A stretch of 64,000 bases of DNA from an uncultured Bacteroidales bacterium (GTDB taxonomy: Bacteria; Bacteroidota; Bacteroidia; Bacteroidales; Muribaculaceae), in assembly GCA_945829225.1 (NCBI GenBank), contig CALZTY010000003.1:41567-105566 (forward strand), read 5' to 3'. Both the position numbers and the translations under genes were made by a program. Shown here in pieces: positions 1-64,000 of this stretch (positions are counted from its first letter, which is position 1; every line of letters starts with the position of its first letter). Under the pieces are notes generated by a model. The model did not search any database. It worked only from the letters and a program-made list of their open reading frames with translations, and was not told where the DNA came from.

Positions 1-886
1 TTAGGAGCTTGTCAGCCTCTGCTTTCAGTTTTTTCGGATTCAACACTTTTAGCTTTTGCAAATTTTGTATCTTCCATTTTACTGAAGGATAATCTTTAAA
101 GGATGAATACGGAAAGTCAGCCCAATTAACAGATAAATCTTCAAAGCCTACGAGAAAGCGCTTGTCTTCTTCCGTCATTACTGAATTGACATCATTGATT
201 AGTTTGTCTCTTGTTTCTTCAAAATCGTTATATGTGAATGGTATCTCACTCATTCCTGAAAATTGACAATCCATTGCTTCGCGCTGGTTGATAAGATTTG
301 GTGCAAACGACTCATAAATAGGGCGGTCACTGCCAAGAAGACAGAATATTAGACCAGCCTTTACGTCAGTCAATGGAATATCCATTTGTTTTATATCAAA
401 AAGATCGCGGGGATGCTGGCGTGACAATGCCGCTGCAATCTTTCCTCCATATAGTTGAGGTATGGACACTATTCTTGCATCTACTTCCATACCGAACAAT
501 TCTTGTGCTTTTTGACACAAAGGACACAGTATAGCATCACCGCAGACAAGACCGCGTTTTGTCTGATTAACCTCAATTTTCACCTGACAGCCACGACTTT
601 CACAAGTGATTTTGCTTATGTCAAAACGTGATATAACTCTCACATCGTGGAATGTACGGTTGATCCTATTGCTGATTCTCTCAAGTGCTTCATTAATATG
701 CAAAAGACTTGTCTTCCTATCTTCTATGGGAATATAAGTTACATCTATATCAACCGAAAGTCGGTATAGATTTTTTACAAACAAATTGATGGCTGTGCCA
801 CCATGAATGGCAAAACACTCTTCATCCGTTACAAACGGTAGGATTCTCAAAAGGAGCGCAACTTTCTGTTTATAAATACTATTCAT
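1..886 (-). CDS. AbiEii/AbiGii-like nucleotidyltransferase toxin, truncated by left window edge
   Basis: Hand translation of the minus strand from ATG at 886 gives MNSIYKQKVALLLRILPFVTDEECFAIHGGTAINLFVKNLYRLSVDIDVTYIP..., with GGTAINLF and DIDVTY motifs of the AbiEii nucleotidyltransferase fold; the frame stays open to base 2. It is absent from the ORF track because it runs off the edge. Confidence 0.85.
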   Translation of the reverse strand, partial: MNSIYKQKVALLLRILPFVTDEECFAIHGGTAINLFVKNLYRLSVDIDVTYIPIEDRKTSLLHINEALERISNRINRTFHDVRVISRFDISKITCESRGCQVKIEVNQTKRGLVCGDAILCPLCQKAQELFGMEVDARIVSIPQLYGGKIAAALSRQHPRDLFDIKQMDIPLTDVKAGLIFCLLGSDRPIYESFAPNLINQREAMDCQFSGMSEIPFTYNDFEETRDKLINDVNSVMTEEDKRFLVGFEDLSVNWADFPYSSFKDYPSVKWKIQNLQKLKVLNPKKLKAEADKLL

Positions 887-1634
887 ATTGAGCAAGCTCT
901 TTGGGTATTACAATATCGTAAGTGCTCACTTTCACTCCACCCTTCGCAATACTCCGAGGTCCGGCTCCGAGGGATATGTGCTTAAGATCGAGTTTAGCGA
1001 ACCAACGATGATGAGCCTTTTCTGCCATATACAGAAATAGCCGCTTGACTTTTACAGAAGTGCAGTTTTCGAGTAGTTGTTGTATAAGTGCGGGCCTAAG
1101 GGATGTAAGCATTTCCATAAGATAATACACATCCATTAAATCGTATCGGGAAGGCGAAAGCAAGATGCACTCCATTATAGCCCTCTCCGGTGAAGAGAAT
1201 GATAATGACTGACTTCGATAATCCATTTGCTCAATACCTACGGTTCCTAATACTTTGGATGATACTTCAACAAGGTTCATATCAAGTTCTATAGTATATA
1301 ACCATTTGGGGAGCCGAGGTCTTACCGGAGAGAATACAATGGCAGTTGGCTTTCCCATCGTTATGTAATGTGAAAATCCTTTTAGTTCCAATGCAGATGC
1401 AGCACCTATATGATATTTAAGTCCAACCTGTTTTTCATACGAAGCCAATATACCATAAAGCGATGGAGTATCTCCGGCAAATTTATATACACCGGTGGAT
1501 ATACGTTGTAACCACTCCGATACCATATAGTCATGTACTTCACTTCTGCTGAAACCGGTTTTTTCGAGCCATGAGGTGAGTAAAATCCCATCGGAAGGGG
1601 TCTGCTGTCGTAATAAGTTTATTTTAGTGCTCAT
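879..1634 (-). CDS. AbiEi-like antitoxin (type IV TA system)
   Basis: N-terminal wHTH and AbiEi-type body (GAASALELKGFSHY...); overlaps the downstream AbiEii start by 8 bp. Confidence 0.8.
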   Translation of the reverse strand: MSTKINLLRQQTPSDGILLTSWLEKTGFSRSEVHDYMVSEWLQRISTGVYKFAGDTPSLYGILASYEKQVGLKYHIGAASALELKGFSHYITMGKPTAIVFSPVRPRLPKWLYTIELDMNLVEVSSKVLGTVGIEQMDYRSQSLSFSSPERAIMECILLSPSRYDLMDVYYLMEMLTSLRPALIQQLLENCTSVKVKRLFLYMAEKAHHRWFAKLDLKHISLGAGPRSIAKGGVKVSTYDIVIPKELAQYE

Positions 1635-1714
1635 TTAGTTAAATTTTTCACTGCAAAATTAGTACTAAAATAAATAGAAACCAAGTTTTCGTGAGGAAAA
1701 CAATTATTTGTGTT

Positions 1715-4081
1715 TTATAGGGGTAGGGTGGCAGTGGGGAGGAGGGGTGCTGTGAAGGTGATGGTGGCTTGGGAGCCGTTGAGGCGGATGTAGGCGAGGA
1801 TGCGGCCGTTGCAAGCGCGACGGGCAGTGGCTCGCGGGTCGCTCATGTCGGTGTTGCCGGTGCCTTCAAGCCCCAGGAGGGTGCCACCGGTGATGGTGCA
1901 AGAGATGAGCGTGTCGGCTTGTGGGATGCGATGCCCGGTGGTATCAACGACCTCGACCTCGACCATCGCCACGGAGTCGCCCTCGGCGGCATCAACGCGC
2001 CGGAGACGCAACTCTGCCGGCTGACCAACAGTGTATAATGTGTCGACGGCAACTACATTGCCGGTAGCGTCGAGTGCCTCGACTGATAGGGCGCCGGGTC
2101 GGAATGTGGTGGTGGCAACGACCATGCCGGTGCGCTCATCGCGAGCGATGGGGGTGCCGAGAGCCTCGCCGTTGATGCTCAAGCGAGCCGAGGGACAGTT
2201 GGTGTAGCACATTACCGTGACGGTGTCGCCCTCGGTATAATTCCAGATGTCGGGAGCATCGATTGATGCCTCGGCTACTCCCGGCAAGGTGCCCAAGAAG
2301 GCAACAGGTGTGTCTAGCCACAGCGAGGCGCGGAATTTGCCTCGGGGCTTGAGATACGAGCCGAAGTCGAGCAAGCCGGTGCCCAAGCCGCGCGAGGGCC
2401 ACACGCCGCTCTCGCCCAGGTAGTCGGTGCCGGTCCACAGGAATTGCCCGAAGATGTGTTCATTATCGCGCACGGCGAGCCAGGCGTCGTATGAGTGCCC
2501 GTTTTCGCTGCCATAGATGATGCGGTCGGGATATGTCTGATGGTCAATCTCATAGCGGTCTTCGGTGTAGTTGTATCCGACGATATCGACAGCCTCGGGG
2601 TAGGCGGTCTCGTTGGACATCACCACGCCGGCGAGTGCGCCGGTGACGGGGCGAGTAGCATCCAAGGCGCGCACGATGGGCGCGAGCCGTTGGGCGATTT
2701 CGCCGATGCGCATTGCCGAGGGAGCCTCGGGCTTATAGCCGCCAAATGTGGGCTGGTTGAGGGCTCCGTTGCGGTCGAGTACGGGGTGCGAGTAGGGGTC
2801 ATTAGGGTAGTCGACCTCGTTGCCGATGCTCCAAAATGCGACGCAGGGGTGGTTGCGGTCGCGTAGCACCATATCGGCGACATCGCGCTCTATCCATTCC
2901 TCGAAGAAGTCAAATGAGCCTTCAAACTTGGGGGTGCCGACATTCCAGCCGGTGACCCATTTGCGCTTGGGATATTCCCACTCGTCGGAGGCTTCGTCCA
3001 TGACCAGCAAGCCGAGTTGGTCGCATAGGTCGTATACCACCGGTGCCTGTGGGTTGTGGCTGAGACGTATGGCGTTGACACCTATAGCCTTGAGTGCAAG
3101 CAATTTGCGTCGCCACACTTCGGGCGGCACAACGGCACCGAGCACGCCGGCATCGTGGTGGAGGCACACGCCTTTTACCTTGATATTGCGCCCGTTGAGG
3201 TACATGCCATGGTCGGGGTCGAAGGATAGGGTGCGGAGTCCTACGCGGCAGCCGGTGCTGTCGACACGGTGGCGTCCTTGCCACAACTCGACGTGCAAGT
3301 CGTAGAGATTGGGATTGTCAATATCCCATAAGCGCGGATTGTTGATTTTCAGTGATATATGCCCGATGGATCCGGCGGCGACCTTTAAGCGCTTACTTGC
3401 GACGCGTGCTCCGGAGGCATCGGTGAGGGTTGCTGTCGCCGTCAGAGAGGCGTTGGTCGATGAGCAGGTGCCGAAGTCGACCTCCACCACTGCCTCGTCG
3501 GGGGTGATTGACGAGGCTTGCCAGTAGAGGCTCCAGGGCACGAAATGGGTATCATCGGCGTGAATGAGCCAGGTGTCGCGATAGATGCCCGAGCCGCTGT
3601 ACCAGCGAGAGTCGGCTTCGCGTGTGTGGTCCACCTTGACGGCTATAACGTTTTCGCCCTCAGTGAGATAGCGAGTGATGTCGAAGAAGAAAGTGACGTA
3701 GCCGTTGGGGCGTCCGCCCACGCATGTGCCGTTGACAAAGACCTCGCTGCGGTTGTAAACGCCCTCAAAGCATAGGTATGTCACCGCCGCGGGGTCGGTG
3801 ATGGTGAAGTGCTTGCGATACCAGCCCTTGCCGCCGGGAAAGAAGCCGGTGCACGAGTTGAGATAGGGCGAGGGAAGCGCCTCGATGCTCCAGTCGTGAG
3901 GTAAGTCGAGTCGTCGCCAGCCGCTGTCGTCGTAGTCTGCAGCGGCAGGAGCGATGCTGTCGCTCTCCAAGGCGAAGAGCCAGCCCGAGTTGAACGACTC
4001 GGCAATGCCGGTATTGAGTTGAGCGGAAATGCTTGCTATGCCCAAGAGCAGGCATAGTGCGGCGAGTATGTTATTCTTCAT
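1715..4081 (-). CDS. Secreted glycoside hydrolase family 2 (beta-galactosidase-like)
   Basis: Signal peptide; GH2 motifs LDLPHDWSIE, GKGWYRKHF, IRLSHNPQ, FWSIGNEVDYP, YGSENGHS. Confidence 0.9.
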   Translation of the reverse strand: MKNNILAALCLLLGIASISAQLNTGIAESFNSGWLFALESDSIAPAAADYDDSGWRRLDLPHDWSIEALPSPYLNSCTGFFPGGKGWYRKHFTITDPAAVTYLCFEGVYNRSEVFVNGTCVGGRPNGYVTFFFDITRYLTEGENVIAVKVDHTREADSRWYSGSGIYRDTWLIHADDTHFVPWSLYWQASSITPDEAVVEVDFGTCSSTNASLTATATLTDASGARVASKRLKVAAGSIGHISLKINNPRLWDIDNPNLYDLHVELWQGRHRVDSTGCRVGLRTLSFDPDHGMYLNGRNIKVKGVCLHHDAGVLGAVVPPEVWRRKLLALKAIGVNAIRLSHNPQAPVVYDLCDQLGLLVMDEASDEWEYPKRKWVTGWNVGTPKFEGSFDFFEEWIERDVADMVLRDRNHPCVAFWSIGNEVDYPNDPYSHPVLDRNGALNQPTFGGYKPEAPSAMRIGEIAQRLAPIVRALDATRPVTGALAGVVMSNETAYPEAVDIVGYNYTEDRYEIDHQTYPDRIIYGSENGHSYDAWLAVRDNEHIFGQFLWTGTDYLGESGVWPSRGLGTGLLDFGSYLKPRGKFRASLWLDTPVAFLGTLPGVAEASIDAPDIWNYTEGDTVTVMCYTNCPSARLSINGEALGTPIARDERTGMVVATTTFRPGALSVEALDATGNVVAVDTLYTVGQPAELRLRRVDAAEGDSVAMVEVEVVDTTGHRIPQADTLISCTITGGTLLGLEGTGNTDMSDPRATARRACNGRILAYIRLNGSQATITFTAPLLPTATLPL

Positions 4082-4182
4082 CGTCGATAGGTTTTAAGGT
4101 TAGTGTTACAAAGGTACAAAAAAACTCGAAAAGTGCCGAAAATATCCATTCTTTCACTTGTAGTGGATAAAATAGGGAAAAG

Positions 4183-4218
4183 AGAAGGGGGTGCTGCCTC
4201 GACGGCAGTGCCCCCTTC
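4183..4218 (-). terminator. Rho-independent terminator-like hairpin downstream of S41 peptidase operon
   Basis: gaagggggtgctgcc...ggcagtgcccccttc, downstream of the minus-strand stop at 4261; followed on the minus strand by tcttttccctatttta. Confidence 0.55.
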
Positions 4219-4260
4219 AAGAGATAAGAAGCATTGGGATATATCTTATATTGATTGCTT

Positions 4261-5610
4261 CTATCTGGTTATGTCATGAGAGAAAACATTTTTCAGCCTG
4301 AATTTGACGACAAATGAAGGCTCACCGATGGGAGAGATTTTTGTAGCGCGGCTACGCGCACCCTCGTCGGGGAGCGGTGGGAATGTGACCGGGTCGATGG
4401 CGGTGAGAGCGGCACGTAGCAGAGGCTCGGTCAACTCGCCGATATGCGAGCGCGAGGTGTCGTAAGTGCCTTCGATGACGATGTCGGGCACCAGCCCGGA
4501 GTCGGGGGTAGTCTCGCCCAAGGCGTTGTAGTATTGCATAGTGATGGGCTGCAATGCCAAGGGGAAGCGCTTGTCTCTCAAGTTGTAAGAGCCGACGCCC
4601 TTACCCACAGTGGTTTCGCCGATCTGCACGACCTCCATATAAGGGCGCATGCACACGATGGCAGCCTCGCTTGCCGAGGCAGTGTGGGTGGAAGTGAGAA
4701 CAAACATGCGCGGCAATTGCAGCGGTTTGGCATCAACGTACTCCAATGGAGTACCGGTGGGATATTCGTAATATGAGTTGCAGAAATCCTCGCCGTAGGC
4801 GGCGGTGCGCTCGGCATTAATGATGTCGTTGTACTCGCAGTGTTGGTAGATGCCGCCGTAGGCATTGGCTGGGAGTATCCAGTTGCCGAGTTCCCGGCAG
4901 GTGCTGACATATCCGCCGGGGTTGTAGCGCAGGTCGAGGACCAACTCGTCGATGTGGTTGACCGAGAAGTAGCAAAGCACCGAGACGATATCCAATGAGG
5001 ATTCAAACTGCAAATAGCACACATAGCCGATGCGCTTGGTGCCGGTGTCGATGATGCTATAATACTGGATAGTCGACGGGGTCTCATCGCCAATCTCGGG
5101 TATACCCTGCAGTGGGGTGTCCACATAGGCGAATATGCCGCCGGCATCGGGGGCGACACGTCGCCCGGTGAAGTGATTGCCACGCACCTCGAGGAAGTCG
5201 CCGCGGCAGATTCCCGCGTCGGCAACACGCTGCGAGGTAATGTACAATACTTGGGCGGCTACGTTGCCGATAAGGTCTTCAAATAGTTGAAATTCAAAGC
5301 CATAGTCTTGCCCTAATAGTTCCGATGAGCCGGTGAACGAGTCGTTGCCGGTGAGAAATGAGAATCGGTCGCGCTTCGAGAGCAATGACTTGAAAAACTC
5401 ATTTGGCGCGAGCGAGTAGTCGCAAGCCAAGGAGTCGGGCATATCGGTGCGCCACAGATAGTGGTGGTTCATTTGACCGTAAGCCCAGCGGTTGAATTGT
5501 GTATCCCTATCTTCGGTCGCAGAGGGCACTGACGGCTCTGCTGAGTCGTCAGTGCAGCCCATAACTGCGACACAAAGAATCGGAATGAAATATTTGAGAG
5601 AGGGTCTCAA
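4261..5610 (-). CDS. S41 family C-terminal-processing peptidase, lipoprotein
   Basis: Lipobox VMGC; S41 signature THTASASEAAIVCMRPYMEVVQIGETTVGKGVGS. Confidence 0.85.
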   Translation of the reverse strand: MRPSLKYFIPILCVAVMGCTDDSAEPSVPSATEDRDTQFNRWAYGQMNHHYLWRTDMPDSLACDYSLAPNEFFKSLLSKRDRFSFLTGNDSFTGSSELLGQDYGFEFQLFEDLIGNVAAQVLYITSQRVADAGICRGDFLEVRGNHFTGRRVAPDAGGIFAYVDTPLQGIPEIGDETPSTIQYYSIIDTGTKRIGYVCYLQFESSLDIVSVLCYFSVNHIDELVLDLRYNPGGYVSTCRELGNWILPANAYGGIYQHCEYNDIINAERTAAYGEDFCNSYYEYPTGTPLEYVDAKPLQLPRMFVLTSTHTASASEAAIVCMRPYMEVVQIGETTVGKGVGSYNLRDKRFPLALQPITMQYYNALGETTPDSGLVPDIVIEGTYDTSRSHIGELTEPLLRAALTAIDPVTFPPLPDEGARSRATKISPIGEPSFVVKFRLKNVFSHDITR

Positions 5611-5626
5611 TTTGTGATTGATTTAG

Positions 5627-6622
5627 TTATTTAGCGATAGGGAGTTCAGCGATGCGGATAGAGCACTCTTCTGCGTTGACAGCCTCGGCATCGAAAGAGG
5701 GCATAGAAGCCTTGCCGGAGATTTTGCCACCACCATAGGTGATCTTGTTGTCGTTTTCTTCGTCGCACAAGTCGATATAGTGGAGGAAGCAGTCACCCTT
5801 ATTTACAGTGTACGAGTATGAATCTGTGGCGAGGAGTTGCTCGTTGGATGATGAATATGCCTCAAAGCGCACCTTGTAATTGGACATTGGGACAATAAAC
5901 TGGTAGTAGTACACATTATCTGCTGATCTGTCATTGGGATCAAAGTAACTATTCCACCAAGCGAAAGCGTTATTGTTGCTTTGGATAGACACTTGAGGAT
6001 CACCGTAAGAGTCGAATGATAAGGAGTCGGCGGTACGGTTAGCAGCGAGACCGAGAGTGGAGATTACATCATAAGTGTGGATGTTAAGGTAGATGGTTGA
6101 GAACATAGCGCCGAAGGGTTCGGGCTCAATCTTCAGGTCATTGTTGCCGGTTTCATTGATGGTGACTGTTCTTACATCCAAGCCCAAGATACCGGCTTGT
6201 AGGCCTAAATATTTAGAGCGAGTAATAGTTGCAGTGCTGAGACGGTCAAATCCACTGAGTTCCCAGAAATGAATGTTTGAAGTTTTTGAGCAGACAACAG
6301 TAATAACCACCGATGTGTAAGAACCTGCCTCAAGGTAGGTGGACTCTTTCACAATTGTCGTATAATTCTTGACATCATTTTGTTGCTCAAACACCTTATT
6401 GCCGTTTTCGTCATAGAGATAGTGATGTACTTCAAGGACTTCGGTTGAAGACAAAGTTTCTAAGTCACCGGAAACGACTTCGGCGGGAAGCAGCGGGGTG
6501 ATAACGGTGTTGGGGTTGATGGAGAAGTTGACTGCCTGTTCGGTGGGTTCGTCATCGCCACCGCAGGCGGTGAAAGAGATAGCACCGGCTAAGCCGAGCA
6601 AAAGGAATAGATACTTTTTCAT
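5627..6622 (-). CDS. Lipoprotein of unknown function
   Basis: MKKYLFLLLGLAGAISFTACGGDDE lipoprotein signal; tight spacing with flanking minus-strand genes. Confidence 0.7.
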   Translation of the reverse strand: MKKYLFLLLGLAGAISFTACGGDDEPTEQAVNFSINPNTVITPLLPAEVVSGDLETLSSTEVLEVHHYLYDENGNKVFEQQNDVKNYTTIVKESTYLEAGSYTSVVITVVCSKTSNIHFWELSGFDRLSTATITRSKYLGLQAGILGLDVRTVTINETGNNDLKIEPEPFGAMFSTIYLNIHTYDVISTLGLAANRTADSLSFDSYGDPQVSIQSNNNAFAWWNSYFDPNDRSADNVYYYQFIVPMSNYKVRFEAYSSSNEQLLATDSYSYTVNKGDCFLHYIDLCDEENDNKITYGGGKISGKASMPSFDAEAVNAEECSIRIAELPIAK

Positions 6623-6630
6623 AGAATTAA

Positions 6631-7287
6631 TTATTTAACGGCTGTGAAGTAGTAGCCGAGGTTAATAGATACAGTGCTTACAGTTGTAGCGATATTCTTG
6701 TGCAAATCGCTGGTGCCGAGGTTGTAGTGCACGCCGAAGTGGAAACCGCTCGGGCGAACAACGCTCAAGCCGAAGGAGAACTTGACGTCGGTAGCGGAGA
6801 TATCCTTGATGCGCTTGCCGTTGGGAAGGTCAAGTTGCTTGGGCGATGAGGAGAATGCGCCGGTGAATGTGGGACCGAGCTCAACAGCGAGGGTGGGGAC
6901 TACATACCACTGGAGCCATACGGGCACCTCATAGCAGTTGAGGGTGATGTTGTCGACATCATTGTTAACGCCGTATTGAGCGTAGTGGATGGCTGCTTTG
7001 ATACCGAAGCGCTCGGTGCCGAAGGGGCGACCGGCGGGGCGACCGAAGCGCACGTTGGCAGCGAGACCGGCGTGGAAGCCGATGGTGCCGCTTGTGCCAA
7101 TCTTCAAGCCGTCGGGCTCGCTTACTACAGAATAGTTACCACCTACTTCGGGACCGATGAGGAGTGCCCAAGGCCGCAGTACCTCGGCATCTTCATCGCT
7201 GTTGTTGCTTGAGCCAAAGCCCTGAGCATTGCTCAGCATTGCTGTACTTGCAATCAATGCGATTGAGAGGAAAAGTTTCTTAAACAT
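6631..7287 (-). CDS. Outer-membrane beta-barrel protein (porin-like)
   Basis: Signal peptide, alternating beta pattern (LLIGPEVGGNYSVV..., GFHAGLAANVRFG), C-terminal aromatic-rich strand VSINLGYYFTAVK. Confidence 0.75.
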   Translation of the reverse strand: MFKKLFLSIALIASTAMLSNAQGFGSSNNSDEDAEVLRPWALLIGPEVGGNYSVVSEPDGLKIGTSGTIGFHAGLAANVRFGRPAGRPFGTERFGIKAAIHYAQYGVNNDVDNITLNCYEVPVWLQWYVVPTLAVELGPTFTGAFSSSPKQLDLPNGKRIKDISATDVKFSFGLSVVRPSGFHFGVHYNLGTSDLHKNIATTVSTVSINLGYYFTAVK

Positions 7288-7307
7288 AACAATTTATTTA
7301 GGGGTGA

Positions 7308-8822
7308 TTAAAAATATTTCTGGAATTGTAGTTCAGCCGAGGCGCGCTCGCCGGTGTTGAGCGAGATGGTCACTGTGGAGGTGAAGCTGTCGGCAACATG
7401 CTGACGCAGAGTGATGTCGCGGCTGGAGAATGCGGGGATGGTAATCGAGACGCGAGTGAAGTTGTCAGTAGTGGCTACGCGGAGGGTGGCTACTACGGTG
7501 ACCGGCTTGGCAGAGTCGTTGTGGATGGTGGCGGCGACAGTCTGATAGTCATCGGCATCGGCGCGGACCGATGTGAGGCGCGGGCGGTCAACACGCAGCA
7601 CGATGGGATATTCGACGGTAAATGTTTGATTGGTAGTCTTGACCAACACACCGTTGTTATATATGCTCATTGTCATAGAGCACGACGAGGCTTGGTCGGC
7701 AAACTCGGCTTTGAATGAGCCGGCAATTGCCGACAGCGAGTTGAGCAAGTGAGCGGTAATCTCGCGGCGATTGCCGTCGCCGGCATCTACAAAGACGCGA
7801 ATGAGGCGATTGTCGACACCCGAGGACAGGCTGATATTGTATTTCACCGGCGAAGCGTTGCCCGAGCGGTCAACCACGATGGAGCCGTTGTCGTCGGTGT
7901 CGAGGCTGATGTTGATGTCGCCGTTGACGATGCCGATGATGCCATATAGACCATTGTATGAGACAATAGCAGTGTTGTCGCTGAAGAATGTGGGAGCGGC
8001 GTCGAAGGCATATCCGGTGATTGCGGAGCCGTTGTACAAGATGTTGTACAGCCCGGCGGAGGCTTCGGAACGGAAGACCGTCGAGGTCGACCACGAATGG
8101 CTATCCTCGTTGGGAATGGCATTATACTTGTTGCGGATATTCTTTGCCTCGCTCTCGTTGAGTTTGCAAATGACATTGCCACCGGTGTTGATGAGGGCGA
8201 AGTCCTTGTTGTAGGCGATTACGGCTTGACCGTTGTTGAAGCAACTTGCCGAGGTCATGTCGCCGAAGTGGAAGTTTACGGCGAGGGTGCCGCGCCCGGC
8301 ATTATTGTCGTAGTTGCGGTTGACATACTTGCGCAAGCGCCCGTCCTTGACCGATGCCCAGCCCTCCTTGAAGGGTAAGCCGTCGTCAAATTGGCAGCGG
8401 ATGACCTCATTGCCCTTGACGTCGATATATCCCACCTTGCTATTGGCGTTGGCGACGCACAGCAGCCCGTCGGAAACAAAGGGGTGGGCGGTATCGACAT
8501 AGTATTTGCGCGAAATGGTATAAATGGTGCCGTCGTCGCTGATAATCTTGTTAATAACTGCAGACTCGTTTGTGCCGGTGCACACCAGCGAGTAGCCATT
8601 GATAAATGGGGTGATGAAGTCATAGGTGGGACTGAGCAACACCTCGCCGGAGGTACTCACGAGCCCGTATTTGCCGTTTTTCTCAACAATGAAACTATTA
8701 TCACCGTGGCGTTGTATATTACTATATGTGGGGAGGATTTCCCACGCGATGGTCTTGCTATGGCACACAAAGCCCATAGCAAACGACATAAAGATAAGGA
8801 ACAGATACTTAGACGCTTTCAT
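7308..8822 (-). CDS. WG-repeat-containing secreted protein
   Basis: Start trimmed to MKASKYLFLIFMSFAMGF (signal peptide) because the ORF-track start at 8936 overlaps the kinase gene; repeats such as FIVEKNGKYGLVSTSGEVLLSPTYDFITPF and GLLCVANANSKVGYIDVKGNEVI. Confidence 0.8.
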   Translation of the reverse strand: MKASKYLFLIFMSFAMGFVCHSKTIAWEILPTYSNIQRHGDNSFIVEKNGKYGLVSTSGEVLLSPTYDFITPFINGYSLVCTGTNESAVINKIISDDGTIYTISRKYYVDTAHPFVSDGLLCVANANSKVGYIDVKGNEVIRCQFDDGLPFKEGWASVKDGRLRKYVNRNYDNNAGRGTLAVNFHFGDMTSASCFNNGQAVIAYNKDFALINTGGNVICKLNESEAKNIRNKYNAIPNEDSHSWSTSTVFRSEASAGLYNILYNGSAITGYAFDAAPTFFSDNTAIVSYNGLYGIIGIVNGDINISLDTDDNGSIVVDRSGNASPVKYNISLSSGVDNRLIRVFVDAGDGNRREITAHLLNSLSAIAGSFKAEFADQASSCSMTMSIYNNGVLVKTTNQTFTVEYPIVLRVDRPRLTSVRADADDYQTVAATIHNDSAKPVTVVATLRVATTDNFTRVSITIPAFSSRDITLRQHVADSFTSTVTISLNTGERASAELQFQKYF

Positions 8823-8856
8823 ATGTAGAGAGGGGGAGAGAGTTCGGGTTTTATGG

Positions 8857-10446
8857 TTAGTTAATATTTGACATACGGCTTGAGGCGGCATTGGCATATA
8901 CCGAGTTGCCGGCTTGTTGAGCCGCTCGATATGCACGGTTTAGGTAATCTTTGGCGCGATTGAGATCGCGAGTGACACCGCGGCGATTGGATTTATAGTC
9001 GCAACCTAATTCGAAGAGAGCGCGATAGTTATTCGGTTGTATTTGGACTACACGCATCAACAATTGGTGGGCGCGCGAGTTGTTGACGGGTATGGTGATA
9101 TTGCGGCGAATAGTCGAGATGGTGTCGCATAGGGGCGCCAGGGCGACATTGTCGTTGCTACTGAAAGATAGGCGCGAGAGCATGAACATAGCATCGGGGT
9201 TGCCATTGTTGGCGAGAGTTGTTAACTCATCGAGACCGCTTTGTGCCGTGGATTTACTCATAAGTTTGTTCATGGCATTGCGGTAGTTGTATGTGTTGAT
9301 GAGCTCGGGGTCGGCATCGTCATATTCATCTGACGTTATTTCGATTTCATCTTCCACGTCAACATCAATGATTGTGTGAGAGCCACGGTTGTCGGTGAGT
9401 TTGAGGATTGCAAATGTGGCGATACCCACAACGATGCAACCAACCAAAGCCATGATGACGGTTTTTGTCGAGTTGCCGCTACTCTTGACGTGGCGCTTGC
9501 CGTTGCTTGCCGCCATAGTGAGTTGAGCGAGGGCATCGAGCATCTCTTGGGCGCTCTGATAGCGCTTCTTGAACTCCTTGAATGTAGCCTTGGCGATAAT
9601 CTTGCGGATACCGCGATTGGATATTTCGGAGATTGGCATAGGCTCATCGACTTGCTTCTGCAGGATTTCGTAGAGCTCGCCTTCGAAGGGGAGATGCCCG
9701 GTGCAGAGTTGGAAGAGGAGGATACCGACGGCATAGATATCGGTGGGCGGTCGTTGGTCATCGAGCAATCCGCGCACCAACTCCGGGGCGGCATATCGAG
9801 GCTTGCCGACGAAGCCACCGGGCATGGTGAGTTGGTTGCCATCGTCGTTGTTGCCGGCAAATTTGCGAGCAATGCCCAGGTCAATAAGTTTAATGATGCC
9901 GTTTTCGCTGATGATGATGTTGGAGGGGTCGATGTCGCGATGGATATATCCACATTGATGCAGGACCTTGAGCGCCTCGAGGACACCACCAACGATAGTC
10001 ATGGCGAAGTCTTCGCGGTTGGACTGATATAGGTCGTAAAGTTCCTGAGCGAGGGGAACAATATTGCCCGAGTCATCGACGAGGTCGCCGCGGAGGAGGC
10101 TCTTGAGCGAGACGCCCGAGACGTATTCGCTGATGACGTAGTATCTGGCGATTGAGTGTCCCGAGGGGGTGCGAGTGGGTTGCTCGATGAAGTCGAGCAT
10201 CTCGATGACGTTCTCGTTATGGATCACCATTGCCGCTTCACGGCGCGAGCGGGCGATGATAGAGGTAGGGACATCGTCATGGAGGATTTTGATGGCTACC
10301 TTGCGACAGGCGCCATTGCTCTCGTTGTAGCAATAGCCTCGATACACGATGCCGGTGCCACCAAGCCCTATAGGAGCATCGGTGTCATCGTACTCATAGT
10401 AAACGCCACGTCGGGCAGAAGACCCTTGTAACCTAATCTTTGCCAT
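8857..10446 (-). CDS. Hanks-type Ser/Thr protein kinase with TM segment and C-terminal TPR/Sel1-like region
   Basis: Glycine loop IGLGGTGIVYRG, VAIKIL, YIHRDIDPSNIIISENGIIKLIDLG, APELVRG, DIYAVGILLFQLCTG; TM VIMALVGCIVVGIATFAIL. Confidence 0.9.
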   Translation of the reverse strand: MAKIRLQGSSARRGVYYEYDDTDAPIGLGGTGIVYRGYCYNESNGACRKVAIKILHDDVPTSIIARSRREAAMVIHNENVIEMLDFIEQPTRTPSGHSIARYYVISEYVSGVSLKSLLRGDLVDDSGNIVPLAQELYDLYQSNREDFAMTIVGGVLEALKVLHQCGYIHRDIDPSNIIISENGIIKLIDLGIARKFAGNNDDGNQLTMPGGFVGKPRYAAPELVRGLLDDQRPPTDIYAVGILLFQLCTGHLPFEGELYEILQKQVDEPMPISEISNRGIRKIIAKATFKEFKKRYQSAQEMLDALAQLTMAASNGKRHVKSSGNSTKTVIMALVGCIVVGIATFAILKLTDNRGSHTIIDVDVEDEIEITSDEYDDADPELINTYNYRNAMNKLMSKSTAQSGLDELTTLANNGNPDAMFMLSRLSFSSNDNVALAPLCDTISTIRRNITIPVNNSRAHQLLMRVVQIQPNNYRALFELGCDYKSNRRGVTRDLNRAKDYLNRAYRAAQQAGNSVYANAASSRMSNIN

Positions 10447-10482
10447 TGTTTTAACTGATAAAAGAGCATGTCCCCATCACGG

Positions 10483-10503
10483 TCTCTTATTAAGAGATTG
10501 TGA
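10483..10503 (+). repeat. Left arm of 21-bp perfect inverted repeat
   Basis: tctcttattaagagattgtga, exact reverse complement of 10776-10796. Confidence 0.95.
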
Positions 10504-10735
10504 CTGTAGCCTAACATTCTGATTTTGTATTTATTAGCCTATGGCAAAAATGGACAATTGCTAAACAAGTGGCACTCGATTAGATTACAATGAAGATTAA
10601 TAACAAATTTTATAGTGATTAAAGGATGTGAAAATTCTGAATGTGTAACTGTGCTTATTACGTTGATTATCAATATTATAAGCCTATCACTGATGACATT
10701 TTGACTTTAAAATTTAAATTTTAAGCGCAAAAATA

Positions 10736-10765
10736 TTTGTATAATTAATATTTTTTGTACCTTTG
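10736..10765 (+). promoter_or_regulatory. Bacteroidetes-type promoter inside the inverted-repeat-bounded segment
   Basis: TTTG (10736-10739), 18-bp spacer, TACCTTTG (10758-10765), matching the -33 TTTG / -7 TAnnTTTG consensus. Confidence 0.7.
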
Positions 10766-10775
10766 TGGCACCGAA

Positions 10776-10796
10776 TCACAATCTCTTAATAAGAGA
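10776..10796 (-). repeat. Right arm of 21-bp perfect inverted repeat
   Basis: tcacaatctcttaataagaga, exact reverse complement of 10483-10503. Confidence 0.95.
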
Positions 10797-10817
10797 TTTA
10801 AAAGGTGTAAAATGAAT

Positions 10818-10854
10818 TGCCATCGGAAATGGAAAAATTCCGGCGGCATTTTTT
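10818..10854 (+). terminator. Intrinsic terminator just outside the right inverted repeat
   Basis: tgccatcggaa / ttccggcggca stem (one mismatch, one GU), 9-nt loop, followed by TTTTTT. Confidence 0.7.
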
Positions 10855-10912
10855 ATTTGCCTTTGTGGGCAAAATAGTGGCGGTGACAGGGGTGATATGT
10901 CGCGGAATTGTT

Positions 10913-10920
10913 GTAATTTT
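10913..10920 (+). promoter_or_regulatory. Candidate -7 element for the downstream methyltransferase
   Basis: TAATTTTG matches TAnnTTTG, 28 bp before the ATG at 10948. Confidence 0.45.
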
Positions 10921-10947
10921 GCACAAAATAAACGACAATCCTCATTT

Positions 10948-12363
10948 ATGGAGAATACATTTGAAATGGTGGCTAAGACCTTCCAGGGGCTGGAGGACGT
11001 ACTTGCCGAAGAATTGCGCCAATTGGGCGCGGAAAATATTGAAGCAGGACGACGAATGGTGTCATTCCGAGGCGATAAAGAATTGTTGTATCGCGCTAAT
11101 CTGAGTTGTCGCACCGCCCTGCGCATCCTCAAACCCTTCTACACCTTCAAGGCTGCCAATCCCGACCAACTATATGAGCAGGTCAAGGAGTATGATTGGG
11201 GCTCAATGCTCACTTTAGACAAGACTTTTTCGATAGATACCGTAGCCAATAGCGATGAATTCACGCACTCGCGCTATGCGACATATCGCGTGAAAGATGC
11301 AATAGTCGATTGGTTCAAAGACCGTTACGGCGAGGATAAGCGCCCGGGTGTTCGCTTGGTCGATGCCGATATGATGGTGAATGTGCATATCAACGGTACC
11401 ACGGTGACCCTGTCGCTGGACTCGTCGGGCGAGTCGTTGCACAAGCGCGGCTACCGCGTGGCGCAGACCGAGGCACCCATCAACGAGGTGCTTGCCGCCG
11501 GTATCATTCTGCGTAGCGGTTGGCGAGGCGAGACTCCCTTGGTCGACCCCATGTGTGGCTCGGGTACCTTCCTCATTGAGGCAGCGCTCATAGCCGCAAA
11601 TATCACCCCAGGTATCTATCGCCGCGGCTTTGCCTTTGAGCGCTGGAAAGACTTCGATGCCGACCTCTTCGACCGCCTGTACAACGACGACAGCGGCGAG
11701 CGCGAGGTGGCTCACAAGATTTATGGCGCCGACATCTCGCCCAAGGCTATCAAGATTGCCGAGGAAAATATCAAGAGCGCCGGCGTCGCCAAGTATATAA
11801 AATTGGAATGTAAGCCCTTGTCGGCATGGACCGAGGCACCCAAGCCCGATGGTGTGCTGGTCACTAATCCTCCCTATGGCGAGCGTATCAGCGCTCCGGA
11901 TATGGATGCGCTGTATCAGTTGATAGGCTCGCAACTCAAGCATGTGTTTGTGGGTTATCACGCATGGATTATCGGCTATCGCGATGAGCACTTCCAGCGC
12001 ATCGGATTGGCGCCGAGCACCAAGGTGCCCATGTACAACGGCGCATTGGAGTGCTCGTTGCGCGAGTATGTGATTTTTGCCGGCGACCGCAAGAGTTATG
12101 TGCGCGGCGGAGGCAAGATTGGTCGTGGCGAGGCTCGCAAGGAGCGCTCACCGCGCGACAAGAAAGAGCGCCGCGATGTGCGTGCCGGCAAGCCGACACG
12201 TCGCCGTGCCGAGGAGGCTCCCACCTTTGAGCCGGATAGCGAGAACCCGCTCGCCAAGCGTCGCAACCCCGCAGCCCTCAAGATGCTTGTGGGCAAGCAA
12301 CCCTCGCTCAAGCCTATGGAGGGTCCGATGATGCGCTCGCGCGGCTGGAAAAAGAAATCTTAA
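10948..12363 (+). CDS. THUMP-domain class I SAM-dependent RNA methyltransferase (RlmL/Trm14-like)
   Basis: MENTFEMVAKTFQGLEDVLAEELRQLGAENI; DPMCGSGTFLIEAALIAANI; VTNPPYGERI. Confidence 0.85.
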   Translation: MENTFEMVAKTFQGLEDVLAEELRQLGAENIEAGRRMVSFRGDKELLYRANLSCRTALRILKPFYTFKAANPDQLYEQVKEYDWGSMLTLDKTFSIDTVANSDEFTHSRYATYRVKDAIVDWFKDRYGEDKRPGVRLVDADMMVNVHINGTTVTLSLDSSGESLHKRGYRVAQTEAPINEVLAAGIILRSGWRGETPLVDPMCGSGTFLIEAALIAANITPGIYRRGFAFERWKDFDADLFDRLYNDDSGEREVAHKIYGADISPKAIKIAEENIKSAGVAKYIKLECKPLSAWTEAPKPDGVLVTNPPYGERISAPDMDALYQLIGSQLKHVFVGYHAWIIGYRDEHFQRIGLAPSTKVPMYNGALECSLREYVIFAGDRKSYVRGGGKIGRGEARKERSPRDKKERRDVRAGKPTRRRAEEAPTFEPDSENPLAKRRNPAALKMLVGKQPSLKPMEGPMMRSRGWKKKS

Positions 12364-12381
12364 CCAAAAATATTGTGATAT

Positions 12382-13659
12382 ATGAAAAATCTTAACATAT
12401 TGCTGCTCGGCTCGGGCGGTCGCGAGTGTGCCATCGCGTGGAAATTGGCATCAAGTCCCCGTTGCGAGCACTTGTACATAGCACCCGGCAACCCCGGCAC
12501 TGCCACTTATGGCACCAATCTGCCTGTCAAGCCGATGGACTTCGAGGCAGTGGAGCGAGCCGTGCGCGACAATAATGTTGATATTGTGGTCGTGGGTAAC
12601 GAGGACCCCTTGGTAGGAGGTATCTACGACGTCCTTACCGCCAAGGGTATCACCGTATTCGGTCCCTCACGCGCAGCAGCCGCCTTGGAGGGTAGCAAGG
12701 ATTTCGCCAAGGAGTTTATGGCTCGCCATAGTATCCCCACGGCAGCCCACCTCACCGTCACCGCTGATACCGTGGCAGAGGGCGACCGCTTCCTCGCGAG
12801 CCTGCAAGCCCCCTATGTGCTCAAAGCCGATGGACTCGCAGCCGGCAAGGGTGTGCTGATTATCAATGACTTGGAACAAGCACAGAAGTCGTCGCGCGAG
12901 ATGCTTGCCGGACAATTCGGCGCGGCATCGGCGCGAGTGGTCATCGAGGAATTCCTCAGCGGTATCGAGTGCTCGGTGTTTGTCATCACCGACGGCAACA
13001 GTGGCTATCGCATCCTGCCCGTAGCCAAGGACTACAAGCGTGTAGGAGAGGGCGATACCGGGCTCAATACAGGTGGCATGGGCGCCGTGAGCCCTGTGCC
13101 CTTTGCCGATGATACATTTATGGCAAAGGTAGAGGAGCGCATCATTCGCCCTACTATTGATGGCTTGCGTGCCGAGGGCTTGGTATATCGCGGCTTCATA
13201 TTCTTAGGATTAATTAACGTGGGCGGCGAGCCCAAGGTGATAGAGTATAATGTGCGCATGGGCGACCCCGAGACCGAGGTGGTGATGCCTCGCTTGACAT
13301 CAGATCTCGTGGACCTTATCGAGGCAGCCGCAGCAGGCAATCTCGGTGATGTGCCGGCGCAGCATAGCGAGCAAGCCGCCGCTACGGTGATTGCCGTGTC
13401 GGGCGGATACCCCGAGTCTTACCCCAAGGGCAAGGCTATCACCGGCAACTTGCAACCCTCGCAGAGCCATATCTTCCATGCCGGCACCGCAATGGATGCC
13501 GCCGGACAGTTGGTGACTGCCGGCGGACGTGTCTTGGCGGTGACCTCGATGGCTGATACACTGCAAGAGGCTGTCAATAAGTCTTATACCTCGCTTGCCG
13601 AGATACACTTCGATGGCATGTATTATCGCCGCGATATAGGCAAGGATGTGCTGAAATGA
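12382..13659 (+). CDS. purD: Phosphoribosylamine--glycine ligase
   Basis: LLLGSGGRECAIAWKLASSP; ADGLAAGKGV; NTGGMGAVSPVPF; EYNVRMGDPETEVVMPRL. Confidence 0.97.
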   Translation: MKNLNILLLGSGGRECAIAWKLASSPRCEHLYIAPGNPGTATYGTNLPVKPMDFEAVERAVRDNNVDIVVVGNEDPLVGGIYDVLTAKGITVFGPSRAAAALEGSKDFAKEFMARHSIPTAAHLTVTADTVAEGDRFLASLQAPYVLKADGLAAGKGVLIINDLEQAQKSSREMLAGQFGAASARVVIEEFLSGIECSVFVITDGNSGYRILPVAKDYKRVGEGDTGLNTGGMGAVSPVPFADDTFMAKVEERIIRPTIDGLRAEGLVYRGFIFLGLINVGGEPKVIEYNVRMGDPETEVVMPRLTSDLVDLIEAAAAGNLGDVPAQHSEQAAATVIAVSGGYPESYPKGKAITGNLQPSQSHIFHAGTAMDAAGQLVTAGGRVLAVTSMADTLQEAVNKSYTSLAEIHFDGMYYRRDIGKDVLK

Positions 13660-14639
13660 TTATCGAGGAGCGACTGAGCCGAGCGATGCACAAGCGCGCT
13701 ACCGCCATATTGATGGTGGCATTGGCGGCTGTGTATGTGTGGGTTACGGGCTTGATTACCGAGATCGAGCCGGTATGGATTGACAAGGGTATCGGCTTGT
13801 CGGGACTCAACGAGTGGCAAATCCCCACCGGGCTGTCGACAGTGCTGAATATCGGGCTTAATGCCTTGATAATTGTGCTGATGATGGCTCTCAATCGCTC
13901 GTACAATGTGCTGCGGTCGCTCACTTGGCTACCTGCCGGGCTCTTTGCCATCATGCAGGCGGCAACGCCCACGGCGATGCTTTCGCTTGGCTCGGGCACC
14001 TTGGTGTGCGTGGTGATATTGTTGTGCTTGTACTTGCTGTTTGGCATATACGGCAGACCGACAGAGACACGCATCGTGTTTGCAGTCTTTTTCTTGCTGT
14101 CCTTGGGCACGGCTTTCCAATATTGCTTCGCACCGTTTATTTTGTTGTTCTGGTTTATCTGTATGCAGATGAAGGTGTTTAATTTGCGTACATTTACGGC
14201 ATCGTTGATGGGTGTGGCAAGTGTGTGGATACTGCTATTGGGCTTCGGCATAGTCGATATAGACCGATTGCAGATGCCGAGCCTGCATAATGTCTTTGCC
14301 GGAGATTTGTCGCCGATGCGCCTGTATCTGCCGATGCTGGCATTAGTGACGGCGATACTGCTCATCGCCGCGATTACTATGAACTTTATGAAGGCTTTTG
14401 CCTATAACGCACATGCGCGAGCCATGAACGGTGCCTTGGTGTTGCTGTCGATGGTCATCGTACTGATGATGGTCGTTGACTCGCAGAATATGCCTGCATA
14501 TATGCCGTTGCTCAATGTGTCGGCGGCTATGCAGATAACTCACTACTTTGTAAATCACCGCTTCGAGCGGCAATATATAGCCATTGTGGCTGTGATAATT
14601 GTTTATATTGCAATATACCTAAGACGATTATATCTATGA
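13656..14639 (+). CDS. Conserved multi-pass membrane protein of unknown function
   Basis: Many predicted TM segments; start/stop overlap with purD and pdxB. Confidence 0.7.
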   Translation: MIIEERLSRAMHKRATAILMVALAAVYVWVTGLITEIEPVWIDKGIGLSGLNEWQIPTGLSTVLNIGLNALIIVLMMALNRSYNVLRSLTWLPAGLFAIMQAATPTAMLSLGSGTLVCVVILLCLYLLFGIYGRPTETRIVFAVFFLLSLGTAFQYCFAPFILLFWFICMQMKVFNLRTFTASLMGVASVWILLLGFGIVDIDRLQMPSLHNVFAGDLSPMRLYLPMLALVTAILLIAAITMNFMKAFAYNAHARAMNGALVLLSMVIVLMMVVDSQNMPAYMPLLNVSAAMQITHYFVNHRFERQYIAIVAVIIVYIAIYLRRLYL

Positions 14640-15655
14640 GCAAACTACAGATAGTTGCAGATGCCTATATACCCTATTTGGAGCCGTTGGCGCAGATAGC
14701 CGACGTGAAAGTTTTAACCCCGGAGGACATTACGCGCGAGGCTGTTGCCGATGCCGATGCCTTGCTGGTGCGCACGCGCACGCGTTGCGACGAGGCTCTG
14801 CTGAGTGGCTCGCGAGTGCGTTTTGTGGGCACTGCCACCATCGGTCACGACCATATAGACCTCGATTGGTGCCGTCGCGCCGGTATAGTAGCGACCAATG
14901 CCCCGGGCTGCAATGCCCCGGCAGTGGCACAATATGTGTTCTCGTCGTTGATGCATCTCGCCAACCGCCAGTTGCGTCGCCTCACCATCGGTATTGTGGG
15001 CGTGGGGCATGTAGGCTCGATAGTCGAGCGCTGGGCACGCGCCTTGCTCATGCGCGTGATGCGCTGCGACCCGCCACGGCAACGTGCCGAGGGTGGCGAC
15101 GATTGGTATACGCTCGAGCAATTGGCTGAACGAGCCGATGTTATCACCTTCCACACACCGCTGACACGCGAGGGCGAGGATGCTACCTATCATCTCGCCG
15201 ACGAGCGCTTCTTCGGAGCGTTGCGTCGCGGTCCTATTGTCATTAATGCCGCACGCGGTCCGGTTGCCGATACTACGGCATGGCTCGAAGCCATCGAAGC
15301 CGGTGTGGTCGGCAAGTCGGTCGTGGACTGTTGGGAGGGCGAGCCGCATATTGATATGCGCTTGCTCGAGTTGGCTGATATTGCCACGCCCCACATTGCC
15401 GGCTACTCGCTCGAGGGCAAGCAACGTGCTACCTATATGGTGGTGCAGCGGCTCTGCGAGACCTTCGGGCTTCCGATGCTCGACATGGGCTTCGAGCCGG
15501 CGCCGGTGCCTGACGCTATCAGCCCCGTGGAGGCTCTGCGTGGCTACAACCCCATGATTGATATGGAGGCTCTCCGCGCTTATCCCGATGATTTTGAAAA
15601 CTTACGCAATAATTATCCATTGCGACACGAATTGCGAGGTCGCGTAATTTTTTGA
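14636..15655 (+). CDS. pdxB: 4-phosphoerythronate dehydrogenase
   Basis: VGTATIGHDHIDLDWC, GIVGVGHVGSIVERWA, VVDCWEGEPHID, TPHIAGYSLEGKQRAT. Confidence 0.92.
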   Translation: MSKLQIVADAYIPYLEPLAQIADVKVLTPEDITREAVADADALLVRTRTRCDEALLSGSRVRFVGTATIGHDHIDLDWCRRAGIVATNAPGCNAPAVAQYVFSSLMHLANRQLRRLTIGIVGVGHVGSIVERWARALLMRVMRCDPPRQRAEGGDDWYTLEQLAERADVITFHTPLTREGEDATYHLADERFFGALRRGPIVINAARGPVADTTAWLEAIEAGVVGKSVVDCWEGEPHIDMRLLELADIATPHIAGYSLEGKQRATYMVVQRLCETFGLPMLDMGFEPAPVPDAISPVEALRGYNPMIDMEALRAYPDDFENLRNNYPLRHELRGRVIF

Positions 15656-15659
15656 GGCT

Positions 15660-15953
15660 ATGAACAAATTTGATGAAATTATTATGGGCAACGAACTCGT
15701 GTTGGTCGATTTCTTTGCCACGTGGTGCGGTCCTTGCAAGATGCAAGCAGGCATCTTGCAACAACTCAAGGCTGAAGTGGGCGATAGCGTGACAATCCTC
15801 AAGGTTGATGTGGATAAGAATGAGGAATTGGCAGCGAAAGCGCGTGTGCAGAGTATCCCCACTCTGATGCTTTTCCGCCACGGCGAGCCTGTTTGGCGAG
15901 CCATGGGCGTCCAATCCCTCGAGACCCTCAAGCAAGTCCTCCTCTCCAAGTAA
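15660..15953 (+). CDS. trxA: Thioredoxin
   Basis: LVDFFATWCGPCKMQAGIL; VDVDKNEELAAKARVQSIPTLMLF. Confidence 0.93.
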   Translation: MNKFDEIIMGNELVLVDFFATWCGPCKMQAGILQQLKAEVGDSVTILKVDVDKNEELAAKARVQSIPTLMLFRHGEPVWRAMGVQSLETLKQVLLSK

Positions 15954-15958
15954 TCCCC

Positions 15959-17242
15959 TTACGGCATTAAGCAGCCGATAGGAACAACATAAATGCCATC
16001 ACTTGAGCGTCTGTAGGGGTGCTCTCCCACCGCTGTGAGTATCATTTTGAACGATGGCTCGCCCATTTTGTCGGTGTCAATTTTCTCAGCGAGCCGATTT
16101 AGGGTATCTGCACCGGCATTGATAAGGGTTTCTCCGCCAAGTTTGATTTCGATAAGTCCATATTTACCATTGCGAAGGTGTATTACAGCGTCACATTCCA
16201 AGCCGTTTTTATCGCGGTAGTGGAAAACGTTGCCGTTGATAGACTCGGCGAATATCCTGAGGTCGCGCACACATAGGGACTCAAACATTAATCCCATAGT
16301 GTTCAGATCGTTGAGTAGGTCTTCAGGCCCGAGGCCGAGTGCGGCTGTAGCAATTGATGGATCGACGAAGTAACGAGTGTCAGCTGTGCGTATAGCAGTT
16401 TTGGAGCGTAAATTGGGATTCCATGCAGGCATATCTTCGATGACAAATATTTTGCGAAGGGCATTGATGTAGGAGTTAATGGTCCCATCATCAATATTCT
16501 CGGCATCATTGGTCTTGATATCATCCTTAATGGCAGAGATGGCTACTTGAGACCCTTGGTGACGTGCGTAAGAGCGCATTAGTCTTTGCACTCGAGTCGA
16601 TGTGCGCTTTACGCCATCTACTCGGGTGATGTCTTCTTTTGTAACAGCATCGTAATAGTCAAAGGCTTGCTCTAATGCGATATCGCGTGGCAAGTCAATA
16701 GCCATAGGCCATCCGCCGCGGCATATCAGGAATGCTATGTCGGCGATTTTCAAGTCGTTGTGTCCTTTAATAGATGTAGGGGCTTCAAATAATTGAGCAA
16801 TAGAAACAGATGGGATGGTGTCACCGCTCTCAAATAAGGACATTGGGCGCATGGTAAGCCAAGCGAAACGACCGACTCCCGAGTGCTGAATCTCTTTCTC
16901 GCCTTCTTGATTGGGGACAGCCGAGCCGGTGAGTATAAATTGCCCCATCATATGACGACTATCCACCACGTATCTTACAGCGTCCCATAATTTGGGGATG
17001 GTCTGCCATTCATCTATCAGCATAGGCGCTTTCCCATCTAATGCGACCTCCGAGTCCATTTCAATGAGATTGCGGAAGTTTTCTTTCACTTCGGGTTTGG
17101 CAAGGAGTACCGACGAGGCGGCAAATTCTTGAGCGGTTGTAGTCTTGCCACACCACTTAGGTCCTTCAATCAAAACGGCGCCTTTGGATTGCAACTTCTT
17201 GATTAGAAGTGATTCAATTACTCGGTGTTTATACTTGCTCAT
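15959..17242 (-). CDS. AAA_14/DUF4143 ATP-binding protein
   Basis: Walker A IEGPKWCGKTTTAQEF; LIDEWQTIPKLWDAVRYVVD; ILTGSAVP; C-terminal DUF4143 pattern FHYRDKNGLECDAVIHLRNGKYGLIEIKLG. Confidence 0.9.
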   Translation of the reverse strand: MSKYKHRVIESLLIKKLQSKGAVLIEGPKWCGKTTTAQEFAASSVLLAKPEVKENFRNLIEMDSEVALDGKAPMLIDEWQTIPKLWDAVRYVVDSRHMMGQFILTGSAVPNQEGEKEIQHSGVGRFAWLTMRPMSLFESGDTIPSVSIAQLFEAPTSIKGHNDLKIADIAFLICRGGWPMAIDLPRDIALEQAFDYYDAVTKEDITRVDGVKRTSTRVQRLMRSYARHQGSQVAISAIKDDIKTNDAENIDDGTINSYINALRKIFVIEDMPAWNPNLRSKTAIRTADTRYFVDPSIATAALGLGPEDLLNDLNTMGLMFESLCVRDLRIFAESINGNVFHYRDKNGLECDAVIHLRNGKYGLIEIKLGGETLINAGADTLNRLAEKIDTDKMGEPSFKMILTAVGEHPYRRSSDGIYVVPIGCLMP

Positions 17243-17291
17243 GGCTGTTATATATTAATTACGGATGCAAAGTTACGAATAATTTTGTAAA

Positions 17292-17360
17292 TTCGGTAAT
17301 TTGGCTGTGATTTATTCGGTAATTTGGCTGTGATTTATTCGGTAATTTGGCTGTGATTTG
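17292..17360. repeat. Tandem repeat, 3 x 23 bp (ttcggtaatttggctgtgattta)
   Basis: Units at 17292, 17315 and 17338; the first two are identical and the third differs at the last base. A degenerate fourth follows. Confidence 0.95.
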
Positions 17361-17377
17361 TTCTGCAATTTGGCGGA

Positions 17378-17409
17378 TTTGGTGATTTGGAGAGGATTTG
17401 TTATCTTTG
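17378..17409 (+). promoter_or_regulatory. Promoter of nitroreductase gene
   Basis: TTTG 17378-17381, 20-bp spacer, TATCTTTG 17402-17409. Confidence 0.6.
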
Positions 17410-17439
17410 CTGAGGTTTTTGTAATATCTAATAGCTATA

Positions 17440-18060
17440 ATGATGAAAACAGTGAAGATTTTATTGGCGGCTGTGGCGATGGCATCGCTGACAGTCGTGG
17501 GATGTATTAATACATCGGTGTCTGTTACCAAAAATGGGAATGACAATGGAAACGGAGCCATTGATAATATCATGACGCGCACCAGCATTCGCTCCTTTAC
17601 CGAGCAGGCTGTAGATAGTGCCGATGTACAGACTATGCTGAAAGCCGCTATGGCTGCACCGACTGCCGGTAACAAGCAGCCGTGGAAAATGGTGGTTGTC
17701 GACGATGAAACACTGCTCGACTCGCTTTCCGAGCAACATCGCCCCATCGAGACGGCTCCTCTCGCAATAGTGTTGTGTGGCGATACCACCAATGTGTTCC
17801 CCGGCGAGGGTAAGGATTTCTGGATACAGGATGTGTCGGCAGCCACCGAGAATTTGTTGCTCGCAGCGCATAGCTTGGGCTTGGGCGCTGTGTGGTGTGG
17901 CGTATATCCCATCAGCGAACGCACTGCTGCGGTCAAGGGCTTGCTTGGTTTGCCCGATGAGATAGTTCCGCTGTGTGTTGTTGCGATAGGGCATCCAGCT
18001 GAGAGCCCCGAGCCCAAGGATAAGTGGAAGCCCGAGAATGTGCACCACAACGGCTGGTAA
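17440..18060 (+). CDS. Nitroreductase family protein (lipoprotein-type N-terminus)
   Basis: RTSIRSFTEQAVDSADVQTMLKAAMAAPTAGNKQPWKMVVV; LGLGAVWCGVYP; signal with VVGC. Confidence 0.9.
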   Translation: MMKTVKILLAAVAMASLTVVGCINTSVSVTKNGNDNGNGAIDNIMTRTSIRSFTEQAVDSADVQTMLKAAMAAPTAGNKQPWKMVVVDDETLLDSLSEQHRPIETAPLAIVLCGDTTNVFPGEGKDFWIQDVSAATENLLLAAHSLGLGAVWCGVYPISERTAAVKGLLGLPDEIVPLCVVAIGHPAESPEPKDKWKPENVHHNGW

Positions 18061-18073
18061 TACACATTATATA

Positions 18074-18120
18074 TAATAGGAGAGCGACCTCGCCGATGTG
18101 GCGGGGTCGCTCTCCTATTA
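18074..18120. terminator. Bidirectional terminator hairpin between convergent genes
   Basis: taataggagagcgacc ... ggtcgctctcctatta, perfect 16-bp arms. Confidence 0.85.
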
Positions 18121-18138
18121 GGGGTTGATGATATCGGA

Positions 18139-19452
18139 TTAGTCGATAGCTTCGTCAGCCTCGTAGCCACCCATTTCGCGGATAGCGTTCTTGAGCATTA
18201 CATACTGCTGGAAGAGGTGGTTAACAGGCACCTCGCCCTTGGTGTAGTCGTGCATCGGGCTCTTGAGGAAGAAGCTCAAGAAGCGCTGGATGCCGTGACG
18301 GCCGGCGCGAGCAGCGAGGTCGCTGAGCAACACGAGGTCGAGGCACAAGGGAGCAGCGAGGATAGAGTCGCGGCACAAGAAGTTGATCTTGATCTGCATG
18401 GGGTAGCCCATCCAGCCGAAGATATCAATGTTGTCCCAACCTTCCTTGTTGTCGTTGCGCGGGGGATAGTAGTTGATGCGCACCTTGTGGAAGTAGTTGG
18501 TGTAGAGGTCGGGTTGGTTTTCGGGAACGAGGATGGACTCGAGGGTGGAGAGCTTGGAAACTTCCTTGGTGCGGAAGTTGGCGGGCTCATCGAGAACGAG
18601 ACCGTCGCGGTTGCCGAGGATGTTGGTTGAGAACCAGCCGCTGAGGCCGAGGCAACGGGTGCCGATGATGGGAGCAAAGCCTGACTTCACCAGGGTTTGA
18701 CCGGTCTTGAAGTCCTTGCCTGCGATGGGCATGCCGGTTTTCTCGGAGAGTTCCCACATAGCGGGGATATCAACGGTGGTGTTGGGAGCGCCCATGATGA
18801 AGGGAGCGCCCTCGGTGAGTGCAGCGTAAGCGTAGCACATAGAGGGAGCGATATGCTCCTTGTCGTCAGCCTTCATAGCGGCTTCGAGAGCGGCGAGGGT
18901 ACCGTGAACTTGCTCGTCAACGGGCACGTAAACCTCGGTAGATGCAGCCCAGAGAACTACGACGCGGCTGCAGCCGTGCTGAGCCTTGAAGTCGCGGATG
19001 TCCTTGCGGAGTTGCTCAACCATCTCCCAGCGGGTGAAGCCCTTGAGGTAGTTCTCACCTTCGAGACGCTTGGCATAGTTGTGGTCGAAAGCAGCCTTCA
19101 TAGGCTTGATAGCCTCGAGTTCTTCCTTGACGGGGTTGATGTCTTTCTCTTTGAGCACTTCAGCGTTGATGGCTGATTCGTAAGCGTTTGCAGGATAAAC
19201 GTCCCAGGTGCCGAAAACGATGTCGTTGAGGTCGGTGATGGGTACGATTTCGTTATATTTCAGGTATTTGGCTTCAGCACCTTGTCCTACACGGATTTTG
19301 TCGTACTGAGTCATCGAGCCGATGGGTTTAGCGAGGCCTTTGCGAGCCATGAGCACACCGGTCATGAAAGTTGTGGCAACGGCACCGTTACCGACAACCA
19401 TAACGCCGAGTTTACCCTCGGCGGGCTTTACTTTACATTGAGTCATGATCAA
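18139..19452 (-). CDS. ino1: Inositol-3-phosphate synthase (MIPS)
   Basis: VMVVGNGAVATTFMTGVL; GKDFKTGQTLVKS; NTDM-like NILGNRDG; KINFLCRDSILAAPLCLDLV. Confidence 0.92.
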   Translation of the reverse strand: MIMTQCKVKPAEGKLGVMVVGNGAVATTFMTGVLMARKGLAKPIGSMTQYDKIRVGQGAEAKYLKYNEIVPITDLNDIVFGTWDVYPANAYESAINAEVLKEKDINPVKEELEAIKPMKAAFDHNYAKRLEGENYLKGFTRWEMVEQLRKDIRDFKAQHGCSRVVVLWAASTEVYVPVDEQVHGTLAALEAAMKADDKEHIAPSMCYAYAALTEGAPFIMGAPNTTVDIPAMWELSEKTGMPIAGKDFKTGQTLVKSGFAPIIGTRCLGLSGWFSTNILGNRDGLVLDEPANFRTKEVSKLSTLESILVPENQPDLYTNYFHKVRINYYPPRNDNKEGWDNIDIFGWMGYPMQIKINFLCRDSILAAPLCLDLVLLSDLAARAGRHGIQRFLSFFLKSPMHDYTKGEVPVNHLFQQYVMLKNAIREMGGYEADEAID

Positions 19453-19652
19453 AATAAAATATGTGTTATGTAGTTATGTTATATTCTCACATTTGAATGA
19501 AAACTGTGACTTGCAGTTTCAGCGGTCAAAGTTAAAGAAAATTTCTTAATTGCAAAAAATAATTTAGTTTAAACAATGTGATAAATTGTGAATATTTACG
19601 GTATTTATCGCGATAATGCAAAAATATCTAAATTTCACGTCATTTTTAACAT

Positions 19653-20381
19653 TTAATTCTTAAAATCACTTAATAGCGCATTGGCGATTTCGGGCAATGT
19701 AGTAGACTTTTCTGCCAACATTTTTTGGGGATCGTCGTCGCGCCATTGGCGTCCTCGGATCCACGCGGTGTGGCAGCCGATAGCGCGCGCAGGTGAGATA
19801 TCCTTGGAGATGCTGTCGCCGACGACGAGTACCTGCTCGGCGGGTAGGTCGAGGACTACGCAACCGAGGGTGAAGATGCGAGGGTCGGGCTTGCGCACGC
19901 CAACGACGGCGCTCTCGATGACGCCGCGGAAAAATTTTCGGATGTCAAAGTCGCGCAATACGCTGTCGATGTTGCCATAGAAGTTGCTGACAGCCACCAG
20001 TGGATAGTGCTCGGCAAGAGCCTTGAGGGTTGTGGCAGCTTCGCCCACACAGGTGCGGGCATGTCGGTAGCATCCATCGGCGATGGTCTCGGCGAGAGCC
20101 TTGTCGGCAGCGGCAGCGATACCGTTTTGTGCCAAATACTCCATCTCGATGGCAATCTTGACGCGCATCAAGTCGGCAAAGGTAAAATTGGGCTTGATGA
20201 GCGGGTGGGTCGCCAGATAACGCTCGGCATGGATATATGCCGGCTTGAAGGTCTCCCAATCGAGGGTCAAACCATTGGCGATGTATTGGTCGTAGATTAC
20301 CTCGCTCCAGTGGTCGCCACGGCTGTCGATGGTGCCGCCGTAGTCAAAGATGATGCCACGGATGTCGTTATTTGTTGTCAT
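19653..20381 (-). CDS. HAD family hydrolase
   Basis: GIIFDYGGTIDSRGDHW; VVGVRKPDPRIF; VLVVGDSISKDISPARAIGCHTAWI. Confidence 0.9.
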   Translation of the reverse strand: MTTNNDIRGIIFDYGGTIDSRGDHWSEVIYDQYIANGLTLDWETFKPAYIHAERYLATHPLIKPNFTFADLMRVKIAIEMEYLAQNGIAAAADKALAETIADGCYRHARTCVGEAATTLKALAEHYPLVAVSNFYGNIDSVLRDFDIRKFFRGVIESAVVGVRKPDPRIFTLGCVVLDLPAEQVLVVGDSISKDISPARAIGCHTAWIRGRQWRDDDPQKMLAEKSTTLPEIANALLSDFKN

Positions 20382-20586
20382 AGCCTATGTCGATGATGCC
20401 CACCTCGGTGGCGTTGGCGCATACATAGGGCCACGAGAAGGTCACGCTCTTGCCGCCGGAGTCGATGGTGGCGACCAGGTTGGCGCGTTCGTTGTTGATA
20501 GCGCGACCGATGTAATACTGCCCGTTGATGCTCAGTTTGAGCCACTTGTTGGCGGGAAATTGTTCGAATTGCGGGGTTGTTTCCAT
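20368..20586 (-). CDS. Small protein of unknown function (72 aa)
   Basis: METTPQFEQFPANKWLKLSINGQYYIGRAINNERANLVATIDSGGKSVTFSW...; fits between two operon genes and overlaps the HAD gene start. Confidence 0.55.
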   Translation of the reverse strand: METTPQFEQFPANKWLKLSINGQYYIGRAINNERANLVATIDSGGKSVTFSWPYVCANATEVGIIDIGYDNK

Positions 20587-20612
20587 GGATAAAAGTGTGT
20601 AAGGAGGAGAGG

Positions 20613-21551
20613 TCAATACTTGCCTTGCTCGATGTCGCAGGTGAAATGCCTGCAGATGCTCTCGTGACGGCGCACCATATATATAAGGAGTGCGTTGAGC
20701 ACGACGAGTTCAAATACAAAGTACAAGTAGGGCATTCCGGCGAATAAAGAAGCAAACAAGGCGATTGTGCGCCAGTTAAATGACAGTATGTTGGTATATT
20801 TCATCAGGGGGAGCGAAGCGGCGCGGAAGTCTTGTCGCAGAGCGGTGGGGAGTTCCTCGTCGCCCCAACGCTCGGCTGTGGTAGCGCGCAGACGTTGCAT
20901 CGCCGGGGTAGTAGCCTCTTGATTGCGAGTATATTGAGTGTAGAAATAGAGAACAATCTTGCGACGGAAGTCTTTGCTCCACGACAGGGCATTGAGGCGT
21001 GGCTCCAAGTCGGCAGAGCGGTCGAGTTCGCTGCCCTCTTTGCCCTTGACATGGAGGAGGTGGAATTGTCTGTAATAGTCAGCCATAGCGGCTTGCTTGC
21101 CGTGGCACACACCGGTGATGGCAGCGATTGTCCAGATTAGCCATGGGTGGGCGCTGAAGAATGGGTCTACAGCGTTCATACGCAGGCAGATAGAGGCATA
21201 GATGGTGAAGAACCACAGATCGCCGCTGATGCCGTCGAGGATGCGCCCGATGGGCGAGTAATTGCCGGTGAGGCGGGCGAGTTGACCATCGCAACTGTCA
21301 AAGGTGTTTGCCCAAATCAACAGGAGCATACCGATGACATTAATCCACAAGTCATTGTAATAGAAGCATATGCCGGCACCTACGCCCAGAAATATTGAGG
21401 AGATGGTCACGGCATTGGGGGTCACACCGATGCGACGGAACAGATATGCCCAGGCGAAGCCGATGGGGCGGTAAAATGCCAAGTCGATATGCTCCTCTGT
21501 GTCGGAGGATTTCAGCGATTTGCGGTATTGTTCTTTGAGGTCAACAAACAT
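20613..21551 (-). CDS. CDP-alcohol phosphatidyltransferase family protein
   Basis: CDP-AP motif WANTFDSCDGQLARLTGNYSPIGRILDGISGD (D-DG-AR-G-D-D pattern). Confidence 0.88.
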   Translation of the reverse strand: MFVDLKEQYRKSLKSSDTEEHIDLAFYRPIGFAWAYLFRRIGVTPNAVTISSIFLGVGAGICFYYNDLWINVIGMLLLIWANTFDSCDGQLARLTGNYSPIGRILDGISGDLWFFTIYASICLRMNAVDPFFSAHPWLIWTIAAITGVCHGKQAAMADYYRQFHLLHVKGKEGSELDRSADLEPRLNALSWSKDFRRKIVLYFYTQYTRNQEATTPAMQRLRATTAERWGDEELPTALRQDFRAASLPLMKYTNILSFNWRTIALFASLFAGMPYLYFVFELVVLNALLIYMVRRHESICRHFTCDIEQGKY

Positions 21552-21555
21552 AGGA

Positions 21556-22509
21556 CTATGATTTGGTAGGACTTATATATAATGTGTACCTGTTGACAAA
21601 GCGAGCGACAGCTGGGATGCGCATCAGCAAGCCCTCAAAGAGAGCATAGCCGATGAACGTGACGACGATGCCTCCGAGGACATCGAGAATATAGTGGTGA
21701 GAGGTGTAGACGGCGGTGAACCATATGCCGGCGCAGATGACAGCCCACGCGATGCGCATAGCCAGCGGGCAGCGGGCTCGTAGCGCATAGATGAATGCCA
21801 CCAACATATAGGCGGAGTGGAGCGAGGGCATAGCAGCAAAGACATTGGCGTTGCGCGCATACAAACCATCGAAGATGCCCACGCCGAGCATGCTGTCGAA
21901 GCGTCCCAAGCCGGCGACCTCGCCGGTGGTGCCGGTGATGAAGTCAAAGCCATGCGAGGCGACATACCATGGCGGCGCTGCCGGGTGGATGTAGTAGCCG
22001 GCAAAGCCCACAAGGTTGACCAACAGGAATACTATGGCGAAGTGGAGATAAGTGCGGCGTTGCCCCTTGGCATATAGCCAGATGCCGAAGGCGATGGGCA
22101 CGGGTACCCAGCACAGGTAGAATATTCCGGCGAGGAAATCCATCCACGCGGTGTTGTGGATGGCAAAGAACTCGTTTGGGGTGAGGCACTCGCCGGCGGC
22201 TGTCGTGATGCCGAAGAGCGATTTCTCACACTCATACAGTCCTTGGATATCCACGCTGTTGACCGTGTAATTGGGTAGCAGGTTCATCCAGTCGTAACTG
22301 ATACCGAAGATGAAGAATGGAGCCAAGGCTACCACCAGGCGACGCGAGCCGTTGCTGAGCATAAACATCAGCAAGATAAGCGCGGCGAGCAGCGAGTGCT
22401 CGGGGCGGAAGCCGATAAAAACGCCGGTCACCACGAGCCACACCGCCAGGAAGGCGATGAGCATCAGCGCGTGGCGCATTGGAGGCATATGTCGCTGCAG
22501 AAAACTCAT
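21556..22509 (-). CDS. PAP2 superfamily membrane phosphatase (Aur1/IPC-synthase-like)
   Basis: Multi-TM; AAMPSLHSAYMLV and YTSHHYILDVLGG (PAP2 motifs 2 and 3). Confidence 0.85.
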   Translation of the reverse strand: MSFLQRHMPPMRHALMLIAFLAVWLVVTGVFIGFRPEHSLLAALILLMFMLSNGSRRLVVALAPFFIFGISYDWMNLLPNYTVNSVDIQGLYECEKSLFGITTAAGECLTPNEFFAIHNTAWMDFLAGIFYLCWVPVPIAFGIWLYAKGQRRTYLHFAIVFLLVNLVGFAGYYIHPAAPPWYVASHGFDFITGTTGEVAGLGRFDSMLGVGIFDGLYARNANVFAAMPSLHSAYMLVAFIYALRARCPLAMRIAWAVICAGIWFTAVYTSHHYILDVLGGIVVTFIGYALFEGLLMRIPAVARFVNRYTLYISPTKS

Positions 22510-23192
22510 TTATCGGCAGTTAATGCGCGGCGGCAGTGTGCGATGCGAGCAAAGGCGGTGATGTTGGCAAAGAGGGCGATGACCGCCATGGCAACAGTGA
22601 GGATAATCAAGGCATCAAAGGGGCAGTCGCACAAGCCGCAGATACCGGCGGCGAGGGCACCCACTGATGTGACCACCACGCGCTCGGGGCGCTGCATGAA
22701 GCCTACCTTGCACTCGATATCCAAGCCCTCGGCGCGGGCGCGCACATAACTGACCATAACTGAACCAACCATGGCGAGGAAGGTGATGAGCGCGGTGATG
22801 GGACGTCCGATGGCAAACATATAATAGGCGATGCCTCCGAGGGTGAGCATCTCGCAGTAGCGGTCGAGGACCGAGTCGTAGAGAGCGCCGAAACGGCTCA
22901 CCATGCCACCAAGGCGCGCTACTTGCCCATCGAGCATATCGAAGAGCGAGAACAAGATGATGACGGCGCCGGCCAGGGTGACCAAGTCGTAGCGCAAGTC
23001 GCCGGGAGTGGCGGTGAGGGCTGCCCAAGCAAAGATGCCCGCAGCCGCAGCATTGCCTATCAGCCCTATAGTGGTGACGATATTGGGGGTGACACCCATC
23101 TTGATGAGCAGACGCACAAAGGGATTAATCACGCCATATATGCCCTGTTGCAGGGCGTCGCGCAGGCGCTTGAATGTCGATGTTTTTTCCAT
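22506..23192 (-). CDS. CDP-alcohol phosphatidyltransferase (phosphatidylinositol-phosphate-synthase-like)
   Basis: LFDMLDGQVARLGGMVSRFGALYDSVLDRYCE (canonical CDP-AP motif). Confidence 0.9.
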   Translation of the reverse strand: MEKTSTFKRLRDALQQGIYGVINPFVRLLIKMGVTPNIVTTIGLIGNAAAAGIFAWAALTATPGDLRYDLVTLAGAVIILFSLFDMLDGQVARLGGMVSRFGALYDSVLDRYCEMLTLGGIAYYMFAIGRPITALITFLAMVGSVMVSYVRARAEGLDIECKVGFMQRPERVVVTSVGALAAGICGLCDCPFDALIILTVAMAVIALFANITAFARIAHCRRALTADK

Positions 23193-23202
23193 TTCTTTGG
23201 AT

Positions 23203-23769
23203 TTATTGTTGCTCGGCGCCGCTGTGTCGGTGTCGAGGTATAAAGAAATTGATAAATGCTATGGCGTAACGGTCGAAGCCGTTAGGGCGATATACAAAGG
23301 AACGTTGCATCAAGAAGTTCCATGCCAAGGAAACCACCAAAGACACGAATAGGCGGGCGGCGGCGAATATGCCATCGGGGCGGAAGCCTATGTCGACCAG
23401 CCAGGTCCACTTGCTCAGGAGAATTTGGAGCCCTGTGGTGCCATACATGTTGAGCAACAGACTGCCTATCCAGATGATGAAATACTTGACAGCGACAGCC
23501 TTGACCGATTGTCCCGAGGCGTGGAAGGTGAATTTGTAATTGATGCAGCAATTGATGATGCCTCCGACTACGGCTCCACATGCCACCGACAGGTTGGAGC
23601 GGTAGAACATATCGAGGCTTGAGAACACGAAGGCAAACAACAGGAAAGAGGTGAGCATATCGGTCCACGAAGCAATCTGCGAGGAAATGCTTGAGCGAAT
23701 GAATGTGAACCACCCCCCGCTGTTGAGGAGTTTGTCGCCGGCGCGCTTGATGAATGACTTGTTCAGCAT
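23203..23769 (-). CDS. GtrA-like membrane protein
   Basis: Four-TM layout; VACGAVVGGIINCCINYKFTFH. Confidence 0.8.
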   Translation of the reverse strand: MLNKSFIKRAGDKLLNSGGWFTFIRSSISSQIASWTDMLTSFLLFAFVFSSLDMFYRSNLSVACGAVVGGIINCCINYKFTFHASGQSVKAVAVKYFIIWIGSLLLNMYGTTGLQILLSKWTWLVDIGFRPDGIFAAARLFVSLVVSLAWNFLMQRSFVYRPNGFDRYAIAFINFFIPRHRHSGAEQQ

Positions 23770-24272
23770 ACCGTGGCGGTATAGATTAGTACAACGATAG
23801 CGGCATAAGCGCCGGCGAGGATATCATCAGCCATGATGCCGACGCCACCGGGGAGTTGCTCCATGCGTCGCACGCCCAGGGGCTTGACGATATCGAAGAA
23901 ACGGAAAGCAGCGAGCGACAGGGCAACGCCTACCCACACTTGCCAGCCGACTAATGGCTGCGTAGCCATCGCCGAGAGGGGCAGCATGCCTATCCACTGA
24001 CCAACAGTCTCGTCGATGACGATGCGCGATGGGTCGGGACCCCAATAGCGCTCGGATACGGTGCCTGCCCACACGCCCAATGCCGAGAATACGGCGATGA
24101 GGGCTATCATAATAATCCACATGGTAATCAGCGAGGGCTGAAATGCAGCGATGGCTATCCACACGGCGACACCGCCGATGGCACCCATGGTGCCGGGTCC
24201 CCAGGGCCAATAGCCGCAACCGAGGGTCGTCCCTATTAGTTTTGCCGCCAACGGCATCTTATCCTTGCTCAT
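23763..24272 (-). CDS. pgpA: Phosphatidylglycerophosphatase A-like protein
   Basis: GCGYWPWGPGTMGAIGGV; IVIDETVGQWIGM; FRFFDIVKPLGVRRMEQLPGGVGIMADDILAGAYA. Confidence 0.9.
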   Translation of the reverse strand: MSKDKMPLAAKLIGTTLGCGYWPWGPGTMGAIGGVAVWIAIAAFQPSLITMWIIMIALIAVFSALGVWAGTVSERYWGPDPSRIVIDETVGQWIGMLPLSAMATQPLVGWQVWVGVALSLAAFRFFDIVKPLGVRRMEQLPGGVGIMADDILAGAYAAIVVLIYTATVC

Positions 24273-25132
24273 TTGCGATGTTTGATTTCGTTCATTATCA
24301 TACGGGCAATCACCGGAGCCGCCTCATTGCGGCAGGGAGCGAATGATGGCCAATCGTTAAAGTCGATGATGCTCATCGAGCCGTCCTCGCCGACGATGCA
24401 GTCGCCGCCGTAAATCTTGACGTCCATGATATCGGCAGCCTTAGTACACATAGCAGTGAGAGCCTCGGTGTCGAATTGCAAGTGGTGGGGAGCACCATTG
24501 ATGGCTTCGTCGCCATACTTGGAGTGTTTGGCTTCGAAGGGGTAGAACCAATAGAAGAAAGGAGTGCCGGCGACGCCATAAAACTTGACAAGATCACCCT
24601 CGAGGTGGCGATTGATGACTGCGCGCTTGATGCCACGGAGGAAGAACTCCTGCATGATTTCTTGAGCCTCCTCGGGGTGGCGTGCAAAGGCTACATCCTC
24701 GCGGTGCATAGCATGCTTGTCGCCGCGCTTCACCCAGCAGCGTTCGATGCCGGCGCGTTCGAGACGTTCCTTGATTACCTCATCGGTGTCATAAATTTGG
24801 CTCTCGGGGTAGGGAATGCCGGCGGCGAGGAGTATGCGTGTCATACGCTCGCGTGTACAATTCTCGATGCCGTAGCCCGAGTTGATGACCAATGCGCCGT
24901 TGTCTTCAAGTTTTTGCAGCAACTCGATAGAGCGCTGTTCGCGACACATATCCAGGATGATGTCTTCCTTGACACCTGAGGCGATGAATTGCTCCTCGGA
25001 GTATACGTTGACGATGCAGCCGCGCTTGCGCAACTGCTCGGCTACGACGTTGAATATTGCTGCGTCGTTGCCTATATGATTGGGCGAGAACGCACCGGCT
25101 CTCATGATGCCCGCTATTTTTATCTCTGCCAT
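24269..25132 (-). CDS. ATP-grasp-like protein
   Basis: Start trimmed to MAEIKIAGIMRAG; RCWVKRGDKHAMHRED; IYGGDCIVGEDGSMSIIDFNDWPSFAPCR. Confidence 0.65.
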   Translation of the reverse strand: MAEIKIAGIMRAGAFSPNHIGNDAAIFNVVAEQLRKRGCIVNVYSEEQFIASGVKEDIILDMCREQRSIELLQKLEDNGALVINSGYGIENCTRERMTRILLAAGIPYPESQIYDTDEVIKERLERAGIERCWVKRGDKHAMHREDVAFARHPEEAQEIMQEFFLRGIKRAVINRHLEGDLVKFYGVAGTPFFYWFYPFEAKHSKYGDEAINGAPHHLQFDTEALTAMCTKAADIMDVKIYGGDCIVGEDGSMSIIDFNDWPSFAPCRNEAAPVIARMIMNEIKHRK

Positions 25133-25300
25133 GCAGTCGGTTTTTATTGTAATGCCTCGCGTGTTGGAGGCTTGCAAAGTTACAACTTATTTAATAAATG
25201 TGCAAATATGTTTTTTATCTGTTTTTTATGTAACATTTTGTCAGGTGTAATAAAAGTATTACCTTTGCCGAAAGGAAAAACTAAACCATTAATTATAACT

Positions 25301-26956
25301 ATGAAAACCAGTAAAATTTTTGTAGCATCGGTGGTGTGTGCGCTTGCCGGTGCATTTGTGGGTTGCTCGTCGGGCGAAAAAGCCTACGACTATATTCCCG
25401 TACAGGAATCTGAAGACGGTCATTGGAGTTTTTGCGGACCTGATGGCAAGGTTCTTTTCTCTGAAGAGTTTAAGGAATGTCCATCACCTGTAGTCGGTGG
25501 CTATTTTACCGTTAAAGAAGGTAACGAGGGTACCTATACCCTTTACAAGGTGGGCGAGAAGCCCGAGGCAGTTCCGGGTGCCGATGGCATCAAGAGTATC
25601 GGTGTCTTCAAGGAGGAAATGATTATCCCCGCCGTATTCCCCAAGGAACGTATCTGCCTGCTTAATACCTCAGGTGAGAAAGTTGCAGTCCTTGACCCCA
25701 TCAACAAGAAGGAAATCACCCAGTGTGCACCATATATTACCGAGGGCTTGTTGGAGATTGAAACTGAGGACAATAAGTGTGGTTTCGTCAATACCAAGGG
25801 CGAAGTGGTCATCAAGCCCGAGTATGACAATGTCTTCCCCTTTAATGATGGCATTGCCCTTGTTGTAAAGGAAGAGAAATATATAGTAATTGACAAGTCG
25901 GGTGAGGAAGTGTTCCGTCTTCGCAAGGGACATGAACCGTTGGACTACTTCTTTAACGAAGGTCGTCTGCCGGTGAAAGACTCCGACGGTCGAGTGTTAT
26001 TCTACGACACCAAGGGCGAGACATACAAGTGTCCGTCAAAGGTTGAGAATGTCAGGGAGTGGAATGCAGACGCTTATGTGTTTAAGAACGGCTCGGAATG
26101 GGGCGTAATGAACTTCGAAGGTGAGGTCATTGTACGCGCCAAGTATAACAATGTCAGAATTGCCGAGGGTATTGGCTATATTGCATTTGCCGACGAACGC
26201 GTAGTGGTTCTTGACGCTAAGGGCGAGGAAGTTACTCGTTTTGATGATGTGCTTGGCTGTGAATACGTCAAGGGCTTTGGCTTTGTGGTTAAGGAAGGTC
26301 GCCACTCTGTATACCTCGCTGATGCCAAGGGCGAGCCGGTCAAGGGCGCTGAATTTGCAGCGGTTCAAACATCAAACGTTCTCCGCACCGTGTACTCTGA
26401 TTACTTTAACAGCCAGGCTATTATTGAAGGCATTGTATCGCTTATCAAGGACAATGGCGTAGGTAATTACACATTCGGTACTGCTGCCAAGGATATACTT
26501 ACAGATCCTCAGAAGTATACATACACCTCTATGGCAGACATAGATGAACTCGATTTTAGTGGCTTTAGATACAAAGTAGATGCCAAGTTATATTTCGACT
26601 CTTATATTGCAGATTACAATTATATAGGTTGGAATCGCAACTATTATTGGATGCCCTCGAAGTTGGATAATGTCGAACTTACAATCAAGCCCGAGGGCAA
26701 CTGGTTTGACAACGAGTGCACCATTGCCCTTGCCAAGGTCCTCCAAGATGCCGGCTTCAAGGTGTTGGTTAAGACCGAGCAAGATGCCGAGCAGTTCCGC
26801 GCTCTGCTCAAGAAGGGCAATATGCTCATCTATCTCCGTGCCGAGAATAGCGTAAACTATGCATTGGTAGACATCTATCAGGCAACCGAAGCAAGAGAGA
26901 CCAGCTTGAGAGAACTGGTGAAACAGACTGATGATGCAGACGATTGGGGCTGTTAA
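25301..26956 (+). CDS. WG-repeat lipoprotein
   Basis: Start MKTSKIFVASVVCALAGAFVGCSSG (lipobox), TACCTTTG promoter upstream near 25259; repeated GLLEIETEDNKCGFVNTKGEVVIKPEYDNVFPFNDGIALV. Confidence 0.85.
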   Translation: MKTSKIFVASVVCALAGAFVGCSSGEKAYDYIPVQESEDGHWSFCGPDGKVLFSEEFKECPSPVVGGYFTVKEGNEGTYTLYKVGEKPEAVPGADGIKSIGVFKEEMIIPAVFPKERICLLNTSGEKVAVLDPINKKEITQCAPYITEGLLEIETEDNKCGFVNTKGEVVIKPEYDNVFPFNDGIALVVKEEKYIVIDKSGEEVFRLRKGHEPLDYFFNEGRLPVKDSDGRVLFYDTKGETYKCPSKVENVREWNADAYVFKNGSEWGVMNFEGEVIVRAKYNNVRIAEGIGYIAFADERVVVLDAKGEEVTRFDDVLGCEYVKGFGFVVKEGRHSVYLADAKGEPVKGAEFAAVQTSNVLRTVYSDYFNSQAIIEGIVSLIKDNGVGNYTFGTAAKDILTDPQKYTYTSMADIDELDFSGFRYKVDAKLYFDSYIADYNYIGWNRNYYWMPSKLDNVELTIKPEGNWFDNECTIALAKVLQDAGFKVLVKTEQDAEQFRALLKKGNMLIYLRAENSVNYALVDIYQATEARETSLRELVKQTDDADDWGC

Positions 26957-26985
26957 TCAGATAAATCCCTGCAATAAATAAATAC

Positions 26986-27022
26986 TACAAGCGCCGCGAG
27001 AACAACCCTCGCGGCGCTTGTA
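26986..27022. terminator. Terminator hairpin
   Basis: tacaagcgccgcgag aacaacc ctcgcggcgcttgta, 15-bp perfect arms. Confidence 0.85.
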
Positions 27023-27086
27023 ATATTAGTCACTGCATCCATAAGTAAGTTCCTCATTATTTGGTTGAAATTTTCTTAAATTGGCT

Positions 27087-27184
27087 AAATTGAAAATCTT
27101 GGGAGTGATAGCTGTAAAATTCCTAAGATTTTCAATGTAAAATTCCCAAAATTTTCAATAAAAAATTCCCAAGATTTTCAATTT
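27087..27184. repeat. Short repeat cluster: three 21-bp direct copies at 23-bp period plus one inverted copy
   Basis: aaaattcc(c/t)aa(g/a)attttcaat at 27116, 27139, 27162; aaattgaaaatcttggga (27087-27104) is the exact reverse complement of 27167-27184. Confidence 0.93.
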
Positions 27185-27205
27185 GTGTCGGATTGGGTAT
27201 AAAAA

Positions 27206-27233
27206 TACGGGACTGCTGTGACGCAGTCCCGTA
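27206..27233 (-). terminator. Terminator hairpin of GH13 gene
   Basis: tacgggactgc tgtgac gcagtcccgta. Confidence 0.75.
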
Positions 27234-27256
27234 GGTATGAGGGTAAATGTATGTGC

Positions 27257-30007
27257 TTATCGAACAGCGACCTTGAAGGTCTCACCGTCAACTACAACGA
27301 TGTAGATGCCCTTGACGAGGTTCTCCATCGATGCGGTGTGGCGACCGTCGAGGGTGTAAACGTCGACGGTGTCGTACTCACCAACAACCTCGATGAAGCC
27401 TTGACCGCCGATGACGGCAATGGTAGCCTCGTCGGCATCGCTGATGATGTCCTCAACGCCGGTCACCGACTTGGAGGCAAACACTGCCATAGAGTTGTAG
27501 GGCAGGGATACCGATACGTTGTTGGTGCCTGAGAGTGTGGGGGTGACGCCCAGGGTGGCGCAGATGAGTTGATTGTTGGAACTGCTGATGACGCTTGCCT
27601 TAGCCGAGACAGTCACATTGCTACCCGAGGTCGCGGGGTTGATGAAGGCGATGACCTCCTTGTTACCGTTGCGCAGGACCATTGTGCGGGGCTTGGACAT
27701 ATCGCCGCCGAGGTTGGTCTGGGTGAATGTGGCGCTTGTCGAGAACAAGTCGGGGTTGTCCTTGCGGAGACCGCACAGAGCGCAATAAACGTCGTGCAGG
27801 GCGCTATAGTTGGCGTTGTCGAGGTTGTTCCAGATGACGCGCTTGGGGTCGGTGTTGTTGCCCGAGGCATTCTTGGTCGATTGGTTGGCACCAAGTTCGC
27901 CGAATTGCCATATCATCTTGGGACCGGGCGAGAGGAGTAATTGCACGGCGCACAAGCCGAGACGCTTGGCGACATTGGCAGCGGAGCGCATGGCTGTGGG
28001 AGCCTTCACCGACATGGTGTAGGCTACGCGTTCCTCATCGTGGCTCTCGGCATAGGCGATGATTGAGCCGTCGGGACGGCCGTAGCCGGTGTAGAGCTGG
28101 TTGAGCTTGCCACCGTAGGAGTCCTCGGCTTGTCCGATACCGAATTGGGTGAAGTTGTGGTTGAAGTTAGCCCACAACAGTTGACCGTTATTTGCCATCT
28201 CGGTCTCCTCGTCGGCGCCGGCGAGGTTCTCATTGATGTGGATACCATTGGGCTTCACCGATGTGATTACCGAGTGGAGGTGAGCCATGCGGTTGATGCG
28301 CGATTGGTTCTTTGCCTCGGTGCCTGAGCCGTAACTGTTGTTGTCGCCGAGACCCTTGACGAGGTCAAAGCGGAAGCCGTCGACGTTGTAGGCGGTCATC
28401 CAGTAGCGGAGGACGTCGTCCCACTGCTGTTGCACGAGGGTGTTGCCTTGGTTCCAGTCGTTGAGCACGCTGTAGTCGTGGGGTGCTACCTTGTTGTAGA
28501 AGGGGTTGGAGTCGATGTTGTACATCTGATACCAGGGGTGCAAGCCGTCGCTCTGGTTGAATACGATATCGAGGATGACGGCGATGCCATATCGGTGGCA
28601 TACCTCGACGAAGTCCTTGTAGTCCTTGGGCGAGCCGTATGCCTTGTCGGGAGCGAAGTAGAAGTTGGTGTTGTAGCCCCAGGAGTTGTTGCCGTTGAAT
28701 TCCATGATAGGCATGAGTTCCACGGCATTGACACCGAGGCTCACCAGGTAGGGTATCTTGTGGATGGCGTCGCGCACGGTGCCGTTACCTTCGGCTTTGC
28801 CTTCGGTGCCGGTCCAGTCGCGCAACAACAACTCATAGATTACGAGGTTGCGGTGGTCGGGGATGGTGAAATTGCTGAACTTGTAGGAGGTGTCGAGGTT
28901 GCCCTGGTAAACGGCGAGAACCACGTCGTCGAAGCGCTCGTAGGGATACTGCGGGCAGTCGGGATAGACAGTGCGGTCGAGGTATTTATCGCTATAGGGG
29001 TCGAGAACCAAGCGGGCATAGGGGTCGCCCACCTTGATGCTACCATCTACAATATAATAATAAGGATACTGCTTGGCTGGGTCGAGACCCTTGACAGTGG
29101 TCCAGAAGTAGCGCTGTCCGTTGTAGTCTTGATAAGCCATGACGTTCTCGTTGCGGATAGCGTAGTCGTCCCATGAGGGTACGAGGATGACGCTCTTCTT
29201 GCCGGGGGCTGCGAGGCAGAAGGTTACCGAGCCGTCGCTATTGGCAACAGCGCCCATCTTGGGAGTGCCGCCGGGGTAGGTGCCGGGCTTTGATGCTTCG
29301 GGCACGACGATGGTGAGTTTCTTGGTCACCGAGGTGCCGGCATTGTTAGTGGCTGTGGCGCTGAACTCGTATGTACCGAGAGCCGGGAAGGTGTAATTGG
29401 CTGTCAGCGAGGTTACACCACTCTGTGATGCGATGGATGTGCCATTGACAGAGAGGTTGATGGTGGCAGCCTCGCTGGTGGCTACGCTCAGCGTGGTGGT
29501 GGTGCCGGTGGTGGTCAAGCCGGTGATGCTCGACTGCAGAGCCATATTGAAGCCGTCGGGGTATACATCTACGAAGATGTCACCGCCGGCAGCAGTCTTG
29601 CCTTCCTTGTCGGCGGTGGCGGTGCGGAATACCAATGCCACACGTTCAACAATTTCGTCGGCAGCGAGGTCGGGGAAGTATGACTTGAAGGTGCCGATTT
29701 CCAATTCGTAGGTGTTGGCGCTCTTGTAGGTCAACTTGTACTTGGCAGAGTTGTCAAGCCACTTGGGAGCATACTTCCAGTCGCTCGACGAGGTGCTCTT
29801 GTTGGTGATAAGACCGATGTGAGCGTAGATGGCAGTCGATGCCGGCAGGTTGGCAAGCGCCTTGTTGGAACCCTCGGCATTGGGGTGATACGTCAGTACG
29901 ATACCCGTGCTGCTGTGTGTCAGCAGAGGCGGGTTGGAGGTCACAATCTGTGCCTGCATTGCTATGGCGCTGATTGCTAAGACCAAAAGGAGGAAAATTT
30001 TCTTCAT
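27257..30007 (-). CDS. Secreted GH13 alpha-amylase/branching-enzyme-like protein with T9SS-like C-terminal domain
   Basis: Signal peptide; GVNAVELMPIMEFNGNNSWGYNTNFYFAPDKAYG, AVILDIVFNQSDG, VDGFRFDLVKG, YAESHDEERVAY; C-terminus VDVYTLDGRHTASMENLVKGIYIVVVDGETFKVAVR. Confidence 0.9.
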   Translation of the reverse strand: MKKIFLLLVLAISAIAMQAQIVTSNPPLLTHSSTGIVLTYHPNAEGSNKALANLPASTAIYAHIGLITNKSTSSSDWKYAPKWLDNSAKYKLTYKSANTYELEIGTFKSYFPDLAADEIVERVALVFRTATADKEGKTAAGGDIFVDVYPDGFNMALQSSITGLTTTGTTTTLSVATSEAATINLSVNGTSIASQSGVTSLTANYTFPALGTYEFSATATNNAGTSVTKKLTIVVPEASKPGTYPGGTPKMGAVANSDGSVTFCLAAPGKKSVILVPSWDDYAIRNENVMAYQDYNGQRYFWTTVKGLDPAKQYPYYYIVDGSIKVGDPYARLVLDPYSDKYLDRTVYPDCPQYPYERFDDVVLAVYQGNLDTSYKFSNFTIPDHRNLVIYELLLRDWTGTEGKAEGNGTVRDAIHKIPYLVSLGVNAVELMPIMEFNGNNSWGYNTNFYFAPDKAYGSPKDYKDFVEVCHRYGIAVILDIVFNQSDGLHPWYQMYNIDSNPFYNKVAPHDYSVLNDWNQGNTLVQQQWDDVLRYWMTAYNVDGFRFDLVKGLGDNNSYGSGTEAKNQSRINRMAHLHSVITSVKPNGIHINENLAGADEETEMANNGQLLWANFNHNFTQFGIGQAEDSYGGKLNQLYTGYGRPDGSIIAYAESHDEERVAYTMSVKAPTAMRSAANVAKRLGLCAVQLLLSPGPKMIWQFGELGANQSTKNASGNNTDPKRVIWNNLDNANYSALHDVYCALCGLRKDNPDLFSTSATFTQTNLGGDMSKPRTMVLRNGNKEVIAFINPATSGSNVTVSAKASVISSSNNQLICATLGVTPTLSGTNNVSVSLPYNSMAVFASKSVTGVEDIISDADEATIAVIGGQGFIEVVGEYDTVDVYTLDGRHTASMENLVKGIYIVVVDGETFKVAVR

Positions 30008-30214
30008 GGTTATATGTTTAAGTGATAAATAAGCGGGTTCAGCCTACAAATTTACTAACAATATGCAATTCAACCAAATTTAACACCTTATTCCGTCGCT
30101 TTTTTAACCTTTTTTGTTGAGGATGACCCGTAAAGCACAATTTAACGCTATTTTTTATCATTAATCGCTGAAAAGTCGCTACCTTTGTCGTCGTTTTAAC
30201 GCGAAGTATAGCCT

Positions 30215-32965
30215 TTGAGGAAGATACTCCTATATATCGCCACGCTGATCGCCGCGCCACAGATTGTCGCGGCATTGGTGTCGTCGGCTCTCGAAGATGC
30301 GCCGACAGTCCTTGATATATCCCTTCCTGCCGACACTGCTGTCGCTCGAGATACCCTACGCCTCGACTCGATGCCTGCCGATAGCCTGCCGGCGATAGCC
30401 GCTCCCGTTGATACTTTTGTGCCGCGTGCCCGTCCGGTGCTCTCCAATGTCGACCTTGAGGCTCCGGTCAACTTCTCCTCATCCGACTCTATGGTCATCA
30501 TTCGCCGCGACTCGGCATTTATGTATGGTAGCAGCAATGTTACCTATGGCGATATCAAGTTGGAGAGTGCCAATATCGAACTTGACCTGCGCGACAACAC
30601 AGTGTACGCCACCGGTGTGCCCGACTCGGTGGGTGACATACAAGGTTCGCCCATTTTCACCGAGGGTGGCACCAATTACGAGGCGGCGACCATGCGCTAC
30701 AACTTCCGCTCGCGCAAGGGCTTTATAAATAATGTAGTGACCCAGCAGGGCGAGGGCTTCCTCAGCGGCGGCACCACCAAGCGCGACTACGATGGTAACT
30801 TCTATATCCTCAACGGTCGCTATACCACTTGCTCCGATACCGAGTGTCCCCACTTCTATTTCAATATCTCCAAAGGTAAGATGTATCCCGGCAAGAGCGT
30901 GGTCACCGGACCGGCATGGATGGTCCTCGCCGGTTTGCCACTGCCTATCGCCGTGCCCTTTGGCTACTTCCCCTTCACCGACAAGTACTCTTCGGGTGTG
31001 ATATTCCCCACATTCGGCGATGATTATCAGCGCGGTTTCTATCTGCGCGAAGGCGGCTACTATTTTGCTATCAACGACAATATGGACCTTGCCCTCACCG
31101 GCGAGATTTACACCAAGGGCTCGTGGGGCTTGTCGGCGCAGTCGACCTACGCTCGTCGCTACAAATACTCGGGCACATTCAATATGTCCTACCTCAAGTC
31201 GATTTACGGCGAGAAGGGCTCGCCCGACTATTCGGTGCAGACCAACTTCCAGTTGCTGTGGAGCCATAGCCAGGACTCCAAGGCTAATCCCAATATGAGC
31301 CTCTCGGCGAGCGTCAACTTCACCACTGCCGGATACTCGCGCAACGACCTTAATTCCTATTACTCAAGCGCTTTCACCGAGAACACCAAGAGTTCGACGG
31401 TGAATATGACCTATCGCTTCCCGGGCACCAAATGGTCGCTGTCCACAACGATGAACGTGGCACAACGCACCTCCGACTCTACGCTCACCGTTTCGTTCCC
31501 CAATTTCACCCTCACCCTCGGGCAGATCAACCCCTTCAAGCGCAAGCGCAAAGTGGGCGACGAAAAGTGGTATGAAAAAATCAAATTGAGTTATACAGGT
31601 CAGTTCCAAAACTCGCTCACTGCCAAGCAGGATGTGTTCTTCAAGAAGAGTCTCATCAAAGACTGGCGCAATGGCATGCGTCACAACATACCTATCTCGG
31701 CAACGTTTAATGCCTTCAATGTGCTCAACATCACGCCGAGTGTCACATTCACCGATCGCATGTACACATCCAAAGTGCGCCGACAATGGGACCCCAATGC
31801 CGCCGCCGAGGTGTGCGACACCACATATAGCCTGTACAACGTCTACGACTTCTCGGCTGCCATCTCCTTGGATACCAAGATTTATGGCTTCTGGCGCCCG
31901 GTGGGCTTCCTCGCCAAGAAAGTCAAGATGATACGCCACGTCATCACCCCTACAATCTCATTCTCGGGAGCGCCCGACTTCGGCTCCTCATTCTTCGGCT
32001 ATTACGGTCAGTATGAGTACCCCAATGCGCAGGGCGAGATGCAAGTGAAACGTTATAGTTACTTCCCCAATTCGCTATATGGCGTACCTGCCCAGGGGCG
32101 CTCGGGAGTCCTCTCTTACTCCATCGCCAACAACCTCGAGATGAAGGTTAATACCGACGACTCTATCGGCGAGAAAAAAGTATCGCTCATCGAGAATTTC
32201 ACCATCTCGCAGAGTTATAACTTTGCCGCCGACTCGCTCAACTGGTCCAATATCAATACGTCGCTGATGTTGCGCGTGTGCAAGGGGTTCAACCTCAACC
32301 TCTCGGCGGTGTGGGACGTCTATACATACCAACTTAACGAAGCCGGCAACCCTGTGCGTGTGAATATCCCGCGCTGGAAGGCTGGCAAGGGTATCGGTCG
32401 CCTCTCAAGCACCGGTACCTCGTTCTCTTATACCTTCAACAACGACACCTTCCGACGCAAGGACAAGAATGATGCGCCGGCGGGCAACCGTGGACAGCAG
32501 AGACAGCCGGCAGGCGGTCCGCCCGAGGAGGGTGAAGACCCCACCGGGCATAGCCACGACTCGGGCGGCGATTACGACCTCGACTCCGACGGGTATGTCC
32601 GTTGGTCGGTCCCGTGGAGCCTATCGGTCAACTACTCCTTTGCCTATGCCTATGGCACTTTTAACAAGGAAAAAATGGAGTATGACTCGCGCATTACACA
32701 GAATTTGAGCCTCTCGGGCAACATTAAGCCTACGCCCAACTGGGCTTTCTCGTTCACGGCATCCTACAACTTCGATACCCACAAATTGGCGTATATGAAC
32801 TGTAACGTGTCGCGCGACCTCCACTGCTTCACCATGCGAGCCAGTTTTGTGCCAGTCGGTCCGTACAAGAGTTACTCGTTCAGCATCTCCGTCAAATCCG
32901 CCATGCTCAGCGACCTCAAGTACGACAAGCGCTCCTCCATCTCCAACGGTGTCTCCTGGTACTAA
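30215..32965 (+). CDS. lptD: LPS-assembly protein LptD-like outer membrane protein
   Basis: OstA-like N-terminal region (SANIELDLRDNTVYATGVPD...), CSDTECPHFYF, long C-terminal beta-barrel; apparent TTG start; TACCTTTG promoter at about 30180. Confidence 0.85.
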   Translation: MRKILLYIATLIAAPQIVAALVSSALEDAPTVLDISLPADTAVARDTLRLDSMPADSLPAIAAPVDTFVPRARPVLSNVDLEAPVNFSSSDSMVIIRRDSAFMYGSSNVTYGDIKLESANIELDLRDNTVYATGVPDSVGDIQGSPIFTEGGTNYEAATMRYNFRSRKGFINNVVTQQGEGFLSGGTTKRDYDGNFYILNGRYTTCSDTECPHFYFNISKGKMYPGKSVVTGPAWMVLAGLPLPIAVPFGYFPFTDKYSSGVIFPTFGDDYQRGFYLREGGYYFAINDNMDLALTGEIYTKGSWGLSAQSTYARRYKYSGTFNMSYLKSIYGEKGSPDYSVQTNFQLLWSHSQDSKANPNMSLSASVNFTTAGYSRNDLNSYYSSAFTENTKSSTVNMTYRFPGTKWSLSTTMNVAQRTSDSTLTVSFPNFTLTLGQINPFKRKRKVGDEKWYEKIKLSYTGQFQNSLTAKQDVFFKKSLIKDWRNGMRHNIPISATFNAFNVLNITPSVTFTDRMYTSKVRRQWDPNAAAEVCDTTYSLYNVYDFSAAISLDTKIYGFWRPVGFLAKKVKMIRHVITPTISFSGAPDFGSSFFGYYGQYEYPNAQGEMQVKRYSYFPNSLYGVPAQGRSGVLSYSIANNLEMKVNTDDSIGEKKVSLIENFTISQSYNFAADSLNWSNINTSLMLRVCKGFNLNLSAVWDVYTYQLNEAGNPVRVNIPRWKAGKGIGRLSSTGTSFSYTFNNDTFRRKDKNDAPAGNRGQQRQPAGGPPEEGEDPTGHSHDSGGDYDLDSDGYVRWSVPWSLSVNYSFAYAYGTFNKEKMEYDSRITQNLSLSGNIKPTPNWAFSFTASYNFDTHKLAYMNCNVSRDLHCFTMRASFVPVGPYKSYSFSISVKSAMLSDLKYDKRSSISNGVSWY

Positions 32966-33043
32966 CAAAAAAAAATTCTTAAATGCCGAGACGGGTGCCT
33001 GTGTGTCAAGAAAAAGTTGTAAATTTGTGGAAAAATTAGGACA

Positions 33044-33814
33044 ATGAGCAAGACAGTATTCATCACGGGTGGCGCCTCGGGCATTGGAGCGGCAGCAGTC
33101 CGCGCATTTGCCGCTGAGGGCTGGCGCGTTACATTCATGGATATTCATCGCAATGAAGCGCGTGAACTCATCAGTAGCATCGACTCTCCCGAGCCGGTGT
33201 GCTTCTTTGAAGGCTCTACCACGCGCCGCGGCGACCTCGAGGCTGCCCTCGAACTCGCAGCCGATGATGCCGGCGGCATCGATGCATTATTTGCCAATGC
33301 CGGTATTCATCGCAAGAATACTATCATCGATATACGTCCCGAGGACCTCACCGAAATCATTGACACTAACATTGTGGGTACCGTCAACACCATCCAGGTG
33401 GCTATTCCCTACCTGGCGAATGCCTCGACCGGGTCCTCGGCTATCGTTATCAATGCCAGCGACCAATCGACTGTGGGTAAGGCGGGTAACTGTGGCTACG
33501 GCATCACCAAGGGCGCTCTCGGGCAACTCACCAAGAGCGCTGCCATCGACCTCGCTCACCTCGGCATCCGTGTCAACGCCGTGTGTCCCTCGACCATTGA
33601 TACTCCCTTGATGCAACGTGCGTTGGCTACTGCCGCCGGCAACCGCGACGACCAAATCGCTCGCTTGCGTCGCGAGGAGGATGCCCTCTTCCTGCGCGGC
33701 TCGGTGGGACGTCCCGACGAAGTTGCCGCCATGGTCGTGTTCCTCGCCTCCGATGCGGCATCGTTCTGCACAGGCGGGCTTTACCCCGTCGATGGCGGAT
33801 ATACTGCTATGTAA
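33044..33814 (+). CDS. SDR family oxidoreductase
   Basis: VFITGGASGIGAAAVRAFA; FANAGIHRK; YGITKGALGQLTKSAA; FCTGGLYPVDGGYTAM. Confidence 0.92.
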   Translation: MSKTVFITGGASGIGAAAVRAFAAEGWRVTFMDIHRNEARELISSIDSPEPVCFFEGSTTRRGDLEAALELAADDAGGIDALFANAGIHRKNTIIDIRPEDLTEIIDTNIVGTVNTIQVAIPYLANASTGSSAIVINASDQSTVGKAGNCGYGITKGALGQLTKSAAIDLAHLGIRVNAVCPSTIDTPLMQRALATAAGNRDDQIARLRREEDALFLRGSVGRPDEVAAMVVFLASDAASFCTGGLYPVDGGYTAM

Positions 33815-33821
33815 CGCTTAA

Positions 33822-34793
33822 ATGCTTATGATTGAACGAATTGTACTCATCGATAACGCCGACCCGCTCAACTTCTACGGTGTCAACAACTGCAATATGT
33901 TGCTGATACGCAGCCTGTTCCCCAAGTTGCGTATCGCCGCTCGCGGCTCTGTCATCAAGGTGATTGGCGAGGAGAGCGAGACTGCCGCTTTCGAGGCAAA
34001 AATCAAGGAGCTCGAGGACTATGCAGCCACGCATAACACACTCACCGAGGATGTTATCCTCGATATCGTCAAGGGAGACGCTCCCCGCGAAATCAAGAAG
34101 GATAGCGTCATCATATACGGCATCAACGGCAAGCCCATCCAGGGACGTACACCCAATCAGCAATTGCTCGTTGAGTGCTTCAGTAACAATGACCTCACCT
34201 TTGCCCTCGGTCCTGCCGGAACGGGCAAAACGTATATTGCCATAGCCCTGGCGGTGCGCGCCCTCAAGAACAAGGAGGTGCGCAAGATCATCCTCTCACG
34301 TCCTGCCGTCGAGGCAGGCGAGAAGTTGGGCTTCCTGCCCGGTGATATGAAGGATAAGATTGATCCATATCTTCAACCGCTCTACGATGCCCTCGAGGAC
34401 ATGATTCCGCCCATCAAGTTGCGCGAATATATGGAGTCGAAGGTGATACAAATCGCACCGTTGGCTTTTATGCGCGGTCGCACCCTCAGCGATGCTGTCG
34501 TGGTGCTCGACGAGGCTCAAAACACCACCACACATCAGATCAAGATGTTCCTCACTCGCCTGGGTATGAACGCCAAGATGATTATCACCGGTGACGTCAC
34601 GCAGATTGACCTTCCGCGCTCCACCGCCTCGGGGCTGGTGCGCGCGCTCAAGGTGCTCGATGGTGTTCCCGGCATCGGGCGCGTCGACTTCGGCAAGAAA
34701 GATATCATCCGACATGCCTTGGTACAGCGCATCGTCGAGGCTTACGAGCGTGCCGAGGCTGCCGAGGCTCAACAACAACCCCCTCAAGAATAA
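33822..34793 (+). CDS. phoH: PhoH family protein
   Basis: FALGPAGTGKTYIAIALAVRAL; SRPAVEAGEKLGFLPGDMKDKIDPYLQPLYDAL; VVLDEAQNTTTHQIKMFLTRLG. Confidence 0.95.
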   Translation: MLMIERIVLIDNADPLNFYGVNNCNMLLIRSLFPKLRIAARGSVIKVIGEESETAAFEAKIKELEDYAATHNTLTEDVILDIVKGDAPREIKKDSVIIYGINGKPIQGRTPNQQLLVECFSNNDLTFALGPAGTGKTYIAIALAVRALKNKEVRKIILSRPAVEAGEKLGFLPGDMKDKIDPYLQPLYDALEDMIPPIKLREYMESKVIQIAPLAFMRGRTLSDAVVVLDEAQNTTTHQIKMFLTRLGMNAKMIITGDVTQIDLPRSTASGLVRALKVLDGVPGIGRVDFGKKDIIRHALVQRIVEAYERAEAAEAQQQPPQE

Positions 34794-34820
34794 TCCAACT
34801 TTCATTAATATTCCACCAAT

Positions 34821-35774
34821 ATGCAACAGACTCTTACTTCCACCGATTTTCAACTCCCCGAACAGCGCAGTGTGTATCATGGCAAGGTACGCGACGTCTA
34901 CGACATCAACGATGACACCCTGGTGATGGTCGCCACCGACCGCATCTCGGCTTTTGACGTTGTCCTCCCCAAGGGTATCCCCTTCAAGGGTCAGGTGCTT
35001 AACCAGATTGCCGCATACTTCCTCGATGCTACAGCCGCCGAGGTCCCCAACTGGAAAATCGCCACTCCCGATCCCATGGTCACCGTGGGACGTCGCTGCG
35101 AGGGCTATCGCGTCGAGATGATTATCCGTGGATACCTTGCCGGCAGCGCCTGGCGCGACTATGCTGCCGGTGCTCGCTCCATCTGCGGTGTGCCTCTGCC
35201 CGAGGGTCTCAAGGAAAATCAGCGCCTGCCTCACCCCATCATCACCCCTACCACCAAGGCTGAAGCAGGACACGACCTCAATATCTCGCGCGAGGAAATT
35301 ATAGCCCAAGGTATCGTCCCCGCCGACGAATATGCCGTCATGGAGGACTATACTCGCCGTCTCTTTGAGATTGGTACGCGCATGGCTGCCGAGAAGGGTC
35401 TCATCCTCGTCGATACCAAGTATGAGTTTGGTAAATATAACGGTCAAGTGGTGCTCATCGACGAAATCCACACCCCCGACTCGTCGCGCTACTTCTATGC
35501 CGATGGATATGCCGAGCGCCTTGCCGCCAATCAGCCCCAGCGTCAACTCTCCAAGGAGTTTGTGCGCCAGTGGCTTATGGAAAACGGATTCATGGGACGC
35601 CCCGGCGATGTTGTGCCCGAGATGACCGACGAAATCTGCACCTCCATCTCCAACCGATATATCGAGTTGTATGAGCACATCACCGGCAACAAGTTTGTGC
35701 CCGCTACTGCCGACAACCTCGAGCGTCGCATTAAGAATAACATCCTCGACTGCCTCTCCACTCTCGGTTGCTGA
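34821..35774 (+). CDS. purC: Phosphoribosylaminoimidazolesuccinocarboxamide synthase
   Basis: [77 protein letters not shown]. Confidence 0.96.
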
Positions 35775-35776
35775 GC

Positions 35777-36535
35777 ATGAGCCGCCCCGAAGATATCACC
35801 CCCTACGACCACTCGCGTGGCAAGACCGAGCAGGTGCGCGAGATGTTTGACAACATCGCTCCCGCCTACGACCGCCTCAACCGCGCCATGAGCCTCGGTC
35901 AGGACAAGCGCTGGCGACGCCGTGCCGTCGAGGCGGTGGCTGCCCACGGCTCGCGTCGCATCATCGACATCGCTACCGGCACCGGCGACTTTGCCATCTC
36001 GCTGGCGCGTGCCATTGCCGATGCCGAGGTAGTCGGTGTTGACCTCTCGCAGGGGATGATTGACATCGGATGCCAAAAAGTCGAGGCAGCCGGGCTCGCC
36101 GAGCGTGTGCGCCTCATACAGGGCGATTGCCTCAATCCACCCGACGTGGCGCATGGCGCCGACGCGGTCACCGTGGCTTTCGGCGTGCGCAACTTCGCCG
36201 ACCTTGCCGCCGGGTATCGTGCTATGTATGATATGCTCAATCCGGGTGGAATGCTCTGCGTAATTGAACTCTCAACCCCGGCAAATCGCCTCGTCATCCC
36301 GTTCTACAACCTTTACACGCGCGTGCTCATCCCGGCAATGGGGCGCCTCGTATCCAAGGACCGCCGTGCCTACTCCTACCTCCCCGAGAGCATTGCCGCC
36401 GTGCCGCGTGGCGACCGCATGCTGGCGCTGATGCGCGATGCCGGCTTCGTTAATACTCGTTTTCAGACTTTTACCTTGGGCGTCTGCTCTATGTACATAG
36501 GCTTCCGCCCGGGGGATGTCCCTCCAACACAATGA
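35777..36535 (+). CDS. ubiE: Demethylmenaquinone methyltransferase
   Basis: MFDNIAPAYDRLNRAMSLGQDKRWRRRAV; IDIATGTGDFAISLA; VAFGVRNFADLAAG. Confidence 0.95.
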   Translation: MSRPEDITPYDHSRGKTEQVREMFDNIAPAYDRLNRAMSLGQDKRWRRRAVEAVAAHGSRRIIDIATGTGDFAISLARAIADAEVVGVDLSQGMIDIGCQKVEAAGLAERVRLIQGDCLNPPDVAHGADAVTVAFGVRNFADLAAGYRAMYDMLNPGGMLCVIELSTPANRLVIPFYNLYTRVLIPAMGRLVSKDRRAYSYLPESIAAVPRGDRMLALMRDAGFVNTRFQTFTLGVCSMYIGFRPGDVPPTQ

Positions 36536-36539
36536 CATT

Positions 36540-37922
36540 ATGAATAGGATAATAATCGCTATCACTGCCTTGTGCCTGTGTGGCTTTGGCGCTCTTGCCG
36601 AGCCGCAGATGCGCCCATTGGCGCCTGTCGCTACCTCTGCTATTGCCGATACAACGTTTGTCAACCGAGTCATCGGCAATACACCTCAACTGGATATGCC
36701 TGCCGAGAGCGTCAGCGACTCTCTCCTTCGCGTCTATAATGCTCGTGCCGACTATGACCCCTTCGATATGCCTCTGTCGTTGCCGGCGGTATTCTTCATG
36801 CCTATCGTGTATGATACTTACCACTTCAACAACCCCCTCGGCATAGGCGATGATTTATCTTCGGGCAACGAACATCTGCGCTGGCTCGAGGAGTATGATT
36901 GCCTCAGCCGTCAGATGCAGGACCGTCGCGACTATATCTTTCACAACCACCCCGAGATGGTGCGTTACAACCTCGCCTCGCTCCCCGAGGCGCCTCAGCA
37001 GTATCGTGCCGTGGTTAACCCAGCCGACTACTCGGTCAGCATTAACACCGAGTTGGCAACACCTATCGAGGCTCCGACCGTTGCCACTGAGGATGTCAAG
37101 CACCGCCATTGGATTCGTTCCTTTGCCGCCATGCTCCAATTCTCGCAGGCATATGTGTCACCCAACTGGTACCAAGGCGGTAACAACAACCTCAATGCCC
37201 TCGCCGACATTATGTATAATGTGAAACTCAACCAAGAGTTCCACCCCACATTGCTCTTTGAGACCACCGTGCGATATAAGTTGGGCATCAACAACGCTCC
37301 CGACGACGAGATGCACTCCTACAATGTCTCAGAGGACGTTTTCCAGGTAAATACCACATTCGGTATTAAGGCAGCCAATCGCTGGTACTACTCTTTCACC
37401 GGGCAGTTTAAGACACAGGTCGTTAAGTCGTATAAGTCCAACTCCAACGACCTCAAGTCGGCATTTATGTCTCCAGGTGAGTTGACTGCCGGTCTCGGTA
37501 TGACTTACAACTATGCCAATAAGCCCAAGACTGTGACTTTTGATGCCTCAATCGCACCGATTTCTTATCACCTCTACACTTGCCTCGACAGCGACGTCGA
37601 TGGCAGCGCCTATGGCATTGAGGTCGGCAAGAAGACCCATCACAGTTTTGGTTCGACTGCCGAGTTGAAGTTCTTCTGGAAACTCGCTCACAATATACGC
37701 TTCAATTCGCGCATCTTTGCCTTCACCGATTACGAGTCTTTCCAAGCCGACTGGGAGAATACCCTCAGTTGCGATATCAACCGATTCTTCTCCACTCAGA
37801 TTTATGTCCATGCCCGTTACGACACACGCACTCCGCGTGTCGCCGACCACGAGGATTGGCACAAATTGCAGGTCAAGGAAATTTTCTCTATCGGCTTCTC
37901 ATACAAGTTTTCGTCGATTTGA
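36540..37922 (+). CDS. DUF3078-type outer membrane protein
   Basis: Signal peptide; FSQAYVSPNWYQGGNNNLNALADIMYNVKLN and beta-barrel-like C-terminus. Confidence 0.75.
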   Translation: MNRIIIAITALCLCGFGALAEPQMRPLAPVATSAIADTTFVNRVIGNTPQLDMPAESVSDSLLRVYNARADYDPFDMPLSLPAVFFMPIVYDTYHFNNPLGIGDDLSSGNEHLRWLEEYDCLSRQMQDRRDYIFHNHPEMVRYNLASLPEAPQQYRAVVNPADYSVSINTELATPIEAPTVATEDVKHRHWIRSFAAMLQFSQAYVSPNWYQGGNNNLNALADIMYNVKLNQEFHPTLLFETTVRYKLGINNAPDDEMHSYNVSEDVFQVNTTFGIKAANRWYYSFTGQFKTQVVKSYKSNSNDLKSAFMSPGELTAGLGMTYNYANKPKTVTFDASIAPISYHLYTCLDSDVDGSAYGIEVGKKTHHSFGSTAELKFFWKLAHNIRFNSRIFAFTDYESFQADWENTLSCDINRFFSTQIYVHARYDTRTPRVADHEDWHKLQVKEIFSIGFSYKFSSI

Positions 37923-37934
37923 CCCTAACCGGCG

Positions 37935-38426
37935 ATGCGTAATATCCTGATAGCCATATTAATCCTATGCGGAGCCCTCGCTGCTCGAGCCGTTGACCCC
38001 TTGGAGGGCAGATGGCAAATCAACGGGCGCGGTGCCTTGGTAGACATCGTCCCGGCGGCTCAAGCCCCCGGATTATTGGAGATGTGCATTGTCGATGCCT
38101 CCGATATGTCAATCGTTCCGGGCACCGTGGTCGCCACCATCACTCCTGCCGCGCATGCCGGGCTATACGACTGTCGCGCTTCCAAGGACCCTCGCAAGGC
38201 TCACTCGCGCCGTGGCTCGGTGGCTTTCACCATCTCCTTCAATAGCGACGAGAGCAACACCGGCAATATCATCGACTTCAACTTCTATCACCATCGCCGC
38301 CGTGTGTCGCTGTGGCGCTGGCTTCCGTATCTCTTTCATATATCGGTAATTAACCCGCCCGACAACCCGTCTCACCTCGATGGCGCTCGCCGTGTGGGTG
38401 CCCCGGCTCCTTATATTGTGATATGA
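37935..38426 (+). CDS. Secreted protein of unknown function
   Basis: Signal peptide; ORF overlaps next gene start by 4 bp, collinear with neighbours. Confidence 0.65.
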   Translation: MRNILIAILILCGALAARAVDPLEGRWQINGRGALVDIVPAAQAPGLLEMCIVDASDMSIVPGTVVATITPAAHAGLYDCRASKDPRKAHSRRGSVAFTISFNSDESNTGNIIDFNFYHHRRRVSLWRWLPYLFHISVINPPDNPSHLDGARRVGAPAPYIVI

Positions 38427-38914
38427 AAGCGCTACTGACACTTATCATCGCTATCGTGCTGGCTTGCCCGGCAGTCGATGCCCAGAATATGCGCCGCAAC
38501 ACACCGCGAGTCAACCGTCGTACCATCACCGAGGTGTCGCGAGTCGCTGTGCTCAACGACACTGTCGCCCTGCCGGGTACCGACAGCATCGCCGTCGCCG
38601 GCTTTGAGAAGCCCCTTCGCGTCAACAAGGAGAGCGTGTTTGTCTCCAACAAATCTTCGCGCGAGTTAATCTCTCTGTCGCTCGACATTATTTATATGGA
38701 TATGCAAGGACGTATGCTCCACCGCATCGAGCGCACCCTTGATGTGACCATTCCTCCCGGCGAGACCCGTCGTGTCGAGTTCCCCTCGTTTGATACCTCG
38801 TCGCTTTTTTATTATCATCTCTCGCCGTCATCGTCACGCGCCGTCTCGGCAACACCTTTTGACGTTAATATTACGGTGACGCGAGCCGTTTACCCTATAA
38901 TAACAGAACAATGA
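38423..38914 (+). CDS. Secreted protein of unknown function
   Basis: Signal peptide MKALLTLIIAIVLACPAVDA; 4-bp overlaps on both sides. Confidence 0.65.
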   Translation: MKALLTLIIAIVLACPAVDAQNMRRNTPRVNRRTITEVSRVAVLNDTVALPGTDSIAVAGFEKPLRVNKESVFVSNKSSRELISLSLDIIYMDMQGRMLHRIERTLDVTIPPGETRRVEFPSFDTSSLFYYHLSPSSSRAVSATPFDVNITVTRAVYPIITEQ

Positions 38915-39576
38915 AAATAGCCCTTATAGCAGCCATGAGCAAGGAGATGCAACTTATCATCCCTCTGCTCGACAAGCACAGCACAGTCACTGTCAATGAT
39001 ATCACCTACCACTGTGGCAGCATCGCCGGGCACGAAGTGGTGGCGGTGCAATCGGGTATCGGCAAGGTCAATGCCGCCTTGTCAACCCTCACACTCGTAG
39101 ATACTTTCCACCCAAGCATCATCATCAATACGGGCGTAGCCGGTGGCGTAGGGCGAGCCAATGTGCTTGATGTGGTCATTCCCTCGGGCATCGGCTACCA
39201 CGATGTGTGGTGTGGTCCCGATACCGTTCCCGGACAGGCGCATGGCTGTCCGCGACTCTTCGACTGCCCTCTCCCTGCTGAGTTGGTGGCTGAATTAGGG
39301 GCTAAGTCCGGTATACTCGCCTCGGGCGACATCTTTATCTCGCGCCCTGAGGAAGTCGAGCATATCTTGAGTGTCTATCCCGAGGCTGTAGCCGTGGATA
39401 TGGAGTCGGCGGCGATTGCTCACACCTGCTATCTCAAGGGCGTACCATTCGTCGCTATTCGTGTCGTCAGCGATACTCCCGGAGCAGAGGACAACATCGC
39501 CCAATACGGCGATTTCTGGTCTGCAGCCCCCGAGCGCACCTTTGCCACACTCACTCATCTCATCGAGCGCCTATGA
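38911..39576 (+). CDS. mtnN: 5'-methylthioadenosine/S-adenosylhomocysteine nucleosidase
   Basis: IALIAAMSKEMQLI; VVAVQSGIGKVNAA; INTGVAGGV; VDMESAAIAHTCYLKGVPFVAIRVVSD. Confidence 0.93.
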   Translation: MKIALIAAMSKEMQLIIPLLDKHSTVTVNDITYHCGSIAGHEVVAVQSGIGKVNAALSTLTLVDTFHPSIIINTGVAGGVGRANVLDVVIPSGIGYHDVWCGPDTVPGQAHGCPRLFDCPLPAELVAELGAKSGILASGDIFISRPEEVEHILSVYPEAVAVDMESAAIAHTCYLKGVPFVAIRVVSDTPGAEDNIAQYGDFWSAAPERTFATLTHLIERL

Positions 39577-40226
39577 AGGATATACCGGTGCGCCGTGGCC
39601 GCCGATATATAGCCTCGTTGGTCGAGAACGGCGAGCATGCCGGGCAGGACTTCAAGTATGCCATCAGTGATGCTCGCAAGATTGCTCGCTCGATATCGGC
39701 ATTTGCCAATGCCGATGGCGGGCATTTGCTCATAGGTGTCAAGGACAACGGTACCATTGCCGGGGTGCGAAACGAGGAAGATATCTATGTGGTGGAGCAA
39801 GCCGCCGAGCGCTATTGCGACCCACCACAGCATATTGATTTTGAGGCTTATAGCGTCGATACCGGCGTGGTGGTTATCCTTGCTCGTATCGCTGCTGCCG
39901 ATAGCCGCCCCGTCTACTGCATTGATGCCGACGGGCGTCACCGGGCATACTTCCGCGTCGCCGACGAGAACATCGAGGCTCACCCCCTGATGGTCGAGGT
40001 GTGGCGCAACCACGATGCCCTGTCATTCCGCCTTGACAGCGCCGCCTCACGTCTCCTCGACCTCATTGATGTCAATTCCGACGGATTAGCCATTGACACC
40101 TTGCACCTGTCGCTGGGAATGTCTCAACGTGCTACCAATCAACTGATTATCGATATGGCGGGTGCCGGAGTCATCGCCTTCACCCACACCCGCGACGGCT
40201 TCCGCCTCATCCGCCACGGACTATAA
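39573..40226 (+). CDS. AlbA_2/Schlafen-like putative ATP-binding protein
   Basis: GQDFKYAISDARKIARSISAFANADGGHLLIGVKDNGTIAGV. Confidence 0.85.
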   Translation: MKDIPVRRGRRYIASLVENGEHAGQDFKYAISDARKIARSISAFANADGGHLLIGVKDNGTIAGVRNEEDIYVVEQAAERYCDPPQHIDFEAYSVDTGVVVILARIAAADSRPVYCIDADGRHRAYFRVADENIEAHPLMVEVWRNHDALSFRLDSAASRLLDLIDVNSDGLAIDTLHLSLGMSQRATNQLIIDMAGAGVIAFTHTRDGFRLIRHGL

Positions 40227-40246
40227 TTATATATGATATACAGAAG

Positions 40247-40271
40247 CCCCCGGCGAGGTTGTCGTCGGGGG
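40247..40271. terminator. Terminator hairpin between convergent genes
   Basis: cccccggcga ggttg tcgtcggggg (one mismatch/GU). Confidence 0.6.
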
Positions 40272-40352
40272 TAGCGTTTTATAGATAAGTATGATATTTC
40301 TTGGTTATGGTCTTGTCTAAGGGGTGCTTTCTTCTGCTTGTAAGTAGGTTGA

Positions 40353-41522
40353 TTAATATTCGGTACGAGCCACTTCAACTTCGCGGCCCATTTGGATTAC
40401 GTTGGTGAGGTTGATGTCGTTGTCAAAGATGATGATATCGGCATCCTTGCCATAGGAGATAGAACCCTTGCGGTCGTATACGCCCATGATGCGAGCCGGG
40501 GTTTCCGATGCCATACGAGCAACGTCAGCCATAGGGATTTTGGCTTTGAGGACGCAGGTGCGGATGAGGCGGTCCATGGTGGCGATAGAGCCGGCGAGAG
40601 CCGAGCGGTCAGAGAGTTTGCACACGCCGTCCTCGATGATAACGCGGGGGTCGAAGGCGGTCTTGCTATCCGAAGCGGCGCAAGCCAGGGCGTCGGTGAT
40701 AAGGGCGACGTGGTCGGTGCCTTTGAGTTTGTGGATAAGTCGCAGGATGACCGGTGGCACGTGGATGCCATCGCAAATCATCTCGACGTTGATGCCGTCG
40801 CGGAGGTAAACTGCCTCGACGGTGCCGTCGTAGCGATACATGCCCTCCTTGTGTGAGGCGGTCATGGCGCAGTAGAAGTGAGTTGCGAGGTTAAAGCCGG
40901 CGCGATAGCCGCGCTCCACTTCCTCGTCGCGAGCGGCTGTATGACCCAGAGATACGACAACGCCCTTGGTGCGGAGGTAGCGAGCAAATTGTTCGCTATT
41001 GGGCAACTCGGGAGCGGCGTCCCAGCGCTTGATGCACTGGAATTGCTCGATGAGGGGTACATATTCGTTGGGGTCGGGGATACGTATGTTTTCGCGGAGT
41101 TGACCGCCTGCCATCTTGGGGTTGAAATAAGGACCCTCGAGGTGCAAGCCGAGAACGCCGGTGGTGGGGTCGAGCATCAATTTCTCGCAGGTGACGGCGG
41201 CATCGGCAATCATCTGCACAGTTGATGATGACAGGGTGGGGAAAATACTGGTGGTGCCGTGAGCGCGGTGCGCCTCGATGGCTGTGCGGAAGGCGTGTTC
41301 GGTGGTTTCCATAAAGTCGCATCCACCGCCGCCATGTACATGTATGTCTACACCGCCGGGGAGGATGTAGCCACCCTCGGCATCAATAATCTTGTCGGCA
41401 GTCGAGAGGCGGTTGCTGTGATTGTGTACATCCAAGATTATGGAGTCTTTTATCAGCACCGAGCCATTCTCTATCCAGCCGTTAGGAGTTAAGACTTTTC
41501 CGTTTAGGATTTGGGTTCTCAT
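40353..41522 (-). CDS. nagA: N-acetylglucosamine-6-phosphate deacetylase
   Basis: GGYILPGGVDIHVHGGGGCDFM; LHLEGPYFNPKMAGGQ; SLGHTAA; LITDALACA; GKDADIIIFD. Confidence 0.95.
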   Translation of the reverse strand: MRTQILNGKVLTPNGWIENGSVLIKDSIILDVHNHSNRLSTADKIIDAEGGYILPGGVDIHVHGGGGCDFMETTEHAFRTAIEAHRAHGTTSIFPTLSSSTVQMIADAAVTCEKLMLDPTTGVLGLHLEGPYFNPKMAGGQLRENIRIPDPNEYVPLIEQFQCIKRWDAAPELPNSEQFARYLRTKGVVVSLGHTAARDEEVERGYRAGFNLATHFYCAMTASHKEGMYRYDGTVEAVYLRDGINVEMICDGIHVPPVILRLIHKLKGTDHVALITDALACAASDSKTAFDPRVIIEDGVCKLSDRSALAGSIATMDRLIRTCVLKAKIPMADVARMASETPARIMGVYDRKGSISYGKDADIIIFDNDINLTNVIQMGREVEVARTEY

Positions 41523-41614
41523 TTTAGGTCTTTCGTTTAAGGTGATGCAAAGGAATAAAAAAGATAAGAACCGAGCAAGTGTTTTTACAATAAATAATAA
41601 TCGTTAACTTATAT

Positions 41615-41926
41615 TTAGTTTTGTTTCTGCTGCATTTTCAATCGATGTTGAGTAATGACATTATAATTGTCGGCAGCCCAGCGGGTGAGGTTGTGAAGCA
41701 AAGGGTTGAAGCGAATAATCTCGGCAGAATTCGTAATCAAGAGCACCAAGATGGTCCATTTACTTGAAATGTGCGACAAGATATTGCGCACCGGGCAGTG
41801 CTTGATGTCGCTAAATTTTGTTGAAAAATTTTGGATGTCTATTTCGTTCATTTTCAGTAACACTTTCTTTGAGGTAAGTATATGTCTAATCTGTAACTTA
41901 TTGTAAATGTGATGATTAGTTTGCAA
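41615..41926 (-). pseudogene. HxlR-family regulator remnant with internal deletion
   Basis: HxlR start CPVRNILSHISSKWTILVLL runs almost directly into the HxlR C-terminal pattern PLLHNLTRWAADNYNVITQHR; the recognition-helix/wing segment normally between them is missing. Confidence 0.7.
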
Positions 41927-42011
41927 CTTTGCGCTATCTTTTTAATAGCGACTATCCAATGCAAAGCTAATCAATTAAATTGTGAAAGAATGAATACGAA
42001 TGTTAAAAAAG

Positions 42012-42032
42012 GTGAGAATATCGTATTCTCAC
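42012..42032. promoter_or_regulatory. Perfect dyad, possible operator
   Basis: gtgagaata tcg tattctcac. Confidence 0.4.
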
Positions 42033-42176
42033 ACATGAATGTAGGCGATTTGTCAAGTTTTGCCGGCACGATACCCCTGGTGTATATATGCGTTGTTGAA
42101 ATGTGAAAAAAGTTGCTGCTCTGCGGAGTTATGTCACTTTTTTGTTGTACCTTTGTGTTATAAAGGTAAAGGAATT

Positions 42177-42656
42177 ATGAAAATCAGGATTGGGAACGGA
42201 TATGATGTGCACCGCCTCGTCGAGGGGTGTCGATGCATTGTGTGTGGAGTTGATATACCTCATTGCCGAGGGCTGTTAGGTCATAGCGATGCCGATGTGG
42301 CATTGCACGCCTTGAGTGATGCACTGCTCGGTGCCGCCGCTATGGGTGATATCGGGCATCATTTCCCCGACACTGATCCGCAGTGGGAGGGCGCCGACTC
42401 GCGTAGCCTACTGCGTGCCGTCGTTGACTTGCTCGCCGACAAGGGTTATAAGCCGGGCAATGTCGACATCACAATCATCGCTCAAGAGCCTAAGATGGCG
42501 CCACACATCGAGCAGATGCGAGCCAATGTCGCCGACGACCTCGGCATCGCTATGGACTCTGTGTCGGTCAAAGCCACCACTACCGAGCATCTCGGTTTCA
42601 CCGGACGTGGCGAGGGCATTGCCGCTCAAGCCGTCGCACTTATCGTTGCTGAATGA
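42177..42656 (+). CDS. ispF: 2-C-methyl-D-erythritol 2,4-cyclodiphosphate synthase
   Basis: [86 protein letters not shown] promoter at 42149. Confidence 0.97.
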
Positions 42657-43498
42657 AGACGCTATATATCACCGATTTAGATGGCACATTACTCGATAAT
42701 GATGCCCGTATCAGCCCTCGCAGCGCCGCTATCTTGGGCGACTTGAGCCGTCGTGGGGCGCTCATCTCTATTGCCACCGCACGCACCCCCGCTACCGTGG
42801 TGCCACTGATGGCTGATACATACACCGACACCGACCTGGTGGTGATGACCGGCGCCGCTACCTGGAATCGCCGGCAGGCTTGCTTCAACGACATTGTCAC
42901 CATCGCTCCAGACCAGGCACGCAAGGTGATGCAGGTGATTGACGACTCGGAGGTTTCGCCTTTCTGTTACACGCTGTCGCCCGACCGTCATTGCCTCGAA
43001 GTTTATCACTCGGGTGGGTGCTACAATGCCGCCGAACAAGAATTTGTAGATGAGCGCTCCAACCTGGCACTCAAGACCTTCCACCCCCATTGTCACACTC
43101 CCGAGGAGGCTCTCGACCGCATGGTGCTGGCATTTGCTATCGGGGCTCATCAACCCATCGTTGACGTTGCCGAGCGACTGCGTTACGCCACCGACTGCTA
43201 TGTGTCATACTACAAGGACACCTACCACGAGGATACATGGCTGTTGGAAATCTTTGCTCCCGGGGTATCTAAGGCTGCCGGCGTACAACGCCTGGCGCGG
43301 CGATTGGGCGCCGACCGCATCGTCGCATTCGGCGATAACCTAAACGATATCCCTATGCTCAACATTGCCACTGTCGGCGTGGCTGTCGACAATGCCCTCG
43401 ATGAGGTCAAGGGTATCGCCGATGTGGTCATCGGCGCTAATACCGACGACTCTGTGGCGCTTTTCATCCAAGACGACTTCTACAACAACCGGCAATAA
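42653..43498 (+). CDS. Cof-like HAD-IIB hydrolase
   Basis: [51 protein letters not shown]. Confidence 0.92.
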
Positions 43499-43499
43499 T

Positions 43500-46226
43500 A
43501 TGGACAGCAAAAAATTATTCCTCATTGATGCCTATGCACTCATCTATCGTGCATATTATGCCATGATGCGTGCGCCTCGCGTGACCACATACGGACTCAA
43601 CACCTCGGCAATCTATGGCTTCTGCCTCACCATCGACGAGGTGCTGCGCAAGGAGGCTCCCGACTACATTGCTGTGTGCTTTGACCCCCGCGGAGGGCAC
43701 ACCTTCCGTCACGAGGCATACCCCGAATACAAGGCGCAGCGCGACAAGCAACCCGAGGATATTACTGCCTCGATTCCACACATCAAGCGACTGCTCGATG
43801 CCCTGCACATTCCCGCCATCGAGTGTGAAGGTTATGAAGCCGATGACGTTATCGGCACCCTGGCTCGGCGTGCCCAGACTCAGGGCTTTACCACTTATAT
43901 GATGACCCCCGACAAGGATTACGGGCAGTTGGTGACCGACCACATTCTGCAATATCGTCCCGCCCTCGGTGGCAAGGGCTTTGAGGTGCGTGGTCCTGCC
44001 GAAGTTTGTGCCCGTCATGGAATCTCGTCGCCGGCGCAAGTTATTGACCTCCTCGCTCTCGAGGGCGATGCCAGCGACAATGTGCCCGGCTGTCCCGGCG
44101 TCGGCGAGAAGACCGCCGTTAAACTCATTGCCGACTGGGGCAATGTCGAAAATCTTATCGCCAATGTTGACAGCCTCAAGGGAACGCTTAAAACCAAAAT
44201 CGCCGACAACGCCGAGAAAATACGCTTCTCCAAGTTCTTGGTGACTATCAAGACCGATGTGCCGGTGGATACCGACCTCAATGATTTGAAGCGTCGCGAG
44301 CCCGACATGGCTGCTCTGGCGGCGCTATTTGACGAGTTGCAGTTCAAGAGCCTTGCCTCGCGCTTCGGTATCACTGCAGAGACTCCTGTTGCGGCACCGA
44401 CCGCACAGGCATCACTATTTGATGAAATTGACGATGCCCCCGCCACGCAGCCTGCACCCACGGCGGTAGTGGCTGATACAGTGGTAGATATAAGCCGCGC
44501 CGTCACTTCTGCTTTATCTGCCGAGAGCGTCGGTGTCGCTGCATATGTCACCGGTGAGGAAGCAATGACCGCCATGTTGCGAGGTCTCGCCATCGCCGAC
44601 GGCACAACCGTCACATACGTGCCGATGCCCGATTTTGCCGCCGAGCAAGCCGAGGTCCTGGCAGCCCTTAAGCCTCTGTTTGAGGGGAAATCGACCATAG
44701 TCAACAGTGATGTCAAGCGCTTGATGATACTCTTGCGCCGCCATGGCATCAAGTGGACGGCTCCATATTTTGACACAGCAGTAGCACATTATGTGCTGGC
44801 TCCCGAGGCGGCACACGACCCGGCATCGGTGGCATTTGCCATCGCCGGAGTGCGCACCGCCGACTACAACCTCTCTGCCACCGAGCGCCGCCGTTGGAGT
44901 TTCGATACCATTGAGGATGCGGCGGCAGCGATGGGCGAGCGCGCCGATATGGTTCTGAAACTCAAGCCTATGCTCATCGAGCGCCTTGCCGAGCAAGACT
45001 TGCTCAAGTTATACACCGATATAGAGGCGCCTCTCACAGCCGTGCTCGCCGATATGGAGTGGCAAGGTATGCGAATTGACACCGCAGCCCTTGCTACACT
45101 GTCGCGCCGACTGTCGGCACGCGTCAATGAACTCGAACAGGAGGTATACGCTCTTGCAGGCACCGAGTTCAACATCTCCTCGCCTATACAGGTGGGGCAA
45201 ATCCTCTTTGACCGCTTGCAGATACCCACGACTGCCAAGAAGACCAAGCGCGGGTTCTGGTCCACAACCGAGGAGGTGCTCGAAAAATTGGCTCACAAAT
45301 ATCCCATAGTGGGTAAAATCCTTGAAATCCGTGGCTTACGCAAATTATTGGCTACATACATCGAGGCTCTGCCCACCCTTATCAATCCGGCGACCGGCAA
45401 GATACACACCACACTCAATCAGGTAGCCACAGCCACCGGGCGCATCTCGTCGGTTAATCCAAATCTCCAAAATATCCCCGTGCGCACCGATGACGGGCGC
45501 GAAATACGTCGCGCTTTCATCGCCGACGATGGTGACATCCTCTTGTCGGCTGATTACTCGCAGATAGAATTGCGCCTGATGGCGGATATCAGCGGTGACC
45601 CTGAGATGATAGCCGCCTTCAATGCCGGCGAGGATATCCACCGTGCCACTGCCGCCAAGATTTATCACAAGCCTATTGAGGAGGTGACCGACACTGAGCG
45701 GCGCCATGCCAAGACCGCCAATTTCGGTATTATTTACGGCATATCGGCATTCGGGTTGTCGGAGCGCCTTGCTATCCCACGTCTCGAGGCTAAGAGCTTG
45801 ATCGAAAATTACTTGAAGACCTATTCGGGCGTCAAGCAATATATGGACGACATCGTCAAGAAGGCGCGCGAGCAGGGCTATGTGAGCACCATCTACGGGC
45901 GCAAACGCTTTTTGCCCGACATCAGTTCGCGCAACGCTGCCCTGCGAGGCTATGCCGAGCGTAATGCTATCAACGCGCCGTTGCAAGGCTCAGCCGCCGA
46001 CATTATCAAGATAGCGATGATTGCCATCCATCGTCGCATGGGGCAAATGGGCTTGCACTCGCGCATGATTATGCAGGTGCACGACGAATTGGTATTCAAT
46101 GTCGTGCCCGATGAGTTGGATGCTCTCACGGCGATGGTCACCGAGGAAATGCGCAACGCCTACCATGGGCGCGTCACATTGGAAGTGAGCGCCGGCACAG
46201 GTCACAACTGGCTCGACGCCCACTAA
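43500..46226 (+). CDS. polA: DNA polymerase I
   Basis: MDSKKLFLIDAYALIYRAYYAM; LQNIPVRTDDGREIRRAF; DYSQIELRLMADISGD; AKTANFGIIYGISAFGLSERL; MIMQVHDELVF. Start trimmed from ORF-track 43365. Confidence 0.97.
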   Translation: MDSKKLFLIDAYALIYRAYYAMMRAPRVTTYGLNTSAIYGFCLTIDEVLRKEAPDYIAVCFDPRGGHTFRHEAYPEYKAQRDKQPEDITASIPHIKRLLDALHIPAIECEGYEADDVIGTLARRAQTQGFTTYMMTPDKDYGQLVTDHILQYRPALGGKGFEVRGPAEVCARHGISSPAQVIDLLALEGDASDNVPGCPGVGEKTAVKLIADWGNVENLIANVDSLKGTLKTKIADNAEKIRFSKFLVTIKTDVPVDTDLNDLKRREPDMAALAALFDELQFKSLASRFGITAETPVAAPTAQASLFDEIDDAPATQPAPTAVVADTVVDISRAVTSALSAESVGVAAYVTGEEAMTAMLRGLAIADGTTVTYVPMPDFAAEQAEVLAALKPLFEGKSTIVNSDVKRLMILLRRHGIKWTAPYFDTAVAHYVLAPEAAHDPASVAFAIAGVRTADYNLSATERRRWSFDTIEDAAAAMGERADMVLKLKPMLIERLAEQDLLKLYTDIEAPLTAVLADMEWQGMRIDTAALATLSRRLSARVNELEQEVYALAGTEFNISSPIQVGQILFDRLQIPTTAKKTKRGFWSTTEEVLEKLAHKYPIVGKILEIRGLRKLLATYIEALPTLINPATGKIHTTLNQVATATGRISSVNPNLQNIPVRTDDGREIRRAFIADDGDILLSADYSQIELRLMADISGDPEMIAAFNAGEDIHRATAAKIYHKPIEEVTDTERRHAKTANFGIIYGISAFGLSERLAIPRLEAKSLIENYLKTYSGVKQYMDDIVKKAREQGYVSTIYGRKRFLPDISSRNAALRGYAERNAINAPLQGSAADIIKIAMIAIHRRMGQMGLHSRMIMQVHDELVFNVVPDELDALTAMVTEEMRNAYHGRVTLEVSAGTGHNWLDAH

Positions 46227-46252
46227 AAATATCAGATAGGTCTTGTTTATCA

Positions 46253-46291
46253 ACGACGAAAAGTTGGTCATTTGACCGGTTTTCCGTCATA
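46253..46291. repeat. 39-bp dyad repeat, copy 1
   Basis: acgacgaaaagttggtcatttgaccggttttccgtcata. Confidence 0.95.
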
Positions 46292-46327
46292 TGATTTGCA
46301 AAGTTGCTGATTATTAGCTATATTTGC

Positions 46328-46366
46328 ACGACGAAAAGTTGGTCATTTGACCGATTTTCCGTCATA
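46328..46366. repeat. 39-bp dyad repeat, copy 2
   Basis: acgacgaaaagttggtcatttgaccgattttccgtcata; differs from copy 1 at one base. Confidence 0.95.
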
Positions 46367-46433
46367 GAAAAATTTGAGGCATGAAAATACAACGCAATTC
46401 CTACCTTACAAATTGTTACTGGATTGGTAGGGA

Positions 46434-46919
46434 TTAGCGGGGGAGGTAGGTGGCGAAGGTGTAGTTGACGCCGGTGTTGGGGTCGGTTTCTGCGGGCGTA
46501 GAGGTGGCGAGGCGCCAGCGCTCGGGGTCGATGGTCGGAAAGAAAGTATCGGCATCGGGGCACTCGGCATCAATGTGGGTTATTTCGAGGGCATCGGCTC
46601 GGTCGATAGTGGCGGCGTAGATTGAGCCGCCCCCGATGATGAATGCCTGCGGCGCATCACCCACCAAGGCGAGGGCTGCATCGATTGACGGCACGGTCTC
46701 GATGTCGGGAGCGGTGAATGAAGCATCGCGCGTGATGACAATGTTGCGACGCCCGGGCAGGGCACCCTTGGGGAGCGACTGAAAGGTCTTGCGTCCCATG
46801 ATGACCGGTGAGCCCATTGTCAGTTCCTTGAAGTGGCGCAAGTCGGCACGGAACGCCAAGTCACCGTCACGCCCGATGGCACCATGCTCGGCTACGGCTG
46901 CTATGAGAATGAGTTTCAT
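46434..46919 (-). CDS. folA: Dihydrofolate reductase
   Basis: [62 protein letters not shown]. Confidence 0.95.
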
Positions 46920-47710
46920 ACTGATACTACGGCGGCTATATGAGGATGAGGGTCATACCCTTCGAGGGTAAAGTCCTCGTAAACAAAGTCTTCGATATTC
47001 TTAACCTCGGGATTGAGTCTCATGACAGGTAGCGGACGCGGATCGCGAGTGAGTTGCAATCGTGCTTGGTCCAAGTGATTGAGGTACAGGTGAGCATCGC
47101 CGAGGGTGTGGATAAATTCGCCTGGTTGCAAGCCACATACCTGAGCCACCATCATAGTGAGGAGTGCATAGGAGGCGATATTGAAAGGCACTCCGAGGAA
47201 GCAGTCGGCGCTACGCTGGTAGAGTTGTAGGCTGAGGCGTCCATCGGCTACATAGAATTGGAACAAACAGTGACAAGGAGCGAGAGCCATATCGGGGAGG
47301 TCGGCGACGTTCCAGGCGCTGACGATGATACGGCGCGAGTCGGGATTGTGACGTATATCGTTGATCGCTGCGGCGAGTTGGTCGATGACACCACCGCGAG
47401 GGTCGCGCCACGAGCGCCACTGAGCGCCGTAGACCGGTCCGAGGTCGCCGTTCTCGTCAGCCCACTCGTTCCAGATGCGTACACCATTCTGTTGCAAGTA
47501 CTTAACATTGGTGTCGCCCTTTATAAACCACAATAATTCGTGGATAATAGAGCGTAGGTGGAGTTTCTTGGTGGTCACCAAGGGGAACCCGTCGGCGAGG
47601 TTGAAGCGCATTTGGTATCCGAAGGTCGAGATGGTGCCGGTGCCGGTGCGGTCGCTCTTGCGAGTGCCGTGGTCGAGGATATGTTGCAGCAAATCAAGGT
47701 ATTGTTTCAT
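46916..47710 (-). CDS. thyA: Thymidylate synthase
   Basis: [80 protein letters not shown]. Confidence 0.98.
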
Positions 47711-47910
47711 TTTTCGGGAGATTGAAGGGTTGCAAGCACTTGGTTGAGTTCAGCCTCGGTGGTGGTGAGACGTTCGCGGCAGAAATTGAGCAGTTGGACG
47801 GCACGGCGAGTTGAAGCCGTGAGGGTGTCGACGTCGCAAGACTCCGAGCGGAGGTTTTTGAGGATTGCCTCAAGTTCGGCAATTGCTTGTTTGTATGATT
47901 GCTGTTCCAT
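47707..47910 (-). CDS. xseB: Exodeoxyribonuclease VII small subunit
   Basis: [25 protein letters not shown]..., adjacent to xseA. Confidence 0.9.
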
Positions 47911-47923
47911 ATCTATTTGATTT

Positions 47924-49162
47924 TCATTTGTTTACTATTGAAGTGATAGATCCGTTGGCAAGGGTTGTGGTGATGGTGTCACCGTTGGTAATTTGAGCGG
48001 CATCGGTGAGAGGCATGTCGTTGACGCGGGTGATGGAGAAACCGCGCCGGAGGGTAGCCTCCGGGGATAGAGAGTCGAGGAGCGTTGCGAGGGCTGCAAT
48101 GCGGTCGGTGTGTCGGCGCAACAGGGCGGTGGTAGAAGTGGTCATCAGAGCCTCAACTTGCGGACCGACAGCCGTGCGCGCTCGGTCGATGACGGCTCGC
48201 GCCAGTAGTGGAAGTTGCCCGGCACAGGTGTCCAAGTATCTGTGAGCGTTGGCGGTAGCCACACGCGCGGCGGTGAGTATGTCTGTGCCGAGACGCTGAA
48301 CCGTAGCGAGGGCACCGGCACCGCAATTGATAAGCCACTCGGCGGCTGCGGTAGGTGTCTTGACTCGCATATTGGCTACATAGTCGAGCAAGGTGATGTC
48401 GCGCTCGTGCCCGATGCCGATGATGACCGGCAGGGGGAACATAGCGATGGTGGCGGCGAGGTCATAGTCGTCGAATGCCGCCAAGTCGCCGGTGGCGCCA
48501 CCGCCACGGATGAGCACTACGCAGTCGTAGGCGTCAGCCACGGAGGTGATGGTGCGCAGGGCATTGATGATAGAGGGTGCAGCCTTGTCGCCTTGCATCA
48601 CTGCCGGGAAAAGGCGCACATTGAAGCGCAAGCGGTAGGGATTGTGGAGGAGTTGGTCGATGAAGTCGCCGTAACCGGCAGCACCGGCAGCAGAGATGAC
48701 AGCGATGCGTTGAGGCACGACGGGGCGAGCCAATTCGCGGTTGTTATTGATGATACCGGCGGCGGTGAGGCGCTGTATCATCTCGGCACGGCGACGCAGC
48801 AACTCGCCCATGGTGTACTCGGGATTGATGTCGGTGATGGTCGCTGATATGCCGTATAGAGGATGGAAGGAGACACTCACCAGCACCATCACCTTGATAT
48901 CGGACTTGAGGGCGAAGTTGTTGCCGCGCAATTTCTCGCTGATGCGAGCATAGTCGCGCGCCCATATCGTGGCGCGAATACGCGCCAAGGCATTGCCGGT
49001 ATTGGGGTCCTTGTCGATAAGTTCCATATAGCAATGCCCACCCGAGAGACGTACATCGGAAGTCTCGGCGGTGACCCATTGATTGGTGATGCCGGGAGCC
49101 TGTCGGAGCACCTCGCTGATGCGACGGTTAAGTTCGAGGAGGGTGATGGGTTGCTGTTCCAT
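47924..49162 (-). CDS. xseA: Exodeoxyribonuclease VII large subunit
   Basis: ITNQWVTAETSDVRLSGGHCYMELID; RIAVISAAGAAGYGDFIDQL; VVLIRGGGATGDLAAFDDYDLA; IIGIGHERDITLLDYVANMRVKTPTAAAEWLI. Confidence 0.95.
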   Translation of the reverse strand: MEQQPITLLELNRRISEVLRQAPGITNQWVTAETSDVRLSGGHCYMELIDKDPNTGNALARIRATIWARDYARISEKLRGNNFALKSDIKVMVLVSVSFHPLYGISATITDINPEYTMGELLRRRAEMIQRLTAAGIINNNRELARPVVPQRIAVISAAGAAGYGDFIDQLLHNPYRLRFNVRLFPAVMQGDKAAPSIINALRTITSVADAYDCVVLIRGGGATGDLAAFDDYDLAATIAMFPLPVIIGIGHERDITLLDYVANMRVKTPTAAAEWLINCGAGALATVQRLGTDILTAARVATANAHRYLDTCAGQLPLLARAVIDRARTAVGPQVEALMTTSTTALLRRHTDRIAALATLLDSLSPEATLRRGFSITRVNDMPLTDAAQITNGDTITTTLANGSITSIVNK

Positions 49163-49794
49163 TATTTACGCTTTTTTAACTTGCCCTTATTGTAAACGTA
49201 GGTGATAGAGTCGACAATCCATGGCTTAATTGTCTCGGTATCAGCGGCAGAGAGATACTCGTCGATGGTGTTTGCAAAGGTGATGGACTGAGAGTCGACC
49301 ACGACACGAGCGGTGACAAAAGGCAAGGTGACAGTCAAGTCGTCAATTTGGTCAAACGCCTTGACGGGTAGCCAATCGCAGTATTGAGGGTTAATATCCT
49401 GCTTGATGGGTTTGAAATCTGCATTATACAACTCGACGTGTGCATCTGTAGCCGGGATGAAGTTGGTGATAATCATAGCGATAATCGTTTTGTCCCCCTC
49501 GCCGAATATGGCGAGAGTCACGCGCGAGGCAGTCTCAGCGGTGTCGGCGGAGAAAGTGAGATGATTGTCCTGAATTTCAAGGACGCGCCACTCGCCGGGC
49601 ATTTGTGCACGCACAGGCGTGTTCAAGCCACTATGATAATAGTCGACCATATCCATGCGCTCGTTGACCGAGAGCATGGGCAACATAGCATCAGTCGCGC
49701 CGATGAAAGCCTCCTCGGCAGTAAGTGCCGATGCCGGTATCGCCGATGTCAAGGCGATTATCAGAATAATGCAGAAGGAATATAATTTTATCAT
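49162..49794 (-). CDS. DUF3256-like secreted protein
   Basis: Start trimmed to MIKLYSFCIILIIALTS (signal peptide); LTAEEAFIGATDAMLPMLSVNERMDMVDYYHSGLN. Confidence 0.7.
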   Translation of the reverse strand: MIKLYSFCIILIIALTSAIPASALTAEEAFIGATDAMLPMLSVNERMDMVDYYHSGLNTPVRAQMPGEWRVLEIQDNHLTFSADTAETASRVTLAIFGEGDKTIIAMIITNFIPATDAHVELYNADFKPIKQDINPQYCDWLPVKAFDQIDDLTVTLPFVTARVVVDSQSITFANTIDEYLSAADTETIKPWIVDSITYVYNKGKLKKRK

Positions 49795-49804
49795 ATTAAG
49801 GATG

Positions 49805-51559
49805 TTATTTGCGTCGGCCCTTGGGTCGAAATTCTTTATTTTTTGGTTTCTTGCGCGCTGAGGCGGCATTGTAATCCTTTTTCTCGTCGGCGATTTCGCA
49901 GTATAGGCGTCTGCCATAGAAGTCGGCGCCACGCAGTGCGGCGACCACTCGAGCGGCATCACTGCGGCGCACATCGAAGAGGGAATAAGCCGGCAGGAGG
50001 TCGATACGTCCCACATCGACGCGTGCGCCCTCGACATTGCGATTTATGACCTCGATGAGGTTTGTGGCGAAGAAGCCGTCAGCCTTGCCGGCGTCGATAT
50101 AAATGCGAGCGAGCCCGGCTGCAGCGGTGCGACGGTCCTTGTCGTGATTGTCGTTGCGCGGGAAGGATTTTTTCTCACCGGCGCCCTTGGCATCGGTGCG
50201 CTCGTCGCGATGCTTGCGCGAGGGCTTATCGGGAATGGACTCAATGACCGGGGCGTCCTTGTAGTAGTCGAGCAGACGATTGAACTCCAACGAGAGCACG
50301 CGCTTGAGCAGGTCCTCGCCCGAGAGCCACGACAACTTCTTGGATACGCCGGGCAGGTAGCGAGCGATATGCTCATCGTCGACGTCGACGCGCTCGAGGC
50401 GGTCGGCGAGGTTGTATAGTTGCTTCTCAATGATATGCTCGGGGGTGGGCACCTCGCGACGCTCGAATGGGCGCCCGATGACGCGCTCGATCTCGCGCAT
50501 GCGCCCGCGCTCGCGGCTGTGGATGATGGCGATAGAGATGCCCTGCTTGCCGGCGCGCCCGGTGCGTCCCGAGCGGTGAGTATAGATGGCGGTGTCGTCG
50601 GGCAAGCCGTAGTTGATGACGTGGCTCAAGTCGTCGACATCAAGTCCTCGAGCGGCTACATCAGTGGCTACCAGCAACTTGATGACGCGGTCGCGGAATT
50701 TTTTCATCACTATGTCGCGTTGCTGTTGCGAGAGGTCGCCATGGAGGGCATCGGCATTATAGCCGTCGGCGATGAGGTGGTCGGCGACTTCCTGGGTCTC
50801 GCGACGAGTGCGGCAGAAAATGATGGCGTAGATGTGCGGATTGTTGTCGGCAATGCGCTTGAGTGCCAAATACTTGTCGCGAGCGTTGACCATATAATAT
50901 ATGTGGCTTACATCGCGAGTGCCCTCGTTGCGAGTGCCGATGACCACCTCCTCGTGGTTGTGCATATATCGCTTGGCGAGTCGAGCCGCCTCGGCGGGCA
51001 TAGTAGCCGAGAACATGAGCATCTTGCGGTCGGCGGGCACGTGCTCCAATATGGCATTGATAGAGTCGACAAAGCCCATATTGAGCATCTCGTCAGCCTC
51101 ATCGAGGACCACGGTGTGCACATTGTCGAGCGACACCACATGGCGCTCGATCAAGTCGATAAGTCGCCCGGGTGTAGCGATGATGATGTGAACGCCATCG
51201 CGCAGGGCATTTATTTGGCTCTGGATGCTGGAGCCGCCATATACGGGTAGGAGGCTCAAGCCGTCGACATACTTGGCAAAGTCGGCGAGGTCAGAGGCTA
51301 TCTGCAGGCACAATTCTCGTGTAGGAGCGAGGACGAGCGCCTGTGGGCGACGCCGTCGCAGGTCGACACGCTGGATGAGCGGCAAGCCGAAAGCCGCAGT
51401 CTTGCCGGTGCCTGTCTGTGCCAGCGCCACGAGGTCGTGGTCGCCACTGAGCAGCGAGGGAATTACTCGCTCCTGTACCGGCATCGGGGCGGTGAAGCCC
51501 AACTCGGCGATGCCGCGGAGCAAGTCCTCTCTCACTCCCAATTCTTCAAAATTTGCCAT
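49805..51559 (-). CDS. deaD: DEAD-box RNA helicase with C-terminal DbpA-type RNA-binding domain
   Basis: ALAQTGTGKTAAFGLPLI; VLDEADEMLNMGF; MFSATMP; HRSGRTGRAGKQG; start trimmed to MANFEELGVREDLL. Confidence 0.93.
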   Translation of the reverse strand: MANFEELGVREDLLRGIAELGFTAPMPVQERVIPSLLSGDHDLVALAQTGTGKTAAFGLPLIQRVDLRRRRPQALVLAPTRELCLQIASDLADFAKYVDGLSLLPVYGGSSIQSQINALRDGVHIIIATPGRLIDLIERHVVSLDNVHTVVLDEADEMLNMGFVDSINAILEHVPADRKMLMFSATMPAEAARLAKRYMHNHEEVVIGTRNEGTRDVSHIYYMVNARDKYLALKRIADNNPHIYAIIFCRTRRETQEVADHLIADGYNADALHGDLSQQQRDIVMKKFRDRVIKLLVATDVAARGLDVDDLSHVINYGLPDDTAIYTHRSGRTGRAGKQGISIAIIHSRERGRMREIERVIGRPFERREVPTPEHIIEKQLYNLADRLERVDVDDEHIARYLPGVSKKLSWLSGEDLLKRVLSLEFNRLLDYYKDAPVIESIPDKPSRKHRDERTDAKGAGEKKSFPRNDNHDKDRRTAAAGLARIYIDAGKADGFFATNLIEVINRNVEGARVDVGRIDLLPAYSLFDVRRSDAARVVAALRGADFYGRRLYCEIADEKKDYNAASARKKPKNKEFRPKGRRK

Positions 51560-51646
51560 TCTTCTTTGTGAATTTTTCAATTCACAAAGGTACAAATTCT
51601 TTTGCAACTACACCACCCCCTATCGCAAAAAAGCAAAGAGATGAAG

Positions 51647-52861
51647 TTACTGATTGAGGATGGGGGCGATGCGGCGCAGGGCGGCGATGAAGGAATCGAC
51701 CTCGTCGTAGGTGTTGTAGACTCCGAAGGAGGCGCGGACCGTGCCCTCGATGCCGAGGACGTCCATCAGTGGCTGAGCGCAGTGATGCCCGGTGCGCACG
51801 GCAAAGCCCATCTTGTCGAGGAATAACCCGGTGTCGTAGTGGTGAGCATTGCCGATGAGGAACGAGATGACGCCACACTTGCCCGGAGCGGTGCCGAATA
51901 TGCGCATTCCGGGGATGGTGAGCATCTGCTCGGTGGCGTGGACGAGCAAGTCGTGCTCGTGGGTGGCGATATTGTCGATACCCACTTCGTTGATAAACTC
52001 GACAGCCGAGGCAAAGGCGGCTGCACCCACATAGTCGGGTGTTCCCGCCTCAAACTTATAGGGGAGGTCAGCCCACGTGGTACCGGCAAAGGACACATGA
52101 CCTATCATCTCGCCCCCACCTTGATATGGAGGCATTTGCTCCAATAGTTCGCGACGACCGTAGAGGATGCCGATGCCTGTGGGGCCATACATCTTATGCG
52201 ATGACAAGGCATAGAAGTCGCAGTCGAGCGCCTGTACATCAATGCGCGTGTGAGGTGCGCCCTGAGCACCGTCGACACATATCACGGCACCGTGGCTGTG
52301 GGCTATTGCAGCCATCTCAGCCACCGGATTGACTGTGCCGAGCACGTTGGAAGCATGGCACACCGATACCAGGCGTGTGCGTGGCGTAAACAGTTGTTTA
52401 TAAGCATCTAAGCACAGGCGCCCCTCGGCATCTATAGGCACCACCTTGACAACGATGCCACGACGCCGGGCGAGCAACTGCCACGGCACGATGTTGGAGT
52501 GGTGCTCCATAGCAGTGACAATCACCTCATCGCCCTCGTCGAGCAGTTGTCCGTAGGATGAAGCCACGAGATTCAAGCCCTCGGTGGTGCCGCGTGTGAA
52601 GATGATTTCTTCGATTGACGTGGCGTTGAGAAAGGCACGCGCGACCTCGCGGCTATGCTCCATGGCATCGGTAGCCTCCTGCGAGAGGGTGTGGACTCCG
52701 CGATGCACATTGGCGCGTCGCCGGGTGTAAGCCTCCTCGATGGCTCTGAGGACACGCTGTGGAGCCTGCATGGTGGCTGCATTGTCGAGGTACACCAAGG
52801 GCTTGTCGCACATTGTGCGCTCAAGGATGGGAAATTGGCGTCGTATATCGGTGATATCCAT
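51647..52861 (-). CDS. sufS: Cysteine desulfurase SufS
   Basis: VYLDNAATMQAPQRVLRAI; FYALSSHKMYGPTGIGILYGRRELLEQMPPYQGGGEMI; VRTGHHCAQPLM. Confidence 0.95.
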   Translation of the reverse strand: MDITDIRRQFPILERTMCDKPLVYLDNAATMQAPQRVLRAIEEAYTRRRANVHRGVHTLSQEATDAMEHSREVARAFLNATSIEEIIFTRGTTEGLNLVASSYGQLLDEGDEVIVTAMEHHSNIVPWQLLARRRGIVVKVVPIDAEGRLCLDAYKQLFTPRTRLVSVCHASNVLGTVNPVAEMAAIAHSHGAVICVDGAQGAPHTRIDVQALDCDFYALSSHKMYGPTGIGILYGRRELLEQMPPYQGGGEMIGHVSFAGTTWADLPYKFEAGTPDYVGAAAFASAVEFINEVGIDNIATHEHDLLVHATEQMLTIPGMRIFGTAPGKCGVISFLIGNAHHYDTGLFLDKMGFAVRTGHHCAQPLMDVLGIEGTVRASFGVYNTYDEVDSFIAALRRIAPILNQ

Positions 52862-52873
52862 GACAATAAACGA

Positions 52874-54208
52874 TTAATGATGCCCGTGGCAAGCGGCACA
52901 ACTATCCGAGCAACCGCGCAGACGGCGGTCGAGCAACATCAGCAACGTGCTGCGGAGTGGCTCGTGCTTAATCTTTTCCATGCCCTCAGCCATGAAGGCA
53001 TTAATCAGTATCATGCGTGCTTCATCGGCAGGAATGCCGCGGCTCTGCATATAGAACAGGGCGTCGGCATTGAGTTGTCCGGTAGCCGAGCCGTGCGATG
53101 CCTTGACATCGTCGCAGTCGATAACCAGTTGAGGCATAGCGTGCATACGCGCTTGAGGCGATACCAACAAGTTGCGGTTGCTCTGGGCTGCGTCGGTGAA
53201 TCGAGCGCCGTGGCGCACATTCACCAAGCCCTCAAATCCACCTTGAGCCGAGTCAAATAGGGCGTATTTGAAGAGTTGGTCCGACGTGCAATGCTCGTGG
53301 TCGTGAACCACATACGAGGCATTATCCACCACTTGGGTGCCACCGGCAACCACGATGCCGTTTACCGAGGTGTGGCAGCCGTCGCCGAGGTGCGACACGT
53401 AGTATTCGTTGCGAGTGACACCGCCATCGAGGGTAATTGACGAGATGTGCAAGTCGCTGTCGGCACCCTGTACAGCGGTAATCACCGACGAGCGCGAGCA
53501 GCGAGCCGTCGCTTCTTCCAAGTCATTGAAATCCAGCGAGGCACCGCGTCCGAGTCGAATATCCACGACACGACATGCCAGGTAATCGACTTCGGTGGTG
53601 CGCGGGTGATCGCATGCAATGACAATAGCCGAGGCGTTGTCCTCGACATCAACGACTATGCGGCGCACAGCCATCAGGGGCATCGACGCATTAAAAAGTG
53701 ATAAAATCTGTATCGGCTTGGGAAGGCTCACACCGCGATGCACACGGATGTAGACACCATCTTGGAGCAGCAAGTCGTTAAGTGCTACTACCGCATTATC
53801 AGCGGGAGCGACCGAGAGGCTCAGACAATCGGGATATAACTCGGCGGCACGAGCCAGCGACATCAGTTCGACACCCTCGGGCAGAGCACGCTGATAGTCA
53901 TTGACAAAACTGTCGTTGACCACCGATGCCGATATGGTGCCTACATTGGGTATATCGCAACCGTGTACACCCGACTTGCCGCCCTCGCCAAAGGGCACAC
54001 GGGCGATGTTAATACCATAGTCGGGGGCATACATATCCTCGAGCGACACCACCTCAAAGCCCTCGTCGCCTCGATCGGGAAAGCGGGCAAGCCGGCGAAG
54101 CGTGGCGAGCGCGGCATCGCGACGGCAGTTCATCGCCTCGGGAGCGTGACTGTCGATGGCGGCGCGGTTTGCCTCGAAGAATTGCAGATATTGATTAAGC
54201 GAGCTCAT
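52874..54208 (-). CDS. sufD: Fe-S cluster assembly protein SufD
   Basis: SufBD core ([45 protein letters not shown]) in suf gene order. Confidence 0.93.
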
Positions 54209-54981
54209 TGATTATCAACTTGTTCTTTAATCCAATCATAGCCCTTTTCTTCCAATTCGAGGGCAAGTTCGGGACCGCCGGTGTGGACGATGCGACCCTT
54301 GTATAGGATGTGTACAAAGTCGGGGCGGATGTAGTCCAAGAGACGCTGATAGTGGGTGATGACCATGATGGCATTGTCGGCGGTCTTGAGTTTGTTGACG
54401 CCCGAGGCGACGATGCGCAGGGCGTCGATATCCAAGCCCGAGTCGGTCTCATCAAGGATTGACAGGCGCGGCTCGAGCATAGCCATCTGGAAGATTTCGT
54501 TGCGTTTTTTCTCGCCGCCCGAGAATCCCTCGTTGACCGAGCGCGATGCCAATTTGTTGTCCAACTCGACGACGGCACGTTTCTGGCGCATAAGTTTGAG
54601 GAAGTCACCGGCGCTGAGGGGTTGCTCGTTGAAGTATTTGCGCTTGGCATTGAGGGCTGCGCGCATGAAGTTGACCATCGACACCCCGGGAATTTCCACC
54701 GGATATTGGAACGAGAGGAAAAGCCCCTCGTGGCTGCGATTTTCGGGTTGTAAGGCGAGCAAATCGAGCCCGTGGAAGGTGGCGGAGCCACCGGTGACCG
54801 TGTATCGGGGATTGCCGGCGAGGACACCCGAGAGGGTGCTCTTGCCCGAGCCGTTGGGTCCCATTATGGCGTGTATCTCGCCCGGGCGGATGGTGAGATT
54901 GATGCCTCGCAGTATTTCCTTGCCGTCGATGCCGGCGTGCAAGTCCTTAACTTCTAACAATATATCGTTGTTCATAGTCAT
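54205..54981 (-). CDS. sufC: Fe-S cluster assembly ATPase SufC
   Basis: [54 protein letters not shown]. Confidence 0.96.
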
Positions 54982-54995
54982 AATGTTATTGAGGG

Positions 54996-56468
54996 TCAAC
55001 CGATACTACCCTCGAGGGATATTTGCAACAACTTCTGTGCTTCCACGGCAAATTCCATGGGCAATTTGTTCATTACCTCCTTGGCATAACCGTTGACGAT
55101 AAGCCCTACAGCCTCCTCGGTGGGAATGCCGCGCTGGTTGCAGTAGAAAAGTTGTTCCTCCGAAATCTTTGAAGTAGTCGCTTCGTGCTCGACGATTGCC
55201 GAGTCGTTCTTGACATCAATATATGGGAAAGTGTGTGCCCCGCAGTTGCTACCGAGCAATAGCGAGTCACACTGGGTGTAGTTGCGGGCGCCGTCGGCTG
55301 CCGGGAGCACCTTGACCAAGCCGCGGTAGGCATTGGAACTGCGACCTGCCGAGATGCCCTTGGAGACGATAGTCGAGCGGGTGTCTTTGCCCACATGTAT
55401 CATCTTGGTGCCGGTATCGGCTTGCTGGCGGTTGCGAGTGACTGCCACCGAGTAAAATTCGCCGGTGGAGTGGTCACCCTTGAGTATGCACGAGGGATAT
55501 TTCCAAGTGATTGCCGAGCCGGTCTCCACCTGGGTCCACGACAACTTGGAGTAGTCGCCGCGGCACAATCCGCGCTTGGTGACGAAGTTGTAGATACCCC
55601 CGCGCCCCTCGGCATCGCCCGCCCACCAGTTTTGGACGGTCGAATACTTGACTTCGGCACGGTCTTCGACTACAATCTCGACGATGGCGGCATGCAATTG
55701 GTTTTCGTCGCGCATCGGGGCTGTGCACCCCTCGAGATATGACACGTAGGCATCATCGTCGGCAACGATGAGGGTGCGCTCAAACTGACCGGTGCCCGAG
55801 GCGTTTATGCGGAAGTAAGTCGACAATTCCATAGGGCATCGCACGCCTTTGGGAATGTAAACGAATGAGCCATCGGAGAATACCGCCGAATTGAGGGCGG
55901 CATAGAAGTTGTCGCGATAATTGACCACCGAGCCCAAGTACTTGCGCACCAAGTCGGGGTAGTCCTTGACAGCCTCCGAGATGGAGCAAAATATGATGCC
56001 CAACTTGGCGAGTGCCTCGCGGTGTGTGGTCTTGACCGACACCGAGTCCATCACGGCATCGACAGCCATGCCCGAGAGTTGCTTCTGCTCCTCGAGGGGG
56101 ATGCCGAGGCGATTGAATGTGTCGAGCAATGCCGGGTCGACTTCGTCGAGGCTCTCGGGAGCGTTCTTCTTGACCGGCTCGGCATAGTAACTGATAGCCT
56201 GGAAGTCAATCTCGGGGATGTCGAGGTGTGCCCAGTGAGGCGGGGTGAGGGTGAGCCAGTGACGATAAGCCTCGAGGCGGAAGTCAAGCAACCACTCCGG
56301 CTCGCCCTTGCGCGCCGAGATGTGGCGTATGACGTCCTCATCGAGTCCACGCCGCAAGATGTCGGTGTGGATGTCGCTGACAAATCCATATTTGTAATCA
56401 CCCGTAGTGGCATCGCGGATGACCGATGCCTCGGCGGCGCACTCGGGTGTACGTTCAGTCTCTTTCAT
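54996..56468 (-). CDS. sufB: Fe-S cluster assembly protein SufB
   Basis: [83 protein letters not shown]. Confidence 0.97.
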
Positions 56469-56958
56469 TTTCTTCTTCGTCTACGGCGGGGGCGTCGTCG
56501 CTTGTCGCGCTTATAGCACCTAAGAAGGTGGGTGACAGGTCGATAACCATGCAACGCATGGTGTGATCGCTGTCGCGCAAACTGCGGGCGCTCTCGCCAC
56601 CGATAAACATATATATATTAAGAACAATCGACAGGATAAAAGTCCACTTGAATACCGAAAAAATTGCGCCGGCGAGGCGGTCGATTATGCCGAGATGCAG
56701 CGCTTTCACGGCACTCCGTATCATGCGAGCCAGCAGCCATGTCACCAAGTAAGCCACCAGGAATATGATGCCATAGATGGCAAAGGCTGTGACCGGCTCG
56801 CTACTGCCGGATACCACAGCGCCGCCAATGACTCGCGCAGCGAGGATACCCACGATGATGGCAGCAATTGAGCCCACCTGAGAGACTATACCCCGCACGA
56901 AGCCCACAACGGCAGCCACGGCGATGAGGACAAATATGAAGATGTCGAGTGCTCCCAT
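56455..56958 (-). CDS. CvpA family membrane protein
   Basis: [47 protein letters not shown]. Confidence 0.9.
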
Positions 56959-56963
56959 GTGTT

Positions 56964-58649
56964 TTACTCCATCAAGTTGCGGTAGCGGCGACGTGGAGGC
57001 TCCTTGCCGCCGTTCTGGGCGCGCTTGAAGTCCTCATAGTCGCTGTAAGAGCCTTCGTAGAAGACTACCTTGCCATCGCCTTCAAAGGATAGTATGTGAG
57101 TGCAGATGCGGTCGAGGAACCAGCGGTCGTGGCTTACTACCACGGCGCAGCCGGCGAAGTCGTCGAGACCTTCCTCGAGGGCACGCAGGGTGTTGACATC
57201 GATGTCGTTGGTAGGTTCGTCAAGGAGTATGACGTTGCCTTCCTCCTTGAGCGCCATTGCCAGGTGGAGACGGTTGCGCTCGCCACCCGAGAGGACGCCG
57301 ATTTTCTTCTCTTGGTCGGCACCGGTGAAGTTGAACTTCGAGAGATAGGCGCGGGCATTGACATCGCGACCGCCCATGCGGAACGATTCAACACCCTGTG
57401 AGATAACCTCATATACCGATTTCTCGGGCAAGAGGTCGTGGTGACGCTGGTCGACGTAGGCTATCTTGACGGTCTCGCCCACCTCAAATGTGCCGGCATC
57501 GGCGGTCTCTTGCCCCATGATGAGGCGGAACAGGGTGGTTTTGCCGGCGCCGTTGGGACCGATGACCCCCACAATGCCGGCTGGCGGCAAGGCGAAGTCA
57601 AGGTCTTTGAACAGGGTGCGATTGCCGAAGGCTTTGGCGATGCCATGAGCCTCGATCACCTTGTTGCCGAGGCGCGGACCATTGGGGATGAATATCTCGA
57701 GACGTTCCTCCTTCTGCTTTTGGTCCTCGTTGAGGAGTCGGTCGTAGGAGTTAAGACGAGCCTTGCCCTTGGCTTGGCGAGCCTTGGGAGCCATGCGCAC
57801 CCATTCCAATTCACGCTCGAGGGTCTTGCGACGCTTGGATGCTTGCTTCTCTTCCATCGCCATGCGCTTGGTTTTTTGGTCGAGCCACGACGAGTAATTG
57901 CCCTTCCATGGAATACCCTCGCCGCGGTCGAGTTCGAGAATCCATCCTGCCACGTGGTCGAGGAAGTAGCGGTCGTGAGTGATGGCGATGACGGTGCCGG
58001 GATATTGCTGGAGGTGTTGCTCGAGCCAGTCGATTGACTCGGCATCGAGGTGGTTGGTGGGCTCGTCGAGCAACAGCACATCGGGCTGTTGGAGCAACAG
58101 ACGGCACAAGGCGACACGGCGACGCTCGCCACCCGAGAGGGTGTCTATCTTTTGGTCATCGGGCGGGCATTGGAGTGCATCCATAGCGCGCTCAAGTTTG
58201 CTGTCGATGTTCCACGCATCGGCGGCATCGAGTTTGTCCTGCAACTCGGCTTGGCGAGCGATGAGGGCATTCATCTTGTCGGGGTCTTCGAGCACGTCGG
58301 GATCGCAGAAAGCCTCGTTGACCTTGTCAAATTCGGCGAGGAGTGCCATGGTATCGGCGACACCCTCACGCACCACTTCGATGACGGTCTTGTCGGGATC
58401 CAACTGCGGCTCCTGCTCCAGGTAGCCCACGCTGTAGCCAGGGGAGAAGACCACTTCGCCTTGGAAGTCTTTGTCGATACCGGCGATAATCTTCAGCAAC
58501 GATGATTTACCCGAGCCATTGAGACCGATGATGCCTATCTTGGCGCCATAGAAGAATGACAGGTATATGTTTTTGAGTACTTGTTTCTGGGGTGGGTAGG
58601 TCTTGCTCACGCCTACCATTGAGAAGATAACTTTCTTGTCGTCCGCCAT
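56964..58649 (-). CDS. ettA: Energy-dependent translational throttle protein EttA (ABC-F)
   Basis: Two ABC cassettes (GLNGSGKSSLLKIIAG, GPNGAGKTTLFRLIMG), KTYPPQKQVLKNIYLSFFYGAKIG, PTNHLDAESIDWLEQHL. Confidence 0.95.
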   Translation of the reverse strand: MADDKKVIFSMVGVSKTYPPQKQVLKNIYLSFFYGAKIGIIGLNGSGKSSLLKIIAGIDKDFQGEVVFSPGYSVGYLEQEPQLDPDKTVIEVVREGVADTMALLAEFDKVNEAFCDPDVLEDPDKMNALIARQAELQDKLDAADAWNIDSKLERAMDALQCPPDDQKIDTLSGGERRRVALCRLLLQQPDVLLLDEPTNHLDAESIDWLEQHLQQYPGTVIAITHDRYFLDHVAGWILELDRGEGIPWKGNYSSWLDQKTKRMAMEEKQASKRRKTLERELEWVRMAPKARQAKGKARLNSYDRLLNEDQKQKEERLEIFIPNGPRLGNKVIEAHGIAKAFGNRTLFKDLDFALPPAGIVGVIGPNGAGKTTLFRLIMGQETADAGTFEVGETVKIAYVDQRHHDLLPEKSVYEVISQGVESFRMGGRDVNARAYLSKFNFTGADQEKKIGVLSGGERNRLHLAMALKEEGNVILLDEPTNDIDVNTLRALEEGLDDFAGCAVVVSHDRWFLDRICTHILSFEGDGKVVFYEGSYSDYEDFKRAQNGGKEPPRRRYRNLME

Positions 58650-58672
58650 AATGAGTGGATTTTAGGAGGTTA

Positions 58673-59236
58673 TTATTTGCGACGCGGGGCAAAGCGCACC
58701 GGATAGTCGGGACGCACCTTGCCGGCTGCGATATTGTTGAGTTTTGACTTGATGAGTTGCTTGCGTATAGCCGAGATGTGGTCGACATAAACCTTGCCCT
58801 CGAGGTGGTCATACTCGTGTTGAATGATGCGAGCGAGGAATCCGCTGAATTCTTCATCGTGGGGCTGGAAGTTCTCATCGACCCATTGCAGGCGGATGTG
58901 CTCCACGCGGTTGACATTTTCGCTGAGTCCGGGGAGGCTCAGGCAGCCCTCGGCGCGGGTGACTTTCTCGCCGTCGAGCACCTCGAGATGCGCATTGATG
59001 AGGGTGAGTTTGACACCATCGAGTTCGGGAAAACTTTCGGCAAGGGGCGAGGCGTCGATGACCACGATGCGGTCGTTGCGTCCTATCTGGGGCGCAGCGA
59101 GTCCCACGCCGTCGCTATCGTACATTGTCTCGTACATATCGGCGATAAGTTGCGCCAAGCCGGGATACTCAGGGGTTATATCTGTCGACACCTTGCGCAA
59201 TACAGGATGTCCGTAGAGGTAAATTGGCAGTTTCAT
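58673..59236 (-). CDS. def: Peptide deformylase
   Basis: [35 protein letters not shown]. Confidence 0.96.
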
Positions 59237-59242
59237 ATATCT

Positions 59243-59662
59243 TTATGTGCAATATTTGCTTTGTAAAAAATCATTCAAAAGGATGGTTGCCGAGATTTCG
59301 TCAACAATGGCTTTGTCGCGACGGTCCATGCGCTTCATGCCACCGTCAATCATCGCTTGATGGGCTATTGCCGAGGTGAAACGCTCGTCGTAGAATACGA
59401 TGTTCATCGGGGCAATCTCCTTGCGCAGGCGGTTGATTACCGGGGTGAGATAGCGCATCGACTCGGAGGGCTCGCCTCGCAGGGTTGTCGGATGTCCCAC
59501 CACTATGTAATCAACAGCCTCGCGGGCTATGTAATCCTTAACAAAGGCGATTAACTCGCCTGTCGCCACGGTGGTGAGCCCGCCGGCGCTGATGCGCAAA
59601 ATATCGGTCACGGCGATGCCGCAACGTTTGCGTCCAAAGTCGATTGCTAATAGTCGTCCCAT
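59243..59662 (-). CDS. ruvX: Holliday junction resolvase-like RuvX/YqgF
   Basis: MGRLLAIDFGRKRCGIAVTD; YIVVGHPTTLRGEPSESM; FYDERFTSAIAHQAMIDGGMK. Confidence 0.93.
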   Translation of the reverse strand: MGRLLAIDFGRKRCGIAVTDILRISAGGLTTVATGELIAFVKDYIAREAVDYIVVGHPTTLRGEPSESMRYLTPVINRLRKEIAPMNIVFYDERFTSAIAHQAMIDGGMKRMDRRDKAIVDEISATILLNDFLQSKYCT

Positions 59663-59671
59663 TGGTGAGTG

Positions 59672-59679
59672 CAAAGTTA
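59672..59679 (-). promoter_or_regulatory. -7 element of ruvX promoter
   Basis: Minus strand TAACTTTG just upstream of the ruvX ATG. Confidence 0.5.
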
Positions 59680-59680
59680 C

Positions 59681-59710
59681 AAAAAATCCCCCACCTATAC
59701 AAGTGAGGGA
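59681..59710 (-). terminator. Intrinsic terminator on the minus strand immediately upstream of ruvX promoter
   Basis: Minus strand tccctcac ttgtatag gtggggga followed by TTTTTT. Confidence 0.55.
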
Positions 59711-59831
59711 TTTCTTGCATCAATTGGGCTGTAATTAGCATATTTGTCTAAATTTTAAGTGCAACTTTAAATTTAGACAAGTGATGCGTAACTAACTATT
59801 GTACAGTGGTTTTTAATGATACTATAAAACT

Positions 59832-59859
59832 GACGGCGAGCGTGGTGGCGCTCGCCGTC
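59832..59859 (-). terminator. Terminator hairpin downstream of serpin gene
   Basis: gacggcgagcg ... cgctcgccgtc, perfect 11-bp arms. Confidence 0.75.
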
Positions 59860-59881
59860 GTTGTATGTGGGGATGTGTGGA

Positions 59882-61141
59882 TTAGAGGTTGTTGACGCGG
59901 CCGATGAATATGATGGTGCCGGTGGCGTTGTTGCGCACCACGTAGTTGAAGGGCTTGTCGATAACTACCGGAACCGGGGGTTGATCAATGGGGCTTGTAG
60001 TTGTATTGCCCCATATTGTTGTCACTGCAGCACCTTCTGCTCCATCTTCATTAACAATAAAAGATACCTTTTGGATAGCCTTGATATCTTTTATTGTTAA
60101 GGCCGGGGGTAAACCAACTGTGGTCATAGGGCTGCCTATTGATGCTTCATGTAGCGCAGGAAATACCTTGATAAGGTCTGCCGTACATCCGGCGGTGAAG
60201 CGTGGCAAAGATAGATCTACCTTTGTAGGCTCTGCTGCAGCTTTTAGCGAGAAGTAAAATGTTGGGTCTAATTTGCCTTCTCCGATAATGATGTCGAGGC
60301 TATATGTACCGCCGCTGAAAGGCAGGCTTACGATAGAGGTGTTGCCGATAGTGGCATATTTGGGCGCAAAGCACATTCTCATCATATCGGCTTGTGTGTC
60401 GCCGGCAGCGCCGTGGAATGTAGCCTTTGTGGTCTTGGTCTTGTCAAATTTGTCTGCCCATGCACCTTGGAAATACAGAGCATTTGCCCAGAAAACTCCT
60501 AAATCATCGGGTAATTTCTCAATGATTTCCTTAATCAAACCCTCGGTGTTGTCATTGCACCATTGGTTGATGATGCCGGTAGCAAGCCCGGTGTCGCTGA
60601 TGTCAAGCGGTGATACCGGCGAGCGGAATGTGCTCTGCATGAACTGCTTATAGTCCTTTCTGATGGTGTATTTATTGTTAACCCATACCGAGTTGGCGAG
60701 TTTGATGAGCACACCGGTCTCATCGGCAGGCAGGTAGGTGAGCAATTTGGTGGTTAAGGTGTTCATCTCGTCTATTGATTTGAACCCTAACGAATTAACC
60801 ACTTGATCGCGCCACGGATTGTCAATACTGTTGGCATAGAGAGTGAAGCAGATCGCTGCACTCGCAGGCGAGAGACAGAAATTGCCATTCTCCGTATCAG
60901 TGATAGCTCCATTGATGTCGGTGGCGTCATACAACTCAAAAGCCATCTTGTCCAATTTTGCCAGGACGGCTTGCTCGTTGTCGGTGAAAGTTACTGTGTT
61001 GCTTGTGGCGAGCGGTTCAAGTTTGTCGTATGGTTGTGCGTTTTCGTCGGGGAGCGACGGATTATCATCGCTTGAGCATGATGCAAAGGCACCCATGCAT
61101 GCCATCAGCATCAGCGCTAACCCGGTGTTAATCAATTTCAT
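59882..61141 (-). CDS. Serpin family serine protease inhibitor, lipoprotein
   Basis: Lipobox GAFASC; NFCLSPASAAICFTLYANS; reactive-loop hinge FIVNEDGAEGAAVTT; distal KPFNYVVRNNATGTIIFIGRVNNL. Confidence 0.9.
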   Translation of the reverse strand: MKLINTGLALMLMACMGAFASCSSDDNPSLPDENAQPYDKLEPLATSNTVTFTDNEQAVLAKLDKMAFELYDATDINGAITDTENGNFCLSPASAAICFTLYANSIDNPWRDQVVNSLGFKSIDEMNTLTTKLLTYLPADETGVLIKLANSVWVNNKYTIRKDYKQFMQSTFRSPVSPLDISDTGLATGIINQWCNDNTEGLIKEIIEKLPDDLGVFWANALYFQGAWADKFDKTKTTKATFHGAAGDTQADMMRMCFAPKYATIGNTSIVSLPFSGGTYSLDIIIGEGKLDPTFYFSLKAAAEPTKVDLSLPRFTAGCTADLIKVFPALHEASIGSPMTTVGLPPALTIKDIKAIQKVSFIVNEDGAEGAAVTTIWGNTTTSPIDQPPVPVVIDKPFNYVVRNNATGTIIFIGRVNNL

Positions 61142-61226
61142 AATTTTTGTTATTTAATGGTTATAAAATATCTTTTTGCAAAAGTACAAAAATTTTAATT
61201 GGGGGGGTAAAATATTGTTAAATTTT

Positions 61227-61682
61227 TCAGTGGAGTTGACGAGATAGGGTGATGCCCGGGCGAATAGGGATGGAGAAGGCGGTGAAAAGATTGGCGGTGT
61301 CGCTGTTGTAACTCACATGGTAGCGCTCGGGCGCGAGGAAATCGAGGGTAAAGGTGGCAGTGTCGCGGTGCTCAATGGGGTACTTGCCCACGGTGAGTCG
61401 CTCCTCGATGGAGATGTCAAAGCCTATGATGGTGACCGCTAGCGAGGCGGCGCCGTCGTCACCCACATCGGGTAGCCCTCGGCGGCAGATGACCATGTGC
61501 CCGGCATCGTCGATGCTCACGTCGATGCCGGCAGGGACCTCGGTGGAGCCGCTATTGCTCAACTCGCCGGCAACGGTGTGCAACACGGCGGCTCCGCGTC
61601 GCGAGGGTAGGGCAGCGTAGGCGATGATGGCTGCGGCAATCACTCCCGCAATGATATAGAACTCGGGCGTCGAGGTCCACAT
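61227..61682 (-). CDS. Membrane-anchored protein of unknown function
   Basis: N-terminal TM FYIIAGVIAAAIIAYAAL; collinear upstream of mgtE stop on the same strand. Confidence 0.6.
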   Translation of the reverse strand: MWTSTPEFYIIAGVIAAAIIAYAALPSRRGAAVLHTVAGELSNSGSTEVPAGIDVSIDDAGHMVICRRGLPDVGDDGAASLAVTIIGFDISIEERLTVGKYPIEHRDTATFTLDFLAPERYHVSYNSDTANLFTAFSIPIRPGITLSRQLH

Positions 61683-61689
61683 TATTTTA

Positions 61690-63054
61690 TTAGGCGAATA
61701 TGCTCAAGAAGAACTTGGCAACGAATACATAGATTACCAAGCCCATGATGTCGTTGGAAATCTGGATGAAAGGTCCGGTGGCAAGGGCAGGGTTGATGTG
61801 GATTTTCTCAAAGGTGAGCGGCACCACTGTGCCCAAGATAGAGCCGAACATCACCACGCAGAATAGCGACGCTGATACAGAGAGGGTTACCGCCAGACAC
61901 TCGGGATATACCAATAGGTTGTAAATGAGGATTACACCCGAGAGGATCGTGGCATTTAGCAAGCCGATGACCACCTCCTTGGCAAGTTGGGAGGAGAACT
62001 CCTTGATATCCAAGGAGCCGTTGGCGAGACCTTGCACGACGATAGCCGATGCTTGCACGCCCACATTACCGCCGGTGCCGGCGATGATGGGGATGAAGAG
62101 CGCCAGGGTGGTGACTGCCGAGAGTTGGTCCTCAAATCCACCGAGGATGATGGATGCGAGGATACCCGAGGCGATGCCGATGAGCAGCCATGGGATGCGA
62201 GCCTTGGCTTGCGCTAAGATGGAGTCGTCGGCATCAACGTCGGAGGAGATACCCGAAGCCAATTGGTAGTCGCGCTCGGATGACTCGCGCACCTGGTCCA
62301 TGACGTCGTCGACGGTGATGCGTCCCAGCAGTCGTCCGATACTGTCCACCACGGGCATCGCCACGAGGTCGTATTTCTCGAAGTCGAGGACCACCTCGTC
62401 GATGGGCGTGTCAGCCTTGACACTCACCGGGTCGGTCTCCATCACATGCTTGATTTTGGATACCGAGGGGTGGGTAATCATCTTCTTGAGGGGGAAGATG
62501 CCCTTGAGTTTATAGTCGTTGTCGACCACATAGACATAGTAGATTTCGTCCATTTCCTCGGCTTGTTGGCGCATTTCTTTGACGCACTCGGGCATGGACA
62601 TATTCTCGTTGACGACAACCATCTCGGTGCCCATCAAGCCACCGGCGGTATCCTCGTCATACTTGAGGAGGTCGATGATGTCGCCTGCCTGTTCCACGTC
62701 ATCGATGTGCGAGAGGATTTCGTCACGGTCCTCCTCGTCGAGTTGCTGGATGACGTCGACGGCATCGTCAGAGTCGAGGTGCTCGATTTGGCGAGCGATT
62801 TCCTCGGATGGCATGCCCTCGAGGAGTTTGAGGCGGTCGTCCTCGTCGAGTTCCATGAGCACGTCGGCAGCGGTCTCCTCGTCGAGCAACTTGTAGAGAA
62901 ACTCAGCCTCGGAGAGGTCGAGATTTTGGTACAACTCGGCAATGTCGGCGGGGTGGAGGTGCTCCAACTCTTGGCTGGCGAGTTGGCTGTCACCCGAGGC
63001 GATTATTTGGCGTATCTGCTCAAGATATTCGGTGGTAAATTCTTTCATTGACAT
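61690..63054 (-). CDS. mgtE: Magnesium transporter MgtE
   Basis: LHPADIAELYQNL; tandem CBS region; PIIAGTGGNVGVQASAIVVQGLANG. Confidence 0.95.
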   Translation of the reverse strand: MSMKEFTTEYLEQIRQIIASGDSQLASQELEHLHPADIAELYQNLDLSEAEFLYKLLDEETAADVLMELDEDDRLKLLEGMPSEEIARQIEHLDSDDAVDVIQQLDEEDRDEILSHIDDVEQAGDIIDLLKYDEDTAGGLMGTEMVVVNENMSMPECVKEMRQQAEEMDEIYYVYVVDNDYKLKGIFPLKKMITHPSVSKIKHVMETDPVSVKADTPIDEVVLDFEKYDLVAMPVVDSIGRLLGRITVDDVMDQVRESSERDYQLASGISSDVDADDSILAQAKARIPWLLIGIASGILASIILGGFEDQLSAVTTLALFIPIIAGTGGNVGVQASAIVVQGLANGSLDIKEFSSQLAKEVVIGLLNATILSGVILIYNLLVYPECLAVTLSVSASLFCVVMFGSILGTVVPLTFEKIHINPALATGPFIQISNDIMGLVIYVFVAKFFLSIFA

Positions 63055-63863
63055 TGCGAAGAGGTGTTAGAGCCGGCGCGGATGTCGGCGATTAAGTTGG
63101 TGAGGTCGATGAATTGAGCCACGGAGAGTTGCTCGGGGCGCAGTGCGCCCAATGGGCAGTCGGCAGGGAAGACAACGCCGGCGGGAAGTAGCGAGCGCGC
63201 CGAGTTGCGGATAGTCTTGCGGCGCTGTCCGAATGTGGTCTTGACGACGGTGCGCATGAGGTCGAAGTCGCATCCGGGGTCGGTGACATCGTTGCGTCGC
63301 AGTCTGATAACGCCGCTCTTGACTTTCGGCGGCGGATTGAAGACGTGCTCATCGACAGTGAAGAGGTACTCGGTGGTGTACCACACTTGCAGCAAGACGC
63401 TGAGGATGCCACGCACCTTGGAGCCCTCGCGAGCACAGATGCGCTCGGCGACTTCGCGCTGCAGCATGCCTGTGCACTCGACCACACGATCGCGGTTGTC
63501 GAGGACCTTGAAGAAAATCTGCGAGGAGATATTATAGGGGTAATTGCCTATGACACAGCACTGTCGGTCGCCCACGATGTCTTGCAACGGGATGGCGAGG
63601 AAGTCGGCAGGCACCACTTGCTCGGGGCTCAACCCCGGCAAGTTGCCGGCGCGCAGATAGTCAACGCTCTCACTGTCAAGTTCCACGGCATACAACTCGC
63701 GTCCGGCAGCGAGGATATGAGAGGTGAGCACACCCATGCCGGGACCTACCTCGATAACGGGCAAGCCCGGGCAGTCATCGATGGTCGCGGCGATGCGACG
63801 CGCGATGGATTGGTCGGTCAAGAAGTGCTGACCTAAGGCTTTCTTGGGTTTTACTGCCGGCAT
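63045..63863 (-). CDS. rsmA: 16S rRNA (adenine1518/1519-N6) dimethyltransferase
   Basis: KPKKALGQHFLTDQSIARRI; VIEVGPGMGVLTSHIL; VIGNYPYNISSQIFFKVLD. Confidence 0.96.
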   Translation of the reverse strand: MPAVKPKKALGQHFLTDQSIARRIAATIDDCPGLPVIEVGPGMGVLTSHILAAGRELYAVELDSESVDYLRAGNLPGLSPEQVVPADFLAIPLQDIVGDRQCCVIGNYPYNISSQIFFKVLDNRDRVVECTGMLQREVAERICAREGSKVRGILSVLLQVWYTTEYLFTVDEHVFNPPPKVKSGVIRLRRNDVTDPGCDFDLMRTVVKTTFGQRRKTIRNSARSLLPAGVVFPADCPLGALRPEQLSVAQFIDLTNLIADIRAGSNTSSQCQ

Positions 63864-64000
63864 AGAGTCTCAAATTTCCGCAAAGTTACAGATAATTTTT
63901 CAACGGAGCAACCACATTATCCTTCCTTTTTTGCTCGAAGTCTCCCTGTGCAGGTTCAACTGGCAAGTGCAAAATTAGCGATTTGTTTGAAGAACTCAGT

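Follow-up and report, generated by a model that had tools for sequence, protein, structure and literature searches.

We found that a stretch of 314 bp in the genome of a gut member of the Bacteroidales, including both arms of a perfect inverted repeat, is very probably a flipping segment by which a kinase operon would be turned on and off. It lies in the window, that is, the whole 64-kb stretch of DNA analysed here (G000:C3:41567-105566, from a source assembly of 2.27 Mb in 85 contigs). On the sequence evidence, it is highly likely to be an invertible promoter that, in one orientation, would switch ON an operon of kinase, WG-repeat, beta-barrel, lipoprotein and S41 peptidase genes, with a recombinase encoded on contig C45 probably acting in trans. 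As for the broader hypothesis, that operons of eukaryotic-like Ser/Thr kinases and FHA/PP2C proteins have come repeatedly under phase-variable promoters by way of a single recombinase-and-site family found across Bacteroidales, the window being a case in trans at a kinase-led envelope operon, we lean slightly towards it. If true, whole phosphorylation circuits would be switched per cell through DNA inversion.

The original prediction had pointed to a 21-bp perfect inverted repeat, and this was confirmed: TCTCTTATTAAGAGATTGTGA (10483-10503) recurs as its exact reverse complement at 10776-10796, the interior being 272 bp long. This repeat is the longest inverted repeat at a spacing of 60-500 bp in the whole 64-kb window. 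The earlier view that it is unlikely to have arisen by chance also held, as 30 first-order Markov sequences of the window length gave inverted repeats of 15 bp at most, and no match to the 21-mer was found in dinucleotide shuffles. The arms are near-palindromic, as had been noted, each forming a palindrome around a 3-bp centre (TCACGGTCTCTTATTAAGAGATTGTGA on the left and AATCTCTTAATAAGAGATT on the right). The putative functional site is better taken as the two 17-mers given in Table 1, which lie 299 bp apart from start to start, and whose core pair, ATT/AAT, is matched between the arms as expected of a tyrosine-recombinase overlap. Elsewhere in the window, we observed an 18-bp perfect inverted repeat with its arms 62 bp apart (27087-27104 and 27167-27184), which belongs to an intergenic cluster of AAATTTTCAA-type repeats that resemble one another and is unlike the switch sites, and a gene for an AbiEi-type antitoxin regulator (882-1634, minus strand).

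Table 1. Features of the predicted switch and of its flanks (window coordinates).
Feature	Position	Strand	Remarks
Left recombination site (predicted)	10482..10498	.	GTCTCTT-ATT-AAGAGAT; inside a 27-bp near-palindrome, 10477-10503
Right recombination site (predicted)	10781..10797	.	ATCTCTT-AAT-AAGAGAT; core is the inverse complement of the left core
Invertible segment (predicted)	10499..10780	.	AT-rich, non-coding; no ORF of >=80 aa inside
Bacteroidetes-type promoter TTTG-18-TACCTTTG	10736..10765	+	15 bp between the end of the -7 box and the right site
Ser/Thr protein kinase, 529 aa	8857..10446	-	Pfam PF00069; expected first gene of the switched operon
Probable rest of operon	4261..8936	-	WG-repeat protein, weak outer-membrane beta-barrel match, weak lipoprotein match, S41 peptidase
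Terminator-like hairpin, then T run	10818..10855	+	between the right site and rlmL; fold z-score -2.66
rlmL-type rRNA methyltransferase gene	10948..12363	+	Pfam; start inferred from sequence

The segment carries, by sequence, one outward-pointing promoter at one inner edge, and its predicted elements were verified (TTTG at 10736-10739, an 18-bp spacer, and TACCTTTG at 10758-10765). In the proposed mechanism, a tyrosine recombinase would bind two ATCTCTT/AAGAGAT half-sites in each arm, strands would be exchanged in a centre of about 5-7 bp, where a match between the arms would be required, and the segment would flip. After a flip, the promoter was predicted to lie on the minus strand in front of the kinase ATG (10446), and the sequence bears this out, with no gene in between; in that orientation, the promoter would drive the kinase-to-S41 genes, which are probably co-transcribed, being tightly spaced on a common strand. 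The assembled orientation reads as kinase OFF, the promoter being directed away from the kinase and towards rlmL. Here the outward transcript would probably be halted before rlmL by the hairpin, which was absent from the output of a simple terminator scanner. A promoter of its own may also precede rlmL (TAATTTTG at 10914-10921). Given this hairpin and this possible promoter, a flip is not expected to abolish rlmL expression, and a reciprocal rlmL/kinase switch is unlikely.

We found that the arms, judged by their sequence, are one instance of a site, ATCTCTT-NNN-AAGAGAT, which is present in inverted pairs across Bacteroidales. A search with ATCTCTTNNNAAGAGAT, allowing up to 1 mismatch, detected sites in 39 of the 49 genomes of the genus, often as inverted pairs, and a control search of the same genomes with the reversed pattern was nearly empty. 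A scan of GTDB genomes for pairs of sites at a distance of 145-175 bp, in which both centres could have any sequence, gave at least 115 distinct pairs. The pairs listed come mainly from Bacteroidales-labelled records (Phocaeicola, Muribaculaceae, Prevotella, Dysgonomonas and others) and include a few from clostridial-named MAGs. Of these MAGs, at least JAMPBQ010000001.1 shares its sites with G035:C11, a relative in the genus. No site pairs were found in viral contigs. Among the matches listed, the 3-bp centres were inverse complements in 115/115 distinct pairs and fell into 22 types, although some pairs are paralogous, notably those of P. massiliensis and P. faecalis, and therefore not all are independent. 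With mismatches allowed, the central positions agreed between the arms and the outer positions could differ, such that about 5 bp co-vary, as expected for the overlap region of a tyrosine recombinase; where centres in this list failed to match, the two sites mostly came from different switches of a neighbouring tandem, or the second site was a weak one. Tandem neighbouring switches were observed at L194, L214 and L239, where the site pairs have different cores, as if preventing cross-recombination.

Of the 115 listed pairs, 106 have a TAnnTTTG box near one inner edge, at a distance of 8-20 bp, and in 95 of those 106 the -7 box was at 13-15 bp, as compared with 15 bp in the window. None of the 115 had an edge promoter at both inner edges, and the outside control gave 1/115. 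At 299 bp, the spacing in the window is larger than that of most pairs (163-192 bp, a range that reflects the search pattern), and spacings of 234 and 252 bp are also present. The source genome also has a solitary exact 15-bp site whose ATT core is that found in the window (G000:C35:9617-9631; L037 1501-1515, L099), with a promoter, TTTG-18-TAAATTTG by our reading, about 12 bp away and aimed at a Listeria-Bacteroides repeat protein gene. No partner arm was found for this site, which is perhaps a decayed or locked switch.

The sites are linked to a family of tyrosine recombinases. Of 28 family members within 1.5 kb of a pair, 26 have their 3' end towards the switch, often at a distance of 11-43 bp. 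Of 30 recombinase loci of the genus, 12 have a site (up to 2 mismatches) beyond the 3' end of the gene and none has one beyond the 5' end. The catalytic residues R, K, R, H and Y are invariant in eight aligned members. The window was said to contain no recombinase, and indeed the six tyrosine and one serine recombinase domains of the genome are all on other contigs. The genome-wide search that had been proposed, for further sites and recombinases, yielded one family recombinase beside a site on C45 and a site pair on C70. The former, G000:C45:145-1347, is the only family member of the source genome at E 1e-30; it encodes 401 aa with Arm-DNA-bind_5, Phage_int_SAM_5 and Phage_integrase domains (PF13102 + PF00589 + PF17293) and has intact catalytic residues (R249, K275, R348, H371 and Y380). 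The gene adjoins a matching site that is common to a UpxY capsule switch of the same genome, and its own site departs from the window site just outside the common TCTCTTNNNAAGAGA. We infer that this enzyme probably flips the window switch in trans. A site with one and the same centre (TGT/ACA) marks the end of contig C37 and the starts of C45 and C70, which have about 55 bp in common there; C70 also has a complete small switch in front of a UpxY gene. These shared ends suggest an assembly break at recombining sites, which is compatible with mixed orientations.

Direct sequence evidence of flipping at such sites was found in another genome, the roe-deer MAG RGIG4567, in which a locus is duplicated (L174 and L208): the two copies are collinear on either side of the segment, which is itself aligned on the opposite strand, site to site, with 87% identity over 188 bp. 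Most other homologous pairs with shared flanks have the same orientation. When the other genomes of the genus were searched for the locus of the window, to compare orientations, none had it.

We examined the genes behind such switches. A hand-picked sample of 58 downstream genes, in which some matches fall below curated cut-offs, included 15 of the UpxY family, 6 AraC-type regulators and 4 SusC/RagA genes. At L254 and L203, the genes next to the switches are of the type ISP restriction-modification and DUF4007 kinds. In four other genomes, a homologue of the window kinase follows a switch of this family, in three of them with an adjacent recombinase, one of which is broken. At L252, the switch is followed by FHA, kinase and kinase genes, and the kinase is 44% identical to the window kinase over its full length. 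At G013/L264, a recombinase adjoins the switch, which is followed by genes for FHA, two kinases, PP2C and FHA proteins; at G286/L284, a recombinase adjoins a diverged switch, followed by FHA-like and kinase genes; and at G307/L288-L291, the switch is followed by FHA-like, kinase and PP2C-like genes, where, for L284 and L288, FHA and PP2C are named by resemblance to annotated homologues. In the last of these genomes, the adjoining family recombinase gene is split by a transposase gene (IS; L291 4793-7111). A further locus, G003/L114, has a recombinase, a switch and an FHA/kinase operon, the kinase being more distant from that of the window. By our reading, the promoters of the window, L252, L264 and L284 point away from the kinase operon and that of G307 (L288) towards it. 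No such inverted repeat was found in six other homologous-kinase regions (L265, L285, L286, L287, L289 and L290) by a search that needs long exact arms and can miss diverged sites, one version having missed L264 with its 5-bp centre; the link between kinase and switch is therefore frequent but not universal.

Taken together, the core match in 115/115 listed pairs, the single edge promoter, the recombinase linkage, the UpxY capsule genes as the usual targets and the inverted duplicate L174/L208 support the invertible promoter of the original prediction. A different explanation is that the palindromes are operators of a dimeric regulator for the divergent kinase and rlmL genes and that no inversion takes place. 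This would fit the near-perfect palindrome of each arm, the position of the right arm just beyond the expected transcript start, and the lone copy beside another promoter at G000:C35:9617. However, an operator gives no reason for asymmetric centres that are inverse-complementary within every listed pair and yet vary between pairs, and it leaves the recombinase linkage and the inverted duplicate unexplained. Since all 115 listed pairs matched across 22 centres, the sites are those expected of site-specific recombination rather than of a regulator; on this core-matching test we rejected the operator explanation, which we regard as extremely unlikely.

It is also very unlikely that the window copy is a former invertible promoter, now locked OFF because its cognate enzyme has been lost or is inactive on it. 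The missing adjacent recombinase, the unusual spacing and the single orientation seen would agree with such a state, but the 21-bp arm identity has been retained, core included, and the genome encodes an intact family member with its catalytic residues. A working switch flipped by a recombinase other than that of C45, which is a variant of our preferred explanation, is unlikely: the genome has six tyrosine and one serine recombinase domains to choose from, but the C45 enzyme alone is a member of the site-linked family at E 1e-30, and an adjoining site was seen for no other. Serine recombinases exchange strands at 2 bp, whereas about 5 bp co-vary here. The locus does not fit a serine inversion system of the Mpi type on this ground, and the site-linked enzymes are tyrosine recombinases. 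We thus prefer the hypothesis of an invertible promoter flipped in trans, probably by the C45 enzyme, with a consequent effect on expression of the kinase operon.

This kind of switch is already known; what is new is its target and an explicit site rule. We found no reports, in the open-access literature, of invertible promoters before Ser/Thr kinase or FHA operons, and a kinase operon is apparently unreported as an inverton target; nor did we find a relevant publication that prints the site sequence. A single inverted repeat has led to a testable rule, of a matched variable core and one recombinase family, by which many phase-variable loci would be predictable from sequence, and protein-phosphorylation operons would join capsules and surface proteins among the targets of such switches.

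The window locus would work like a Bacteroidales invertible promoter and has the features of one that can be judged from sequence, with perfect inverted repeats a few hundred bp apart. Mpi of B. fragilis is a serine invertase and the master enzyme for several promoters; the proposed window switch resembles this system in that one enzyme would serve several promoters, in contrast to which its candidate enzyme is a tyrosine recombinase and its cores co-vary over about 5 bp. The invertible promoters of Bacteroidales UpxY capsule loci have, like the window, inverted repeats and a Bacteroidetes promoter at one edge, but a recombinase gene often adjoins them, whereas in the window the recombinase is not adjacent and the target is a Ser/Thr kinase operon. 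For Phocaeicola vulgatus (e.g. CL10), PCR has demonstrated that such a UpxY promoter inverts (PMC13114119). The site family of the window occurs at five loci in P. vulgatus ATCC 8482, among the matches listed, and also before UpxY-matching genes. Inverton groups have been tied to invertase groups (PMC11892184), and in Bacteroides fragilis one tyrosine recombinase, Tsr19 (BF2766), inverts two promoters, IVp-I and IVp-II, in trans, one of them local and the other distant (PMC4747536). The proposed window switch is likened to the latter system in flipping in trans and in affecting surface operons; the kinase of the Tsr19 system, however, is a tyrosine kinase inside a polysaccharide operon, whereas that of the window is a Ser/Thr kinase.
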